64,000 nucleotides of DNA from Pleurotus djamor. Lineage: Eukaryota; Basidiomycota; Agaricomycetes; Agaricales; Pleurotaceae. Numbering within the stretch: position 1 is the first letter of the stretch; each line of letters opens with the position of its first letter. The translations under genes and the position numbers were made by a program. The stretch spans positions 1 to 64,000 of the forward strand of contig JAPEVF010000058.1 of assembly GCA_029747585.1 (NCBI GenBank). The letters run 5' to 3'. This document shows positions 1 to 64,000 of this stretch, one piece after another. Under the pieces are notes generated by a model that saw only the letters and a list, made by a program, of their open reading frames with translations, made no database searches and was not told the DNA's origin.

Positions 1-1237
1 GGGATGGAGTGATCCCGGTCTGTGGTTAAGATCTCGGAGTGATCCGGCAGCAGTCTAGGTTGACTGGCTGGCCGTTAATGAGCTAATGGTTGCTCCCGCA
101 GATTTCGTGAGTTTTGGAAAGCTTCTCCCATGGCACCGTGAATTTTTGGGATTTTTATTGTTATTTTGTATTTGCTAAGTCTCAGTCGCGAGGGGGTGTG
201 TTGGAGTTTGAGAGTTATCCCGAGACGCGACTAGACTTGATGCCTGATTACTCATCATATTTGAATAGGAGTTTCTATATTGCTTATTTTATTCTAGACT
301 AGTCTACTTGTACTGTATTTAAGGCCGCGGATGTTGGCCTGTTCCAATGTCGATTTCTCGTATCACAACAAGGAAGGAATGCGACCGCGCGAATGTACAG
401 TGACGAGAAGACGACATTAACGGTCGGGAACTTGGAAGAAAACGTCCGATTGAGCGCTTGTCTGGCGCTTAGCGATCTTTCCCCTGGCGATCTTCGTTAT
501 CATCGAACTTGGCTGGCATGCACCTCCGGAGGGCAGGCGACGATACTCCTCAGACATAAGGAAGCTAGCAAAAACCGCTCGATCCAACCTCATGAAAGCC
601 AAGGAATCGATGATCCCTCCGTCGATATGGTCACGCGTGTAACTCTGACTTTCCGACTGCGGCTGGCCTCTTGGTGTGCTTTGGGTGTACTCGGTGATGA
701 CAATAGACCTCCGAAGTAGGTAAGCTCTTCCCTTGAAGTCGGCTTGGAAACCAACTTATCTTTTCGCTTGCGTTTCCTCCGGTGTTCATGTGGTGTTCTT
801 CAGAAGTGCTGAAAACTAAAGGACGACTGTTTTCGGAATGTTTCGCTTCTAATCTTCATAGACTCCGCTCAGTCGCCCATCAGACATCACCGGTAATGTG
901 GACGATATTTCTTGACGATGGTGATGAGGAAGGATCGATATTAAGAGGAGATTGAAGGACTCAGGGCTTGTGGGCGGGTCTGTGGGTCCGTGAGGACAAG
1001 GACGCGACCGGTCTCGTGTGAGTTGATGAAGTCGTGTTTTGTTGTCTTTCTTGTGATCATGCTTAATCCGTATTGTTCTAGGAAGTTCCTCACCGCTTGG
1101 GCCTGTGGTAGTGTGCGTTAGATGAAGATGGTTCTCATAGCATCGTCTGGTTCTATGAAAGATATCTTTGATCGTTACGTTATGTGAGTACTTCAGTGGG
1201 GGTTTCGCTCTCCTTTGAGCTATGTTAGCGAGACACG
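1..1237. other. No recognisable gene
   Basis: Only short open frames are present (for example about 108 codons at 393-719 on the plus strand). None shows a domain or motif I recognise, and no convincing exon chain links them. The left edge of the window may cut a gene. Confidence 0.5.
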
Positions 1238-1374
1238 ATGTCCGATGAATACGAACCTTCTTCCGTGGAGTCTCTTCTAGAAGTCGTTATAAAAGAAACG
1301 GGTGTCCTCCCTAGATACTTCAAATCGAATAGCTGTGTCCTCGTAACTCTTCTTCCTCCAAGACTCTTCTAACT

Positions 1375-2257
1375 ATGCGCTCGTTCTCTTCCCGTGGACC
1401 GAAAAAGCCGCACCCAAGCAGGCGACCGAAGCCAAAACCAACCCCGGAGCCGATATCAATGACATCGACGACTCTGATTACTCCACCCTGGAACCGGACT
1501 TCGAAACCTCAGACGTCCATAGCCACAAGTCATACAACCGAGTCGAGATTGAGAAAGGCTGAACCGCTCATTTGGGAGATAGCCTCTTCTACGATCGACA
1601 TCCTCGCGACTGTCGGTTCGCGTGTCCCTGGACTCAGCGAAGTCGCGAAAGTCACGCTCAGAATTATTGATAAAGCTAAGGTATGATGATTTGCCATGAC
1701 CCACGCACTGAGTATTGATCACGGCCTGAGCAGGCTACTAGAGAGAATCGGCAATCGTTGGTTACGCTTGGTAAATCGGCGATTGCCCTGATCGAAGAGG
1801 TTGGGGATAAAATCAAGGAAGAATTGGACGCACATTCGTTGGATCAAATGTCCAATAGTTTTGCAAACGATTATTCAAGGTTGGCTAGGTGCGTTCTCTC
1901 ACGCAAACATGGATTGGTGGTTAACAATTGATGCATATGGTAGCGCTCTCCTGTCAGTCACACAAGAGATCGAAATACTGCTGGATAGATCACGTTGGGA
2001 GAGGATACTGTATTCAACCATCGACAAGGGGACTATAGCTCGCTTGGGTAAGGAGATAGACGGTGCGAGTACCGCATTCACGGTGTGTTCCATTCTTTCC
2101 CAATTCTGAATAAAGCTAAGTTCTTCAACGTCCTTTGTAGAATAGGAATACAGTGGCTATCAGAGCTGCGTTGGAAGCTGTTAGTAAGAAAGGGTTGAAG
2201 CCGTCTTCGGGCCCAGCGCGTACGGCCATTCGTATTTTTTCCCTTCGTTTTCCCTAA
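1375..2257 (+). CDS. Solo MLKL-N-terminal-like helical bundle protein
   Basis: Four exons fit well: 1375-1680, 1734-1888, 1944-2082 and 2141-2257, all with GT...AG introns of 53-58 nt and a stop at 2255. The first roughly 60 residues are basic and Pro/Ser-rich. From about residue 63 the protein is amphipathic helix: a helix ending in VPGLSEVAKVTLRIIDKAK, then LGKSAIALIEEVGDKIKEEL, then LDRSRWERILYSTIDKGTIA and a last helix VAIRAALEAV. This order and spacing match the N-terminal four-helix domain that basidiomycetes share with MLKL and HeLo-like cell-death proteins, usually at the N-terminus of NLR-like or kinase proteins. Here the stop follows the domain, so it is either a solo domain or a truncated gene; no NACHT, kinase or WD40 sequence follows. 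Recognition is by pattern, not by a search. The start at 1375 is the first ATG in frame, but an ATG at 1238 in another frame could belong to an upstream exon. Confidence 0.55.
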
Positions 2258-3112
2258 GCTTATGACCATCTTGAACAGCCTCCCCTAACACCGTCCAGTT
2301 TAACGTGAATATCATCCAAAACGCCTTCGCTTTCCTCAGACGTAAGCCGCCCCCTCTCAATCCGTTTAACCATAATTTTCTGATGTTCCGACCTCCCACC
2401 TTAGCGCCAAACCCGTTACGATCAAATTTCGACCGTCAGTAATCCATTTACCCCCACGTCAATTTGCTACGGCAACAGCCTCCGTGGGTGACGGACCGAG
2501 CGTCCGCGGAATCAATCATACCTTCCGCCAATGGAACCAGCTCGTCGTTTGTCGCCGACTTTACCGTTAAAGGTATCCATCATTTGTGGGTCCTTTGGCC
2601 CCGAGGTGGTCTTATGGTCTAGTTAGCCGATGTCCTCAAGGCGATCGTGCTCGAATCTGGCTAGGACCTTTCGGCGATGGCTTTGTTTCTTTAAATATAG
2701 GCGACGGTCTAAAAAAAGTAGACATCATTGACTGCGTTGGATCGTTGATTCATTCCTCGCTAAATTTAAATATTGTCCTGTCTATCGGAAATGCGTGAGG
2801 TAGGCGAAGCATCTTTTATTATGAAACAAGCTGGTGAGGGATCAGCGAGATCGATGGCACGGAAATGGTCGCCCCCAGCTGGACGTGTGTGTACATAGGT
2901 ACAGGTACCCAGTCGTTGGGTTTCTTTTGAGGTTCAAGCTATCCGAGGGTGCGTTCTCCGAAGCTCGGGTACACTTCAGGAAAGAAGGTGACGTCGATAC
3001 TATGATTCATGAAACACGTTCAGGTGAATATATTCGAAGCAAATCGGTGGGAGGAGAAGTAAACCCTATCTCCCCTATACTCGGCGCCTTCGGCTTCCCA
3101 CGGTTCATTTGC
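2258..3112. other. Possible decayed 3' extension of the MLKL-like gene; nothing recognisable
   Basis: After the stop at 2257 the sequence contains short broken frames only. A 70-codon open frame at 2586-2798 (plus strand) has no match I recognise. This could be a degenerate C-terminal region of the upstream helical-bundle gene, but I see no conserved motif. Confidence 0.35.
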
Positions 3113-4310
3113 TCAAGCGACGACTTTCCTCACGAAGTCCCACATCTTGTCCAACCTATACATCCCATCCTTGTCGAATCCGTGCTCCACGACCATTTCA
3201 CCATCGAAAACAAGGCCTAGCGCTCCATCAGAGTCGAACCCCTTGCTTTTATACGCGTCGACCACGTCTAGCGCTTGTTGGTAGGGGACGCGCGTATCAA
3301 TGGTCCCGTGCACGATGTACGTTGGCGGCGGCGTAAAGCGGCCAATTTTTACCTGCGGCCCAACGCTAAACTCCCGAGGAGAAATACCCGTGTCGCGTAA
3401 GAGAAGATCGGAGAGGATGCCTCTGCGCATTTCCAACTGTGAGTCATTAGGTGTAACAAACCCGAAAAAGTCAACTTACTCTTGTACCATGTACGTGTAG
3501 AAGATGGATCTTGGGCTGTCCGAAGCTGAGAGGCATGTCTTTACGCTGCTCGGATCCACGTATTGAGCAACCTCATCGTGGCCTATCACCCGATCGAAGT
3601 AATTTACGCCGTCTGTCTTCTTCTCTGTCCAAAATGGATCTAATAAATCCGTTATAGGGTATATCGCAGCGATCCCTGCTATCAAAGCTGCGGGACTTTC
3701 CACTCCACATGCGGCGTACCCAATGCCAGTACCGGCCAAGAGAGCCAGCCAGCCGCCAGCAGAACTGCCGCTGACAACGATCTTCGTACCGTCTACTCGG
3801 CCTTTCGTCGCGTTTCGGAATTCGGAGGAAGATGCGATGAAGCTGACGGCTGAGGCACAGTCGGATAGGATAGCAGGAAAGCGCGATTGAGGGGCTAAAC
3901 GGTAGTCGGCGGAGACAACGCAGACGTTGTGGCGCTCGGGTGCAAGGTAGAGGTGAGGCGTAATTGCTTTTGGCGCGGAAATTAGATCTGACCCTAGTAT
4001 CTACGCGCAGCCTCGCACCTTTTCTCGTACCCTTGATGCGTATGAACGTCGACCTCAGTCAACGCCGCTGCCCTCGGATACTTCATCTGCTTACCTGGAT
4101 CAACCCTCCACCTACGGACGTTTTCAAGAGCAGTTTTCATGTAAGTAAGACATGTTCCACTCTCGATGTCAAACATGTCAACTTACCATGCCACCATAGG
4201 ACGACCGGCAAATCGGTCTTGCTTTCATCACTGGGGAGGTACACGTCCATGCTGATATCCAGACCATCCACGTGTTTGTATACTAGTTCAATAGGTTTTG
4301 GTGAGCTCAT
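3113..4310 (-). CDS. Alpha/beta-hydrolase, hormone-sensitive-lipase-like esterase
   Basis: Reading the minus strand, an ATG at 4310 opens an exon ending at 4187 (donor gtaagt). A tiny exon at 4111-4095 completes the HGGG oxyanion motif. A long exon from about 4000 carries the nucleophile elbow GSSAGG, and a last exon (3436-3113) carries HGTIDTRVPYQQ and a His in VEHGFDKDG. HGGG plus GxSxG with a late Asp and His is the signature of the HSL/alpha-beta-hydrolase-3 family, which hydrolyses small carboxyl esters. There is no signal peptide, so a cytosolic enzyme is likely. The catalytic Ser is in GSSAG and the likely acid/base residues are the Asp of GTIDTRV and the His of EHG. The protein is about 340 residues, normal for the family. 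Natural substrate cannot be told. It stands alone, on the strand opposite the GH15 gene. Confidence 0.85.
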
Positions 4311-4329
4311 CTTCTTGTCTCTACAAGCC

Positions 4330-6070
4330 CTTTCGGTCTGATGCTGGGGGGATGAATCAGTTGGTACTACGGTTGATCGATCCTAAGTACTGGCATCAGC
4401 ACCACCTGGGAGCGCAAGCCTACCGCATCTTCGGTATTGAGGATTACCGAGTTCTATCCGCACACGCAGAAGCTGCGACGAGGGAATGTCCACCACGATG
4501 ATATCAGCCTCTGGGTCTTTCACACAAGGCTTTGTACAAGCACCTTCGATATGACGAGTCGGCCTTATCCAACTCGTGGATGAAGCCGCTGTTACCGCGA
4601 CTTTTTACTGGACCTGCCCAAATCCTCTGCGAACCATGCTCTGCTTGGACCACATCCCTAACCCAGGTTAACTACGAACCAGACGCGACGGACTATCACA
4701 GGCGGGCCGTAGGCGTCCTGGATTACCATCATTCCCAGCCTATATCCGTACCGTTCTTCTCATTGTTGGATGGAAGACGCATGGTACTCCATGCGAGTAT
4801 GTCACCCAACGGTCTTAACGCGTATCGCTGTCTAGTCATGGGTTCCGGACTTGATGCTCCTGAGCTGAGAGCCATTACACGAGTAGGTCATCACCACCGG
4901 GGTGATCGTCTTATTGCACAGTTGCTTCGTTATCGGTGCGAGTCAAGCTGTCGTCCTATCCGAACGACTCGTACGCGTCTACCCACGCAGTCGCGGGCAA
5001 CAGACCATGATCGCTTGGCCTGAATTCGAGTCGTGCTTCAACGATAGGGCTAGTGCTGTCGGCGGTTGTGATGGTATCGAACCATCACTCTTCGTGCCAC
5101 TGTTCCGTCTTTTACCTCCCCGTTCGGGGTCGTCAAGCGTCGGACCCAACACGTCCTCCGTCGTTCAGGCGGCTTGTCACCGATGTCATCCCCCCTACCC
5201 TGATTTTGCTATTCCGTTCATTGTCGGGGCCACACCAACGCCCCACAACCTTTTACCACGAGCTAAGGGTTGATGCAGCTCCCAATGCATGACCCAGTGT
5301 ACCGCTCCATCAACCCTCGTACACGAGGCTCAGCTTCTCCTGCGGGATGATTGACCTTTCGACCTCTTCCCAGGTTACCGCACCGGAGGTGTCTACGAAT
5401 GGGGACATCAAACTGCGGAAGGTGCTTCCAGACTTGGCTGTGGCCGTTATCCATCAGTTTGCGTCGATGGTTTTGTGTGCATGATTTGGACATCTTTCTG
5501 TTACTCAGATTCCAAAATGACATCACCTCCCATACCAAGCTTGGTTCTCTTCTCCTTGTAACCCACTCTCTGCTACAGAAACTGTTTCGGCTCTTCCTTA
5601 CGACTCTCCATCATGAATTCATTGCCCATTTTTTCTCGTTTGACTTGGATTGTTATGGACGCTTTACGACTTGATCTTGGGCCATCATCTTGCTCTCCAG
5701 GCTACGATCTATTCTAGTTTTGTCCGTACCTCACCGTTGTCGAGTCGCGGTTCCCTTGCATTCCTCGTCCACATCTGATGATTGCCCTTTACCTCGGCCT
5801 CATGTAACCCCACATTACGTCGCTATTCGTGTTGGTCAATCCACAGTGGTTCCTCTATCATTGACTATCAGTGGGTTATGTGAAGCTATGCAAAGAGTTG
5901 AGTGTTTCTCAATCAGTCGCGTGTTCATGCTTTTAACACCGTGGGTCAGACTCACCTTTATCCATCACCGTATCCGTGCATCGATAGTGATGGCTACTGA
6001 TCCATGCACTGTCTGAACGGACATCGACGGCCTCAAGAGAAAGATCATAGGGGCCCACCGAGCGCCAACG
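4330..6070. other. Intergenic region with no recognisable gene
   Basis: About 1.7 kb separates the esterase from the GH15 gene. The longest open frame (4532-5023, plus strand, about 163 codons, CTG/GTG/ATG starts not decisive) has no motif I recognise and is rich in Arg and Ser, typical of chance translation in C/T-rich DNA. I looked for reverse transcriptase, integrase and transposase motifs and saw none. Confidence 0.5.
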
Positions 6071-6078
6071 TCGAGACT

Positions 6079-6085
6079 TATAAAT
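6079..6085 (+). promoter_or_regulatory. TATA-like element upstream of GH15 gene
   Basis: TATAAAT lies 126 nt before the GH15 start codon, followed by a C/T-rich stretch and the context AAAATGAGC at the start. The distance is compatible with a core promoter, but no transcription start is known. Confidence 0.35.
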
Positions 6086-6210
6086 CAATGATTGGCCTGC
6101 GCCGCCGCTATAAGAGCGATCCCATTCGTCTCTCTCCCCTTCGTCAACCACAGCAATCGTAGTCCGTCACCGCCATCTTAGCTAAAATCAAAGCCCCCTC
6201 GCTAGCCAAA

Positions 6211-9200
6211 ATGAGCATCAATACATTTCAACCCACCAAGAATAGGGACTACATCGCTATTGCGGATCATGGCTTGTGAGTCCTCCTTTCCTTCAGCATA
6301 ATAGCGAGTACCTCACTGATTGAGATGTCTCGAAGGATCGGAAACTTAAGGACTGCGGCAATGGTACGTTCGCGCCCATCTATATGCCCTTCTCCGATGG
6401 ATTGAAATATGGGAACGCTAGGTTAGCATCGACGGTTCAGGTGTGTGCTCATCTTAGGTGGAATCTTATCAATCTAATCTTATCTATCACGGTCATCCAA
6501 GTTGAAAGCTACTGTGTCCCCAATTTCGACTCCCCGTCCATTTTTGCGCGAATCCTCGATAAGGACAAGGTGCGTCGTTGAGAGTAGCTTGGTTTTCCTC
6601 TATTCCGCTCTGCTGACGGATGAGCTGCTCTTAGGGTGGCCATTTCTCGATCACACCAACGGTCCCATTTACCACCAAGCAAAACTACCTTCCTAGTTCC
6701 AATGTACGTACACTGAGCCCTATTTTTCTTTTCTTTGTGTTCACTCACTCAAATCGACTCATGCGACGCCACTTACGCTTGTCTAGATCCTGCAAACGAA
6801 GTACGCCCGCTCTTTCTCCGCAATGTCTTCTCATGCTAACCATCACATTCCATGATTCTTCCTATCTCGTGGCCGGCTACCTACCAACTTGACATCTTGA
6901 TATTTCGTGCGACGCAGGTTCCTGAACGACGGTGGTGTTGTTAGTGTAACTGGTACGTTATCTGTGATGTCATAACCCTCTTTCCACGTCCATTGTCCTC
7001 ACGCAGAATACCACTCTACGATTTCCGTGGACATCTCTCTCATTTCACCTATCTCTTGCTTCGGTTAATTACGTTTTCATGCAGATTTCCTACCACGCCC
7101 CCTCCCTGGAACAACCAAACCACTCTTACAGTGGCTCGTTCGCCGTGTTGAGGTACGCCTCATCCTATCCCACCTACTCCTCGCTTACCTGTCAGTAGGT
7201 TATCCGAGGGACTGTTCCCCTCGCCGTAGAGTGCGCTCCCGCTTTCAATTACGCGCGCGACTCGCACGACACTAAGATAGTCCCCGATACCTCGGCCTCC
7301 AAACACCATGACGCAGGGAGGAAAAAGGTCGCATTTACGTCAAAGGACTTGGAATTGGATCTGAGATATGTTGTCGAGAGCACATTGGTGCGTCTCTTTC
7401 CACGGAGCGTGTCATCACTAAAGTCTGACTGCATGAATAGGACAATGTTCCTGTCCCTGCCGTCGATTTCATGCTCCTGGACCTCTCCTCAAAAGGACAC
7501 TTAGGCCCAGGGGCTTCATGCGATCTGAATCTCGTGGAAGGACAAGTAGTCACTTTCGTTTTACGCATTCCACCGTCCGGCACAAATGGTGAAACAACTG
7601 GTGCAAAGCCTGCGTCAGGCAACGATCTTCGTCAGCATGGCCCTGGAATGACCGCGAACAATGATGTGGCTGAGGACGACGTATCCCCCTACGGTTTGAA
7701 GATGCGTGTAGTGGAGGATCCGTTATTGACAGTGGTGCGTGTTTCCACGTTGCCTTCGCGTTCGTTGTTTGAGAACTTCCCTTTTTTCCAGGACCTCGTT
7801 CACGGGCTGTTAAATGTATGTATGCTCATGTCAACGCTCCATACCCACCTCTCTCAGCCTTTCCCATAGTCAACTCTGAAGTACTGGCAGTCTTGGATAC
7901 GGCAGTCCACTTATCAAGGTTCATGGAAAGAGTCCGTTCACCGAAGTGCGCTGGCGCTGAAGTTGCTCATTTTTGAACCAACTGGTGCGCTTCCCTTCTT
8001 CGTCTCTGTGGCTAACATGCTCAAGCTGTATCTCATGGACAGGTGCTGTTGTGGCCAGCCCGACGTTCAGCTTGCCCGAGTACATCGGCGGCACTCGAAA
8101 CTGGTTTGACCTTTGTCTGAATGATTAATCAAAGACCTTATCAATTCTGGCACCAGGGACTACCGCGCCTCATGGATCAGAGACTCTTCGTTCACGTTGT
8201 ATGCTCTCCTACGTCTAGGTTTCACACAGGAAGCCAATGGTGTGTTACTTTAAGCCCATGAAACACATAGCTGACGCTGATCAAATTCCTTGCTCAGCGT
8301 ACATGGAGTTTATCTTCGACCGACTGCGTAATAAGAACCCTGATGGGAGCTTGCAAATCATGTATACGATTCATGGTCAGCTTACATCGTGCTTCAAAAG
8401 CCTACCATCACATTCATCGCGGTTTCATTGCAGGTGGGAAAGATCTCGAAGAAATTGAATTGACCCATCTAGATGGTCACAAGGGCTCGAAGCCTGTGCG
8501 GTAAGCTCGTTCCCGTATGCGATGGTCAGCATTGCTTGACTGTGCTTTCAGGATCGGTAACGGCGCAGCTGATCACATCCAACTGGTAAGTCGAGTGTTT
8601 TAGTTACTCGTTACAGTGATTGAATTTATTCCTAGGATATCTACGGCGAACTGTGAGTGGCATTCACATGCGCTCGCCTTCTTCGGGAGATGAGACTGAA
8701 GTTCTGTCTGTCCTCAGTATGGATTGTATTTACCTTGGTCAAAAGGTACGTCTCATCCTCCTGTTCGAATCTTGAGTTGACCTGTTCCGCATTCAGTTCG
8801 GTAAACCCTTGGTCAGTGTCAATGTTCTGTTCATTGAGCCGCGCTCACTCAGACACTCGACCCCAGGGCTATGATGACTGGTGCGTCCTCTTATGTCCTA
8901 TCACTGGTTTTCGTTGTCTTGAATGCGTACAGGGTCCTTGTACGGGAACTGTGAGTAGCACATTCTTCCTTCCACGCATCGAACTGACAGTAAGGCCCAG
9001 CGTCGACTGTAGGTTATTATCTCCCTCGGATGACTCCCGAATCTGAATTTTTCCTAGTCGTTGTTGATCACTATCAGGACCCCGACCTGTGAGTTTCTAC
9101 TCTTCGGTCGTTCTTCTCGCATTGAGTAACTCTGCACTAGGTCCATCTGGTGCGTTGACGCCATCCCTGAACCCTTGCTACCAGTAACGTTTTGTGAAGG

Positions 9201-10430
9201 GAGGTCCGAAACAAGAAGCGTCACTTCACGGTTAGTGTTTGTACATCCATTTAGCGGCGCACATTCTTATCCCAACCTTTTCTGTAGTACTCCAAGGTCT
9301 GTCTGTCATCATCTGTTACGCCTTGATAAGGATGATCTCAAATGAGGACTAGATCATGCTATGGTGAGCTCATCACAACTCCCTCACAGTTTTCAGCTCA
9401 CCATGATTCCATCTCAGGGTGGCCATCGATCGCGGTGAGTGTCAATTATCCCTCGCGTATGATAGACAGCTCTATAGCTCTCTTCTAACCAGGTCTTCGC
9501 CTTTCCGAAAAGAGATCACTGCCTTGCCCGAACCGTAATCAGTGGATCACTGCTAGGGACATCATCTACGAAGACATCATGCACAAGGCATGGAACAACG
9601 AAGGGAAGTACTTCGGTCAGAGCTACGAAGACAAAGACGTCTTGGACTCCGCCGTTTTGATCATGCCTTTGGTCTTCTTCATGCAAGCTGTGAGTGACGC
9701 TTGCTGCCTTCTGGTACTAACAGCCGATTGACCACTCTTAGTCCGACCCTCGATTCACTAATACCCTCAAGCAGATCTTGAAGACCCGTGAACGAGGCGG
9801 TCTCATGTCTAATGTACGTTCAACCCCTCAAGTCCTTTCGTTCGGTCTTCCCTGACTCCTGGTGCAGAATCTTGTCTTTAGATACGACGTTAGTAAGTCA
9901 GACGATGGCGTCGGTGGCGAAGAAGGAACATTCTGTTTGTGCACGCTTTGGTACAAACCTCATCACCTTCCGAGTCGAGATATTCGTTAATGCGAGGTAA
10001 CGATGGATAGGTGTGTTGAGGCTCTGACTCGCGCTGGAGAATATGACCGCGCGATGCTCTCTCGTGCCGTGTCTATGTTCGAGGTCAGTTCGCTCCACTC
10101 CTTCAATCATTTCAGTCATCTCGTCTAAATATTCACGCGATTCTAGGACTTCCTCCTCTTCCTCAACCATGTTGGCTTGTGCACGGAGGAAATATCCGAT
10201 GCCGGTGAAGGGTACGTTCAATTAGCTCGTTATCCGTTCGCCCTTGTATTCATGACGACGAATAGACTTGGAAACGCCGTCCAAGGTTTCACGTAAGTGC
10301 TTCTGTTCGATTTGATGCCTTCCTGTGTATGTTGACTGGGTTTACCCCAATTATTCTGGTTATCTATAGCCACGTTACCCTCATCTCGGCAGCCTATAAC
10401 TTGTCAAGAACCATGAGCAGGGTTCGCTGA
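6211..10430 (+). CDS. Glycoside hydrolase family 15 (glucoamylase/trehalase-like)
   Basis: The start is ATG at 6211 and the stop TGA at 10428-10430. The gene is cut into more than 20 exons, some of only 10-20 nt. The first exons give [14 protein letters not shown], then [20 protein letters not shown] and GGHFSI, the N-terminal GH15 superfamily signature. Later come [26 protein letters not shown] (usual position of the general acid Glu) and GGEEGTF followed by LVEAL (usual position of the general base). These motifs match the bacterial-type/trehalase-like GH15 group rather than classic secreted glucoamylase: no signal peptide and no starch-binding domain. It probably acts on alpha-glucosidic sugars such as trehalose or malto-oligosaccharides inside the cell. 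All splice junctions I tried are GT...AG and keep the frame, so the gene looks intact. The substrate is not decided by sequence. Confidence 0.9.
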
Positions 10431-11136
10431 AGATGAGGTTGGGATGAATGACTGTGACTATATGTACTACTCTACTCTATGCTTGTATTTGGGAAATGTA
10501 AGATTGAGTGATGCGTTCTGGTTCTACTCTACTTCATGAGAGTTGAATGACTGGCCTTGAGGGGTGGGGTGAGGGGTTTCCTGATACATGAATGGTCTAT
10601 GATAGACAGCTCAGTCTGAAAAAATGGCAATGAAACAACCATAACTTCGTCCCATTGATCAAAAGTAGAAGGCGCATGGGAGACATACGTGCGATTGAGA
10701 CAGTTGGACGTTGCTTTCCACAGAGGAGCCGACGAAAGTAGATGCTTCAGCACCAGAGTTTAGGCTACAATAGCCGAGGCAGACAATATCGAATTCGACG
10801 GCGTGGGTGGTGAATAAGGAGAATAAGGATTAGTGAAAAAGTGGGGATGTTCCGTGGCTGCAAGAAAGGTGGCGTGTTTTCAACGACTATAGATAGACCC
10901 GAATCCGAGTGAGGTGATTAAGAGTCAAACAAAGGCGGGAACGGTCCAAGAAAGCGGTCTAACTTGTGTTTTCGATTGCATTCCGTCGAGCCGTTGAGAA
11001 AGCAAGAAGCAAGAAAGGTGTGTGGACACGAGAGCTGCGAGTAAACTGTAATACTAGCCCACAGAAAAGTGATGGAGTCAGAACATACTAAACCATCACA
11101 AAAATGGAAGAGACTTACTCGCCCCAAAGAAAGAAT
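10431..11136. other. No recognisable gene
   Basis: Region between the GH15 stop and the next minus-strand gene. Short frames only; likely holds 3' untranslated sequence of both converging genes. Confidence 0.4.
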
Positions 11137-11791
11137 CTATCTCTGGAGGTTCCCGTCGACGATAATTCTCGAGACTGCTCGGGAAGGGTAGGCTCGACTA
11201 GGACCCATACATGGGGCAACACTTGAGGACCGTTCTTGAAGTCCGTGCTCCACCCGATAATCATTTTCAAGTGGCTCGACTTGATCAGCGTGTAACATGC
11301 GATACGACTTGTTATATCCCCGCTCTGTGTATCGATTGACATGGCGGATGGTAAACGCAGGGAGTTCGTCTGGAGGGACACCAGTCGAACAGCGTTTTAA
11401 AACAAATCCCTCCGCCCATGGACCGTATTCTTCGTCCCTCGCATGCCAACGACGCGCTCGTACGCGGTCACCCACCTAAAACATCGACATGTGTCAGTGT
11501 CGGAGTCAACGGGACACTAGATTGTGAGGAAGATACCTGAACATCTTTGCAACTCTGATAAATGGCCTCAATGTATGAGGAATGGGAGGTGGAACGAGGG
11601 CCGGCGTTGGGTCGGGTTGGTGCTGTGCGACCTCCAGGGACCATCTGACCGAGCAGGGACTGCGTTGTCGAGGAGTGGGTCTGAGGGATGCATGCAGGTA
11701 GCTTGCCATGTGCCTGCTGAGACTTGGTGGGATGGAGGTTTCCAAGAGAACCAGAAGTCAACCCGGGCTTTCTAGGGCTACAGGACGTCAT
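11137..11791 (-). CDS. Unknown protein with possible SH3/Tudor-like segment, copy 1
   Basis: Two exons are clear on the minus strand. The upstream one (to about 11537) ends SSYIEAIYQSCKDVQ; an intron of about 60 nt follows; the second exon reads GDRVRARRWHARDEEYGPW and ends at the stop at 11137. Its paralogue at 18174-18959 shares this structure, the same intron position and the same C-terminal ending (SVAPCMGP...SRAVSRI). The GDxVRARRW...YGxWxxG pattern recalls small beta-barrel domains of the Tudor/SH3 class found in chromatin proteins, but this is only a resemblance. The start codon is not resolved: 11791 is the first ATG in the frame, and more exons may lie upstream. Function unknown. Alignment to the paralogue is the main support that it is a real gene. 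Confidence 0.5.
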
Positions 11792-11829
11792 TAGAGTGTG
11801 GAGAGTATAGAAAGAGCAAAGAGAAGGGA

Positions 11830-12715
11830 CGAGGGGGACTGGAGGGCTTACTTCGAGGCTTTTGAGGGTATTCTATCAGTGAGGATTGCTTGAAGCTTCG
11901 GACAGCGGGAGCGTGGGGGAAATAAAACTTAAAATTGCGCACAGGGATTTAGGGAGTAGATCGCGCTGCCGAAGAAACTGAATTCCCTTCAACGAAAACG
12001 GTTGTTCAGCGAGATTTTATTGAACACGTACTTTAGGGATGTGTAAACTCATTTTACAGATTGTAGTCAATGGGTCTCTCGGAAGAAGAAGGGGAGGTAT
12101 GTCAATACAGCTTCCGGAACACTCTCCAGGTGCTCGGGTGGGAACGCAAGTCATATTGTTACTACCACCAGCACCAGCCCCTTCAAATGGGGATGAATGG
12201 GCGAGAGCCATATACAGTACATATAGAAGCAAAAAAGGCTTGCTTCGAAACAGAACACCAACAGAAGCCAAGAGGCCCTGTGAATCCATCAAACATTCTT
12301 TGAAGGAACAGTCAATGGTCGATCTTCTGGGGCATTTTATCATTGTGAGGGTCAAGTGAGGGTGGTGCTGAATGCTCGAAGCTTGGTCACCACATAAACT
12401 ACACTAGACGGGGATCAGAACATGTAGCGACGGGCTCCGAAGACAAGCTGACGTGCCAAAACACGGGTCAAGTACATATTCAACGATGTAACAGTCTTTG
12501 CATATCACCTAGAATTCATATTATCTGAACTACGTAGAGTATATCTGAGCCATCACCGATGAATCCCTCCCCTAAAGGACAAGATTCGCAGGTCCATAGT
12601 TCGACATGGCAACCAGCTTTGGATCTTGACATGTGAGCAGGAGGGCTACAAGGGATGCTAGTTCGTCATCCCGTTTGGGGAAGGCTTCATCGAGGGTACC
12701 GCAAGATGAACGGTA
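11830..12715. other. No recognisable gene
   Basis: Open frames overlap on both strands at 12017-12359 with no motif or paralogue support. A short A/T-rich stretch lies near 11930-12060. Nothing else seen. Confidence 0.4.
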
Positions 12716-12721
12716 GAGCTC

Positions 12722-13155
12722 ACGCATCCCACGCGGGGGTAATATACTTAGCTTCGGCTACATTGTCTGTGATCGGGTAGTTATCCAGGACTCCATGGGC
12801 GCAAGCGAGAGAGTTACATACGAAAACTTTCGCCGTGTCGACTTGAAAGAGTTTGAAGGAAATCTTCGAATGCGCATGATGGTTAAGTTTGGCGATGCGT
12901 TTGGAAAGAGTGTCCCATCGATCGTCCGAGGGATCGAGAAGACCAAAGCTCGGAGGGATCTCAGAGAGTGGGTTTATCGGACAAGGTAGGAAAACACTTA
13001 CAGGCCGAAAAACAGTCACATTTGGGGCGTCGTGGATGAAGAAACCCGTAACGGCCTATGCGTAATCGGATCAGGAATGATACGATGGATTGTGGGAAGC
13101 TGATACGCACCTCGGAAGTCTTTAAGAACATGGTAAACGTGCTAGCGAGCGCCAT
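12722..13155 (-). pseudogene. Truncated PMU1-like histidine phosphatase (copy A)
   Basis: From an ATG at 13155 the minus strand repeats the first exons of the two fuller copies at 35402-36721 and 57696-59002: MALASTFTM, then GFFIHDAPNVTV, then IPPSFGLLDPSDDRWDTL, then NVAEAKY and TPAWDA. Where both fuller copies have the catalytic RHGEGF, this copy reads VDTAKVF, so the phospho-accepting His is gone. After TPAWDA (about 12722) the remaining two thirds of the enzyme is missing. It is a dead 5' fragment, at the edge of a block also present beside the two fuller copies. Confidence 0.8.
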
Positions 13156-13259
13156 GATAAAAAACGTCAGACAGCGTAGACGAGGGATACAAAGAAGCCG
13201 TCCCACCTCAGAGTGAAAGTGGCGTCGCGTCGTTTTATGCAAGACCTCAGAAAAGGACC

Positions 13260-15400
13260 GGTCTGGGTATCAACTTCGCGTCTTAAGTAGCCAGAGAGGT
13301 GGTTTCATCCCCGAGCGACGGACTCTGTCGAGAAGAATACCTGCGGTATCAAGCAAGCGTGCTCACCATATGTATATGTATATACTGCATACGCTTCGTT
13401 CACATCGGTGTCAAGACCCGTCATGCGTCATCAGACAGCAGCCAGGAATAGCTACGCGTTGAAAGTTTCGATGTGCGCGCGTTGAGTTTGTGAGAATTAA
13501 AATTTGCGTCATTTTACAGATATCTTCTAGATAGCTGCGTAGTATTTCCAAGTTTTCGATATAGATGGTTGAGAGTGAGATGAAGGAAGAACGAATGGAT
13601 GCTGGACGGTACGGTGCTCTGGCCTAGGGGCGAGTTTACGTAACATGCCTGCCCTGAACCAGAGCACTGCAAAATGCCTCGACCGTCCTCCTGCCAGCCT
13701 GGCGCCAGTTGAACGACAACACGTCTTCGCATTTGATGAAAGAATCACTTCCTGGACGTGAGTATCCGAACCAACTGGGGTTTAGTACGGATAATTTCCA
13801 CAAGATTTCGCTCTTCCAACCTGCTGGAGGGGCAAGACAATGGCTGGGATCGACGTTTTTCTGGAGGCATCATGGTACAAGCTGTGTACAAGGTCAGCTC
13901 TGATACACCCCTGGAACATACACACTCTTACGCACCTTCCCCCCAGAAAGAAATTTGTCCAACCCAGTTGCAACCGAACCGAAACTCAAGCGGGCGGCGT
14001 CCACGATTCCTTGTCCTAAAGGTGGATGCTTCGTGCTTCGTTGACCCAGGATGCTCATGCATTGAGTCTTCGCTCATATGAGCTCGCAATGGTGCGTACC
14101 GCTTGTCCGCGCCCAGACTGGTCAGACTGACTGCGACCTGAACGGTAGTTATCTTCATTCTGAATTCCTCGGACCCTTCCTCGGACTTTACAGTCATAGT
14201 CAGCCACGAACCATTATTATGCGTCATGATTCGCTGCGGCTGGTTCCCGCTCCCAAATGTGCGTTGCTACATCCATAAGAGTCGTTTTCGGCTCTGATTT
14301 AGGTTGCTCAGGATCAGAAACTGTACATAGGTCCAGCAGCAGGTTGGGCCAAGAACATACCATCACTGAGGCCTTCGATGGATATCCCGCTCCCAGTTTA
14401 CCCAACGAAGGAGCCAGCTGGGCTTCGCGTAACTAGACCCCGAATCTGTTGTTCCTCTTTCCTCAGACGTGCGTTCTCATGCCTGACCACAAGAATTAGT
14501 AATTACTGAGCTCTCGACGTATAGCGACTTTCTCATATCTTGTCATCCCGACGCCCAATGGGCCAGTACGAACATAGTCCCGTATTGGCCGCCTGTACGA
14601 GCGGGAGCTTTGCTCCTGGCTTCTACGCTATGAATAAGGGACCAACACTAGGTTGAGCAAGCTGTGCTTACTGGTCCGCTGAGCTTGGAATGGTCATGCT
14701 GGACTATGCTTAGCGCTGTCCATACGAGACTCCATCATGTAGTTCCCTCTTCTAGACGGTGAGTTTTAATGCCCACAGCGCGGACTTGAGGTCACTGAGC
14801 TTGTTGAGAGTAGATTGTAGAAGCCTTTGTCATCATCCAAACTTCGAGTACACCTAGCTCGGTATGAATACCTCGTCTATTTCCCCAGCCGCTACGGAGA
14901 GATACGAACTCGATCGTGTGATACCTAAACACGGACCCTCGATGGCGCGACGGTGCAGATCATGTTCCACCATTGGTAGGTGTTATCTTGGAACCGCGAT
15001 TTGGCAGTCGCTAAACTTGATGTCTATAGACCAGAGACTTTTGTAGCATCCTAACATAGGGTAGCCGAATAACAGCAGCGTCCCTTGAGGTGCTGCCCGC
15101 CAGCAGCGCTTCGATCCAGGTGAACGGATATGTCCGACGAAGTTGGGAAGTAGGCAGACTCAACCGCTGATAATGACAATGGCGGTAATGACAATGGTGG
15201 CAGCGGTGTATTCCCCGTAACAATGGTTTGCAAATCGTTGACGCTGGGTCCTGAGTCACTTATCGTGTCCCCTCTTCGTCGACCACGACCCCGAGGCTCT
15301 CGATTCCGGGGCTCTCTCCTCGGGTCTCCGTCCCCAGGCTGCTCGCGTGGTTTCTTTCGTCGGCCGTCGTAGCTCACATCCATATCTGCGTATGGATGGT
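13260..15400. repeat. Copy A of the block that lies upstream of the PMU1-like genes
   Basis: This 2-kb stretch resembles 36.8-38.9 kb and the reverse complement of 55.5-57.6 kb. The clearest shared part is near 15020-15150 (GACCAGAGACTTTTGTAGCA and the following bases), matched at about 38730-38820 and, inverted, at about 55620-55760. In one frame it encodes ESAYFPTSS...GGQHLK in copies A and C. Introns and frame breaks differ between copies and I could not build a convincing gene in any. An Arg/Gly-rich minus-strand frame with an ATG at 15383 exists only in this copy. The block may hold a rapidly changing gene or only old intergenic DNA. Confidence 0.55.
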
Positions 15401-16140
15401 TGATGGATTTGAAAGTAGGTCGTGAATACTGATATAGAGGACTCTACTAGAGTATCTTGACGAGAGGTGGGAGGCTTCTCGAGGGTAGTTAGGGTATGCT
15501 TATGCTCCCGCCTATGCGATATTGCGAATTGAGGAAAAAATCTGAATCGTCTGTGAACCCAACGTTATTTATCGCGGTCGCTAGAATGGGGCAACGGAGT
15601 GTGCGTATCGCCACACGCCTTGATACATGGAGAGCGCTCAGTTCTAACGGTTGGAAAAATGCATCTTTTGTCTCTCTTGGTTTGCCTCATCACAGTATCT
15701 GCCACACTTCCATAACAACGGCCGGGATAAAGCAGCCCGCCCATATAGAGTACAAGCAGGATAACGCGGTACACGATGCGAAATTCAGTGACGCATACTC
15801 TGGAGTACGCGTAGAGTATACACGCTTCATAGAACTCGGAGACTTTGGAAACGCAGGGGTAAGGAATACAACTCAGCGCTAGCTCGTGTATGTTCGAGGT
15901 TTAGAGTAGATAGAAAGCGAAGGGATTTATCCAGAGGGTAAGGGGAATCAAGAACGAACTCAAAATACGTGGTGTAAAGCCAACATCCATATTCAGAGCC
16001 CATCTATTCAGGGGAGGCATTGCAACGAGGTCATTCACAGTTCATCGTGTCTGTATGAATGGCCGTTGTCCATAATCTAAAGTAGCCACAGAAAACACGA
16101 ACCAGGTATCAATGAGCCACGGACCAGATGAAGCAGAATT
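15400..16140. other. No recognisable gene
   Basis: A 128-codon plus-strand frame at 15496-15882 and a minus-strand frame inside it were examined; neither has a motif, a paralogue in the window or an exon partner. Confidence 0.4.
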
Positions 16141-16899
16141 TTAGAGACATACCATATACGGAGACTGGACATAATCAATCTGACTGAGCGTAATTCTCCC
16201 TCCCGGATACGTCCCCTCAGCCGGCAACGTGATATTGATGCTATACCCATCAGTCCTGCTCTGATAGCGTCTGAGGATCGCTTGCTCTGGCGTAACTTGT
16301 CTACGACCACCTTCGTTAATCCTCGTGGCGAGAATCCTCCCAGCCTCCTCCCTCGTCACAGCCCTCAAAGGCATCGTCACATGAGACGGTAGTGATAGCC
16401 TGTAAATCGCCAACCTGCGATTATCAATCGTCAGATACCCCGCGGTCTGATCCCAGTACACCACAATCGGATCGAACTGGCTGCGTAAGTAAGCTTGACG
16501 GACGCTCAGATCGTATATCCCTAGAGCGCGACGGACTACTTGTTCGAAGGGGACGTAGTCGTTGATGGTTATGTTGAATACTCTGGAGGAGATGGTACGT
16601 TGGGTCCAACCGATGGCGCCGATTGGGATTCGGCCGTCCTCAATGCTGGATGCGCCGACGCTGAAATAAGGAGCGGGATTGTGATGTGAGGCACCCAACC
16701 ACTCGACGAAGCCTTCGATCTAGAGATGAGGCGTAAGAAAGGGCGAACATGGGAACGAAGGAATAGCTTACGGTGTGATACACACCATATCCCGGAATAA
16801 GGTTCCTCCAGTCGGGAGCGATAGCGCCGAAGAACTGGAGCATAAAGGCATGATGAGACTCGAGATTGGGAAGAAAATGTCGTTTGCAAGACGTACCAT
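16141..16899 (-). CDS. Small protein with ParB/polymorphic-nuclease-like DNRRL domain
   Basis: The ATG at 16899 is followed directly by a GTACGT donor, so the first coding exon is the start codon alone. The next exon reads FFGAIAPDWRNLIPGYGVYHT, and after another intron the protein continues to about 226 residues. The core is GRIPIGAIGWTQRTIS, a gap, then DPIVVYWDQTAGYLTIDNRRL and, later, RYQSRTDGYSINI. The pattern TQ-x-(S/T)IS ... V...(D/G)-x-YLT(L/I)DNRRL ... DG-S-I is that of a ParB-like fold domain seen in polymorphic toxin tips and in scattered eukaryotic proteins. I recognise the pattern only, so nuclease or binding activity is not claimed. No signal peptide. The C-terminus may splice on after SPYM (donor GTATGT) instead of ending at 16141. 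Confidence 0.5.
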
Positions 16900-18173
16900 G
16901 TTAAAAGTGAGAATTGAGGTTGAGAGTATGCTATGTCCTGTGAAATTGCGAGACTCGAGACTTGATAAGGAGTTTGTTTGGGGGATATGAAGAATGCGCA
17001 AGCCTCGTACCAGCTTTTATACCACCGATACGAGGGTATCAAGAACTTCCCCCTTGAAGGGTTTCCTAAAACGTCGAAGCTCGTTCACCTTGCCAGTCAT
17101 TCCACCTTCAAAAGTGCGGTGCTTGCCGTCGTACAGGCTCCTATCAGCGTCCCTAGACGTATACATCCATCCTTGACAACAAGGGAAGCATCCTTGACCA
17201 AGAATGCCCATTTTCGTGAAGACGCCAGGGGAGGGTCATCTCGGGACAGGATGCACAGCGGACGACACTTGGGATTTTTCTGCGCAGAAACCAGACCAGT
17301 GGGATAAATCAATGACATACACCGCCCAGCCTCCAGGAGTCCTTGAGGAGCACACGAGGATCGCCGTGAGGAATGGGATTTTCATGGCACAGTCATACCG
17401 AGGCATCGCATCGCCCAAGGCGAAGACACAGCTGTGTTTTCTCGACTANTTTCCNNGGAACGTAGCTGTATGGAAGCTGTATACAGCATGGACGTTCATG
17501 CTTCTCGGTATCTGAAGTGTTGAAGCCTAGAGGACGCTGTGCTGAGTCTTTTAGCGCGCAGTTTCTCCAAGACTTCGGGTAGCCTTGCTCTGACTGGAGA
17601 GCACTCTATTTTGGCTATGGTTGGTACGTATGCTTCGCTCAAGATAAGTCCTAAGTAGTAAGAAGTGTTATTAGTACTTGAGTCTGACAACACCCGTCCA
17701 TGGGGAGACTCGAAGACGACGGAAGCGACGGGGGGCTCGTAGGAAAGTTGGAGACAATGAGTCGTGCTCCGAGATGGCTACCTGATCTCCCTTTCAGTCC
17801 CTTGATGCAACACAGAGTACACTTGGGTTCGCCAAACTGGGACCAACCACGATATCTCTCAAAAGCAAAAGCGAAAAATGAAGGACAATAAAGCAAATAA
17901 AAACGTGAATTCCGAGGGCAGGAGGCGAGCCATTGGTAACAATGATAAAAGAACAGAATGTGGTCGGTGACTAACTAAAATACCTTTGGCGCGAAGGAAG
18001 AAATAGCAGATTGACCACCCCGAGAAAGATATGGAGGTATCAAGGGCACTCACAAGTACAAGGAATCAAGGAGCGGTGGTGGTACACTATTGAGGCAAGG
18101 AAGATGAGAAGGGCATAGGGAGAGTGGAACCAGAAGTCGATGCAAGGAACTCACAGGTGTAGCAAGATCAAGA
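16900..18173. other. No recognisable gene; contains ambiguous bases
   Basis: Short frames on both strands, no motif recognised. Ambiguous bases at 17449 and 17455-17456 lie in the longest plus-strand frame (17204-17515), so it cannot be judged. Confidence 0.4.
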
Positions 18174-18959
18174 TCAGGCCGTATCGTCTCTCTCGGCGAC
18201 GACCTTCGAGACAGCTTGAGAGGGAAATGCTCGAATCGGCCCCATGCACGGTGCAACGCTTTGTGGGCGTTCTTGAAGTTTCGCCTCGAGTTCGGCTTTG
18301 TCACCTTTGAGAAACTCAAGCTGGTCAGTGTTCTCAATATGGTATACCTTGGTATACCCGCGGCGTGTATGTTGATTAACGTGTCGAACGCTAAAAGTCA
18401 GTAAATCGTCAGGAGCGTGACTGGTCACATTGGAACGACTCTGGACGATTCCCTCCGTCCATTCACCGTATTCGAGCTTCATCTCGTCCCAACGGCGGGC
18501 TCGTACGTAGTCTCCGATCTTAAAAGGCCAATCAGATAATGAAAGAACAAAGGTAAACGGGAGAAGACGAACTTGAATATCTTCACAAGCTCTCTGGATA
18601 GATTCAACGTATGAGGAGTGTGCTGTTCTAATCGGTCCGAGATTATATCTAATTGGGGCAGAATGACCATGAGGCATCATAACACGAAAGAATGGGATCA
18701 TTTGCGCTCGATGCGCCGAGGGATTGACCACCGGATGGGTGGTATGGTGGCTATTGTACGCGTCACGGCGGATAAAGGTGAGATTTTGTTCTTGTGTATC
18801 ATCAAAGGAAGGTCCCATATCGATTCGCCCGTTAAGAACTGAAATAGGTGAGAAAAGACAGACGGGAACTGGGGGACGTACTTTGGTACGACAGACTGGG
18901 GGATGAGGAGGACAGTGGCCATTTCTGGGGAGCGTCGCACTTATAAACGCAGATGTCAA
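18174..18959 (-). CDS. Unknown protein with possible SH3/Tudor-like segment, copy 2
   Basis: Paralogue of the gene at 11137-11791. Shared parts in order: SAPIRYNLGP...HSSYVESIQRACEDIQ, an in-frame 54-nt sequence with GT...AG borders (an intron, at the same place as in copy 1), IGDYVRARRWDEMKLEYGEW, TFSVRHVNQHTRRGY, and the C-terminal SVAPCMGPIRAFPSQAVSKV. The stop is at 18174. The sequence conserves Trp, Gly and charged positions between copies while introns diverge, which argues for selection on protein. The open frame up to 18959 begins with TTG, not ATG, so the true start is not known and may need an upstream exon. The role is unknown; a chromatin-type barrel is only a guess. Confidence 0.5.
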   Translation of the reverse strand: MTSAFISATLPRNGHCPPHPPVCRTKVRPPVPVCLFSPISVLNGRIDMGPSFDDTQEQNLTFIRRDAYNSHHTTHPVVNPSAHRAQMIPFFRVMMPHGHSAPIRYNLGPIRTAHSSYVESIQRACEDIQVRLLPFTFVLSLSDWPFKIGDYVRARRWDEMKLEYGEWTEGIVQSRSNVTSHAPDDLLTFSVRHVNQHTRRGYTKVYHIENTDQLEFLKGDKAELEAKLQERPQSVAPCMGPIRAFPSQAVSKVVAERDDTA

Positions 18960-19479
18960 AGAGACAAGCCTCGAAGCCGGTATTGTAGTTCAGTAGTACT
19001 TGAGGAGATGTGGTCCTTCTCTTTGACCGGCGTGGTTGCGTCGCGAAGAGGCTCCGAGTGGCTTCAATGGGACGTCCCCGCCATGACAATGGAAACCTGC
19101 ATTTTTAGGTGGCGGTGGCTCGTCCGTGGCAAAGACAAGCTTGTCAGAACAGCATCTAGCAGGTGAGTTACTGAAGTCCGAAGGCCGAGATACGTATCAT
19201 TGGAGGGGGCTGATGAGAGGACAGAGCATTGGCATTTCAATGAGTTCGCGGAGGGGATGAAAAGTTGAACGCGTGGACAGGTCGTGGGAAATGATTAATA
19301 AAGCCACCCTGAAGACCTTTCGCCCTTCGAACGCAGTCCCGCAGTATGCTCATCTTCGTCTCCACCATCTTTTCTCTACGCCGAATGACAGCAAGGCATG
19401 ACGGTTGAATATTCTGCTCTGCAATCGCCGCTATAAAAATACTCGTGTCGGACAGGCCTCTTTGACCATTTTCCGCCCT

Positions 19480-20400
19480 TTTCAAGTTTCCCTTGCCAGG
19501 ACTTTGTGGTCATCTCTGCGAGGAGCCTACTCGTTTGGAAGCAGGAGGACTTCGGAATCGGGTGTACTCCTTGGACTTTGAGTGCGGAATTAGCAGGTGC
19601 TACTTGCTACCTTCATGCCGGAAGTGTGAATGTCCTTGTTTTAAAATCCACCGTCGGGTGAGTCTTCGAGCGGATACGATGATGCGGTGCTGATTGATGT
19701 TTAATAAATAGGCCCGCGACGTCGTGAAAGAATCAAGAAAACATCCGATCCCCCAGTGGAGCCAAACTCGTCTTGACCATAGCACTACGGATAGGCCATA
19801 GCAAGTGCGAAATTCGATGCTGAATTCGGACAAGCCCTCTGTCAATCGTTCGTGCCGTGAGTGTGCTGAGGATGTGCCAAAGTCTCTGCAGCGGACAGGA
19901 GTTATGGTCATTGTCTTGTCGCATTCCGTTCCGCGGAACTACCACCAGTTGACATTGTCTGCGAGCTGTGCTATGAAATCTTCCTCTCCCTCTGATGGAC
20001 AAACAAGAAATCATTTCGCTGGCTAGACGTCTGTGCCCTTGCCCCCGTAAGTTTGTGTCCACCGAACGCTGGATACGCTCGCTGAATTTCGGAAAGTCGA
20101 AAATGATCCTTCTGTCTTAGGACCGTTGAATGTTCGCTGTACGCTTTACCTCATGCCGGCATTTCTCTGCGGTAACCTTCAACACGAACTTCCGTCCTCA
20201 GCGTCACACATACACCCCATTTGTACAGGCTCTCATCGCAGCCTACCCTTTGGCCAGGTCTCAGGATCCCTCCGCTACGCCGAAATACTTTGCCAGCCGC
20301 CGTTTTCTCTTCGCAAAGGGCTGTTGAGACGGTGATGCGATTCATGCACCTGTCGATAGTTCGGCAGGTCTCTCTGGCGGTCTCGACGTCAAGGCGTGTA
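19480..20400 (+). pseudogene. Possible relic of an F-box gene
   Basis: Near 19937-19998 one plus-strand frame reads ELPPVDIVCELCYEIFLSL and then stops. This resembles the LPxEI...IF core of the F-box. A downstream frame (20130-20327) has no stop but no repeat pattern I can assign. The evidence is one short match, so this may be chance. Confidence 0.25.
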
Positions 20401-20481
20401 TGAATATTTGTGCTACATACATAACGGACATTTACATATCACGGGCGTGCGTCCCTCCAGCCTGGTGTATTACTTTGTAAG

Positions 20482-21897
20482 TTACATGATGTATACTGTC
20501 TCTGGGGCGCCATGGGTGAGGACGCCGAGAGATGGTAAAGTTGAAGGAACAATGTAAGCGCGAACCCGCTCATATGTAGCGATCGGAAGCATATGTGTTG
20601 ACGCTGTAGCCGTCCGTAACAGGATGGCGAACGGGAGCTCAACTCTTTTTTCATCGACGTATGAGCCCAGGATCGCGATTTTGAGGATATCTACACGGGC
20701 GGGAGCACGGCTTCCAAGCGGAAACACTGCAGTAACCCGTTGCTTCGGTCCACGATGCAAAGTGAACCAGAAATCCGTTGGAGACGAGGAGGCTTCCCCG
20801 ACGTCATGGAGCGTGACGGCAATTCGAAGACCACAGTTGGTGAAACAGAAAGATTGGTCAGTCCCCAGCGCTGGCGTTGCAAACTCAGAGATGTTTTGCC
20901 AGAGTACGTTGGGAGTTATACGGGGACAAAGAGCGCAATAAGCGTCGGGATCGCCGGCGAGCATCGAACTACGCTGAGAAGGTGGGGAGTCAAAGATATT
21001 CCATGTGAAGACGCTTCGGTCATTGTAGCTCTCAACGCAAGCAACCTGAAGTCGATGGAAGGATCGTTCTCGCCCTTCCCCGTAGGCGATGGGGAGGGTG
21101 ACATCAAGTAACCCTGCTAAGCAGTAAGTGAGGTCTTCTGGGATAGTAGTGCTACGACGCGCAACGTAATTGAAGATCTTGGTTGCATTTTTGGGCGAGG
21201 GTGTGAAGGAGATTAAGTCGTCCGTTTCTATACCTGTAAAAATCAAGTTTAACCATGCGATACAAGCTCCATGTTGGTTCGGATGTTCCTTACCTGCGTA
21301 CCACGAAACCTGCCTCAGCGAATTGATATCCATGCCAGACATCTTCACGTCTGCTTCGCGGCGAACAATGTCGAATTGGCCCTTGGGAGATAGTCTCGAC
21401 CAATCGCGTAGGAAGAATACCAGCCTCTTCGGTGCCAAGAGTTCTTGAAGGGTCCAGCCTCGAGAAAACCAGCTATCGTCTCCCCATGACCCCGAATCTC
21501 CTTCACCCAGGTAAACGATACAGACACGCGCGTGTTTGTACCAGGAAAACATCGAGCGGATAGATTCGTCCAGCTCACTGCTGCTAGACTTGTCGATGCA
21601 AACCGTATCGACCCAGGCATAACGACATCCATAATCTTGGGCAATGCGACAGAAATTGGAGAATTTTTCGTGTTTGCAGGGAGGGAGGCCGTGTCGAAGC
21701 TCTTGGAAAACCAGCTCGTCGTCGGTCCATCGATGCGATAAGACGGCGTATATAGCTGACGATCGGAGTTGTGCTTTTAGATCTCGTTTAAACTGTTCCG
21801 AAGTCGTGAATGTTGGGACTGAGCCTAAGGTTGGCCATAGCTCATCGTGCAAGCGTTTTCGAAGTTCATTCCGAGTTATCAATTGGTGGGTTTTCAT
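20482..21897 (-). CDS. HET-domain (heterokaryon incompatibility) protein
   Basis: The minus-strand frame is open from 21942 to the stop at 20482; the first ATG is at 21897. HET-domain hallmarks follow in order: AIYAVLSHRW, then CRYAWVDTVCIDKSSSSELD, then SIRSMFSWYKHARVCIVYLG, then WFSRGWTLQELLAPKRLVFF, and a downstream PEDLTYCLAGLLDVTLPIAYGEG block typical of basidiomycete HET proteins. A 60-nt in-frame sequence at about 21233-21292 has GTAAGG...ACAG borders and interrupts the usual SWYAG-ETDD join, so it is very likely an intron. The mature protein would be about 450 residues. HET proteins trigger cell death when genetically different hyphae fuse, or act in other immune-like responses; the trigger and partner here are unknown. 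RLYDMKT just before the ATG hints at a 5' exon. Confidence 0.85.
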   Translation of the reverse strand: MKTHQLITRNELRKRLHDELWPTLGSVPTFTTSEQFKRDLKAQLRSSAIYAVLSHRWTDDELVFQELRHGLPPCKHEKFSNFCRIAQDYGCRYAWVDTVCIDKSSSSELDESIRSMFSWYKHARVCIVYLGEGDSGSWGDDSWFSRGWTLQELLAPKRLVFFLRDWSRLSPKGQFDIVRREADVKMSGMDINSLRQVSWYAGKEHPNQHGACIAWLNLIFTGIETDDLISFTPSPKNATKIFNYVARRSTTIPEDLTYCLAGLLDVTLPIAYGEGRERSFHRLQVACVESYNDRSVFTWNIFDSPPSQRSSMLAGDPDAYCALCPRITPNVLWQNISEFATPALGTDQSFCFTNCGLRIAVTLHDVGEASSSPTDFWFTLHRGPKQRVTAVFPLGSRAPARVDILKIAILGSYVDEKRVELPFAILLRTATASTHMLPIATYERVRAYIVPSTLPSLGVLTHGAPETVYIM

Positions 21898-21942
21898 GTC
21901 GTAGAGCCGCGCCGGGCAGGTTTGAACGAACGTTGACGTCAA

Positions 21943-23024
21943 GTTCGCAAATTCGCGAGTGCGCGGCTGAGTCGACCGTGTAGGGGTAAGAAAAGAAGCC
22001 CGGATAACTGCGTTTCAATGCTTACATCACTCCTAGTGGTCTTGGGGTGATGTCAGCGAAGCATTGGCTAACAATGACGGGGATAAGGTCCATACCTGGG
22101 GGATAGTCATGGATTCTGAGAAAAGGTTGAGAGATCTTGTTCTGGGGTGACGATAACACTGAGACGACTAACCAAGCTCAATTTTATTCGGGGGAAACGC
22201 TAGGCTGCTCAACCGTATTTGCCGCCGGCGAGGCCATTATATGGGGTTCAAACCCTTGAACCAAGAACACCACAGGGAGCAACATATAAGAGTCCTTGAT
22301 GGAACCGGCGGCCTAGACGGCTCCCGTGGTGGTGGTTGCACAGGTGTGTTCTCAGACAAGAGGTCGCTCTCAGTAACGGACCCTTTCCTAAGTGTTGCTT
22401 GCCTGCGGCTGATGAGAAATACGTAAAGGAAAAGAAGGGTATTCAATTACCGCAGCAAATGGCATGGATATCTGCGCCAATCCGCGTTGATTGGCGGTAA
22501 GCCGGAGAGGAATTCGGACCAATTTGGGTACCCAACAGAAAAAAAGCTGCTTTGACGGTGACGAAGAGTCACTACAGTCGAGTCGGGACGGTATCAAGGT
22601 ACATGACTGGGGGCATGATATGGGTAGAATTGAACTTCGAACTTGAAGACGAAAAAAAACTTCGCCACGTGTAGTGGCAGTAAGTCTCCTGACGCCACCC
22701 CTGAAAGGAGCCTTCACCCCCGACTTCATCTTCTCTTCCCTGGGACACGACCCCTATCCAGATCTAAGTATGCGGGGGCGCTTCAGCGTCAGTGCTGAAT
22801 CGCTGACTAACTAGCATTTTCGGAGCCCTGGGCACATACATTGCAGCAACTCCAATTTGTATTTTGGGGTGTGTCGCCGTTCAAGACCTGTGTTCTTGCA
22901 TCCAGGTTCATTCATACGTTCAGAGTCTAGTCGGGGCTTTCTCCTCACGGTGGTAATTATACCCCTTTCACAATTCCATAAACAGAAGCACAATACTTGA
23001 TTAGGTACACCAAAAGAAAAAAGA
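21943..23024. other. No recognisable gene
   Basis: A 113-codon minus-strand frame (22388-22729) has no recognisable domain. The rest is short frames. Nothing else seen up to the tRNA. Confidence 0.4.
23017..23022 (-). terminator. RNA polymerase III terminator of tRNA-Phe
   Basis: Six T residues on the minus strand, starting two bases after the tRNA end, followed by C and four more T. This is the usual poly-T stop of pol III. Confidence 0.7.
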
Positions 23025-23097
23025 TGGCATCTCCGTGGATTGAACACGGGACCTCCAGATCTTCAGTCTGTTGCTCTCCCAGCTGAGCTAAGACGCC
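23025..23097 (-). tRNA. tRNA-Phe (GAA anticodon)
   Basis: On the minus strand the 73-nt sequence starts GGCGTCT and ends AGATGCC plus discriminator A, giving a full 7-bp acceptor stem. The D arm is GCTC/GAGC, the anticodon loop CTGAAGA holds GAA, and the T arm is CCGTG-TTCAATC-CACGG. The sequence closely follows eukaryotic tRNA-Phe, including TAGCTCAG..GGGAGAGC (box A) and GTTCAATCC (box B). The top pair of the anticodon stem is A-G, a mismatch; the other four pair. No intron. A run of six T follows directly. Confidence 0.93.
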
Positions 23098-23630
23098 CAT
23101 GAAAGCCTCAGGAACATGGAGTTTCCATATCGGTCTCACTCCGGGCTAGGTAATAACGCAGTCCAAGGCGATGCCAGCCCTTCGACGACGTGCCATATGA
23201 AAGTAAATGGCATACCGGTAAGTGTCCTCATACGGTTACCACTTGCACCTTGCTCCCATCTCACATATTACCCAAGCCAGCTGCATGCATCCCAAAAGCC
23301 TCCGAAAACCATTTTGAGGACTACTTAAGGTAAAACATGTTGATGCAGGCGTGATGAAGGGCTTTGGCAATGTCGCTGCGCGAAGACAACTCAAAGTCGG
23401 CTGGTTGGTATTCTGGACTCATCGCACCGTAGCCCCATGTTTTACAACAGCTAGTCAAGAATCCGCCGCAAAGCATTTTATAGNAAAAAAATTCGGGGAA
23501 ATGGAGCAGAGGGAGGGTTGAGTCTGGGGCAACTGTCAAATAATGCGTGGACACGGAGGACAACGGGAGAAACAGTGAAAGCAAGGATGGACAAGGGAAG
23601 GATATCACTACGATACGCATGCTATATAAA

Positions 23631-26600
23631 TTAGTACACAGGTAAGTCGTTGAAGAAGAATTGAGTCCCTTCGTTCACCTATACACAAAAGATGAGCGGG
23701 AAATCGTGGAAAGCACGAGGACCTCACATTTACGCCGTGAGTCTCGAACTGTCCGTTGGACAGGCCTGCAGAATTTTCATCAATGAGGCGGGAGCAATTT
23801 GACAGTATCTTTACACTTACTTCCAAGTTCAACTATTGGGAGATGAGTAATTAATCATGATAGCCGTTAGAATTCCAAACAACTTACTGAATACGTGCCC
23901 ATTACGCCCGAAGCTACATCAAGGTCAGTGTTTATGCCATTGAAATCCGCGATGGCAGCTCACCCCGGGCCCCAGCTATTGAGAACGATCCAGTAGAGTC
24001 GATCCGAGACGCCGCAAGGATCATTCGATCGTCGATAATGACCGTACCCAACGACGGTCACTAAAGACATTTAAATGAAATATCTCGTCTCAGTGTTAGC
24101 GGAGGAACTTACTAGCATGATTGGTATAGGCACACGTCGATGGCCAGCTCGGATGGGTATCGTAGAAAACCCATTGATCTTCCGGAGCGTTGCTTTGAGC
24201 CAAGGCGTACCCATAATTTTCGAACCCATTCGAAACAGAAAACTTGTATGAGAATTGAGTATTTCACTTTGACCGAGGTGTAAATTGAATCAACTCACGA
24301 CCATGTAAAGCGGGCCAATTGTCTAAAATATCGTGACCTTGCGAAGAAAATCGTAGCGGCGAAAACATACCTCCAAATGAGTCTTCAGAGACTCAGCCGT
24401 GTTTAGGAAGACGCCTCGAACACTGAATAATTGAGGATATGAATGATGGCGAGTGATATAGGGGAGTTTCCCGTATTGCGAAGTGGCACAACCATTGTTC
24501 TATAACGAGATCTATCAGCAATCACAAGCGACTACTAGACGCAAAACCTACGCGGCATTCACTATTATCGGGCATGAGAAGCGAAAAGGGCAAGCAGCTC
24601 TCGGTGGCGATATAACTATTGCGAACTTTGTCGTATAAGTCCGTGAACCAGCTTCCAAGGCCAGGTGTAGTCCCGACACGACACCAAGCAACCCAGAGCG
24701 GAGAAAGGGGAACATTTGTGTTCCGTTGAAATGTCCTCATGACGGTACCCTGCCGAAAGGAACAGTTGAGGTCCTAACTGATAAGATATAGGGTAACACG
24801 CACCTCAACCACACTGGTGAAGGTGAAGGTCGCTGATAAATGCATTCAATGAGGAATAATCAACGTAGAGGTTATCAAGAACCACTGACAGCACCAGGAC
24901 GCGCCAGTCTGGCTTTTTACCGTTTGAGGATAAGTGCTTCGATAATCGACTCGGTTGGGAGCACGTCGAGAGACTGTGTATGTCGGAGCATCGTCGACAA
25001 TAGTCCAATTCGTTTCGAGCTGTAAAAGGGGATCCGTAGTCCAATTGGAAGAAAGATCTATGTCCCGACGTCGAGGGGGTGTTAGCGGACAGGAAGAGCT
25101 TTGGCGTTTTCGAAGGTTCCCTGCGCGTCTCCAGGCGTAGAGGTTAGACAAGAAAATACCAATTGCATATGATCGCATCATTTGCGCAAACGAGAGGGCC
25201 GTGTAGCCCTCGGGCGGTCGCGGGCAAGACGGGCTAAGCATGAAAGACGCAGACTGAGATGATGTTGTCGGAGTCGCCATCAGACCAAAGGTCTTGCAAG
25301 AGACGCGCCGATCATTACTTCCAGGTCCGACACTGAATCTGAAATAAGACATTAGCAACAACGGTAGATAGGGAACGCTAACGATTTCCCACCCAATGCA
25401 TCCGGAGGTATCCCTGCATCGTCTTCGACACGCTCCAACACCGATCTCATCAGTTGTCGAGATGGGTGGGTCATTGTAAGCAACACTCTCTTCAGCCTGG
25501 AATGATGTGAGATTCAACACGATCTACGCAGGGTTAGACAGACATACATGATATTTGAGTGCATCACAGTCGCACCCCTCGGTACTGACTTTGTAACCTA
25601 GAGGGACAATCAATCAACGGTCGCTTGAATAGGAAAGGCACGAACATAATGATGAACAGCCTAAGAAGCCACAAGCTTTTGCACCATCCGCGAACGGCAC
25701 ACGACAACTAAAGTTCATGTTCAATTGAGGGTATCAAACTCCGGAGAAAGAATGATGATACAGACCTCTTGTCAAAGACCTTCTCACCGCCCTCTGAGCA
25801 ATGGGATGACCAGTGATGACCAAGTGCGGCGCAAGAGGTAGAGTAGTACATATAGGCGGAACACTTGGGTTCGTCCTCCTTCCCACGTTCCCAGAAAGTG
25901 ACATCAAGATACTTGAGCATGTCACCCGCCTTGACTCTAGCTTTCGCTTCGAGATGATGCATGAGGTCCACGAAACTCATGGAGACGAAGAGCCCGAGGA
26001 GTAAACCTGCCCCAACAACAAGCAGGGGAATGGCACCTTTGGGGAGGATTTTCAGCGACTTGGACGGGGAAGCACTGAGGTAATTGAGTATCTTACGTTC
26101 ACTAACATTGCCATTCTGTGAAACTTCGAAGGCAAGATCCGTCGCATAGGACGTGATGTTCTGAGAAGAGACAATAGCTCTCATGTACTCATCTTCATCG
26201 ATGAACCCGTCCTCTGATAAACGAAGTAAGCGGATCGCGCGAGAGAAGTAAGAATGGACACGCACCATTGGTATCCGCTGCTTCCATCAAGCGCTGAGCG
26301 AATTCAGAGTGTGTCAGACTGTCGACAACCTCCGTAGTACCTCGCATTAGCCTAGGGCTCGCAGAAATAATTTCATTGAGTTCGTCAAGGTCAATCTTCC
26401 CGTCCGAGTTTGTGTCGAGGCGAGAAAACGCAGCACGGTGCTGGGAGTCATCTGGAAAGGCATCAGCGGTGGAGCTTAGATTCTAGACGGTGATCTCTCG
26501 CCTTGGAACAGCAGATCCCCAAAGAAACTGTCTCTAGGATCATCGGAATTGACGAAGGATACCAGAGGCGATTGGGGTACANTCTTCCCCTGGAGAGAGA

Positions 26601-27570
26601 ACCGGATACGCACTTGCGTATGTGAGACCAGGTTCTAAGACCTCTTCCTCAGCTTCGTCAGGGGGTTCAACGCAGAGGACCTGATCTGGCGCTAAGTTCT
26701 CGCACGACAGCCCAGGGTTGAGCCCAATCAACTGGCCAGTGGCCAGCGAAAAGTCACCCTCAATTTTGGAGCACCAGTCTCCACTTTGTACCTACACACA
26801 GGCAAGGAAATGATGAGTAAAACTAACGAGAGAAGAGGGAGAGTAGCTTACCCTGTAGATCGTGCGACACCCAGGTGCAACACATGCGATGTTACCAGGG
26901 CTCAAGTTATCACAGTCAAGGTTTTCGTTGAGAGCTGCGAACTGAGAGAGCTGAATATGATTAGACGTGGCAAGATCGGAGCAGGTGTCACCCAAAGCGA
27001 TTGGGACCTGAATGTTGCAGGGGACGACTGGTACGGGGTCTGGGAATAGTGGAGGAAGGTCGGGTGGATTTTCGCCTGGTTCTGTCGGAGGGTCGACTAC
27101 TGGAGGTGCGATACAAAGGTGCTGGCCTGGAAAAAGTTCCTCACAGGCGAGACCTGGGTTGAGAGAGATCAAATCACTCTCGCTGACGCCCTGTTCGTCC
27201 TGGATTTTCGCGCACCAGTCTCCTATAGCGACTTCGTAGGTCTGACCACAAGGAAGCCCAAGACAAAGGCCGTCGCCTATTCCAATCGTCTCACAGTCGA
27301 GGCCGGGATTCAGAGCAAAGAGTTGAGCTTGGGTAATATGAGCATTTTCGGCAATGGCCCAGCAACCATCACCAGCGACAACCGTGTACAGGATCCCACA
27401 TTCGGATTGGAGCTTACTGACTTGCAGCTCAAGCGATTGACCACCCGCTGTATCAGAGCTGGTCGTCAGAACGATGTTAAGAAAGGAAGGCCGAAGAACA
27501 CACCATGCAAGAAAAAAGGCAGGGTATGGAAGAAAAGACAGGCAAGTTTCGATGCCTGAATCAAGCGCAT
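23631..27570 (-). CDS. LysM x4 - EF-hand x2 - membrane segment - papain-type C1A peptidase
   Basis: ATG at 27570 opens a hydrophobic signal peptide (MRLIQASKLACLFFHTLPFF). Four LysM modules follow (about 27420-26650), each with GD-x-C...I or L and a NPGLxC-type core. Two canonical EF-hand loops come next: DTNSDGKIDLDE (about 26410) and DTNEDGFIDEDE (about 26215). A membrane segment (PLLVVGAGLLLGLFVSMSF, about 26010) leads to a Cys-rich part and a PAN-like CxxxC...CxxW stretch. The C-terminal third is a C1A peptidase: VDYRSTYPQTVKSQTGASC, then GPLYMV, NHAMTVVGYG and YWIVLNSWGPGFGRNGH; the stop is at 23631. Gln, Cys, His and Asn are all present. Introns are 40-80 nt. The LysM and EF-hand parts join in one frame if the ambiguous base at 26582 is ignored; otherwise they could be two genes. 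LysM binds chitin-type glycans; the peptidase target is unknown. Confidence 0.68.
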
Positions 27571-27577
27571 GAGAGTT

Positions 27578-29393
27578 TCATCTCCCTTCGAGAGTCAGAA
27601 CGTACCCATTTATGAGGTCTGCCACTACTAGCCGTACAATCATCCAAGTCTGAAGTTCTCGAACGAAGAGATGAAGAGATTTTCCTTGCCAAGCTGGCGC
27701 CAAGTCACTTGTGAATGTGGGCCATCGCATGGCGTGGCATGTACGGGTCCGTTGTTTTAAAACCATTATCAGCCTCTGAGGATCAAACCTGGTGACATTC
27801 CACATCGAGGATGTGGTGGAGTTGCAAATGACAAAGTTACTATGGTACGTGAGCCAAGAGACGTCATGGAGGGTATCAACTGAAATATTGGCCTAGAACG
27901 CGTCTCTAGACCTTGTAGAGTACGAAAGATTGTCAATGTGCCGAGGAGATTAGTTAGAGACTTCGGACGTACCTCCACATTGACCAAACTAAACGGGGAC
28001 ATCTCAAAGTAAGCAATGTTACGGTGACTGACATGGCAAGTAGAGCTAACCTTAGGAGCTCTGGTGCCTGATGGAACGGGAGTAGAATCACTGGGACTGG
28101 GACTGGGACTGGGACTGGGACTGGGAGAGCCGCCGCAAGTGAGTCCCGTATAGGTGTAAGTGTACTTGAAGACGCTTCCGGTACTATGAAATAAAGTCTT
28201 GTTAACAGNAAAAAATGGAGAATGTGGAAGGCCAGAGCGCTCACCAAGTGTAATGTGCAACACAAGGGGAGCTGAGTAAAGTCGATGGTGAACCAAAGGT
28301 CTAAGTGAATGTCAGATGACGCTGAAACATTGAGAGGTTCATTGATCTAAATTGAAGAGCCGTTAGACGTTTTGGCCATCCAGAAAACGCGGTAGCTTAC
28401 TCACCAGAACGCCGTTCGGAATACCAAAGTCCTTGAACTGAACGGCGACGGTGTTTCCATTTGTTTCGTAGTGTGATGATGCGTGTTGTGATGAATGCGA
28501 GGAGGTTGCCTCCGGCTAACCACGCTGGCGGTCCTTGACCTGTGCAAGTAGATGAGTAGGTGAGTAGAGAAATAGAATGACCTTGAAACGGAAGCGATGA
28601 GTGATGAGAATATAGTCTTGAGCAACATGAAAAACCTGGCTGATGATGCAACACCGCGATGAGAGAGCAGAGGTGAGCAAGGGCGAGCGGCGAGCTTAGA
28701 GATCACAAGGAAGAAGAGAAAGCGAAGGGGAAAGGTAACTTGTATCTTTTGCTATGGAATATGATCCATTTTATGGAAAACCGTGTTGCAGAGAGCAACA
28801 GAGGGTGTGTGTGTACGAAGGAAAGTGTAAGTATAAAACTTCAAGGGTCCACATGGAATGGAAAAGGATTTTTAAACATGTCCGCGTGTGATAGAGTCAG
28901 AAGGGGGAATACGGGCACAATGCGTAAGGTAGGGATCGAGGGATGCGGAGGGAGAGAGGAGGAAGTGTTGAAACGTTCACGTTTGGATGTTGACGCGACG
29001 CGCGTCGAGTCACGTGATATAGGGGAAAGAGAAAGAGTACGAACCCAAACGAAAGGGCAACCTTACAGCACGGTCCAAAGGACACGCTCCCAGATTTCCC
29101 GGTGTTGGGATCCTTCCAGTTACCCTTCTGGCGAACGAGGAGGAGGCCTCAAATCTCAAGTACACTGCCGGAGATGGTCTGTTCAGGGTAAAATGACTTT
29201 GAGTTAACGACCCAAAGATAAAGAAAAGCGAAGAAACTTACTCCAGCACTCGTAGAGTTGTCAATGAGTGCACCTGACGCAAGGCCGGTGAGTTCCAAGG
29301 TGCTGCTCGCGGTGAAGTTCGAGCCGACGTTGCCTGAGTGAGGAGCACGAATAGCACGAAGGCGGTGAATTTGACAAGAATGTTGAAGTTCAT
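27578..29393 (-). CDS. Probable secreted Ser/Pro-rich protein, exon structure unresolved
   Basis: An ATG near 29392 on the minus strand starts a signal-peptide-like stretch (MNFNILVKFTAFVLFVLLTQ). Downstream pieces look coding and sit between plausible splice sites: NFTASSTLELTGLASGAL, NWKDPNTGKSGSVSFGPC (about 29050-29130), NGNTVAVQFKDFGIPNGVL (ending about 28403), INEPLNVSASSDIHLDLWF, and TGSVFKYTYTYTGLTCGG followed by a (Ser-Pro)6 run. The signal peptide and the next exon are in different frames, so either a micro-exon or an assembly indel lies between. I do not recognise the family. Pieces further down to 27578 (for example MSPFSLVNVE near 27990) may be 3' exons or a separate gene. It lies just upstream of the LysM-peptidase gene, on the same strand. 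Confidence 0.35.
28091..28126. repeat. Hexanucleotide microsatellite (CTGGGA)6
   Basis: Six perfect tandem copies of CTGGGA. Read on the minus strand they encode the Ser-Pro run of the putative secreted protein, so copy-number change would lengthen or shorten the linker without breaking the frame. Confidence 0.95.
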
Positions 29394-30874
29394 TGTCGTT
29401 GAGAGGTTGAAGTTGAGAGTGTTTAGTTTGAAGCGAAGATGTCAGAAGAGGTTCTGATGAGGTCTACCATCGTCCTTGAGAGGCCTTTTGTACGAATAAC
29501 ACACGAGTTGAGAGAAATTGACCTAACGGGAGGTAAGTCAGAGCTCATGAGACCGTTCAAGGGGAAAAAGACTGACAGAGGGGCAGAGAATTGAATGCAA
29601 GAAGGAGCAGAAGCTCACAAGAACACATTTCTCAGACACTGCGTGAAGATTTGACCGTTCAAACTGGGATAGCAGCGTGTAGTTCCTGTCGCTCGATTGA
29701 CGGAGACGTTTGGTGTTTCGGAGGATTCTCCTGGCCATGACGCGGTTNAAAAAAGTGAAAGAAGATGAAACAAGCTGCGTGGGTACTCACTAGCATTTTT
29801 CGCCCACTATAAGGATGATGTCCAGGCCAATGAGTCTCCTTCCACACCAACAACGACGCAATACTCCATAATCGAGGGCATCGGACAGAAGCAGCTACAG
29901 ATGGGTGAATGATCTTGGGTAGAACCTAGCCGTAGTCGTGCGGTGTGACCAAAGTAGATAACTTCTGTATCAGAAAAAAGATGTCTTCAGATGATGCGTG
30001 AGGTTTGGGGGTCGGATACGTTTGCCGCGGTTATGGCTCTGCCAACTGCATGCTGATTGGCACAGAAAATAAGGGGCGATGCAGAGGCGATTTGAGAGCG
30101 GGAGCAAACAATACCCTCGAGTGGGTGAGAAGTGTGAGACAGGTGAGCTCTGTATGAGATATTCAAGCAGGAATCTACGCAGATCCAGGGCAGACTCACG
30201 AGGATGAGAGTGATGGGAGTAATGTGACAATATGTGACAGTGACAGGCAACCGGGCCGCAAGAAGCACCAGTCAGGTTTCAGGCACACCGGACCGAAGAC
30301 AGCTTTAACGGACGACGTCATTCATTAATTAATTGAATATCAATGTAATTAAAATATTGACAGGTGGCACTGTTGGCGGAGATGGCTAGCGCCCGTGCAG
30401 AACTGGAGGTTTAAGAAACGGACCTCATTACATTTCGGACCCGTAATCAAATCGGCGTTTTCGCGGTTTAGGCGCCCATGGTGTGCCTTTGAACCACATT
30501 GTCACCACTCACACAACGCTGGCGACCAATACAACAAATTCACCGCCCATTTACTTTCTAACCATAGAAAGGTGTATAAAGCCTCCTATCATTGATATTT
30601 CTCCTTGTAGCCGCGCTCTGACGGTTTTTCCTTTCCCAGGTACAGGCTCAAACTTCGAAATGGTCCTTCCTTGGTCATAAGGTCGTCGGTGTAAAAGGAC
30701 TTGTCGGTCTAGGAGGGCAGTAGCTTCTCCAAGGAGGTTGCCGGTATTCTCGTATCTCTGAAACACCAAAGCACATCATTTTCGCCGACTATTATCATCA
30801 TCAAGTCAACGATCTTGTACTTAGTTCTCAAAGTTGATCGCCTCTCCAAGTCTTCGCCTTCGCAGTATAACGCG
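29394..30874. other. No recognisable gene
   Basis: Divergent spacer between the secreted-protein gene and the chitinase. An ambiguous base at 29748 beside A6, an A/T-rich stretch at 30320-30360, and a C/T-rich stretch just before the chitinase start were noted. No motif recognised. Confidence 0.4.
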
Positions 30875-33727
30875 ATGAAGGCCCTGTCTTTCCTTCCCCA
30901 CTCCATCATACCCGTCATCTCTCTGTCTCGCGTCTTTCTCGCGTATGCTTGTAGGTTCCAATCTCCAATCTCTGACAACTTGGCCTTATTCTTGTTCTAG
31001 CTCGCCACCATGACTTCCATCATAGTCGTCACACATCTCGCGCTGACTGTAGCTACATAGCCGTCGAATCTGGTGACGGTTGTGAATCATTGGCGACGCG
31101 CTGTGGTATCAGCGGCAACACTTTCATGGGCCACAACCCTGGCCTGGATTGCTCAACGCTCGCTGTTGATCAGGTTTGCAATTTCTCAGAATTTCCACTC
31201 TTGTCGCGTTTTGAGGAACGGTGCTTCAAATTCTCAGTGGGTCTGCTGCACCTCTGGTACCTTGCCTTCGAAGTAAGTAGACGTTGTCATGCTAAGGTAT
31301 CTTCTCCATTGCTTACCCACTTCTACCAGACGTCCTTCGCAGAACCCGGATGGTTCTTGCTTCGCCGTGGATATCGTTGAAGGCTCTGATTGTCATCAGT
31401 TCTCCGTTCGGTACGACGTCACCGCCTCCGAAATCGATTCTTGGAACTCTCAAACTTGGAGGTTTGAAACGTCCTCTTTTCCAGTTACATCCGGACTCAC
31501 ATCGTGTCTCTTACAGGTGGACTGGCTGCGGAGGACTACAGCCTGGGATGAGGATATGTATGTCATCGGGAACGGCGCCTCTGCCCGCACAGAATGCCAG
31601 TCAGTCGAATCCCTCTTTTTTACCCCTTGTTCTCTCAGGATTAATGCAGCCCCCAGGCATTCCATGTGGTCTCGAGAGCGTTGGAAACAAGCGATGTCCT
31701 CTCAACGCCTGTTGTGGAAAGTAAGTCTAGTATCTAAACTCGATACTGGTTCTAGAATCTTACGGCAGCGTCTGAAGATGGGGTTATTGCGGGCTCACGT
31801 ACGTGCCACCCTGCCTTCCGGATTTGATCCTCTTTGACATTACCTATTTCAGCGACGACTTCTGCGAGACAAATCCTGGTGGTGCACCTGGCACCGGGTG
31901 CCAATACAACTGCGAGAAGATCACTTCGTTCGACAATGTCGGAAGGACCAGCAGTCGGTGCTGATCCATCTTTTCCTCAGTCTCTTTCTCATCGCCCCTC
32001 CATCTCTCTAGGCGTCTATGGTCGAAACATCATCGGGTATTACAGCAACTGTGAGCACGATCGCTGTGTTTTTTCCCGATTACAGGGTAGCTGATCGCTT
32101 TGATGTCCACAGGGTCTGCACACAGACAATGTAACGGTGTTCCTAACTCTGTCCTCCCGGCTGTAAGACCCAGGGACTTGGACCCTTTCGCCTATACCCA
32201 CCTCGTTTACTCCTTCGCGTATGTATCTCGTGGTGACTGGCGCTTGCAAGAAACCCAATCGGACGACGCTACCCTTATCGCTGAACTTCAAGCTCTCAAG
32301 CAGCGCAATCCGAATCTTCGGACGATGTGGGCAGTTGGTGGTTGGGCTTTCAACGTAAGTACTCATCTTTTCATGACTGAATCCGTAACGCAAATCTCTT
32401 TCTTCCTTTCACAGGATCCTCCCACACAAGATATCTTCTCCCTCATGGCTCGTTCGTCCGCAAGTCGCTCTACCTTCATCACGAATGTCCTGAGCCAACT
32501 TCAGACGTATGGATTCGATGGAATGAATATTGTGCGTATCTGAGTAGCAGACCTTACTGCCTTGGTGCGAATCCGCTGACACAAATGCCTTAGGATTGGG
32601 GTATGTATTCCCGTTTCACCAAGATACGATGTCGAAGTCAATCGCTGATTGTACCCCATGAATCGTCCGTACAGAGTACCCTGGTGTGGAACGTGGCGGC
32701 ATGAAGCAGATGGTCAAAATTTCTTGGCCCTGATGAGGGAACTTCAAGCTCGTATTGCTTCTTCGGGACGACGTGTCGAGGTTAGCTTTACCGTTCCCGC
32801 ATCCTTCTGGTGGGTACATGGCCATCATTGATTGCGACTCCATAAGTTACTCATCACCACTTAGGTACCTGCAACAATTTCCGATCGCTGAGCTTCAGCG
32901 GTACACCACTTGGATCAACCTCATGACCTACGATATCCATGGCTCTTGGGACATCAAATTCAACACTGGCGTGCTCCCTCATACCGCCATCCCCGAAGTC
33001 AACGCAGCCGTCAACATGCTTCTCAAAGCCGGCGTGAGTCTTCCCAAAATCAACTTAGGAATAGGCTTCTACGGTCGATCATTCACGCTGGCGAATCCGT
33101 CATGTAACGTCGCCGGTTGTCCTATGAGTGGTCCTGGTCATGTCGGTCCCTGTACAGGTACGTTGCTGATTGACTCTTCGACGACGAGAAATCTCATTGC
33201 GGCTATGACCCTAGGCGGCGAAGGTTTCCTGAGCTACGGAGAAATCCAGTACTTGATTCAAAGTCGTGGATTATCCCCAGAGTACAACTCGACAAGCAAG
33301 ACGATGACGCTAAAATACGACGATCAGTGGGTTGGATACGAAAATCCCGCTACCATTGCCGAGAAGCTGCAATACGTACTCGCTAGACGGATGCCTGGAG
33401 TATTAATATGGGCCGTTGACCTTGACGTTGGGAATGCTCTTCAAAGCGCGGTAGGTTACTTTCCAACATGAACCATAGAAATTGTACTGATCCCGGTTGT
33501 AGGTCGTCGGTCATTCGTTGGCTCCTCCAGCGCAGCAAAATAACGACTGTCCTGCTGACGGCGTTTGGCCTCGTACCTCCCCAGGAAAAACCGCTTCGGT
33601 ACCGTGTACAAGCTCTGGAGGTCCTCACCGCACTCGGCTTTGCGGTGGTCCAAATTGGGCAGCACCCGTGGACGTCATGTGTGGCGCAAGTCAGTTGATG
33701 CTCGCAGCGTTCGGGCACTGTACGTAG
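30875..33727 (+). CDS. Subgroup-C GH18 chitinase with LysM and CBM18 domains
   Basis: ATG at 30875 gives a signal peptide (MKALSFLPHSIIPVISLSRV). A LysM follows (SGDGCESLATRCGISGNTFM ... NPGLDC), then a second, weaker LysM, then a hevein/CBM18 domain with the CCGKWGYCG core, then the GH18 barrel: IIGYYSNW, MWAVGGWAF, FDGMNIDWEYPG, FTVPASFWYL, YDIHGSWD and GVLIWAVDLD. A Cys-containing tail (ADGVWPRTSPGKTASVPC) as in killer-toxin-like fungal chitinases closes it; stop at 33727. At least ten introns are needed, one splitting the catalytic Glu codon. The DxxDxDxE motif reads D-G-M-N-I-D-W-E, with Asn for the first inner Asp. After ERGG (about 32700) the frame shifts by one base before DGQNFLALM, so it is either a pseudogene or an assembly error. 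It would cleave chitin outside the cell. Confidence 0.85.
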
Positions 33728-34394
33728 TCACAAGTCCGAGGGATATCTTATGTTTATCCTTATTTCCTTTCTCATTACCTCGTGCAAGGATTGACTTAAA
33801 ACGCATAAAACGAAGTCAATTCAAGTTGCAAAACCCCAAGGTCTTCAGCCATTGTAAAAAAAAGGTCTGGGCGCGGAATGAAAGTTTTGACGGCGAGCTG
33901 CGACACATTTGAGAGTCAACGAGTGTCTTCCCGCAGCAATTTCGTCGAAAAGGCAGCGAGGCGTCAATCGAACGGACGATGTTTCTGAGGAGAACAGAGC
34001 TTGTGCAGATACTCACGCGCGGACGGCCTAGGTGTTTGTGAAAAGTTCAAGAGAGACAGATGTTAATTGACGGCCGGGACACAGGACCTAGGTACTTAAA
34101 GATGCGTATGATCGAACAGGACATAGCGAGACCATTGCACCATCGCGATGTCTCCAGAATACACCTAGACAGCACAATCGAAGCCGTCGAATTTGTAACT
34201 ATATCTGGCCAAGGTTCCGCCGCTACACAAGTCACGCAACGTGAGTTCCCAGGCAAAAAGTGCAGATTCGAAACACAGGAACTCACCAACTGTAAACAGC
34301 AAGACAAGTGCTGTTATAATCAACCTTCCACCAAAGATTGAGATTCATATTTGGGCGTCCTTCGACTTCAAGGATAGGGTTAAGCTAGATGTCG
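33728..34394. other. No recognisable gene
   Basis: Converging 3' ends of the chitinase and the small secreted protein gene. Only short frames; nothing else seen. Confidence 0.4.
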
Positions 34395-34842
34395 TCAATT
34401 GGCCTTCCACAGCTTCATATACAACCAGCCGAAGGTGGCGAATGGGATACGTACAACAGACCCGTGAGGGACTTTATAATCCTTGAAAATGCTAGTGGTC
34501 GTTCCAGGGCCTGTGAGGGGTCCAAAAATGACTGCCTCTTCAAGTGTGGCGCCGGGAGGAAAGAAAAAGCCAAATTGACGAGCCTGGAGCAAGCCAGAGA
34601 TATTAAGAATGAGACCGCGAACAGCCTACAGCGAGATATCAGAGTTAGGACACGCCCTCAGAGTCAGTTGGAGATAGAGTACATACACCAGAAGGATCGG
34701 GTGGGGCGGCCACAGCGTCCTTAATGTCATCGGTGATAGTGACTGACTTCCCAATGTTGGGGTCACGACCAGGAACCTGACCAAGGACGAGAGGAACGAT
34801 GGAGAGGCCGGCGAGAACGATGTTGGCGAATGAAAACTTCAT
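34395..34842 (-). CDS. Small secreted protein
   Basis: ATG at 34842 starts a clear signal peptide (MKFSFANIVLAGLSIVPLVLGQ). The first exon ends near 34690 at PPDPSG with a GTGTAT donor; after about 60 nt the second exon reads AVRGLILNISGLLQARQFGF, then FPPGATLEEAVIFGPLTGPG and ends MKLWKAN at 34395. The mature protein is about 120 residues, has no Cys and two hydrophobic stretches. I do not recognise the family. A TATAAAAG element 75 nt upstream belongs to a promoter-like block that recurs elsewhere in the window. The size and signal peptide fit fungal small secreted proteins, but no role can be given. Confidence 0.6.
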
Positions 34843-34916
34843 CTTGAGGATATTCTTCAGGAAAGCTGCGGTATCTTCTGTTAGAGGATGTAGCAATGGG
34901 ATCCATTAAGACTCAC

Positions 34917-34924
34917 CTTTTATA
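34917..34924 (-). promoter_or_regulatory. TATA box of small secreted protein gene
   Basis: Minus-strand TATAAAAG, 75 nt upstream of the ATG at 34842, in the context GGTATAAAAGGT. The same octamer and flanks recur at 43167-43174. Confidence 0.5.
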
Positions 34925-35330
34925 CCGATTCCGCAGACAATGTAAATTTTATTGAATACTTAGAGACGGGCTAGAGACCCCGAGATTGAATCCTCAGACA
35001 AATGCTCCCTGAGCGAGCGCGAGGAGGGCACTGTTCACGACCATGGTTTGCGTCGGCAGGGTGGTTCTGAACGGGGAAGTAAGTTGAAATTGCTCCAATG
35101 TCGTAAGGGACGAAAATACCCAAGGTCCGCGAACGCCTCATATCCCCGCGTAAGACGTTCGGCTAAGTTTCGTAGCCGACCGCACGGCACCTGAGTAAGA
35201 AAGAAGAAAAAGGAAGGCCTTGGTGACACCTAAAATGTTCTGAAGCGATTTCGAGCGGCTAACTCCACGATTCTCAGCGCAAAATCAATGATATAACATT
35301 GACCCATGACCAAGGTATGGGTTCATGACC
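34917..35330 (-). repeat. Dispersed promoter-like block, copy 1
   Basis: Upstream sequence of the small secreted protein gene. It matches 43167-43560 over about 300-400 bases, including TATAAAAG, GAGACCCCGAG and GGGAAGTAAGTTG (plus-strand letters), and shares a shorter core (GGAAGTAAG ... GGTCCGCGA) with about 48320-48400 and 53495-53575. All four have the same orientation. Confidence 0.65.
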
Positions 35331-35401
35331 GAGTTATCGATTGTGGTTTGCTTGCCTACAACAGAACGAGAACGAAGTTGAAGGTAGCGGTAGTTTTTAC
35401 G

Positions 35402-36721
35402 TTACTCGCTACATTCCTCCGTCAAAGTGGCTTTGACCACAACGGGTAAAACCCCTACACCATTCTCCATCAACAACGGGTCAAACAATTCGAAGCAAAC
35501 GCATACTCACCTCCAGTAGGAAGACCAAATGATGGTCGATCGATGCTAGCCAAAAAGCCGTTGATCATACCACTATGGGCTGTAACGGAGATGACTATGC
35601 CCCATACGCTCGATGAGCCGTGAAAAGGGATAGAGTAGAACGGAAACACGTACAGGTTCCCTTATCATGCGTGAAGACGTGATCAATGACTGTCTTGACG
35701 CGAGCCGCAACATGTTCAGAGGGTTCGCGGACATCAGGAGTCCAGAGTTCATCGTCCTGTGTAAACCCTTTCTCAAAAACGACCTCTCGGAACGTTGACC
35801 CAATGAACTCCTTCGATCGCCTCTGATCGCACGTGTGTACGCCATACTGTTCCCTACAAGCCTGCGAGCAATGCGGAATGAACACTCGAACGGGTACAGC
35901 CAAGCAAATGTGAACGTGACGTACCTCCATAACCAACGGTCGGCCAGCTTTCTTGAATCGGTTATCATCGGCAAAGGTAATTTCCCATGTACGCAGAGCT
36001 CTCGAAAGAGGACTGACGTACATTGCGTCGGGGATACGCAAACCATTGGCAAGCTCCGTTTGCCAGGCTGCCTTTGCGTTCTCGGCCTGGCTGACCCCAA
36101 GGGGGGTGATCTCCGCGTCGGCTACAAGTAATTTGGGGTAAGAGACAGTCAAAAGGAAAGTCATAAAGTACTCACGACCCCACACGATTTCGTCATCCCC
36201 GTCTAGCTTGGAATAAACNACTATGGGGAAGACTTCAGGAAGAATAATGCGAGAGGAGGGAAATGAGAACTCACGCATCCCACGCGGGGGTTCCGTATTT
36301 GGCTTCAGCTACGTTGTCTGTGACCGCTTTGTTACCAGGGACTCGATAGGTTCAAGGAACAGAGCTACGTACGAAACCCTTCGCCATGGCGACCCAAAAA
36401 GAAGAGTTTGAAGGAGGTCTTAGAGTCCGCATGATGGTTGAGTTTGGCTATGCGCTTGAAAAGGGTGTCCCATCGATCGTCCGAGGTATCGAGAAGACCA
36501 AAGCTTGGTGGGATCTAAGAGAGTATTTTTATCGGACAAGGGTAGGATGAAGAAGAAAATCACTCACGGGCTGGGAAACAGTCACGTTTGGGGTATCGTG
36601 GATGAAGAAACCCGGGACGGCCTATACATGATGAAATCAGGAAAGATGCGATGCTTTATGGGAAAATGATATGCACCTCATAGGTCCTTGAGAGCATCGT
36701 GAATGTACTAGCAAGCGCCAT
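35402..36721 (-). CDS. PMU1-like histidine phosphatase (copy B)
   Basis: Minus-strand exons from ATG at 36721: MALASTFTMLSRTYE, AVPGFFIHDTPNVTVSQP, IPPSFGLLDTSDDRWDTL...FFLGRHGEGF, HNVAEAKYGTPAWD, SKLDGDDEIVWG, DAEITPLGVSQAENAKAAWQ ... SRALRTWEITFADD, REQYGVHTCDQRRSKEFIG, WTPDVREP, ISVTAHSGMINGFLASI and VLPVVVKATL, stop at 35402. RHGE with a second His in TAHSG is the catalytic set of the histidine phosphatase/phosphoglycerate mutase superfamily; the VPGFF...RHGEG(F/Y)HNVAEA layout is that of yeast PMU1-type cytosolic phosphatases. An ambiguous base at 36219 sits at the start of one exon; leaving it out keeps the frame. About 290 residues, a normal length. The paralogue C lies inverted at 57.7 kb and a dead copy A at 12.7 kb. 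Confidence 0.85.
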
Positions 36722-36799
36722 GATCAAACCGTTAGTCGAAGTAGGTGAGCGAGGCAAGGGATCTCTCTCACCTCCGAACTCGCGTCGCGCCGTTTTATG

Positions 36800-38950
36800 C
36801 AAGCAAGCTGAAGGTGAGCAGCGGCTTCTGACACACGTGCGCAAACCTCCGCCACGCGCTCCCACACCCGAACCGTCGAGCAGCCGTCCTGCTCGACCCG
36901 AAGAAAAGCCTCGACTTGTCATGATACCAACAGTCCATATCAGCTTCGCGTCTTGAATAGCCAGAATGGGGTATTCCTCCTCGAACGTCTCAGTCTGTGA
37001 GAATGCTTGCGGATTATGAGTGGAAGGAAAGGTCGGCTCCATCAGCAGCTTACCATGAGCACGCGCATACACCCCATATACCTCGTTCACATCAATATCA
37101 AGAACCGTCATGTGACAACAGTCAGGAATAGCTGCGTGCACGGTGCTACAAGTTTCAATGCGCGGGTTGTGCTTGCGAACATTGAATATTGAATACTTGT
37201 GTTTCGTGGCATCTGATGAGTAGCGGTCGGATATACGCGTACGCGCGTAGCATTCATACGTTGTCGATACAGGTGGTTGTTGGTAAGAAGAAGGAATAAC
37301 GAAGGGATGCTGGATGCGCCTGCGCTATGGCATAGGGGCAAGTTTACGTAAAATGCCTGCCCTGAACTACGAGCAAAATGGCAATGCGCGTCGACGCCAG
37401 CCTGGTGCCAATCGAACGACAACGCACCTTCGAATCCGATGAAGTGACCAAAATCTAGATCTAGATGTGAATAACCGAATCAACCTGGTTTTACCGAGAC
37501 ATCACGGACGCTGCCAACACAACATTGCGTGCTTCCGACCTGCTGGAGCACAATCGGAACGGGTTGGGGATTTGCGTGGTCCCGGAAACATGAACTTGAG
37601 CGCACAAGCGTACAAGGTCGGCTCTGATACATTCATGAATGTACACCAGGCTGACGCACCTTTCCCACTCAGATAATTCGCTAATCCAGTCTTAAAGCCG
37701 GGTTGGGCCCGCATCTACGACAATGGCTTGTCGTGAAAGATGGTTGATTCGACGACTCAGGGTGATGGTGAACCGAAAACATACCAACTCAACTCGTCTA
37801 GAATGCGTGAGTACCGCTTTTACGCGTCTGCGAGCCTGGTCAGACTTACCAACCCGAACAGTGGTCTCCATGCCATGGAGTCCCCCCTTCCTGAACTTGT
37901 CATCGGACCCCACTGGCTGGCATGGTGAACTACCCCATACCTGCGCTCTACCTCTTTACACCCGTGAGTATCGTCTTCATTCCTAGTCCGACCGCTGAGA
38001 ATCTGAAATCATACCGCTAGGTCTAGCTGGCTGGGCGAACTGATATGAGAAAATACGATGACTGGGATAATGAACATCTTCCGACGGCTCACCCAGCGAG
38101 GAGGGAATGAGAGGACTTTCATTTGCGAGAATCTGAGTGTGTCCGAGGTGGCGAGTGAGTTCTTGTGCATGTTACGCCTGAAAGCACGGAATCACGATCG
38201 CTAATCTTGCTGAGTATAGCGATGAATTCGTCTTTGTCCTGTGATTTCGACGCTAACGCAGGGTCGACGTGTAAGTTCGATCATAGCCAAGTGCTGTCCG
38301 CCTGTACCAACTCGACCTTTGCTCCTGGCTTCCAGGCTAAGCATTAGAAGTCAATACCAGGACGAGCGAATTGTGCTTACTCGTCCGGGCCCGCTGAGCT
38401 TGGAGTGGATCTCCTTGATCGTGCTTGGTGCTGTCAAGACGGGTCCTCCACCTGTCCTTCCCATGTTGGAGTATAGATGGTGAGTTCCAATGTCTGAAAC
38501 GCGAAATGACAGTCACTCAGCTCTTTGAGAGTAGACTATCGACCCTCCAACGTGGAGTGAATTGTTGCGTGGGCCTATAGGCGACGTTCAAGTTCATCTT
38601 CCCAGTGGCTTTAGGGAGACCCAAATCGATCTTGTTATGCATAAAATCGAACTCTCGATTGTGTAGGCCCTGTTTCACCACTTGTACGTTTCTCTAGGAG
38701 CGCGATGTGACCTTGACTGAACTTGTTGGATATAGACCAGAGACCTCCGTAGCATCCCAACATGGGGAGATAAGTGACGGCGATGTCCCTTGAGATACTG
38801 CTCGTCAGCAGCGCTCGGCTCCGGGTAAACAATTACGACTGACAAAGTTGAGGAGCTACGCAGACTCGCCCGGAAGGAGTTTGGTTCGAGGATCGTTAAT
38901 GCAGCGTCTTGAGGATGGAGGTATCTACATTAATGGTACGCGAGTCAGCT
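36800..38950. other. Copy B of the block between the PMU1-like and Lys/Ala-rich genes
   Basis: Related to 13.3-15.4 kb and, inverted, to 55.5-57.6 kb. I could not assemble a gene; frames are short and splice sites do not agree between copies. It must contain the divergent promoters of the two flanking genes. Confidence 0.4.
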
Positions 38951-39446
38951 GAGCGCGCAAAGATTCAATGACTTACTCGAATCATAGAAATTGGCGGTTA
39001 TCAATACGTTCCCCCTCGTGTGGACGCTAAATTGCCTTCCTGTCCGACTTCAGGACTCGAATCGACTATGGCTATCGTCAGCCACGGACGTGGTCATCAG
39101 CGGACAACCGTAACATTCGTTGTTGGTCACTCGCTACCTAGCTCCCGAAAATTTCCAGGTGGTTGTGCGTTCCTCGATGGGTGTCGCGCAGGAGAGCTGG
39201 AAGACGAAGAAAAGACGAAGAGTCAGTTGCGTCACAAGCCAAGACATACCTTGCCACCATATCGGGTAGACGATGGGTGTCGATAAAGGGTCGATCGATT
39301 CATTGTCCGAAGGTCCAAACGCGCCCACGTGCTGTTCTCAACTTTCAAACGCCCATCGCTTTCTCTATCCACTCTTCCAACCTTCAACATCAACATTTGT
39401 CTCCGTCCATCCATTGACATCCCCGACCTGCGGACCACAAGCTACG

Positions 39447-40457
39447 ATGTCTGCCCCTACCGTTGAAACACCCGCTCAAGAGAATCTCTCGGTTCAACTC
39501 ACGGAGAAGGTTCGTATTTCTACCATTTCTCTCATCTTCATATCTAACGATAAATTTACATAGCCGTTGAGCAAAGATGTATCTGCCGGGCCATCTCCCA
39601 CCGAGAGCCCTAGCCGTCGAGCTCTCCTCCCTATCCAGATTGGAGTGGCCACAGAAGACAACCTCAACAATTCGACTGTGGCATCCGCCGCTGCCCAAGC
39701 TCAAGTAGATCCTGCTGCTGCGGACGAGAAGCAAGCGGACGATGGTGGCAAGATGAAGGCCAATGCGCCGACGAAGAAGAGCGCTCGGATCGCGCAGTCG
39801 AAGAAGAAGAATCAAGTCGAGGAGAAGGGCAAGGAGCTCACCCTCCCCGAAGGCGCACGCGTCATCTATCAGGACTACCGTCGTCTTCTCCATCCCCTCG
39901 ATCCAGCCGACGCTGAGACGGCTTCGATTACGCTCGCGGACGACGCAGTCGTCGACGATGTCAAGGAAGTCGTCGGCACCGGCGCTAAACCCAAGAAGAC
40001 GGGGGCCAGACGCAAGTCCACTGCCAATCTACGGGCTAGCTCCAAGGATGATACCGGTGCTACTCAGCCTCCCGCACCCGTCGTTAAAAAGGCTGGACGT
40101 GGGAAAGCAAAGGCCGCCGACGCTGCTGAACCGTCAACCAAGACCAAGAAAGCTGCTGCGAAGAAAACTGACCTTGACACCGACGCTCCTGCTGAACCAA
40201 AGCCCAAAGCGACTAAGGGCAAGAAAGCTGCCGCGAAGGAGGTCGTCGTTCCCTCTATTTCTGTTCGTGCTGCCACAGCGGGGAAAGGGAAGGGAAAGGC
40301 GAAAGAGATCAAGCTCAGTCGGTTCGCACCTGTCGCTGAGGGGAGTAATGCGGTCAAGCGCAAGGCACCAGAGGATGACGAAGAAGACGATGAAGACCGC
40401 AACGCTGGTGACGATGATGATGCCCGTCCATCCAAGAGGGTGAAGGTGGTCACTTAG
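39447..40457 (+). CDS. Lys/Ala-rich acidic-tailed nuclear-type protein (copy 1)
   Basis: Exon 1 (ATG at 39447) reads MSAPTVETPAQENLSVQLTE; a 55-nt intron follows; exon 2 runs to the stop at 40457, giving about 317 residues. The middle is rich in Lys, Ala and Pro with KKAAAKK, KGKKAAAKE and GKGKGKAKE blocks, as in histone H1-like or other DNA-binding linker proteins. The C-terminus has KRKAPEDDEEDDED followed by PSKRVKVV, a nuclear-localisation-like end. No folded domain is visible. Two paralogues lie at 54010-55036 (close) and 48781-49654 (distant), all with the same intron position. I infer a nuclear, perhaps chromatin-associated, protein; the exact role is unknown. Confidence 0.75.
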
Positions 40458-40459
40458 AC

Positions 40460-41800
40460 TCAATGATCATCAGGCCTCTGTGTGTACCAGGACACCTCGA
40501 AGCTCTGTATTTTACTTTCTCTTTGTTTGTTTTTGTATAGGTACTCTAGGATATATCTCCGTATATGATAATTATTAATTACACCATCCATCGTTGTATT
40601 CTTTCGTGGACTTCCTTGACCATCCTTCCATCCACCTTCGGTCGTCGTATACGTGTAAACCCCTCTCGCTTGTCTTCCATGTTCTTGCCTTGTCTAGCCA
40701 CGTTCACCGCATCTTTGGATAGATGCTTATTTCAAGTCTTCTTCATTGGTCTCGGTGAGTTGTCGTTTGATTACCCCGAATCTCCCATAATGCAAATTCC
40801 TAGTATAACCTTTCGTTCCTTGAGTTCTCAGTCCTTCACCCACTTGTATCCCTCACGGTCCGTTGAATGGGACATGTTAGGCAGCTCGAGATGAGGCTCA
40901 CAAACCTTCGAGGTACGACAAATAAAAGTTGTGTCACTTTGGTGTCAGTATCTGAAAGTGACTCCCTGTTTTTAGATGTTCCTCTAACGGCTAACAGTAT
41001 ACGCGGGCCCCGGCCGTTGCTCAGGCTGCATGAGACGGCCACTTCAAAGCAGCGTATAAAAGTTTAGTTGACAGTTGTATTCGGAGGTCCTCCCTCGATA
41101 CTCAGTCAGATGAATGTTCACCCATGGACACGAAGATTTTTCTTACAGCCAGGCTTCCAGGTAGCTGAAATCAAACGTATATCATCAGAATTGAATTGAT
41201 CGGATGTGTTGTTAAGTAGGTGAAGTGAGCATGCTGAAGGGGATGTAGAAGAAGCTTCGCACGTCGACACAGACTGTGGGTTGGACGAGATGGCGGTGAC
41301 CGCAGCCATGGATGGATCCTGGGAAGGAAGCCCAGGTGAGTCGCGAAGTTCTGAAGGTATACGTTTCATCGCCTCATTCTTAGACTGAGTCCTTGGGCTT
41401 CCTTCTCCTGTAAAAGTTTCTCGCCCCGCCCTACCAGAGCCATCATGATTGTGCCTTCTGTCTCTGATCAAATTGAAGATCACCCGTTTTAAATGTCAGA
41501 TTCCTGGCCTAGCGCTGGTATCAACACATTCGAAGACTCCTTTTAAACGCTGGTCGATTTTAGGGTATTGATTACTTCCATCGTGAACCTCATCAGGAAC
41601 CTCACATAATCCACAGCATTTAGATGACGCCGAGGTAGTCCGAATTTGCCGTGCCTATAGTTAGATTGCACGGTGAGTCGCCTTCTGGACGTCAGCGTCA
41701 AAGAACAACTTAAAAGACGGACACTTCAGGGCACCCCAGATGTCTAAGTTGCAGCTCCTTTCAAATCCCCACATCTGCTTCAAGTGATCCAATCGCGCTC
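40460..41800. other. Upstream region of small-gene copy 1, duplicated at about 45.07-45.65 kb
   Basis: From about 40870 the sequence resembles that upstream of copy 3 (from about 45070), for example around GGCAGCTCGAGATGAGGCTC and the later A/G-rich part just before the gene. A 122-codon minus-strand frame at 41118-41483 is not open in the duplicate, so I do not call it a gene. The first 300 bases hold the 3' end of the Lys/Ala-rich gene. Confidence 0.5.
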
Positions 41801-41803
41801 CTG

Positions 41804-42340
41804 ATGCCACCGCCCTCGAGTGAACGTCCCCTTACTCCCAACCCACGCGGCACTCCCAGTAGTATCGCCGGAGACTTTTACGCAGGGAACCAAAACGGCG
41901 GCAATGTTGGTGGACACGGTAACAATAACGCAATCATCCACCAGAATGATGGTGACTGCACCTCGTCACTAAACTAAGGGAATGCATGTTGACGTTGTTT
42001 TGTACTAGCAAATCTTGAAACGCTCATTGACAGCATAGGACTACAAGCGGAGTCGACGGCGATCACTAACCAAGATTTGTTTGCTTCCCTTTCAAAAATC
42101 ATGGGGGCAACCGACAAGTGTGTAGAGCTATTGGAAGCCGCTATGGAGCACGAGGCTACGATTCGAAACAGACGTAAGCTACTTGATTGCCGTATAGGAT
42201 TTTATTCAAGGCTAACCTACATACTTTCCAACAAAGTCGGGCTTCAACCGAGAGAGGTTGAAGTCAATTTCTCTAAAGTCAACAGTCCACCCAAGGAAGT
42301 CAAGCGAAACGCCTGGGCAAAGGCTCCCGGGCGTAAGTAG
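41804..42340 (+). CDS. Small Gly/Asn-motif protein, tandem copy 1
   Basis: Three exons: about 41804-41947, 42008-42173 and 42238-42340, with two GT...AG introns of about 60 nt at the same places as in copies 2 and 3. The roughly 135-residue protein has a Pro-rich start, a Gly/Asn motif (41885-41929: GN-x4-NV-x-G-x4-N, within FYAGNQNGGNVGGHGNNN), a helical exon (NLETLIDSIGLQAES, LFASLSKIMGATDKCVELLE, HEATIRNR) and a short basic tail. No signal peptide or membrane segment. The motif is of the kind that mediates homotypic amyloid signalling in fungi (PP, sigma and RHIM-like motifs), though it is not one of the named classes as I know them. An MLKL-like locus lies convergent, just downstream. Function is inferred, not shown. 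Confidence 0.75.
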
Positions 42341-42576
42341 AGTAGAGAAGGTGGCGGCGTTGATTACTCAGAAAGCTCAGGATTGATTTGATGAACAAGG
42401 TTTTCTGGATGAGGATTAGCAATATCTGCAATATACTGATGATTTGTGTTCACGAAATGTTGAAGGCCATGGCACATCCGACTCTGGTCCAGAGTATTTA
42501 CTAAAAATAGCGCAACAATCTCTGTCGCAAATTAGATGGCATATCCGTGATGGAACATGCGGTTCACACGTTGGTA

Positions 42577-43150
42577 TCAATGCCCCTTCTTGGCGACCAT
42601 AGAGAAAGAAGAAAAAGCGAGTCCCCTCTTGCTGAGTACCGGTGTACGGCGGCGGTGGTACTGTCTGGTAAGTGGCTGAATATACAAATCACTGAACGCA
42701 TAGAGTAGACGCCTATTGGTGAAGGCTGTAAAGCGAGCGTTCCTTGAAATGATGAATGGAAGATTACCGTAATGATGATAGCTATTATCGCTCTGTTTAC
42801 CGATCACATTGTTTACGATGCCGTTCCCATGATTCGTGATACAGACACTTGGGGTGCTGTTGTAGAGCGGGCATTGAGATAGGGTTCTCTCTATTCGCCC
42901 TAACACCGACTGTCGAGGAAAGCTGTAAAGATTACCAAACGATGGGCGATAGGTCAGCCATCTTAGACATAGCGCTTAATTTGAGTTCGATGCTCGCACC
43001 ATGAAGTACTAGTTTTGAGGTGCCTCTAACGTTTCTTGGTATTGCGCTATTTTCCTGAGATCATTACTCGATCCAAAAGGGTGCTTGAAATCTCTTCGAC
43101 CAACAGGCTGGTAGACGAGGTCATGTGTCGATCTGATCGTACGATGGCAA
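42577..43150 (-). pseudogene. Degraded MLKL-like locus with Gly/Asn motif (copy I)
   Basis: On the minus strand DFKHPFGSSNDLRKIAQYQE and LEAP match the fourth helix region of the fuller locus at 46671-47451, then a stop codon interrupts. Further on GRIERTLSQ...YNSTPSVCITNHGNGI and NNVIGKQSDNSYHHYG repeat the Gly/Asn motif (42784-42828). The first two exons of the helical bundle are missing: the sequence upstream of 43167 is instead a copy of the promoter block of the small secreted protein gene. An 11-nt length difference from copy II also shifts the frame. I read it as a truncated, probably dead copy. Confidence 0.6.
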
Positions 43151-43166
43151 ACCAAACTTAACTGAC

Positions 43167-43560
43167 CTTTTATACCGGTTCCGCGGACCAGACCAAGTTT
43201 CGTTGAATAGCTCGAGATGGGCAAGAGACCCCGAGGACTGAATCCTTAGACGAGTATTTTAGGAACGAGCATGAGGCAGGGACAATGTTTATAACCACGA
43301 GTCGCGACGGTTGATTGGTTCTGAACAGGGAAGTAAGTTGCTCCAATTCCGTAAGGGACGAACTTATCCAGCGGAAAAGCAGAAAGGTCGGCAATCTCCG
43401 AGCACGAGTTTCGTAACCGACCGCACAGCACTAAAAGCCAGCTCAAATGTTTCTGGTGGCTTCGTGCATCCAGTACCACGACTCTCAAGCTCTCTCAAGA
43501 CAGAACAACGATGTGGATCGACCGAAGTATGAGTTCATCGCCGAGTTGTGAATTGTAGTT
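43167..43560 (-). repeat. Dispersed promoter-like block, copy 2
   Basis: Close match of 34917-35330, with the TATAAAAG octamer at 43167-43174. It sits where the first exons of the MLKL-like copy I should be. Confidence 0.65.
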
Positions 43561-44094
43561 CGTTTGCCTACCAGTGCCGTGCTTCAACCGCGTACTTACG
43601 GGGTCTGTTTGGTCTCACGTACTCTATATGGACATATGGGGAACACTTGCAGTTCTTAGGAAGATATCGTGTATCATGGTGTGTGTGTGTGTTTCTCATC
43701 TCCGAGCTCTCGTCCACCTGCTGAAGAAACGTTTGCTCGAACAGGGTCCCCCCGTGCCATAGCTGTTTACAGCACTGAGGGTTCTTAGTCCCCCAATTCC
43801 TAAGCGATGGGAAGTCAACCAGAAGCCGGGATCAATTAAACACTATTCCAAGCGCTGGCCTTATCAGAGACATTCTTCCTGTAACATCACATTCACTCTT
43901 CGGAGTCATCGTGTAGCAAGGGACTCACACGTTGCACATCAGATGACGGTTGGCGGTTCCTCCGAGGAGACTATACTGCCCACATGGGTAGTCGTCTTGG
44001 TTGGCGTCAAAAAAGAACTTATAAAACAATCACTTCAAAGCTTTCATCGTCATCTTGCTTGCACTTCTGATTACCTCGACTTTTATCTGTCCTA
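43561..44094. other. Upstream region of small-gene copy 2
   Basis: No gene recognised. A (GT)-rich stretch at about 43680-43692 and a TATA-like CTTATAAAAC about 75 nt before the ATG at 44095 were noted. At the matching place copies 1 and 3 have CTTAAAAGAC and CTTGAAAGAC, so only copy 2 keeps a good TATA box. Confidence 0.4.
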
Positions 44095-44724
44095 ATGGAA
44101 CAGCCACTGAACGGACAGTCCTTGACCCAACACTCACCCCCTCTGAATGGCGGTCACGCTATCCAGGGAGACTACTATGCCGGGAATCAAACCGGCGGCA
44201 ATGTTGGCGGACACAACAACCAGAACTCAATCATCAACCAGGATGATGGTGAGTATACTCGTCGGCCCTTAATATGCCCAGGGGCTGAAGCTATACCTTA
44301 GCAAATCTTGAGACTCTTATTAAAAGCATCGGCATCCGGTTGGAGTCTTCGTCGATGAAAGACGAGGATCTGTTTGCCGCTCTTTCAAAACTTATTGGAG
44401 CAGCCGGAAAATGTCAAGAGCTCTTGGACCTTGCTGTGAAGCATCAGGCGACAATTCGAAACAAGCGTAAGTTACTGCATTCCTGTCCAGAATTCCATTC
44501 GCAAACTAAGTAACCTACCATTCACCAAAGTTGGGATTTCGTCCCCGCCGGTTATTCCTAATCTACCTGTTGCCGAAGTCAGGCTTCCGTCTACGGAGGT
44601 CAAAGCTAAACTACCTATTGCTGAAGTCGAGCATCTTCCTACCGAAGTTGAGGCTTGTCCACCTGTCGCAGAAGTAGCGCCTGGTCTTAAACCAGGCCGC
44701 CACCGTTTCTTGGGCATATTTTAG
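44095..44724 (+). CDS. Small Gly/Asn-motif protein, tandem copy 2 (diverged)
   Basis: Same three-exon plan as its neighbours: exon 1 to about 44248, exon 2 about 44302-44466, exon 3 from about 44531 to the stop at 44724. The motif at 44182-44226 reads GNQTGGNVGGHNNQN inside DYYAGNQ...SIINQDD. The helical exon keeps NLETLIKSIGI, LFAALSKLIGAAGKCQELLD and HQATIRNK. The last exon differs: it is longer and holds five short tandem units of the form LP-x2-EV (PVAEV, PSTEV, PIAEV, PTEV, PVAEV). Length is about 168 residues. It lacks a convergent MLKL-like partner, unlike copies 1 and 3, and is the most diverged copy, probably the oldest. Confidence 0.75.
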
Positions 44725-45658
44725 AAAAATGAGGCACTGTCTCAGCAACAGGCCAATCGTCTGGGAACATGCTGAATTTGTGTTGATAACAGATTTTTCT
44801 ATGTGGGGATCGTCAATATAATCTACTGGTCATTCCATTGGGTAGACTCCCATTGCGGGCATTCCCACCGGCTTTTTTATTACTCGTTTCGCGCGCTACC
44901 CTTCACTTGTCCCCATGATGTTGTTCAGCGCTCAACTCATGTCCAGCTAGGTCCTGACCACCCTCGATTATCTTCAACATGGAACCTCGGCGAGCCGTCG
45001 CATTTCAGGTGTCTCAGTCATGTCTCCAGACGTGTCACTCACGGATGGTGCTCTAAGTGCGCTGAACCTTGAAATGATAATGTAAGGTAGCTCGGGATGA
45101 AGCTCCTACTAGGACCTTCGGCACTGTGATTTGTGTCAGAATCTAACACTTACTTTCCACTCTACCTTTCTGAAGCTGCGAGCCTTGTCTGGCTGTCTCA
45201 CAAGTCTGTCAAATCTTCATTCAAAGTATCAGACCCATCGATCGGCTCATCCCTGGGGTTCCTTAGACTTCCTTCTCCTGTAGGATTTGATCGCTCCGTC
45301 TTACAGGAGCTGTTGTCAAATCGATGCTCACCTGTTTTAGGTGTCAGATTTCGGATTGCAGCCGCGCCCAGGGCTAGCGTCGTCACAATTGAAGACTTCT
45401 TTTAAACGCTGGTTGATTTGAAGTAAGTATTGATTACTTCCATTGGGAAGGTCCTCAAACAATGCATAGCATCTAAACGACTCCGAGGAGGTGGTTACAA
45501 TTTCCATGCTTATTTAGAGGACATGGTGAGTCACTTTTTTCAGCGCCAATGAAGAACTTGAAAGACGGACGGACACTTCAGGGCATTCCCAGGTGTCTAA
45601 GTCGCAGCTCCTTTCTAACCCCCACATCCGTTCCAAGCACTCCTCTCGCACACCCCTG

Positions 45659-46195
45659 ATGCCACAGCCCTCGAGTGAAGGTTCTCTTACTCCCTACCCA
45701 CGCGGCACTCCCGGTAGTGTTGCCGGAGACTATTACGCAGGGAACCAAAACGGCGGCAATGTTGGTGGACACGGTAACAAGAACGCAATCATCTACCAGG
45801 ATGATGGTGAGTGTACCACGCCGCTAAGCTAAGGGGAGACGTGTTGAAGTTACTTTGCACTAGGAAACCTTGAAACACTCATAGACAGCATAGGAATACA
45901 AGCGGATTCGACGGTGATCACTAACCAAGATTTGTTTGCTTCCCTTTCAAAAATTATGGGGGCAACCGACAAGTGTAGAGAACTGTTGGAACTGGCTATG
46001 AAGCATGAGGCTGCGATTCGAAACAGACGTAAGCTATCTTAGCGCCGCGTAGGATCTAATTCAACGCTGATCTCCATACTATCCGACAAAGTTAGGCTTC
46101 CACCAAGAGAGGTTGAAGTTAATCCCTCTAGAGTTGAGAGTCCACACAAGGAAGTCAAGCAGAACGCCTGGGTAAAGGGTCCCGGGCATAAGTAG
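45659..46195 (+). CDS. Small Gly/Asn-motif protein, tandem copy 3
   Basis: Near-duplicate of copy 1: exons about 45659-45805, 45863-46028 and 46092-46195. Motif at 45740-45784 (GNQNGGNVGGHGNKN within DYYAGNQ...IIYQDD). Helical exon NLETLIDSIGIQADS, LFASLSKIMGATDKCRELLE, HEAAIRNR; short basic tail ending at the stop 46193-46195. Most differences from copy 1 are single bases, and intron lengths are equal, so the duplication is recent. The frame is open further upstream to an ATG at 45593, but in copy 1 that extension is broken, so I prefer 45659. The MLKL-like locus II is convergent about 480 nt downstream. Confidence 0.75.
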
Positions 46196-46670
46196 AGAAA
46201 CTGGAGGTGTAGTTTATTCAGCGAGCTCTAGGTTTATTTTAGGAGGAGAGAAGGTACAAGGTTTTCTGAGAATTAGCACCATTTGCGACGTATTGATGAT
46301 TTGCATTCGAATTTCGGAGAAGCTCGTGAGACATTCCGTCTATACTCTTTCCAAAAATAGTGCGACAACGGAGAACAGCTCTGTGTCGTAGGTTAGAAGG
46401 CAAATTCATGATGGAACATGTGATTCATATGTTGGGATCATTGCTCCTTCCTGGGGAGCGGAGAGATCCACCCTGGTGAGGATCCTAGCAAACAGATAGC
46501 TTAGAGCCGGGACAAGAGAGAGAAAGAGGAGAGTCATCTCTTGTTGAGTACCGGTAGAACTGTCTAGTGAGTGGCTGAATAGGTAAGAAGTCACTGGACG
46601 CAGAGACACCTATCGGCAAAGGCTGTAGAGCGAGCCTCACTTCTTTAAAAAATGATGAATGGAAGTTTAC

Positions 46671-47451
46671 CGTAATGATGATAGCTATTATTGCTCTGTT
46701 CACCGGTCACATTGTTGTCGATGCCGTTCCCATGATTCGTGATACAGACGCTTGGGGTGCTATTGTAGAGCGGACCTTGAGATAAGGTCCTCTCTATTCG
46801 GTCAACTGTCGCCCTAACACCGACCGTCGAGGAAAGCCGTAAAGATTACCAAACGAAGTGTGATAGGTCAGTCGCATTAGACATAGCGTCTAATTGGAGA
46901 TCAAGATTCGTACCTTGAAGTGGGCCTCTAGCGTTTCCTGGTATTGCAAAATTCGGCTGAGATCTTTGTTCGCCCCGAAAAAGCGCTTGAAGTACCCTCG
47001 GACAGACGAGGTCGTCTAATTGTACTGTGGAGCACCGAGAAGTAAGTGTCAAAAATTGGGTGATGAGAAGGCACGAAGACCAAACCTTAGAAGTTTGTCG
47101 ATGTGCGAGCGGAAACTTTGTGGTGTTTCCGAACCAGACGTCGCAGTTTGCTTGTGTAAGGGGTCCGAAGCAATCTGTATTACATTGCCAGCAGTGTATG
47201 CGAGGTCGATAAACACCTTTTTGTTCTGCCTGACTTGTTGTCAGAATGCACGGAGAGCTTGCGTGAGATGAAGACACAGGGATTTACAGGCACCTCACCG
47301 AGACTTTGTGAAAGACCTTCAGCGCAAGCTGGGCTGCGACGGCTACGGCTGGAAATGGGACCACTTCAGAGACAGAAAGCAGGAGTTTGAGAGACGAGAT
47401 AATGTCATCTGGTATGGTGTCTAAAGTGGATTGGAGTCCAGGATCGATCAT
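46671..47451 (-). CDS. MLKL-like helical bundle with adjacent Gly/Asn motif (copy II)
   Basis: ATG at 47451 opens exon 1 (to 47299): DTIPDDIISSLKLLLSVSEV and VPFPAVAVAAQLALKVF, the first helix pair of the MLKL-NTD-like fold. Exon 2 (47225-47096) gives NKKVFIDLAYTAGNVIQIAS and SFRSHIDKLL. Exon 3 gives FKRFFGANKDLSRILQYQET and LEAHFKV, the RFL...D...I...L signature of the fourth helix. A stop follows at 46890-46892 unless spliced out. Only 6 nt later an ATG (46884) begins MSNATDLSHFVW, spliced to a stretch with CITNHGNGIDNNVTGEQS and NNSYHHYG (motif 46687-46731). The motif may therefore be the C-terminus of the same protein through an intron I could not place, or a separate tiny reading frame. 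Such bundles insert in membranes and execute cell death in related fungal proteins; that role is inferred here. Confidence 0.55.
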
Positions 47452-47599
47452 GCATGAGAAGTACACGATTAGAACATCATGCCTCACCGGAGACTGTACG
47501 AAGCGCACAAAAGAACCAAGTAAAGACAGGCTGTGCTCTACAAAAGAGCATAACGGCTCGAGCCCCAAGGCGATGCGTATGGATCTAAAATAAACATGA

Positions 47600-48780
47600 T
47601 GATGTTGATTAGGCGTTTAGACAGGACGTACCCTGTGATCAAGGCGTTGGGACGTAGGAAAATGCCTCGTTATAATTCACCGGCGACCGCGCCTAATCTG
47701 ACATTTCCCTTCCATCATAGTTGACATCCTTGGTTGGCGGCGGTGAAGTCCTTGAGATATGCAGCGTGCTTACCGCGAGAAGGTGTCCTGTTCATCAAAA
47801 AGGATCAAGAGAGGTTCAATATTGAGTCATGTCTTCCTGTTGATTGTGAGGAAGTTACCGAAGGTTGCCCAAAGGAGGAAATGTGATGCGAGGCCCTAAA
47901 ATCGTGGCTCAACGTTGACGATGGGATCATTGGGCTTGCTTCTCCAAGTCCTTGTTAAAATTGTCTCTAGACTGCGAAATGTGAATATTTGATGTATTGC
48001 ATGCATAACAACCACCTACCTGCGTTATCAAAGCAGACGCCAACACACAGGAAAACCTGCACATGACACAAATATTGACAAGCGATGACTCTCCTCATCG
48101 ACCATGGATTCTCTGCGGACGGAAGGTTGGCTTTGAGCTCTGCATCAATCAATTAAAGAATCTAGGTGGCGAACTGAAAGATGAGACGTGGAGTACACTT
48201 GATAACTTGATATTGAACTAGAACCAGGTGGTGCGGAACATTCCAGTGCAGAGCCAAATGTTCTGCTTAATACTTCGATGAGCACGAAGTTGGCGGTCGC
48301 GGCCACGCAGGGAGCACATTGCGAACAAGGAAGTAAGCTCGGGAAGCCGACACAGGTTTACGTTGTTGTACCACAAGTCCGCGAACTCTCGAGCACATTC
48401 CCTTATGGGGCCGAAGTTCCCTCCACCTATGTATGAGGCCGAGCAAGTGATCCATTCGATCTAAGGCCAAAGGATCCAGAAGCGAGGAAACTGTTCAAGT
48501 GCTTTCATGAGCTACGACGTGGGGTGATAAAACGAGACGACTTACCTGGGAAAGGGATCATAATATGGTCGTGATCTAGCAAAATACTCTAGAAGTGAGC
48601 AGGGAAGGAAGACGATCGAGTGTCCGAAACGGTTCAATAAACAGAGGGGAGATAGTCACGGAAGGACACAATATCATAAAAAGATAGGACACGATCAACA
48701 ATGGAATCGACAGAGAGGATATACAATGACAAGATAGAGAGTGTAAAAAAACGGATCCATGGGCGTATTAGTCCAGGTGA
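47600..48780. other. No recognisable gene
   Basis: Short frames only. The stretch 48320-48400 carries the core of the dispersed promoter-like block. The last part is the 3' flank of the minus-strand gene ending at 48781. Confidence 0.4.
48320..48400 (-). repeat. Dispersed promoter-like block, short copy 3
   Basis: Shares AAGGAAGTAAG, TTTACGTTGTTG and AAGTCCGCGAAC with the copy at 53495-53575, in the same order and spacing, and more weakly with the longer copies at 34.9 and 43.2 kb. Confidence 0.45.
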
Positions 48781-49654
48781 TCATTCAGCATCGGGTACGA
48801 CCTTCGCCTTCTTGGACGGACGACCATCGTCGTCACGGTCTTCATCGGCAACGACTCCCTCATCGTCCTCCACCGCCTTGCGTTTCCCCGGCTTGCTCCC
48901 CTCGCTAGTGGGAGCGGCTTGCTTCAGTTCTTTTTCCTTCTCCTTTTGTGTGAAAGCCTCGATGGCAGGTCTCAGCTTATCAAGAACATGCTTGACGGTG
49001 GCATGGAAAGCAGCATCGTCAGACTGTTGTGAGACAGGAGCGGGCTTCGTGGAAGGGCCGGCGCGTGAACGAGGAAGAGGAGGTGGAGGCATAAATCTGA
49101 GGGGTACCGTCCTCCGTCTGGTAGCGGTGGCCACAACCGCACGTTCCGCTAGAGCCACCGAAGAGGTCGAAGGTATGGATTTGGCGGGCACTGGATCCGG
49201 GAGGGCTGCCTTTTTCTCAAGCTGTGCCTTTTTCATATCCTCGAAGCAGCGTATGATCGGGCGGAGGAGATCCTTGGTTTTCTTCTCCCTCTCCAGCTGT
49301 TCAGGAGTAGGCTGGTTGTATCTCTGCCTAGCTCGCGCAATAGCAGCCCTCTCCTTGGTAGGATCCGGCTCTTTGAGATCACGCAACAGGCCCTTCTCGC
49401 GCTCTGTGGGTATAAACGGGAGCGTGGTCACTCTAAGGTAGGGATACCCCAAATACGGGTCTGGGAGATCTTCGGACAGAGTGGTCTCGGTGGGAGGTGG
49501 ACTGGTAGGTTCTTCTTGAATTGACGGCTATGCGAAGTGTGGTTAAGATGCTGTGCTTAGCGCAAAAGACAATGATACGAACCTGGGCCACAATTTGGTT
49601 CTCATTGACGGATGTATCCTCTTCGTTAGGGATCGTAGTCGTAGGGGGAGACAT
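48781..49654 (-). CDS. Lys/Ala-rich family protein, diverged copy 3
   Basis: ATG at 49654: MSPPTTTIPNEEDTSVNENQ, an intron at the same place as in copies 1 and 2, then PSIQEEPTSPPPTE and a long exon to the stop at 48781; about 270 residues. Unlike its relatives the middle lacks KKAAAK blocks and instead has charged helical parts (RAAIARARQRYNQPTPEQLE, LLRPIIRCFEDMKKAQLEKK) and a Pro-rich linker. The C-terminus returns to the family pattern: KRKAVEDDEG...DEDRDDD then PSKKAKVV. Family membership rests on the start, the intron and this tail. It lies in the spacer between the two arms of the inverted duplication. A nuclear location is likely from the tail; the role is unknown. Confidence 0.7.
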
Positions 49655-49959
49655 ATTGATTTCTGATGGGTAGTGGAAGGTTGATAGAGAAATTCAGAAG
49701 GTAACGTCGATGTTGGACGTCGAAGCTCAGAAAGAGATGATGGAAAGGGAGAGTCCTTGAGATGTGCACGTGGGCTAGTTTGCGAAGTTTACCACAATCA
49801 ATCGGACAATGGTCAAGTCAGATTGACCCATTGTTCCCCAGATCTGGAAAATTGAAAAAAGGGTCGCATGTTGGCTCGTGACGCAATGACCCTTTATCGC
49901 ACCCTCTTCCCAGCACTCTATGTGTTGGTCCACGCAGCGAGCTGACACCAACGACTTTC

Positions 49960-50900
49960 TTCGATCAGAACATACTGGCGCAAAGAATTTCCGGGTCATC
50001 CGGCAGCAGTATATCGACTGTTGCTATGCGCATAGATACTGGACAAAAATTCGTTCGTTTGACATTGAACGATGTCGACGGCCAGGGCGACGGAGTCTGC
50101 CTGGAGACACGGCTAGACGAACAGCCTGGTGAGAACTGGAGGGAGCGCGGATAGAGCCTAAACGTCAGGTCAGTCAACGAACCTCGTGAAATGTATCCGG
50201 ATTTCATACCCTCTAGATATGCCGTCTTTTTACGGCCGTTGAGGAGCAGCTGGGCTGCGAGCCTCGAAAGCAATTCAGTACGAGATCTCTGCTCCTCACT
50301 GGAATCCTCTCAGCCATGTCCAGTCTTGGCGAGCTTCACGAACGGCCTGCGAATGGCACGCGTGAGATACACTGAGGCCAGTCCATCACAATCTACATCC
50401 CTCATCCGAGCCCAAAATGTGAAAATGACCATCTGCGCGCTCAGTATAACAACCAACGGGTGTGTAGTATCTGGAAAACTTCCTGTCTTGGTCCCAGCTC
50501 CGTGGGTCGAGCGCCTGGTTCGGCCATCAACACGTTGGACATCAATGAGTCACGACAGGAAAACATTTGCTGGACGATTGGGACACAATGCATAAACGTG
50601 TTGCGTATGGTGCGTAGCCAAAAGGAAGTCTGTCTTGCACTGAGTTCCGGCTAAAGGATAGAGGCCGTGGGTCTACAAAGAAAACGGGCCATGAAAATCG
50701 CGTTACTTTGGTAGGCAAAGACAAATAGGACTCACCAAGACTCAGATGTACATCTGTATCCCCCATATATTCACGTAAAAGACAAGCCTCGGTCGTTACA
50801 GCTCGATCTGGCATGCGTAGAGCAAGCCAGGCAACGCGCTCCTTGGGAAAAGGCGGGTTTCCGCTTGGTGACCTGGTTCATGGGAAGCCTGGAGGTACGT
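49960..50900 (-). other. Weak evidence for a minus-strand gene of unknown kind
   Basis: Several protein-like stretches occur in order on the minus strand: RMPDRAVTTEACLLREYMGD (about 50810), VVILSAQMVIFTFWARM (about 50420), VYLTRAIRRPFVKLAK (about 50350) and LSRLAAQLLLNGRKKTAYLE (about 50240). Stops and frame changes lie between them and I could not fit introns to all. It may be a decayed gene. I recognise no domain. Confidence 0.2.
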
Positions 50901-51632
50901 CAGCTTAGCACATCCTCCTCTACGATATAGCATCAGCACTCACCTTGCATATACCCAAGCAGTTCGCCCCTCGACTCTAGCCGTGCAAGTCAGCAAGCTA
51001 AGGCTTCAAACGTGGAATCCACAGAGTGCGAATTTTGGGGGGATGGAGTTGGGATTGAGGTATACCTATTTTCGAGATTCACGATTGCAGTTTGGACGAT
51101 TTATGAGTTTTCAGAGTTAAATCTTGCCAGAGCGATATCAGGCCAGATATTTCCGTGGCCAAGGATGGGCATCCTGCTGTCTGGCTCGTTTTCTGTGATG
51201 ACGGTTTGGCGGGACGGGTGGGTCTTACGTAAGCCAGATGAATCTAGCATCCTAACTCCTGTCTCCATCTCCTGTCACTGACGTGAGCCCAACCTCCGAG
51301 TTCTTCATCCCACCAACATCTCGCGACTCATCAGTGAGTTCTAATTCACAGAAGCTTACGCTTCAAACTCCCTTTTAACCTCAGAGACCCTGCGCTAGCT
51401 CAGGACAACGTCAATTAAGCACAGCAAGTCGCGTCATGGCTTTTCTTTATAGAATCAAATGGGACAGACCGAGCCTCTTTATGGTGGTCCACTCACGCTT
51501 CAGAACGTGACATTACCCATAGCTTTCTATCAAGGACGCGCTGATACATTTATGAGAGAGTACAATACAACTTGAACTCCCTTACTCATATTCGTCGTTT
51601 TCAGGTCACGCACCCGCGCATGCAAGTATCAT
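50901..51632. other. No recognisable gene
   Basis: Only short frames; includes the 3' flank of the hydrolase gene ending at 51633. Confidence 0.4.
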
Positions 51633-52815
51633 TTAGGCCGCTTCGTCATGGGTTAAGAATTCCGTCAAAACGTTGAAGTATCTAGGATATCGTTAGGAGT
51701 CATTGAGTAACAGCAGCTCGGCGCAAGCGAGCAAGGCTGGGCTTACCGTTCTGGTTCTTCGAATACAGGCATATGTGTACTGTTCGTCAACTCAACCCAT
51801 TTAACCTTTCTGATGTTTCGGAACCATGGAATGATAGAGCAAGGCTGCATGACGTCGTGGGGTGAGCTGATAACGAGTGCCGGGCACTCAATCTTGTGGA
51901 GTTCGTCGATAATCGACCAATCGACGATATGAGTGTCGATGTCATAGATCGACGTCCCGCAGCTAGATGTTCAGAGGCAAATGGGACAGTGAGTAGCAAG
52001 CGGTGGAAGACTAAAGAACGCACATGGCACTGAAAACCGTAGGATCTGTGTAGACTGCGGCGATCGACTCAGCGAGTTCCTTCGGCATCGGGTCAATCGA
52101 ACAGAAGTATTTCTTGTGCAACTTCGCGACTGCGTCCTGATACTCAGGCGAAGGAAGGGTCCCATTTTCACCGTGTTTCCGGATGATATCTCTTTGCTCT
52201 GGATTTGCCTCCAAGAGCGGTTCGATGCCTTTCTTCATCAAGGCCATTGAGGCAGGAGAGTTCGAGATGACGAGGTGTTTGAGACCAGGGGGTGCGCGTG
52301 TAGCGTACTCGGCGACCAACATGCCTGAGAACAAAGCAAGGAAGTATCAGTCATTACATCATAGGTAGGAATGAAAGTCAAATAAGGTTTCCATCTTACC
52401 TCCCCAGGAATTCCCGATGAGATCAAAGCCATCAGAGATCCCCAGATACTTGACCAGGCTGTCCAGCTGATCGACGAAGAGCTTGGACTGCCAGAAGTCC
52501 TTGGGCTTATCAGGAAGGTGGGTGGATTCACCGTTTCCGAGTTGATCGTAAAAGACGACGGGAACGTTGAGACGTTTCGCCAGGATTGAATGAGGACTGA
52601 GAGGTATGAATGTAAATGAGTGCGAACATGGGAAGAAGAGTCGTTACATAGACTCACAGCATGTAGTGATGGGACATACCCGCGCCTCCGTGTAGGCACA
52701 CGATGGGCCGTCGTCCATCTCCCAGTTTGCCCACGACCTTGTACCATATTTGGTACGTTTCGTCGCCGACTTTGAAAGGCGCAAAACCAGTGGTAGAGTC
52801 AAGATCATCGGCCAT
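51633..52815 (-). CDS. Proline-iminopeptidase-like alpha/beta-hydrolase
   Basis: ATG at 52815: MADDLDSTTGFAPFKVGDET, then CLHGGAGMSHHYML (oxyanion HGGxG), an intron, VVFYDQLGNGES, DGFDLIGNSWGGMLVAEYAT (nucleophile elbow GNSWGG), a cap region (GIEPLLEANPEQRDIIRKHG), and after further introns CPALVISSPHDVMQP (acid) and STHMPVFEEPERYF (His), stop at 51633. The motif set HGGPG-like, DQxGxGxS and GxSWGG defines the proline iminopeptidase / L-amino-acid amidase branch of alpha/beta-hydrolases (peptidase family S33). These cytosolic enzymes release N-terminal proline or hydrolyse amino-acid amides. At least four introns; the last exon is about 45 nt and is needed to complete the C-terminus. About 310 residues, full length. 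Confidence 0.85.
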
Positions 52816-52919
52816 CGTCTAAGTTTGATGTCCCTACAGTCGACTACAATAAGCAAGGTGGTGAAGGACAAGTAAAGCTGTGGAGACTGACGAGTTCACC
52901 TCACCTCGAATTTATAACT

Positions 52920-53396
52920 TCAAGCCTTCATCCCTGAACAATAGTTTGGACTTGCAATTTCCGGCGTTGAGGGAGTTGCGGGTGTTGGGAATTTAATGTC
53001 CCATGTGCTGGAATAGTGATTATCTACGTCAGTTCGGGGGCATTTGAAGATTCGGAGGAGATAACAATGACAAGAGTATTGATTGATGTCTGTGTCACCA
53101 ACACATCGATATGAATCCGCATTTGCCCATTGAGGTGAAAAGACGTACTTACCAGAACATGGATGGCCAATCGTCCAGCGGTACTGGGATGGACATCCCC
53201 GTTGGGCTATGACACTATGTAAACCAAGACATGCCGACGTAGTCATAGAGCCATCTGTGATGGTATGGCACCGGTTATCGTCTCGTTGAGCCATGTGGTC
53301 GAAAGTTCTGGACTGGCAAGAAGGGATGAAATTGTACTCTATTCGGGGACAAGCTGTTACGTACCGAAAGCACAGAGTAAAGTGGTACGCAAGCAA
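52920..53396 (-). CDS. Possible small Cys-rich protein
   Basis: Minus-strand frame with Cys spaced along CQSRTF, DDNRCHTI, TTSACLGL, RGCPSQYRW, GHPCS, then (after a possible intron with GTAAGT...GTAG) a Pro/Thr-rich end TPATPSTPEIASPNYCS and a stop at 52920. No ATG starts the open frame, so a 5' exon is missing. A copy of the dispersed promoter-like core lies about 100 nt upstream in the right orientation. Family not recognised. Confidence 0.3.
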   Translation of the reverse strand: MLAYHFTLCFRYVTACPRIEYNFIPSCQSRTFDHMAQRDDNRCHTITDGSMTTSACLGLHSVIAQRGCPSQYRWTIGHPCSGKYVFSPQWANADSYRCVGDTDINQYSCHCYLLRIFKCPRTDVDNHYSSTWDIKFPTPATPSTPEIASPNYCSGMKA

Positions 53397-53494
53397 AAAA
53401 CGCCTTCGTACTTGTAGATATGCTTGATTACTTACACTTTCGTCACTATGGGGGGAAAGAATTTCCCTAGAGAGCGAGTTTCAGGGCTAGAGAT

Positions 53495-53575
53495 CCACAA
53501 ACAGGGAAGTAAGTTTCAACCACCGATAAATTTACGTTGTCGTACCTCAAAGGTCCGCGAGCTTCGTCTCGAGCT
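53495..53575 (-). repeat. Dispersed promoter-like block, short copy 4
   Basis: CAGGGAAGTAAG, TTTACGTTGTCG and AAGGTCCGCGAG in the order seen in the other three copies. It lies directly upstream of the minus-strand Cys-rich frame. Confidence 0.45.
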
Positions 53576-54009
53576 CCCCTTTGGAGGTTTGGAGCGACCG
53601 GAAGACCCCGCGAGGCGATATAACTGGGTAGAAGACTGTGCGATCCAGGAACGAAAGCTATCATAAAATTGTTCATCGAGGGTTGATGTGGGGTAATATC
53701 AAATGAGACGGCTCACTGTTACTGAAGACTTGAGGTAAGCATCTACCCGAAGATGCGCTGAACGAGAGGTGAGCAAGAACATGGAAAACAAGTGAGAGGG
53801 TTACTAGTAATGATGTATTGGAAAGGACAAACGGTGTATGGAAAGATGGTAAAAAGGTCTGTGTTGTCAACACGAAAGAATACAGGCAGGGATAGATGGC
53901 GTTATTATATACAGGGCACACCTACACAAAATAAACAAAAAGATAGCGAATAACAGAACGATGGGGATGGACGTTCCCTGGTAGATACAGAGACGTAGAA
54001 TTGTTGAGC

Positions 54010-55036
54010 CTAGTTGTCAACCTTGGCCCTCTTCGACGGACGACGGGCATCATCGTCACCAGCGTCACGGTCTTCATCGTCTTCTTCGTCATCCTCTGGT
54101 GCCTTGCGCTTGACTGCATTACTCCCCTCAGCGACAGGTGCGAACCGACTGAGTTTGATTTCCTTGGCCTTTCCTTTCCCTTTCCCAGTTGCGGGAGCAC
54201 GGACAGAGATAGAGGGAACGACCTCCTTCTTCGCTGCAGCTTTCTTGCCCTTGGCTTGCTTGGGCTTCGGATCAGTGGGAGCGTCGGTGTCGACAACGGG
54301 GTTCTTCGCAGCGCCTTTCTTGCCCTTGGTTGACGGCTCAGCAGCGACGACGTCGTTGTCGACGATGACCTTTGCTTTGCTACGTCCAGTCTTTTTGACG
54401 ACAGCGACAGCAGGCTGAGTAGCCTCAGCAACGTCCTTGGAGGAGCTAGCCCGGAGATTGGCGGTGGACTTGCGTCTGGCAGCGGTCTTCTTGGTTTTGG
54501 CGCCGATGGCAACGACCTCCTTGACATCGTCGACAACGGCGTCGTTCGCAGGCGCCACGGAGGCGGTCTCAGCGGCGGCTGACTCAGTAGGGAGGAGTAG
54601 ACGGCTGTAGTCTTGGCAGATAATTCGTGCTCCTTCGGGGAGAGGGAGCTCCTTGTCCTTGTCCTCGACTTGCTTCTTCTTCGACTGGGCGATGCGAACA
54701 CTCTTCTTCGCCTTCGCGTTGATTTTCTTCTTGTCAGAGTCCTCTTTCTTCTTCTCATCAGCCGTAGCGGGATCTACCTGCGCCTTGGCGACGGTGGAAA
54801 CCACAGCCGAATCATTGTGGTTCACATCTGTGGCCACTCCGACTTGGGTGGGGAGGAGAGCTCGACGGTTGGGGCTCTCGGTGGGGGGTAGCCCAGTGGA
54901 CATGTCTTTGCTTGACGGCTGTGCAAATTTCAATTCAGAAATGCGACGGAGGAACAATTACAAGAGTACAAACCTTGTCAGTGACTTGGATCGAAATATT
55001 CTCTTGAGCGGGGGTTTCAACGGTAGGGACAGACAT
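54010..55036 (-). CDS. Lys/Ala-rich acidic-tailed nuclear-type protein (copy 2)
   Basis: Close paralogue of the gene at 39447-40457, inverted. ATG at 55036: MSVPTVETPAQENISIQVTD, intron of about 55 nt, PSSKDMSTGLPPTESPNRRA, and on to the stop at 54010; about 320 residues. Shared blocks: GARIICQDYSRLLLP, DDVKEVVAIGAKTKKTAARR, KSTANLRASS, KGKKAAAKK, GKGKGKAKEIKLSRFAPVAE, KRKAPEDDEEDDED and PSKRAKV. Differences are scattered substitutions and small in-frame indels in low-complexity parts, so both copies look functional. It forms a divergent pair with the PMU1-like gene at 57696, as copy 1 does with its own. Probably nuclear; no enzyme domain is visible. Confidence 0.75.
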
Positions 55037-55249
55037 CGTAGCTGGTGATGTACAGGGGAAGGGTAATGATGAATGGACGGAGACGAACGCCGATGTTGAA
55101 CGTTGGAGGAAGAGATTGAGAAAGATGATGGGCGTCTGGGAGTTGAGTGTTCTTGAAAACAACACGTGGGCGCGTTTGGACCTTCGGACAATGGATTGAT
55201 CGACCCTTTATTGACACCCATTGTCTGCCCAATTTGGGGCAAGGTATGT

Positions 55250-57690
55250 CTTGGCTTGTGACGCAATTGACTGTTCATCTTCTCCTCATCCTCCAGCTCT
55301 TTTGCCCGACATCCATCGAGGAACGTATAACCACCCTGAAATTGTCTGGGAGCTAGGCCGCGGGCACCAGACGACGAATGGACCGATTGGCTGACCACTG
55401 ATGATAGCCACAGGTCCACAGTCGATCCGGGTCCTGAAGCGTAGCCAGACAAACAAGAAGGCGACTTAGCACCCACACGAAGGGGAACGCGTCGATGACC
55501 ATCAATTTCTGATAGTTCTGATAAGTCATTGAATAATTGCACGCTTAGCTAACGTGCGTACCATCAGGGTGTTACCACAGCCTTCACGGTGCTGCATATA
55601 CAATCCTCGAACCAAACTCCTTCCGGGAGAGTCTGCCTACTTCCCAACGTCGTCAGCCATATCTGAACCAAGCGCTGGTGGCGGGCAGCACCTCAAGGAA
55701 CATTGTTGTCACTTATCTCCCTCATGTTGGGATGCTACGGACGTCTCTGGTCTATAGCCAACAAACGTCAGCGAAAGTCAAATCGCGCTCCCAAGAGAAA
55801 ACGTACCACCAGTGAAACAGGACCTGCACCATCGAGGGCCTGTGTTTATGCAAGCCAAAATTGACTTCGCACTCGTCGTAGAGGCTACGGGAGGTTCATC
55901 CTCAGGGGGTTACATGTGGATGTGGTTGAGGGTTGAGAGTGATGAGCAACGGAGGCCATACCGTCACATTTAGGTAACGACGGAGGGCTCGACAATCTAC
56001 GATCTGCTCTCGTCAAACTTAGTGACAGTCAGTTTGCACCATGGGTATAGGAACTCCCCGCGTAGAAGATGCGAACCACACGCTGGAGTCTGGTCTTGTC
56101 TACTCCCAATCTTCGTGGGGCATGCCCGAAACCTTGGACGCCTGCACGGGCTCCTCGAGTCACTTCCTCTGGGGAGATAAAGCCTGTAGATTTGAGCGTC
56201 CAGCATGGTTGCTCGGGGCACAGTCAAGTTGGGTCACTCGGAAGACGGGAAAGAAGTTTCCCCATACATTCAGCGGCAAGCGGGGTTGACCGCACCGGGT
56301 ATTTAGAGGACCATCGCATGCTGCGATACAACGAAATGGTGGATTTTATGCTGCCAGAAACGCCTTAGCAAGCTCAGTGATAGGCTTCTGGGCATGAAAA
56401 CTTACTGCTGGTAAAATGCTCCATAATCGGTTCTCGTGAGCGGCGCAAGATGCAGTCAGCGTGGATCCGTCCTCCTCCACGACGAAACCGATCAGGAATT
56501 CGGAGGAAACTTGGTGCGTGCATATGCGTTAGTATCCAAACACCGGATTTGCTTGATGTTCTGATTCTGAGCATAGAAGCCATCGCTGAAACCTGGCTCA
56601 TCAGGGCGCATGCAGATATTGTATACGCGTCGTAGCTCAAAGCTGTTGGCGATGAGGTAGATCTAAACGTAAAAACCCCATTCAGGTCGCATTCGATTGA
56701 AGCAAGGGAAAGCGCATACATGGGGGGACCCAACGTTCAAACTGTCCTTCTTGCCGCGGTTCTCAGCATCCTTCGCATCCTCAAGGCATCTCAGCCGCCA
56801 TATTCCAAGGTATCGCGGGTTTATCCGTTATTTTAATTGGCCAGAGTTGCCCTCCGGGATTGCTCTGGGATGCAAATTCTGAAGGTGCGTTAGTTGTCGT
56901 ATGCAAGCGCCAAGTAGAAGCTCACCTATCAAACTTTTCACACCAGCGATCTAAAAAGGCGGGCTCGCGTTGGGCTCAGGTCAGGAACTCCATCCCCAAC
57001 CTTTCAGGTCAAACTCCAGACTGTTCTACCACATATATCCTCGATTTTCATGGGTTTGTCATGTAAAAGACCAGTATTCCGTTTGAATCGCGTCGAACGA
57101 GTGGTTTCTAGACGCCGGGCTCACTTTGCAGCGTCTAGGGCTTCGGGTCTTTGGTTTTTGGGATGATGGTATGGGACAAGGAGTGCTTACGTAAACTTGC
57201 CACGAGGCTCTGAACCTTTTTGTCGTCCTTCCAGGTTTCTTTCCGCACGGACCAAGTGACATTCCCCAACCTTCACTCTTACGATTCGCTCGTTTTCCTC
57301 TCCCTCAATTTGAAACGCGGAAACGCTTGAACTTTCGGTATGGAAACGTGATGCGGGGAAGCCTCCATCCCAGTCGCGTTTGCATTGTCAGCGCTTCAGC
57401 CGTCTTGCTGGACAGGAGCCACCGCGCTAATATGCCCGCAAACTTTCTTCTTTGGAATGGATTCCATGCCTTCAACATTATGCTCGATGCTTCAAGTGTG
57501 GGAGAACGCGTGTGCGAGGGTTGTACACGTGTGAGAAGCCGCTCATCGTCTGCGCCCAGCTGGCCACCTCCTGCAATCTTACCACCTTCGCACCAAGCGA
57601 TACGACGCGACCAAGTATCAAAGGTAGTCGATTCACGCTCTTTCTCGCTTCTTTGGACTAAGGTTTTGGTCATAGCGCTCACTGACGCCT
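55250..57690. other. Copy C of the block between Lys/Ala-rich and PMU1-like genes
   Basis: Best-conserved part is 55600-55760, where one plus-strand frame reads GESAYFPTSSAISEPSAGGG and CWDATDVSGL, matching copy A (minus strand, about 15050-15150) and weakly copy B. No complete gene could be built. The upstream promoter part of the Lys/Ala-rich gene lies at the left end and that of the PMU1-like gene at the right end. Confidence 0.4.
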
Positions 57691-57695
57691 TCAAA

Positions 57696-59002
57696 ATGGT
57701 TGTACGATCATACGAAGTACATCTCACCATCAAATCATCAGCGGTGGCTGGTCTGATTTGGACACTTGATTGCAGGCCGTTCCGGGTTTCTTTATCCACG
57801 ATATCTCAAACGTGACGGTTACTCAGGCCGTGAGTTCGTGATGTCTTCGCTTCGGTTCCTTTCCTCATAAAAATAACCTCCTAGATCCCACCGAGTTTTG
57901 GTCTTCTTGACACCTCGAAAGATCGATGGGAAACGCTCTTCCAGCGCGTAGCCGATCTCAACCAGCAGGCCGACGCGTTGACATCTTTCAAGCTATTCTT
58001 TCTAGGGCGCCACGGCGAAGGATTCCGTGAGTCGCCTTCCCTTTGGACCGCATAGACTTCTGACTGATGAAGCTGTGCAGACAACGTCGCTGAAGCAAAG
58101 TACGGAACACCCGCTTGGGATGCGTGAGTTCCGTCGTCTATTGCCAGCTATGCTCATAAAGGAACATATCCATAATAGGTATTGGTCCAAGCTTCACGGG
58201 GATGGAGAGATTGTGTGGGGGCGTGAGTATTTCCCTACCCTCTCCAAGCGAATGCCATCTTAAACTCAAAACTTATGACTTACATACTTACAGCCGACGC
58301 GGAAATCACGTCGCTCGGAGCTCTTCAAGCCGAGCATGCAAAAGCAGCCTGGCAAACCGAGCTACCAAACGGTCTGCGCATCCCCGACGCCATGTACGTC
58401 AGCCCTCTCTCAAGAGCTCTGCGTACATGGGAGATCACCTTCAGCGATGATCCACGGTTCAAGAAGGCTGGTCGGCCGTTGGTCATGGAGGTATGCCCCT
58501 CCCTTTCTCCAATTGTTTGCGTATCAAACCTTCACGAATCGCTGGTTTTTAGGCTTGTAGAGAACAATTCGGCGTTCCATGCGATCAACGACGCTCAAAG
58601 CAGTTTATCGGTTCAACCTTCCGCGATGTCGTCTTCGAGCATGGTTTCACGGAGGAAGATGAACTCTGGACACCCCATATCCGCGAACCATTCGAAGACG
58701 TTACGGCTCGCGTCAAGACGGTTATTGATCATGTATTCACGCATGAACAAGGAACATGTGCGTATCTGCATATTGTTCTCTTTCTTTTTTGCTGTCCATC
58801 TGACTCTTCGGGTGTATGCCAGTCATCTCTGTCACGTCGCATAGCGATATGATCAATGCCTTCTTGGCTAGTATCGGTCGTCCATCATTTTGTCTCCCCA
58901 CTGGAGGTGAGTACAAGCTCAGCTTTCCCNTTTTTTCCTCCGTTACTCATTACGATTGACGTAGGAGTTCTTCCGGTCGTGGTGAAGGGTACCTTAGTGT
59001 AG
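57696..59002 (+). CDS. PMU1-like histidine phosphatase (copy C)
   Basis: Exons parallel copy B: MVVRSYE, AVPGFFIHDISNVTVTQA, IPPSFGLLDTSKDRWETL...FFLGRHGEGF, HNVAEAKYGTPAWD, AYWSKLHGDGEIVWG, DAEITSLGALQAEHAKAAWQ...SRALRTWEITFSDD, REQFGVHACDQRRSKQFIG, WTPHIREP, ISVTSHSDMINAFLASIGRP and VLPVVVKGTL, stop at 59000-59002. The catalytic RHGE and the second His (TSHSD) are intact. At the place of copy B's start codon this copy has ATA, so translation would begin at the next in-frame ATG (57696), eight codons later and before the conserved core. An ambiguous base at 58930 lies in an intron. Likely a cytosolic phosphatase for a small phosphorylated metabolite; the substrate is unknown. Confidence 0.85.
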
Positions 59003-59418
59003 TAATCTACCACTGTTCCCTTTGACGTTGCTTCCGTTCTTATGCTGTATAGATGGGTGCAACACAACCAGACACCCTCCTCAGGTATACGAGGCATTCG
59101 CGGACCTTCGATTGGGTACCTTGGAGAATACTTCAGTTCCTTCTTCGTTCCCTCTTCTTTGACCTCCTTGCATGTTGCAACTTTGTCACTCCATCTCTCT
59201 TACCATGGTGAGTTCAAGGCTCATGAACCTCATAATTTGCTGGCTCTAGATTCAAGCTACTAGCGCGGTACATTCACTCATCGCACAGCACAGCTAGCTA
59301 TCAACCGTCTCTTCGAGTCCAGGAGCTGAGGTCTCTTTGGTCCTTCAAGTGGAACACCAGTAGCTCAGTTAGCAAAGCTACTCACCGATAGAATCTAGCT
59401 GATTCTGCTTGAATCGGA
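59003..59418. other. No recognisable gene
   Basis: Spacer after the PMU1-like gene; short frames only. Confidence 0.4.
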
Positions 59419-60130
59419 ATGCATCGACTTCTACTCACGAAATTCGACGAGGAAAAGCTTACTGGATATCTGCCGCAATTGGCGAAACGTCCTGCTGGAT
59501 ATGCCCGCATTTTCGTCGATGATCAACGTACCACTACGTTTCTTCCCTCTCGAAATGTTGATAGAACGCGCAAAATTCTACCTCTTGTCAGTAGCGGCTT
59601 TCTTGCACAAAAGCGACGACATGTCCTTTCAAACCAGCCTATTTCAAAGAATTGGCCATCACGTTCTCGCCCTCCTTCTCAAGGAGACGGTTTCTCCATC
59701 TCGTTCCCTTACTCAGCGCATCTCTCACTGTCCTGAGATTACAAGATGTCAGCTTCCAGCCGGATATCTCTGTTCTTCCATCCCTACGCCAATTGATCGA
59801 TACCGGCCACTGGTTTCCCAACGAATTCAAATTAACCCCCTCTTGGGCTTCAACACGAATAAACACACTCACGTGTCACTCCATCCGAATACTCGAGACG
59901 CAATTCCTGACGACAGTTTCGCAACTTTGAAGTCACCAGTGAACTTACATAGATCGAAGGTTTTGACGGATTGTTACATTAGCCTCCAGCGCACAACCGG
60001 CTCAGTGTTGAACGTTGAAACGTTGACCCCATGTCACCTTGGCGCTATCTGCTCAGGCAATTTTGATGAGTCTCATCCTTCATCGTGGGTACCGAGCGAG
60101 TACTTATTAAATCCGGTTACTCTCAAGCTA
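59419..60130 (+). pseudogene. F-box/LRR pseudogene fragment
   Basis: In the plus strand at about 59710-59840 one frame reads SASLTVLRLQDVSFQPDISV followed by LPSLRQLIDTGHWFPNEF. The F-box gene on the opposite strand has SVSLTVLRLQDVTFQPEIPI and LPSLRKLIAVGYWSRNEL. Similar, frame-shifted pieces extend on both sides (for example MINVPLRFFPLEM near 59520 versus SMINLENECCPL in the gene). No F-box and no continuous frame remain. It is a tail-to-tail decayed copy of its neighbour. Confidence 0.7.
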
Positions 60131-61874
60131 CTCTACTCTCTGGTCAAAAGCAGAAATGCTATATGAGAACTTCTCGCTGAACAAGCTGAACGGACGTAGA
60201 CACCCGTCATCCATATCGTCTACATCCTGTATACCGTCCCAGTCAACATCAACATATAGCCTGAGGAGGTCAATATATCTGCGAGAAATGTAGCATTGGT
60301 TGACGATCAACTTCTGGAGTGGAATTCCGGCATCGCGCCGCTGCTTGAGGAACTGTAGTCTGGATAAATCATGGTTGCCTTTCGAAGGCGTCCTGTGATC
60401 CAACGCAGCGTTGAGTTCCTCAGCAGTATGTATATCCATGCAACAAACACTATCCTCCGAGATTGGAAGCGACGTGAGTTTGTAGACAATGACCTTCAGT
60501 GCAGTGGCCACGGTTGGACTGGAAAGAAAGCGAGGTAACCAGAAGTCGCTGGCGTCTTCAAGCGAAAGGGTCTCTAGGTTTACGAGAGCGGAAAAAAAAC
60601 TCCGACCATTCCTCCTCCAAGGGATGGAACTGCGAGAAGGTGACTTCGGTGACATGAGATAAAGGAATGCAAGTGCAGAGTCGGCGGTAAACTTCCTGTG
60701 CAGCGGGGTCATAAGGTAGGCCCAGGCAGAGCGCAGGTTCGGACATCTGGGAATTGGGGCTTAGAAGCTCGAGATGGAAATAGGTGCTTTCACGTTGGTC
60801 CTCAGCGCGGATAATGCGCATCTCCTCATAAGAGATGGCATCAGAATCAGATGTCAGCCATGAGATGAGGGAGTGGAAATGCTGTGAACTCTGGTAGATA
60901 CGCTCTTCAAAATCATTCTGATAGAGAGACGTAATGATGGCGGATTTGGGGAATGAAAGATAACGGAATAAACTGGAATCGGAGACTTCTTGGGATGCGA
61001 TGTTGATGCGTTTGAGGCGTGGAAGGGTGATAAAAGGATGGTTTGGGGTGTCATCGTCATGACCAGCACAAATGCCCCAAAATCGAGCCTCTTCGATATT
61101 GGGGGTCCGGCGGAGGACTGTAGTGATCCATGAGATAGTCAATTCGTTCCTACTCCAGTAACCAACAGCAATCAATTTGCGTAGGGATGGAAGGATAGGG
61201 ATCTCCGGTTGAAAGGTGACATCTTGCAACCGTAGGACAGTAAGAGATACACTGAAGAAGGGCAGATGATTCGGAATGGTCACAGTGTGGCTTATGTGTG
61301 CTCTCAATGTCAAGACTTGAAGGGAGGGAGCAGAAGTGGACGCGGACGTCGAGCTGATTGAAAGCCCATCGAAGGGAGGCGAGAGGGGCATGGGGTGAAA
61401 TGTAACAGACAAGTCCTTGAATCGTTTGACTTCTAGGAGGACAGTCTCAAATGACTTCTCCCCGCATCCACCCAACGGAGCTACCACAGACAAGGAACAG
61501 CGTCCGGACCTCTGAAGGACTTCTTGGAGGGGACAGCACTCGTTTTCAAGATTGATCATAGACCAGAACCCAGGGAATGCCAAAAGGATGTCTCGCCAGC
61601 GACGGCAGACACCAAGTAAGCCTTTCCATGTCTGCTTCTCTGAGTAGAAGTCTGCGCGCTTCGATTCAACCAGAATAAGCGACAATATATCGATGGGTAG
61701 CTTGTTTATGGCGCTATGTGTATTCCGTAGATGTTTCAACTCCTGGATGTTTACCAAGAGGCGATGAATCTCGATGTCAATGGCTTGTTGAGCCCCATGA
61801 TCCGTGAACAAAAACTGCCAATATCTGAGCTTCAGCCAACGAGTTGTGAAGGTGACGTAACATAGACGGACCAT
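60128..61874 (-). CDS. F-box/LRR-like protein with a one-base homopolymer frameshift
   Basis: The first ATG of the open frame is at 61874. A heptad-rich start (AQQAIDIEIHRLLVNIQELK) leads into the F-box INKLPIDILSLILVE, then WKGLLGVCRRWRDILLAFPG, and irregular LRR-like repeats (LQVLTLRAH, LTVLRLQDV, LPSLRKLIAV, LPRLKRINI). This is the standard layout of basidiomycete F-box proteins, which pick substrates for SCF ubiquitin ligases. At about 60590-60598 a run of eight T (minus strand) turns the frame to SRKPRDPFA and a stop; with seven T it reads FFSALVNLETLSLEDASDFW and continues to 60128. So the full protein is about 580 residues, if the eighth T is an error. A 5' exon may also be missing. 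Confidence 0.75.
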
Positions 61875-61919
61875 TTCACTGAATGGATAGTAGCAATTCA
61901 AAATTGGGCTGCAAGACAA

Positions 61920-62428
61920 GGATGGGTTGCACAGGTTTTAGGAAAGAAGAAGGATGGAGGCGTTCGTGACGCGTGGTCAGGTTCAAGGCATAGGGGGTGA
62001 TGTTATTGCTTTCCTGTAAGCAGCGACTCCGAAACACTCCGTGTGCTTCGCCAGTCGTCCAGAAATCACTAAGATCCTAAAAAACGGAACTTGGAAAAGT
62101 ACTCCACACTGGAGACTGGAGGTACGGCACTGGCGACCGACAAGAGCCAATACTATCGTGGACGTTGTGGTAGTGCATAATATATAATGGGAAACCAGAG
62201 TTGAACTATAGTGCTGTTGGGAAGGGCAGTATTACTACATGCGAATCTACGATACATATGAAAGGGAGCACATAGCGATGAAGGGGTATCCAAAAGGTAC
62301 ATGATGTCATGAACGCAGACGAGCATGAAAACTGATACAGCAGTAGTAGAATACGTAGATGGAGACGTAGATGGAGATACACCAGAGAGATGGGACAGTG
62401 ACACATGTAGAAATCATTCAGAAATCAT
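61920..62428. other. No recognisable gene
   Basis: Short frames only; includes a small tandem repeat of GTAGATGGAGA at about 62354-62376. Confidence 0.4.
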
Positions 62429-64000
62429 TCAGCCTGGTCCAAGACTCCTGCTCCTCGTCCCCGCGACGCCTGTGCCTGTCCCCAGAACTGGAACACGCAC
62501 AGTGACCACTTGAGCAGGAGCGCTCTTCATCGGCACAACCGAAGGCGTATGCTGCCCACTTGAATTAGCAGGCGAACCACCGAGCCAATTGTGGTGGTGA
62601 CGGCTCGGAATGGAATGAGGCGTGGATGATTGGGAGGAATGCAGATGCACGCCGAACGGAGCTAACGGCCAAGGATGATGCAGAATAGATGGTTGTTGGT
62701 AATGATGGCGATGAGTGTGTACCGTGGTAGGCGGAGTGCTACCAGCTCTTCGAGTAATCCGACTTCTATCTTCTCCTGAAGGCCGACCCCGAGAGCTGAT
62801 TTCTGACGATGGAGACGGCGTTTCAGTGGCGTCCTTGCCCATAAAGCCATGCCCACCAAAGGCGAACGAGGTATACGCGAACCGCGAAGGCGACCGTCCG
62901 CTCGGCGAAGGCGACAGGGAGTGCGACGCTTCACTATCAGGAGACAAAACCCTCCCGCCCAAGCTACTCCCTCCGCTGTCATAGACACCCCGGGAATCAT
63001 CTCGAAGGACGCCCTTCCCTTTAAGCGCGGACCGTCCGTTGGGTGCTTGCAAGGTTTCCTCCAAAGAACCAGAGGACTCGCTGCTCCCGCTGTCGCTTCT
63101 CGAGATGATCCCCAATCCTCCATGCAAACCATGAATAAGATCCCCAGGCTGCCGAAGCCTCACGTTGAAGTATGACGGAGAATGTCCGCGAGAGACAGAC
63201 CGACGCCTGAACATCTCAAGACTCTCAACAGCAGACCGACGTAGAGGAGACTCGCTGCTATTCGCCGGTCGTCTGAGGGCGCCAACCACATCGTTCGTGC
63301 TGTCGATGGGGGTCTTCGGCTGAACGCTGGGACTTGGCGATCGGGATTCCGTAACGTTTGGAGCAGTCTTGCGTAACGACCGCCCACGTTGGTAAGTGAT
63401 GTCTTCTTCATTACTCTGGGAAGAACGGCGCCTTGTGCGGTTGCTAGCCAATGAAAATGGTGATTCATCAACGTCATCTACAGTATATGGAGGTGACGAA
63501 GCATGAAGAGAAGTCGATGGAGGAGGGGAAGATACTCCAACAAACGAAAGAGACGTCAACGCAGGCGTGGGCGGAATCCCGAAGCCCTTCAAAGGCGACA
63601 GAGGAAGCGGTGACGTGATTCTTTGGTCGGGGGTCCGTGGGTAGGAATCACCATCTGCGGACGTAGGAAGTTGCTCAGCATCCACATCAACATATTCCGC
63701 ATCGAAGACATGAGCCTGAGCAGATTCGTCATCGGCAGTCACTTCAGCGAGCGATGGTAACGTCATGCTCGCAGACATTGGAAGGGGCGAGATGACTAGC
63801 GCCGAATCATCATCTCTTGCAGAGGAATGAGGCGAAATCACGTCAACTAAGTCAACAAAATCGAAAAAGAAGGATCAACAAAGAAGCTTGACAACGATGA
63901 TGATACCCCAAGGGGTCGCTGGAACGCACCAAAGAGATTCTTCGCAGCACTCCTTGAAGCAGACAAGTTACCAGATACGGGCGCGTGGCCGGAGGTCGAC
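62429..64000 (-). CDS. Ser/Pro-rich low-complexity protein, 5' end outside the window
   Basis: A 470-codon minus-strand frame (62429-63841) is joined to an upstream exon (63920 to beyond 64000: SGHAPVSGNLSASRSAAKNL) by a GTGCGT...TTAG intron. The protein is rich in Ser, Pro and Arg, with many SPS/SPSP and RRRS sites that look like kinase targets, a His-rich stretch (HTHRHHYQQ ... HHPWPLAPFG), and no signal peptide or membrane segment in the visible part. Acidic residues cluster early (DAEYVDVDAE). I do not recognise the family; a regulatory scaffold or transcription-related protein is possible. The stop is at 62429. The start lies outside the window. Confidence 0.7.

Follow-up and report, generated by a model that had tools for sequence, protein, structure and literature searches.

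Small genes and MLKL-like remnants at the locus

The window, by which we mean the whole 64 kb stretch of Pleurotus djamor DNA analysed here, carries three small genes (g1, g2 and g3) on the forward strand and two MLKL-like loci on the reverse strand (Table 1). The small genes are real; g2 and g3 match annotated proteins exactly, and the g1 allele on contig C668 is annotated as ONZ45_g10306 (P0002), with different last residues in the annotation. In g1, the motif that we call M2 precedes a short helical domain, and in g2 it is followed by a helical domain and a repeat-like tail. The AlphaFold model of g3 placed helices at 50–63 and 70–104 (pLDDT about 85–91) and left the motif part at low confidence and free of secondary structure; a fold search with this model gave 61 matches, none at E ≤ 0.001. 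A single-sequence homologue search kept 2 of 63 candidates, both from P. djamor, and a profile search (A3, in which the g3 row had a misjoined third exon, the annotated version being P0004) kept 10 of 2291, 8 of which were assigned, all to Pleurotus. With the MLKL-like query, 1 of 1721 candidates was kept, from P. djamor.

Table 1. Positions of genes, motifs and duplicated units in the window, and of the open gene pairs on contigs C951 and C1049
Feature	Position	Strand	Remarks
g1, small gene, 138 aa	41804..42340; exons 41804-41951, 42009-42173, 42237-42340	+	Open exons, GT/AG ends
M2 in g1	41867..41935	+	PSSM 69.1 bits
g2, small gene, 170 aa	44095..44724	+	Splice model equals annotated ONZ45_g3511, 100%
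M2 in g2	44164..44232	+	PSSM 70.2 bits
g3, small gene, 138 aa	45659..46195	+	Paralogue of g1; annotated ONZ45_g3512 (P0004)
M2 in g3	45722..45790	+	PSSM 70.6 bits
MLKL-like remnant 1	42653..43153	-	Similarity limited to exons 3-4
M1 in remnant 1	42775..42837	-	PSSM 67.9 bits; itself in the matrix-building set
MLKL-like remnant 2	46648..47451	-	Alignment to the open C951:92.7-93.7 kb gene covers its four exons, 83% DNA identity
M1 in remnant 2, exon 4	46678..46740	-	PSSM 69.3 bits; itself in the matrix-building set
Pattern matches	41885-41929, 44182-44226, 45740-45784	+	Six-frame translation of the window
Pattern matches	46687-46731, 42784-42828	-	Six-frame translation of the window
Duplicated unit A	41468..43089		g1 and 3' part of remnant 1; 73.8% identical to unit B
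Duplicated unit B	45316..46991		g3 and 3' part of remnant 2
Open pair	C951:90.4-93.7 kb	small gene -, MLKL-like +	Divergent
Open pair, other haplotype	C1049:4.75-8.1 kb		Divergent

Both MLKL-like loci of the window are broken. Remnant 2 has several frame-breaking indels within its coding parts, and the counterpart of remnant 1 in the other haplotype (C668:47868-48367) likewise retains exons 3–4 only. The original prediction had placed the 15-residue pattern GN-x4-NV-x-G-x4-N in all three small genes and beside both MLKL-like loci. Six-frame translation recovered exactly five matches in the window, at precisely these places, and shuffling the residues of these frames 200 times never produced the pattern. 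With both MLKL-like copies broken, a working executor in the window is not supported. The pairing of small gene and MLKL-like locus is indeed duplicated, as had been claimed, because units A and B each hold a small gene together with a 3′ portion of an MLKL-like locus.

Two motif classes and the proteins that carry them

The idea of one motif common to both strands did not survive: the forward-strand motifs belong to one class and the reverse-strand motifs to another, each conserved in its own right. The first, M2 (GDxYAGNxxGGNVGGxxNxNxI), stands N-terminally in the small proteins; the second, M1 (GxGxxNNVxGxQ), lies in the tails of the MLKL-like genes. The pattern from which the prediction started fits, in its exact form, only 4 of 19 M1 and 6 of 19 M2 instances. 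Direct similarity between the classes was within chance (175 of 2000 column permutations were at least equal), and a profile comparison with hhalign returned a probability of 0.6 per cent (E 0.096). That M1 and M2 are one motif is not demonstrable; on these results a single motif for both sides was set aside and the two-motif reading adopted. Both classes resemble PP/RHIM-type motifs as short G/N/Q motifs with a proposed homotypic role, but the PP core NxGxQxGxN was missing from all 19 M1 and all 19 M2 instances. The original prediction had not recognised the motif as one of the described classes (HET-s, sigma, PP, BASS). The PUASM core FxGxGxQxxGxGxF was also absent from both sets of 19. C807:137k (which holds X), C472/C809, C544:62.9k and a number of allelic copies are not part of these sets.

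M1 ranks with the best conserved parts of the MLKL-like proteins, whose overall identity to the first row of the alignment is only 32–72% (A5, four rows). When an M1 PSSM built from the tails alone was run over 265 kb in six frames, all 9 matches of at least 10 bits lay in MLKL-like tails, 8 of them being sequences used to build the matrix. The M1 scan found no M1 in g1–g3. The two classes are tied together by four proteins that have M1 and then M2 in tandem. Among five tandem candidates, the M1 of four was equalled in 0 of 1000 shuffles and that of the fifth (C289) in 21 of 1000, and later M1 sets exclude the C289 motif. P0011, a protein that only the M2-gene profile had brought up, scored 37.2 bits with the tails-only M1 PSSM; the highest score among its shuffles was 12.4 (0 of 1000), and 22.2 in 5000 local G/N-rich shuffles. 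A tandem M1–M2 protein is also present in another Pleurotus species.

M1 was further found N-terminally, at the start of proteins with the ubiquitin-like domain ULD_2 (PF22893). The domain was recognised in two M1 proteins, the C1160 and C537 readings with exons joined by hand, at E 1.7e-14 and 1.5e-17 and with 54.2 and 64 bits against a cut-off of 24.5. An M1 matrix from the ULD_2 proteins scored 19.5–34.9 bits on 9 MLKL-like tails, and the tails matrix scored 32.6, 26.3, 24.2, 10.5 and 6.1 bits on five ULD_2-type N-termini. In a census of ULD_2 (10 matches at 9 places), M1 lay upstream of five (two on C537, and those on C835, C1160 and C393), a count that leaves out C535; no M1 of at least 5 bits was present at the domains of C1261, C47 and C58, three of the eight read. 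On C47, an M1 look-alike was visible by eye. An NLR partner was also considered: neither M1 nor M2 was found in the 530 bases at and before 5 of 27 NACHT matches (ranks 1–4 and 6).

Candidate executors, their neighbours and selection

As a tested family name, "MLKL" could not be upheld. MLKL_N (PF22215) matched only two of the four members, at best with E 0.0022, and gave the first member 15.0 bits, below the curated Pfam cut-off of 27. A profile search of the PDB returned no MLKL or HeLo chain, its four matches being designed or unrelated helical proteins. Comparison with the protein on C1097, the genome's one clear MLKL_N protein, was not significant pairwise (Smith-Waterman z −0.25 to 1.36), and a profile test of the family against it found nothing. 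These tests gave no confirmation of MLKL identity by sequence. The AlphaFold model of P0003, a fragment, was too poor for use (pLDDT 45). The candidate executor has a conserved C-terminal M1 and a helical fold that the sub-threshold MLKL_N matches only suggest.

These weak matches bear on an alternative that we consider possible but on the unlikely side, namely that M1 and M2 serve as modules for binding or scaffolding without forming amyloid, such as G/N-rich beta-turn or condensate-forming segments, which gather helical, coiled-coil and ubiquitin-like proteins for a role other than cell death. The MLKL likeness would then be that of a generic helical bundle, and in one member WAPL slightly outscores MLKL_N. 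The unstructured, low-confidence motif region of the g3 model fits such a scaffold, as do several M1 or M2 carriers that are small, probably coiled-coil and free of any Pfam family above cut-off. Against it, M1 is placed as amyloid signalling motifs are, C-terminally on helical proteins and N-terminally on larger multi-domain ones, and the shuffle tests show that composition alone is insufficient to explain the matches.

Open MLKL-like copies were found next to a further M2 gene at a distance of 45 kb, in the other haplotype of that place, and on contig C963. The pairing of small gene and MLKL-like gene recurs with open genes, on C951 and C1049, whereas the predicted convergent orientation does not, the pairs there being divergent. 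A distance of 45 kb separates the two C951 pairings, which may have a common origin. C808 and C963, which carry other M1-tailed MLKL-like genes, yielded no M2 gene. On C951, C668 and C1049 we found no M1-bearing gene other than the executor; the adjacent genes carry M2. For three executor clusters and four small-gene clusters in 28 Mb, counted post hoc, the rough chance that at least one executor cluster falls within 5 kb of a small-gene cluster is 0.004.

In the one allele pair of the open MLKL-like gene compared (C951:92.7k/C1049), the gene is under purifying selection as far as M1: dN/dS was 0.31 (dS 0.53), exons 1–3 had no indel, exon 4 had, as far as M1 reaches, a single 3-nt insertion, and frame-breaking indels became numerous from about 20 nt past M1. 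The neighbouring M2 gene pair had no amino acid change in the motif exon and a dN/dS of 0.04 in the helical exon. For g1 and g3, purifying selection is not clear; dN/dS was 1.04 between g1 alleles (9 nt differences), and in the motif exon it was 1.53 for g1–g3 (12 nt differences) and 2.79 for g3 against the C668 allele (10 nt differences).

The M2 gene adjoining the open executor gene is very strongly constrained, and small genes survive beside broken executors. Both observations would also suit M2 proteins that are inhibitors or decoys, capping or buffering the executor like an antitoxin and not seeding it; the retention of three M2 genes next to dead executors would then make them a relic, or a safeguard against executors encoded at other loci or in other nuclei. 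We hold this improbable, since the executor has no M2 and a partner that caps it should carry the M1 that g1–g3 lack. Slightly less probable still is the absence of any module, with the pairing a by-product of local duplication and the G/N-rich motifs convergent: units A and B are one duplication in a region full of repeated blocks and haplotype rearrangements, but the pair also stands at C951:90–94 kb and in the other haplotype on C1049, in a different orientation and with both genes under selection, and another Pleurotus species has the tandem protein.

A possible two-motif signalling system

HET-S/HELLP-type fungal systems share short G/N-rich amyloid motifs between a HeLo or MLKL-like executor and its partners. 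As in HET-S/NWD2, HELLP/PNT1 and HELLF of Podospora (Ascomycota), a motif of about 20–25 residues is C-terminal in a putative helical executor and N-terminal in larger partners, and a small motif-bearing gene adjoins the executor gene. Unlike in those systems, the Pleurotus partners are small helical or coiled-coil proteins and ULD_2 proteins instead of NLRs, the adjacent gene has the other motif class, the two classes are joined in bridging proteins, and both the amyloid and the executor fold are candidates.

With confidence just short of even, our preferred reading is that the locus belongs to a signalling system of Pleurotus with two short G/N-rich homotypic motifs, similar to HET-S/NWD2 but with non-NLR partners and a bridging adaptor. 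In this species, the pink oyster mushroom, the two motifs appear to tie the small-protein families to executor-like proteins, in what may be a mushroom counterpart of the amyloid death switches of moulds. MLKL-like helical proteins with M1 as conserved tail would be membrane-killing executors, their helical domain presumably a membrane-active four-helix bundle, and the M2 proteins (g1–g3 and their relatives) would act as seeds or as sensors, with a helical hairpin that reacts to an upstream trigger or is assembled by it. Coiled-coil M1–M2 proteins could bridge M2 assemblies to M1 executors, and ULD_2 proteins with N-terminal M1 could form a second input; in the window, the executors have decayed and the small genes been retained. 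The motifs would self-assemble as amyloid, assembly would kill, and the signal would run from seed to executor.

A more specific version strikes us as unlikely: NLR-independent amyloid death signalling in mushrooms, in which an M2 seed nucleates the M2–M1 adaptor and this adaptor in turn serves as template for the M1 tail of an MLKL-like pore protein, while proteins with a ubiquitin-like domain provide alternative M1 inputs. The result would be a relay of the RIPK1/RIPK3 kind that uses two orthogonal motifs, its executor decayed here and its seeds retained.

The locus family is a concrete, testable candidate for NLR-independent signalling amyloids: its motifs are defined, its executor genes open and their partners adjacent, and a cultivated mushroom genus supplies natural proteins that bridge the two motifs. 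The existence of signalling amyloids in NLR-independent fungal pathways is named as an open question in PMC7889193. For the MLKL-like proteins of Basidiomycota, PMC9815663 found no neighbour that shares their motif. The same source describes an Agaricomycete motif meta-family (NLR05/08/22/29/44) and C-terminal motifs of BaMLKL, and by description the system considered here is alike in belonging to Agaricomycetes and in sharing putatively amyloid-like motifs between MLKL-like C-termini and other proteins. The meta-family differs in that the study focuses on NLR partners and reports no neighbouring pair. Such sharing is described there in two species, Moniliophthora roreri and Fibularhizoctonia, and one same-contig case is given, in Sphaerobolus, with a HET-s-type motif and a distance of at least 95 kb.

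Two motif classes in the small genes and MLKL-like genes

In the window (C951:1-64000 of the 55.9-Mb assembly), the pattern GN-x4-NV-x-G-x4-N occurred at exactly the five predicted places (0/200 shuffles). The original prediction had read these as a single shared motif; instead, they fell into two classes, M2 (GDxYAGNxxGGNVGGxxNxNxI) at the N-terminus of the small proteins and M1 (GxGxxNNVxGxQ) in the final exon of the MLKL-like genes. Comparing their profiles did not show them to be the same (E 0.096; 175/2000 column permutations equally good), and position-specific scores told them apart cleanly. Across 265 kb in six frames, the M1 matrix, made from tails only, gave nine matches of at least 10 bits, all of them MLKL-like tails and eight of them sequences from which the matrix was made, while the M2 matrix gave 16 matches of at least 14 bits, all at M2 small-gene loci. 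Neither the PP core nor the PUASM core was found in any of 19 M1 or 19 M2 instances.

The three small genes proved to be real: the splice model of g2 matches the annotated ONZ45_g3511 exactly, g3 corresponds to the annotated ONZ45_g3512, and ONZ45_g10306 is the g1 copy of the other haplotype. In each, an exon with the motif is joined by a helical exon and a tail that varies. M2 was their best conserved part, holding 13 of 23 invariant columns in an alignment of seven small proteins. AlphaFold modelled the motif of g3 with low confidence, followed by a confident helical hairpin (50-63, 70-104), a prediction compatible with an amyloid motif but no evidence for one.

MLKL-like is kept as a working label, since the identity is weak. 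Pfam MLKL_N matched two of four members (best E 0.0022, below the cut-off), and its alignment was colinear and near full length for the one member shown. A PDB profile search and comparison with the genome's clear MLKL_N protein gave no support for the identity, and single-sequence folding was of no help. The pattern is reminiscent of the basidiomycete MLKL/adaptor domain.

Broken and open MLKL-like genes and signs of selection

Both MLKL-like copies in the window were broken: one (46.6-47.45 kb) carries several frame-breaking indels, and the other (42.65-43.15 kb), like its counterpart on C668, matches exons 3-4 only. Open four-exon models were found at C951:92.7-93.7 kb and on C1049 (the other haplotype); C963 has two more, one of them with an unsettled start codon. 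Small and MLKL-like genes are divergent in the open pairs and convergent in the window.

The C951 and C1049 MLKL-like alleles share 77% DNA identity, with dN/dS of 0.31. Exons 1-3 lack indels and exon 4 has one 3-nt insertion before the end of M1, whereas frame-breaking indels are many from about 20 nt past M1 and indels are also many in the introns; this distribution indicates that the helical part and M1 were kept by selection. M1 is thus, in effect, the conserved tail of the MLKL-like proteins. For the M2 genes next to these two alleles, the motif exon gave a dN of 0 and the helical exon a dN/dS of 0.04.

Among the window genes, dN/dS was 0.29 for g2 versus g1 and 0.22 for g2 versus g3. Against this pattern, g1 versus its C668 allele (7 amino acid differences) gave about 1 and the g1/g3 motif exons gave 1.5-2.8, each of these comparisons resting on 9-12 nt differences. 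In this g1 is unlike the M2 gene beside an open executor gene, but its changes are too few to conclude relaxed constraint.

Tandem and multi-domain carriers of the motifs

A search of 5.8 billion proteins with the M2-gene profile yielded 2291 candidates, of which ten matched the profile; the eight assigned were all from Pleurotus (P. djamor, P. eryngii and P. pulmonarius). The weakest of the ten, P0011 from P. pulmonarius (E 0.048), carries M1 immediately ahead of M2. Its M2 scored 65.8 bits (shuffle maximum 7.9), and its M1 scored 37.2 bits with the tails-only matrix, against maxima of 12.4 in 1000 whole-protein shuffles and 22.2 in 5000 shuffles of the G/N-rich stretch. Further tandem proteins were found in P. 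djamor on C787 (two) and C100 (one) (0/1000 each), with the same stretch again at C840:27 kb, and a weaker one on C289 (21/1000). M1 is thus an independently detectable motif, and both motifs form part of one protein network.

The original prediction had raised fusion of the motif to NACHT receptors. At five of 27 NACHT matches, sampled over the 530 bases at and before the match, neither M1 nor M2 was found; M1 lay instead near the N-terminus of a protein family in which a ULD_2 ubiquitin-like domain comes after a helical stretch (C393, C1160, two on C537, and C835). M1 starts at residue 7-12 in the three proteins with a clear first Met, and ULD_2 matched the two tested, exons joined, at E 1.7e-14 and 1.5e-17. 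Among the eight ULD_2 places read, of nine in all, five had M1 and three had none at the scoring threshold. A ULD-derived M1 matrix scored the nine MLKL-like tails at 19.5-34.9 bits, and the tails matrix scored five ULD-type N-termini at 6.1-32.6 bits, four of them above 10. C625/C1269 and C835:10k also bear M1, C625 with a ULD-like stretch by eye. Separately, C807:136900-137540 encodes a 127-aa frame with M1 at its N-terminus and a hydrophobic, membrane-anchor-like end, and a second M1 frame lies 1.5 kb away (C807:139 kb).

Possible mechanism and genomic surroundings

HET-S/NWD2, HELLP/PNT1 and HELLF (PMC12881547 and PMC7889193) have layouts like the one seen here: a putative helical executor with a motif at its C-terminus, multi-domain proteins with one at the N-terminus, and motif genes as neighbours. 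The M1/M2 module may work like HET-S/NWD2. An adjacent partner with the same motif was sought on C951, C668 and C1049 and not found, and the module is therefore not assigned to that family. The analysis establishes distribution, linkage, selection and gene structure only, and we infer assembly, interaction and killing. The simplest mechanism would be templated assembly: M2 proteins would nucleate, tandem M2-M1 coiled-coil proteins would turn M2 assembly into a template for M1, and executors with an M1 tail would be recruited and permeabilise the membrane, with ULD_2 proteins as a putative second M1 input. The predicted cell-death module is partly borne out: it stands as a candidate, but with two motifs, non-NLR partners, and executors that are dead in the window and open nearby.

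The available text of PMC9815663, on amyloid-like motifs in Agaricomycetes, describes MLKL-like C-termini sharing a motif with NLRs in two species and reports no neighbouring pair; the single case on one contig there involves a HET-s-type motif, with a distance of at least 95 kb. M1 may be one of its classes. No description of the M1/M2 family appeared among open-licence titles and abstract openings on genomes of P. djamor, MLKL and amyloid in basidiomycetes, incompatibility in Pleurotus, ULD proteins bearing amyloid motifs, or signalling amyloids independent of NLRs.

Coordinates of the small genes and other features in the window
Feature	Position	Strand	Remark
Small gene g1	41804-42340	+	
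Small gene g2	44095-44724	+	
Small gene g3	45659-46195	+	
Lys/Asp-rich-end frame (KRKA.EDDE...RPSK)	39564-40454	+	similar ends in all three
Lys/Asp-rich-end frame	48784-49527	-	
Lys/Asp-rich-end frame	54013-54957	-	
Histidine-phosphatase-like gene, duplicated	35598-36308	-	Pfam His_Phos_1 at cut-off
Histidine-phosphatase-like gene, duplicated	58227-58841	+	not at cut-off
Glycosyl hydrolase family 18 (chitinase-type) frame	32737-33468	+	E 2.9e-26

The Lys/Asp-rich-end frames had no Pfam match at E <= 0.01, and two of the three lie in a 74% identical repeated block. Between C951 on one side and C668 and C1049 on the other, the two haplotypes are strongly rearranged, with blocks of about 82-97% identity that have been inverted or transposed. 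C668:16.5-32 kb, almost without counterpart in the compared C951 sequence, holds an extra M2 small gene (17.3 kb) and, at 18.8 kb, a second exon on its own. In the open pair on C951, the M2 small gene is followed by a FAD-dependent oxidoreductase-type gene (C951:88.6-90.1 kb). Elsewhere, a cluster of M2 genes and short coiled-coil-like frames matches on two contigs (C564:18.8-23.3 kb and C544:59.3-63.1 kb), with three M2 genes per contig in the M2 scan and one more on each (C544:62.9 kb, C564:23.0 kb).
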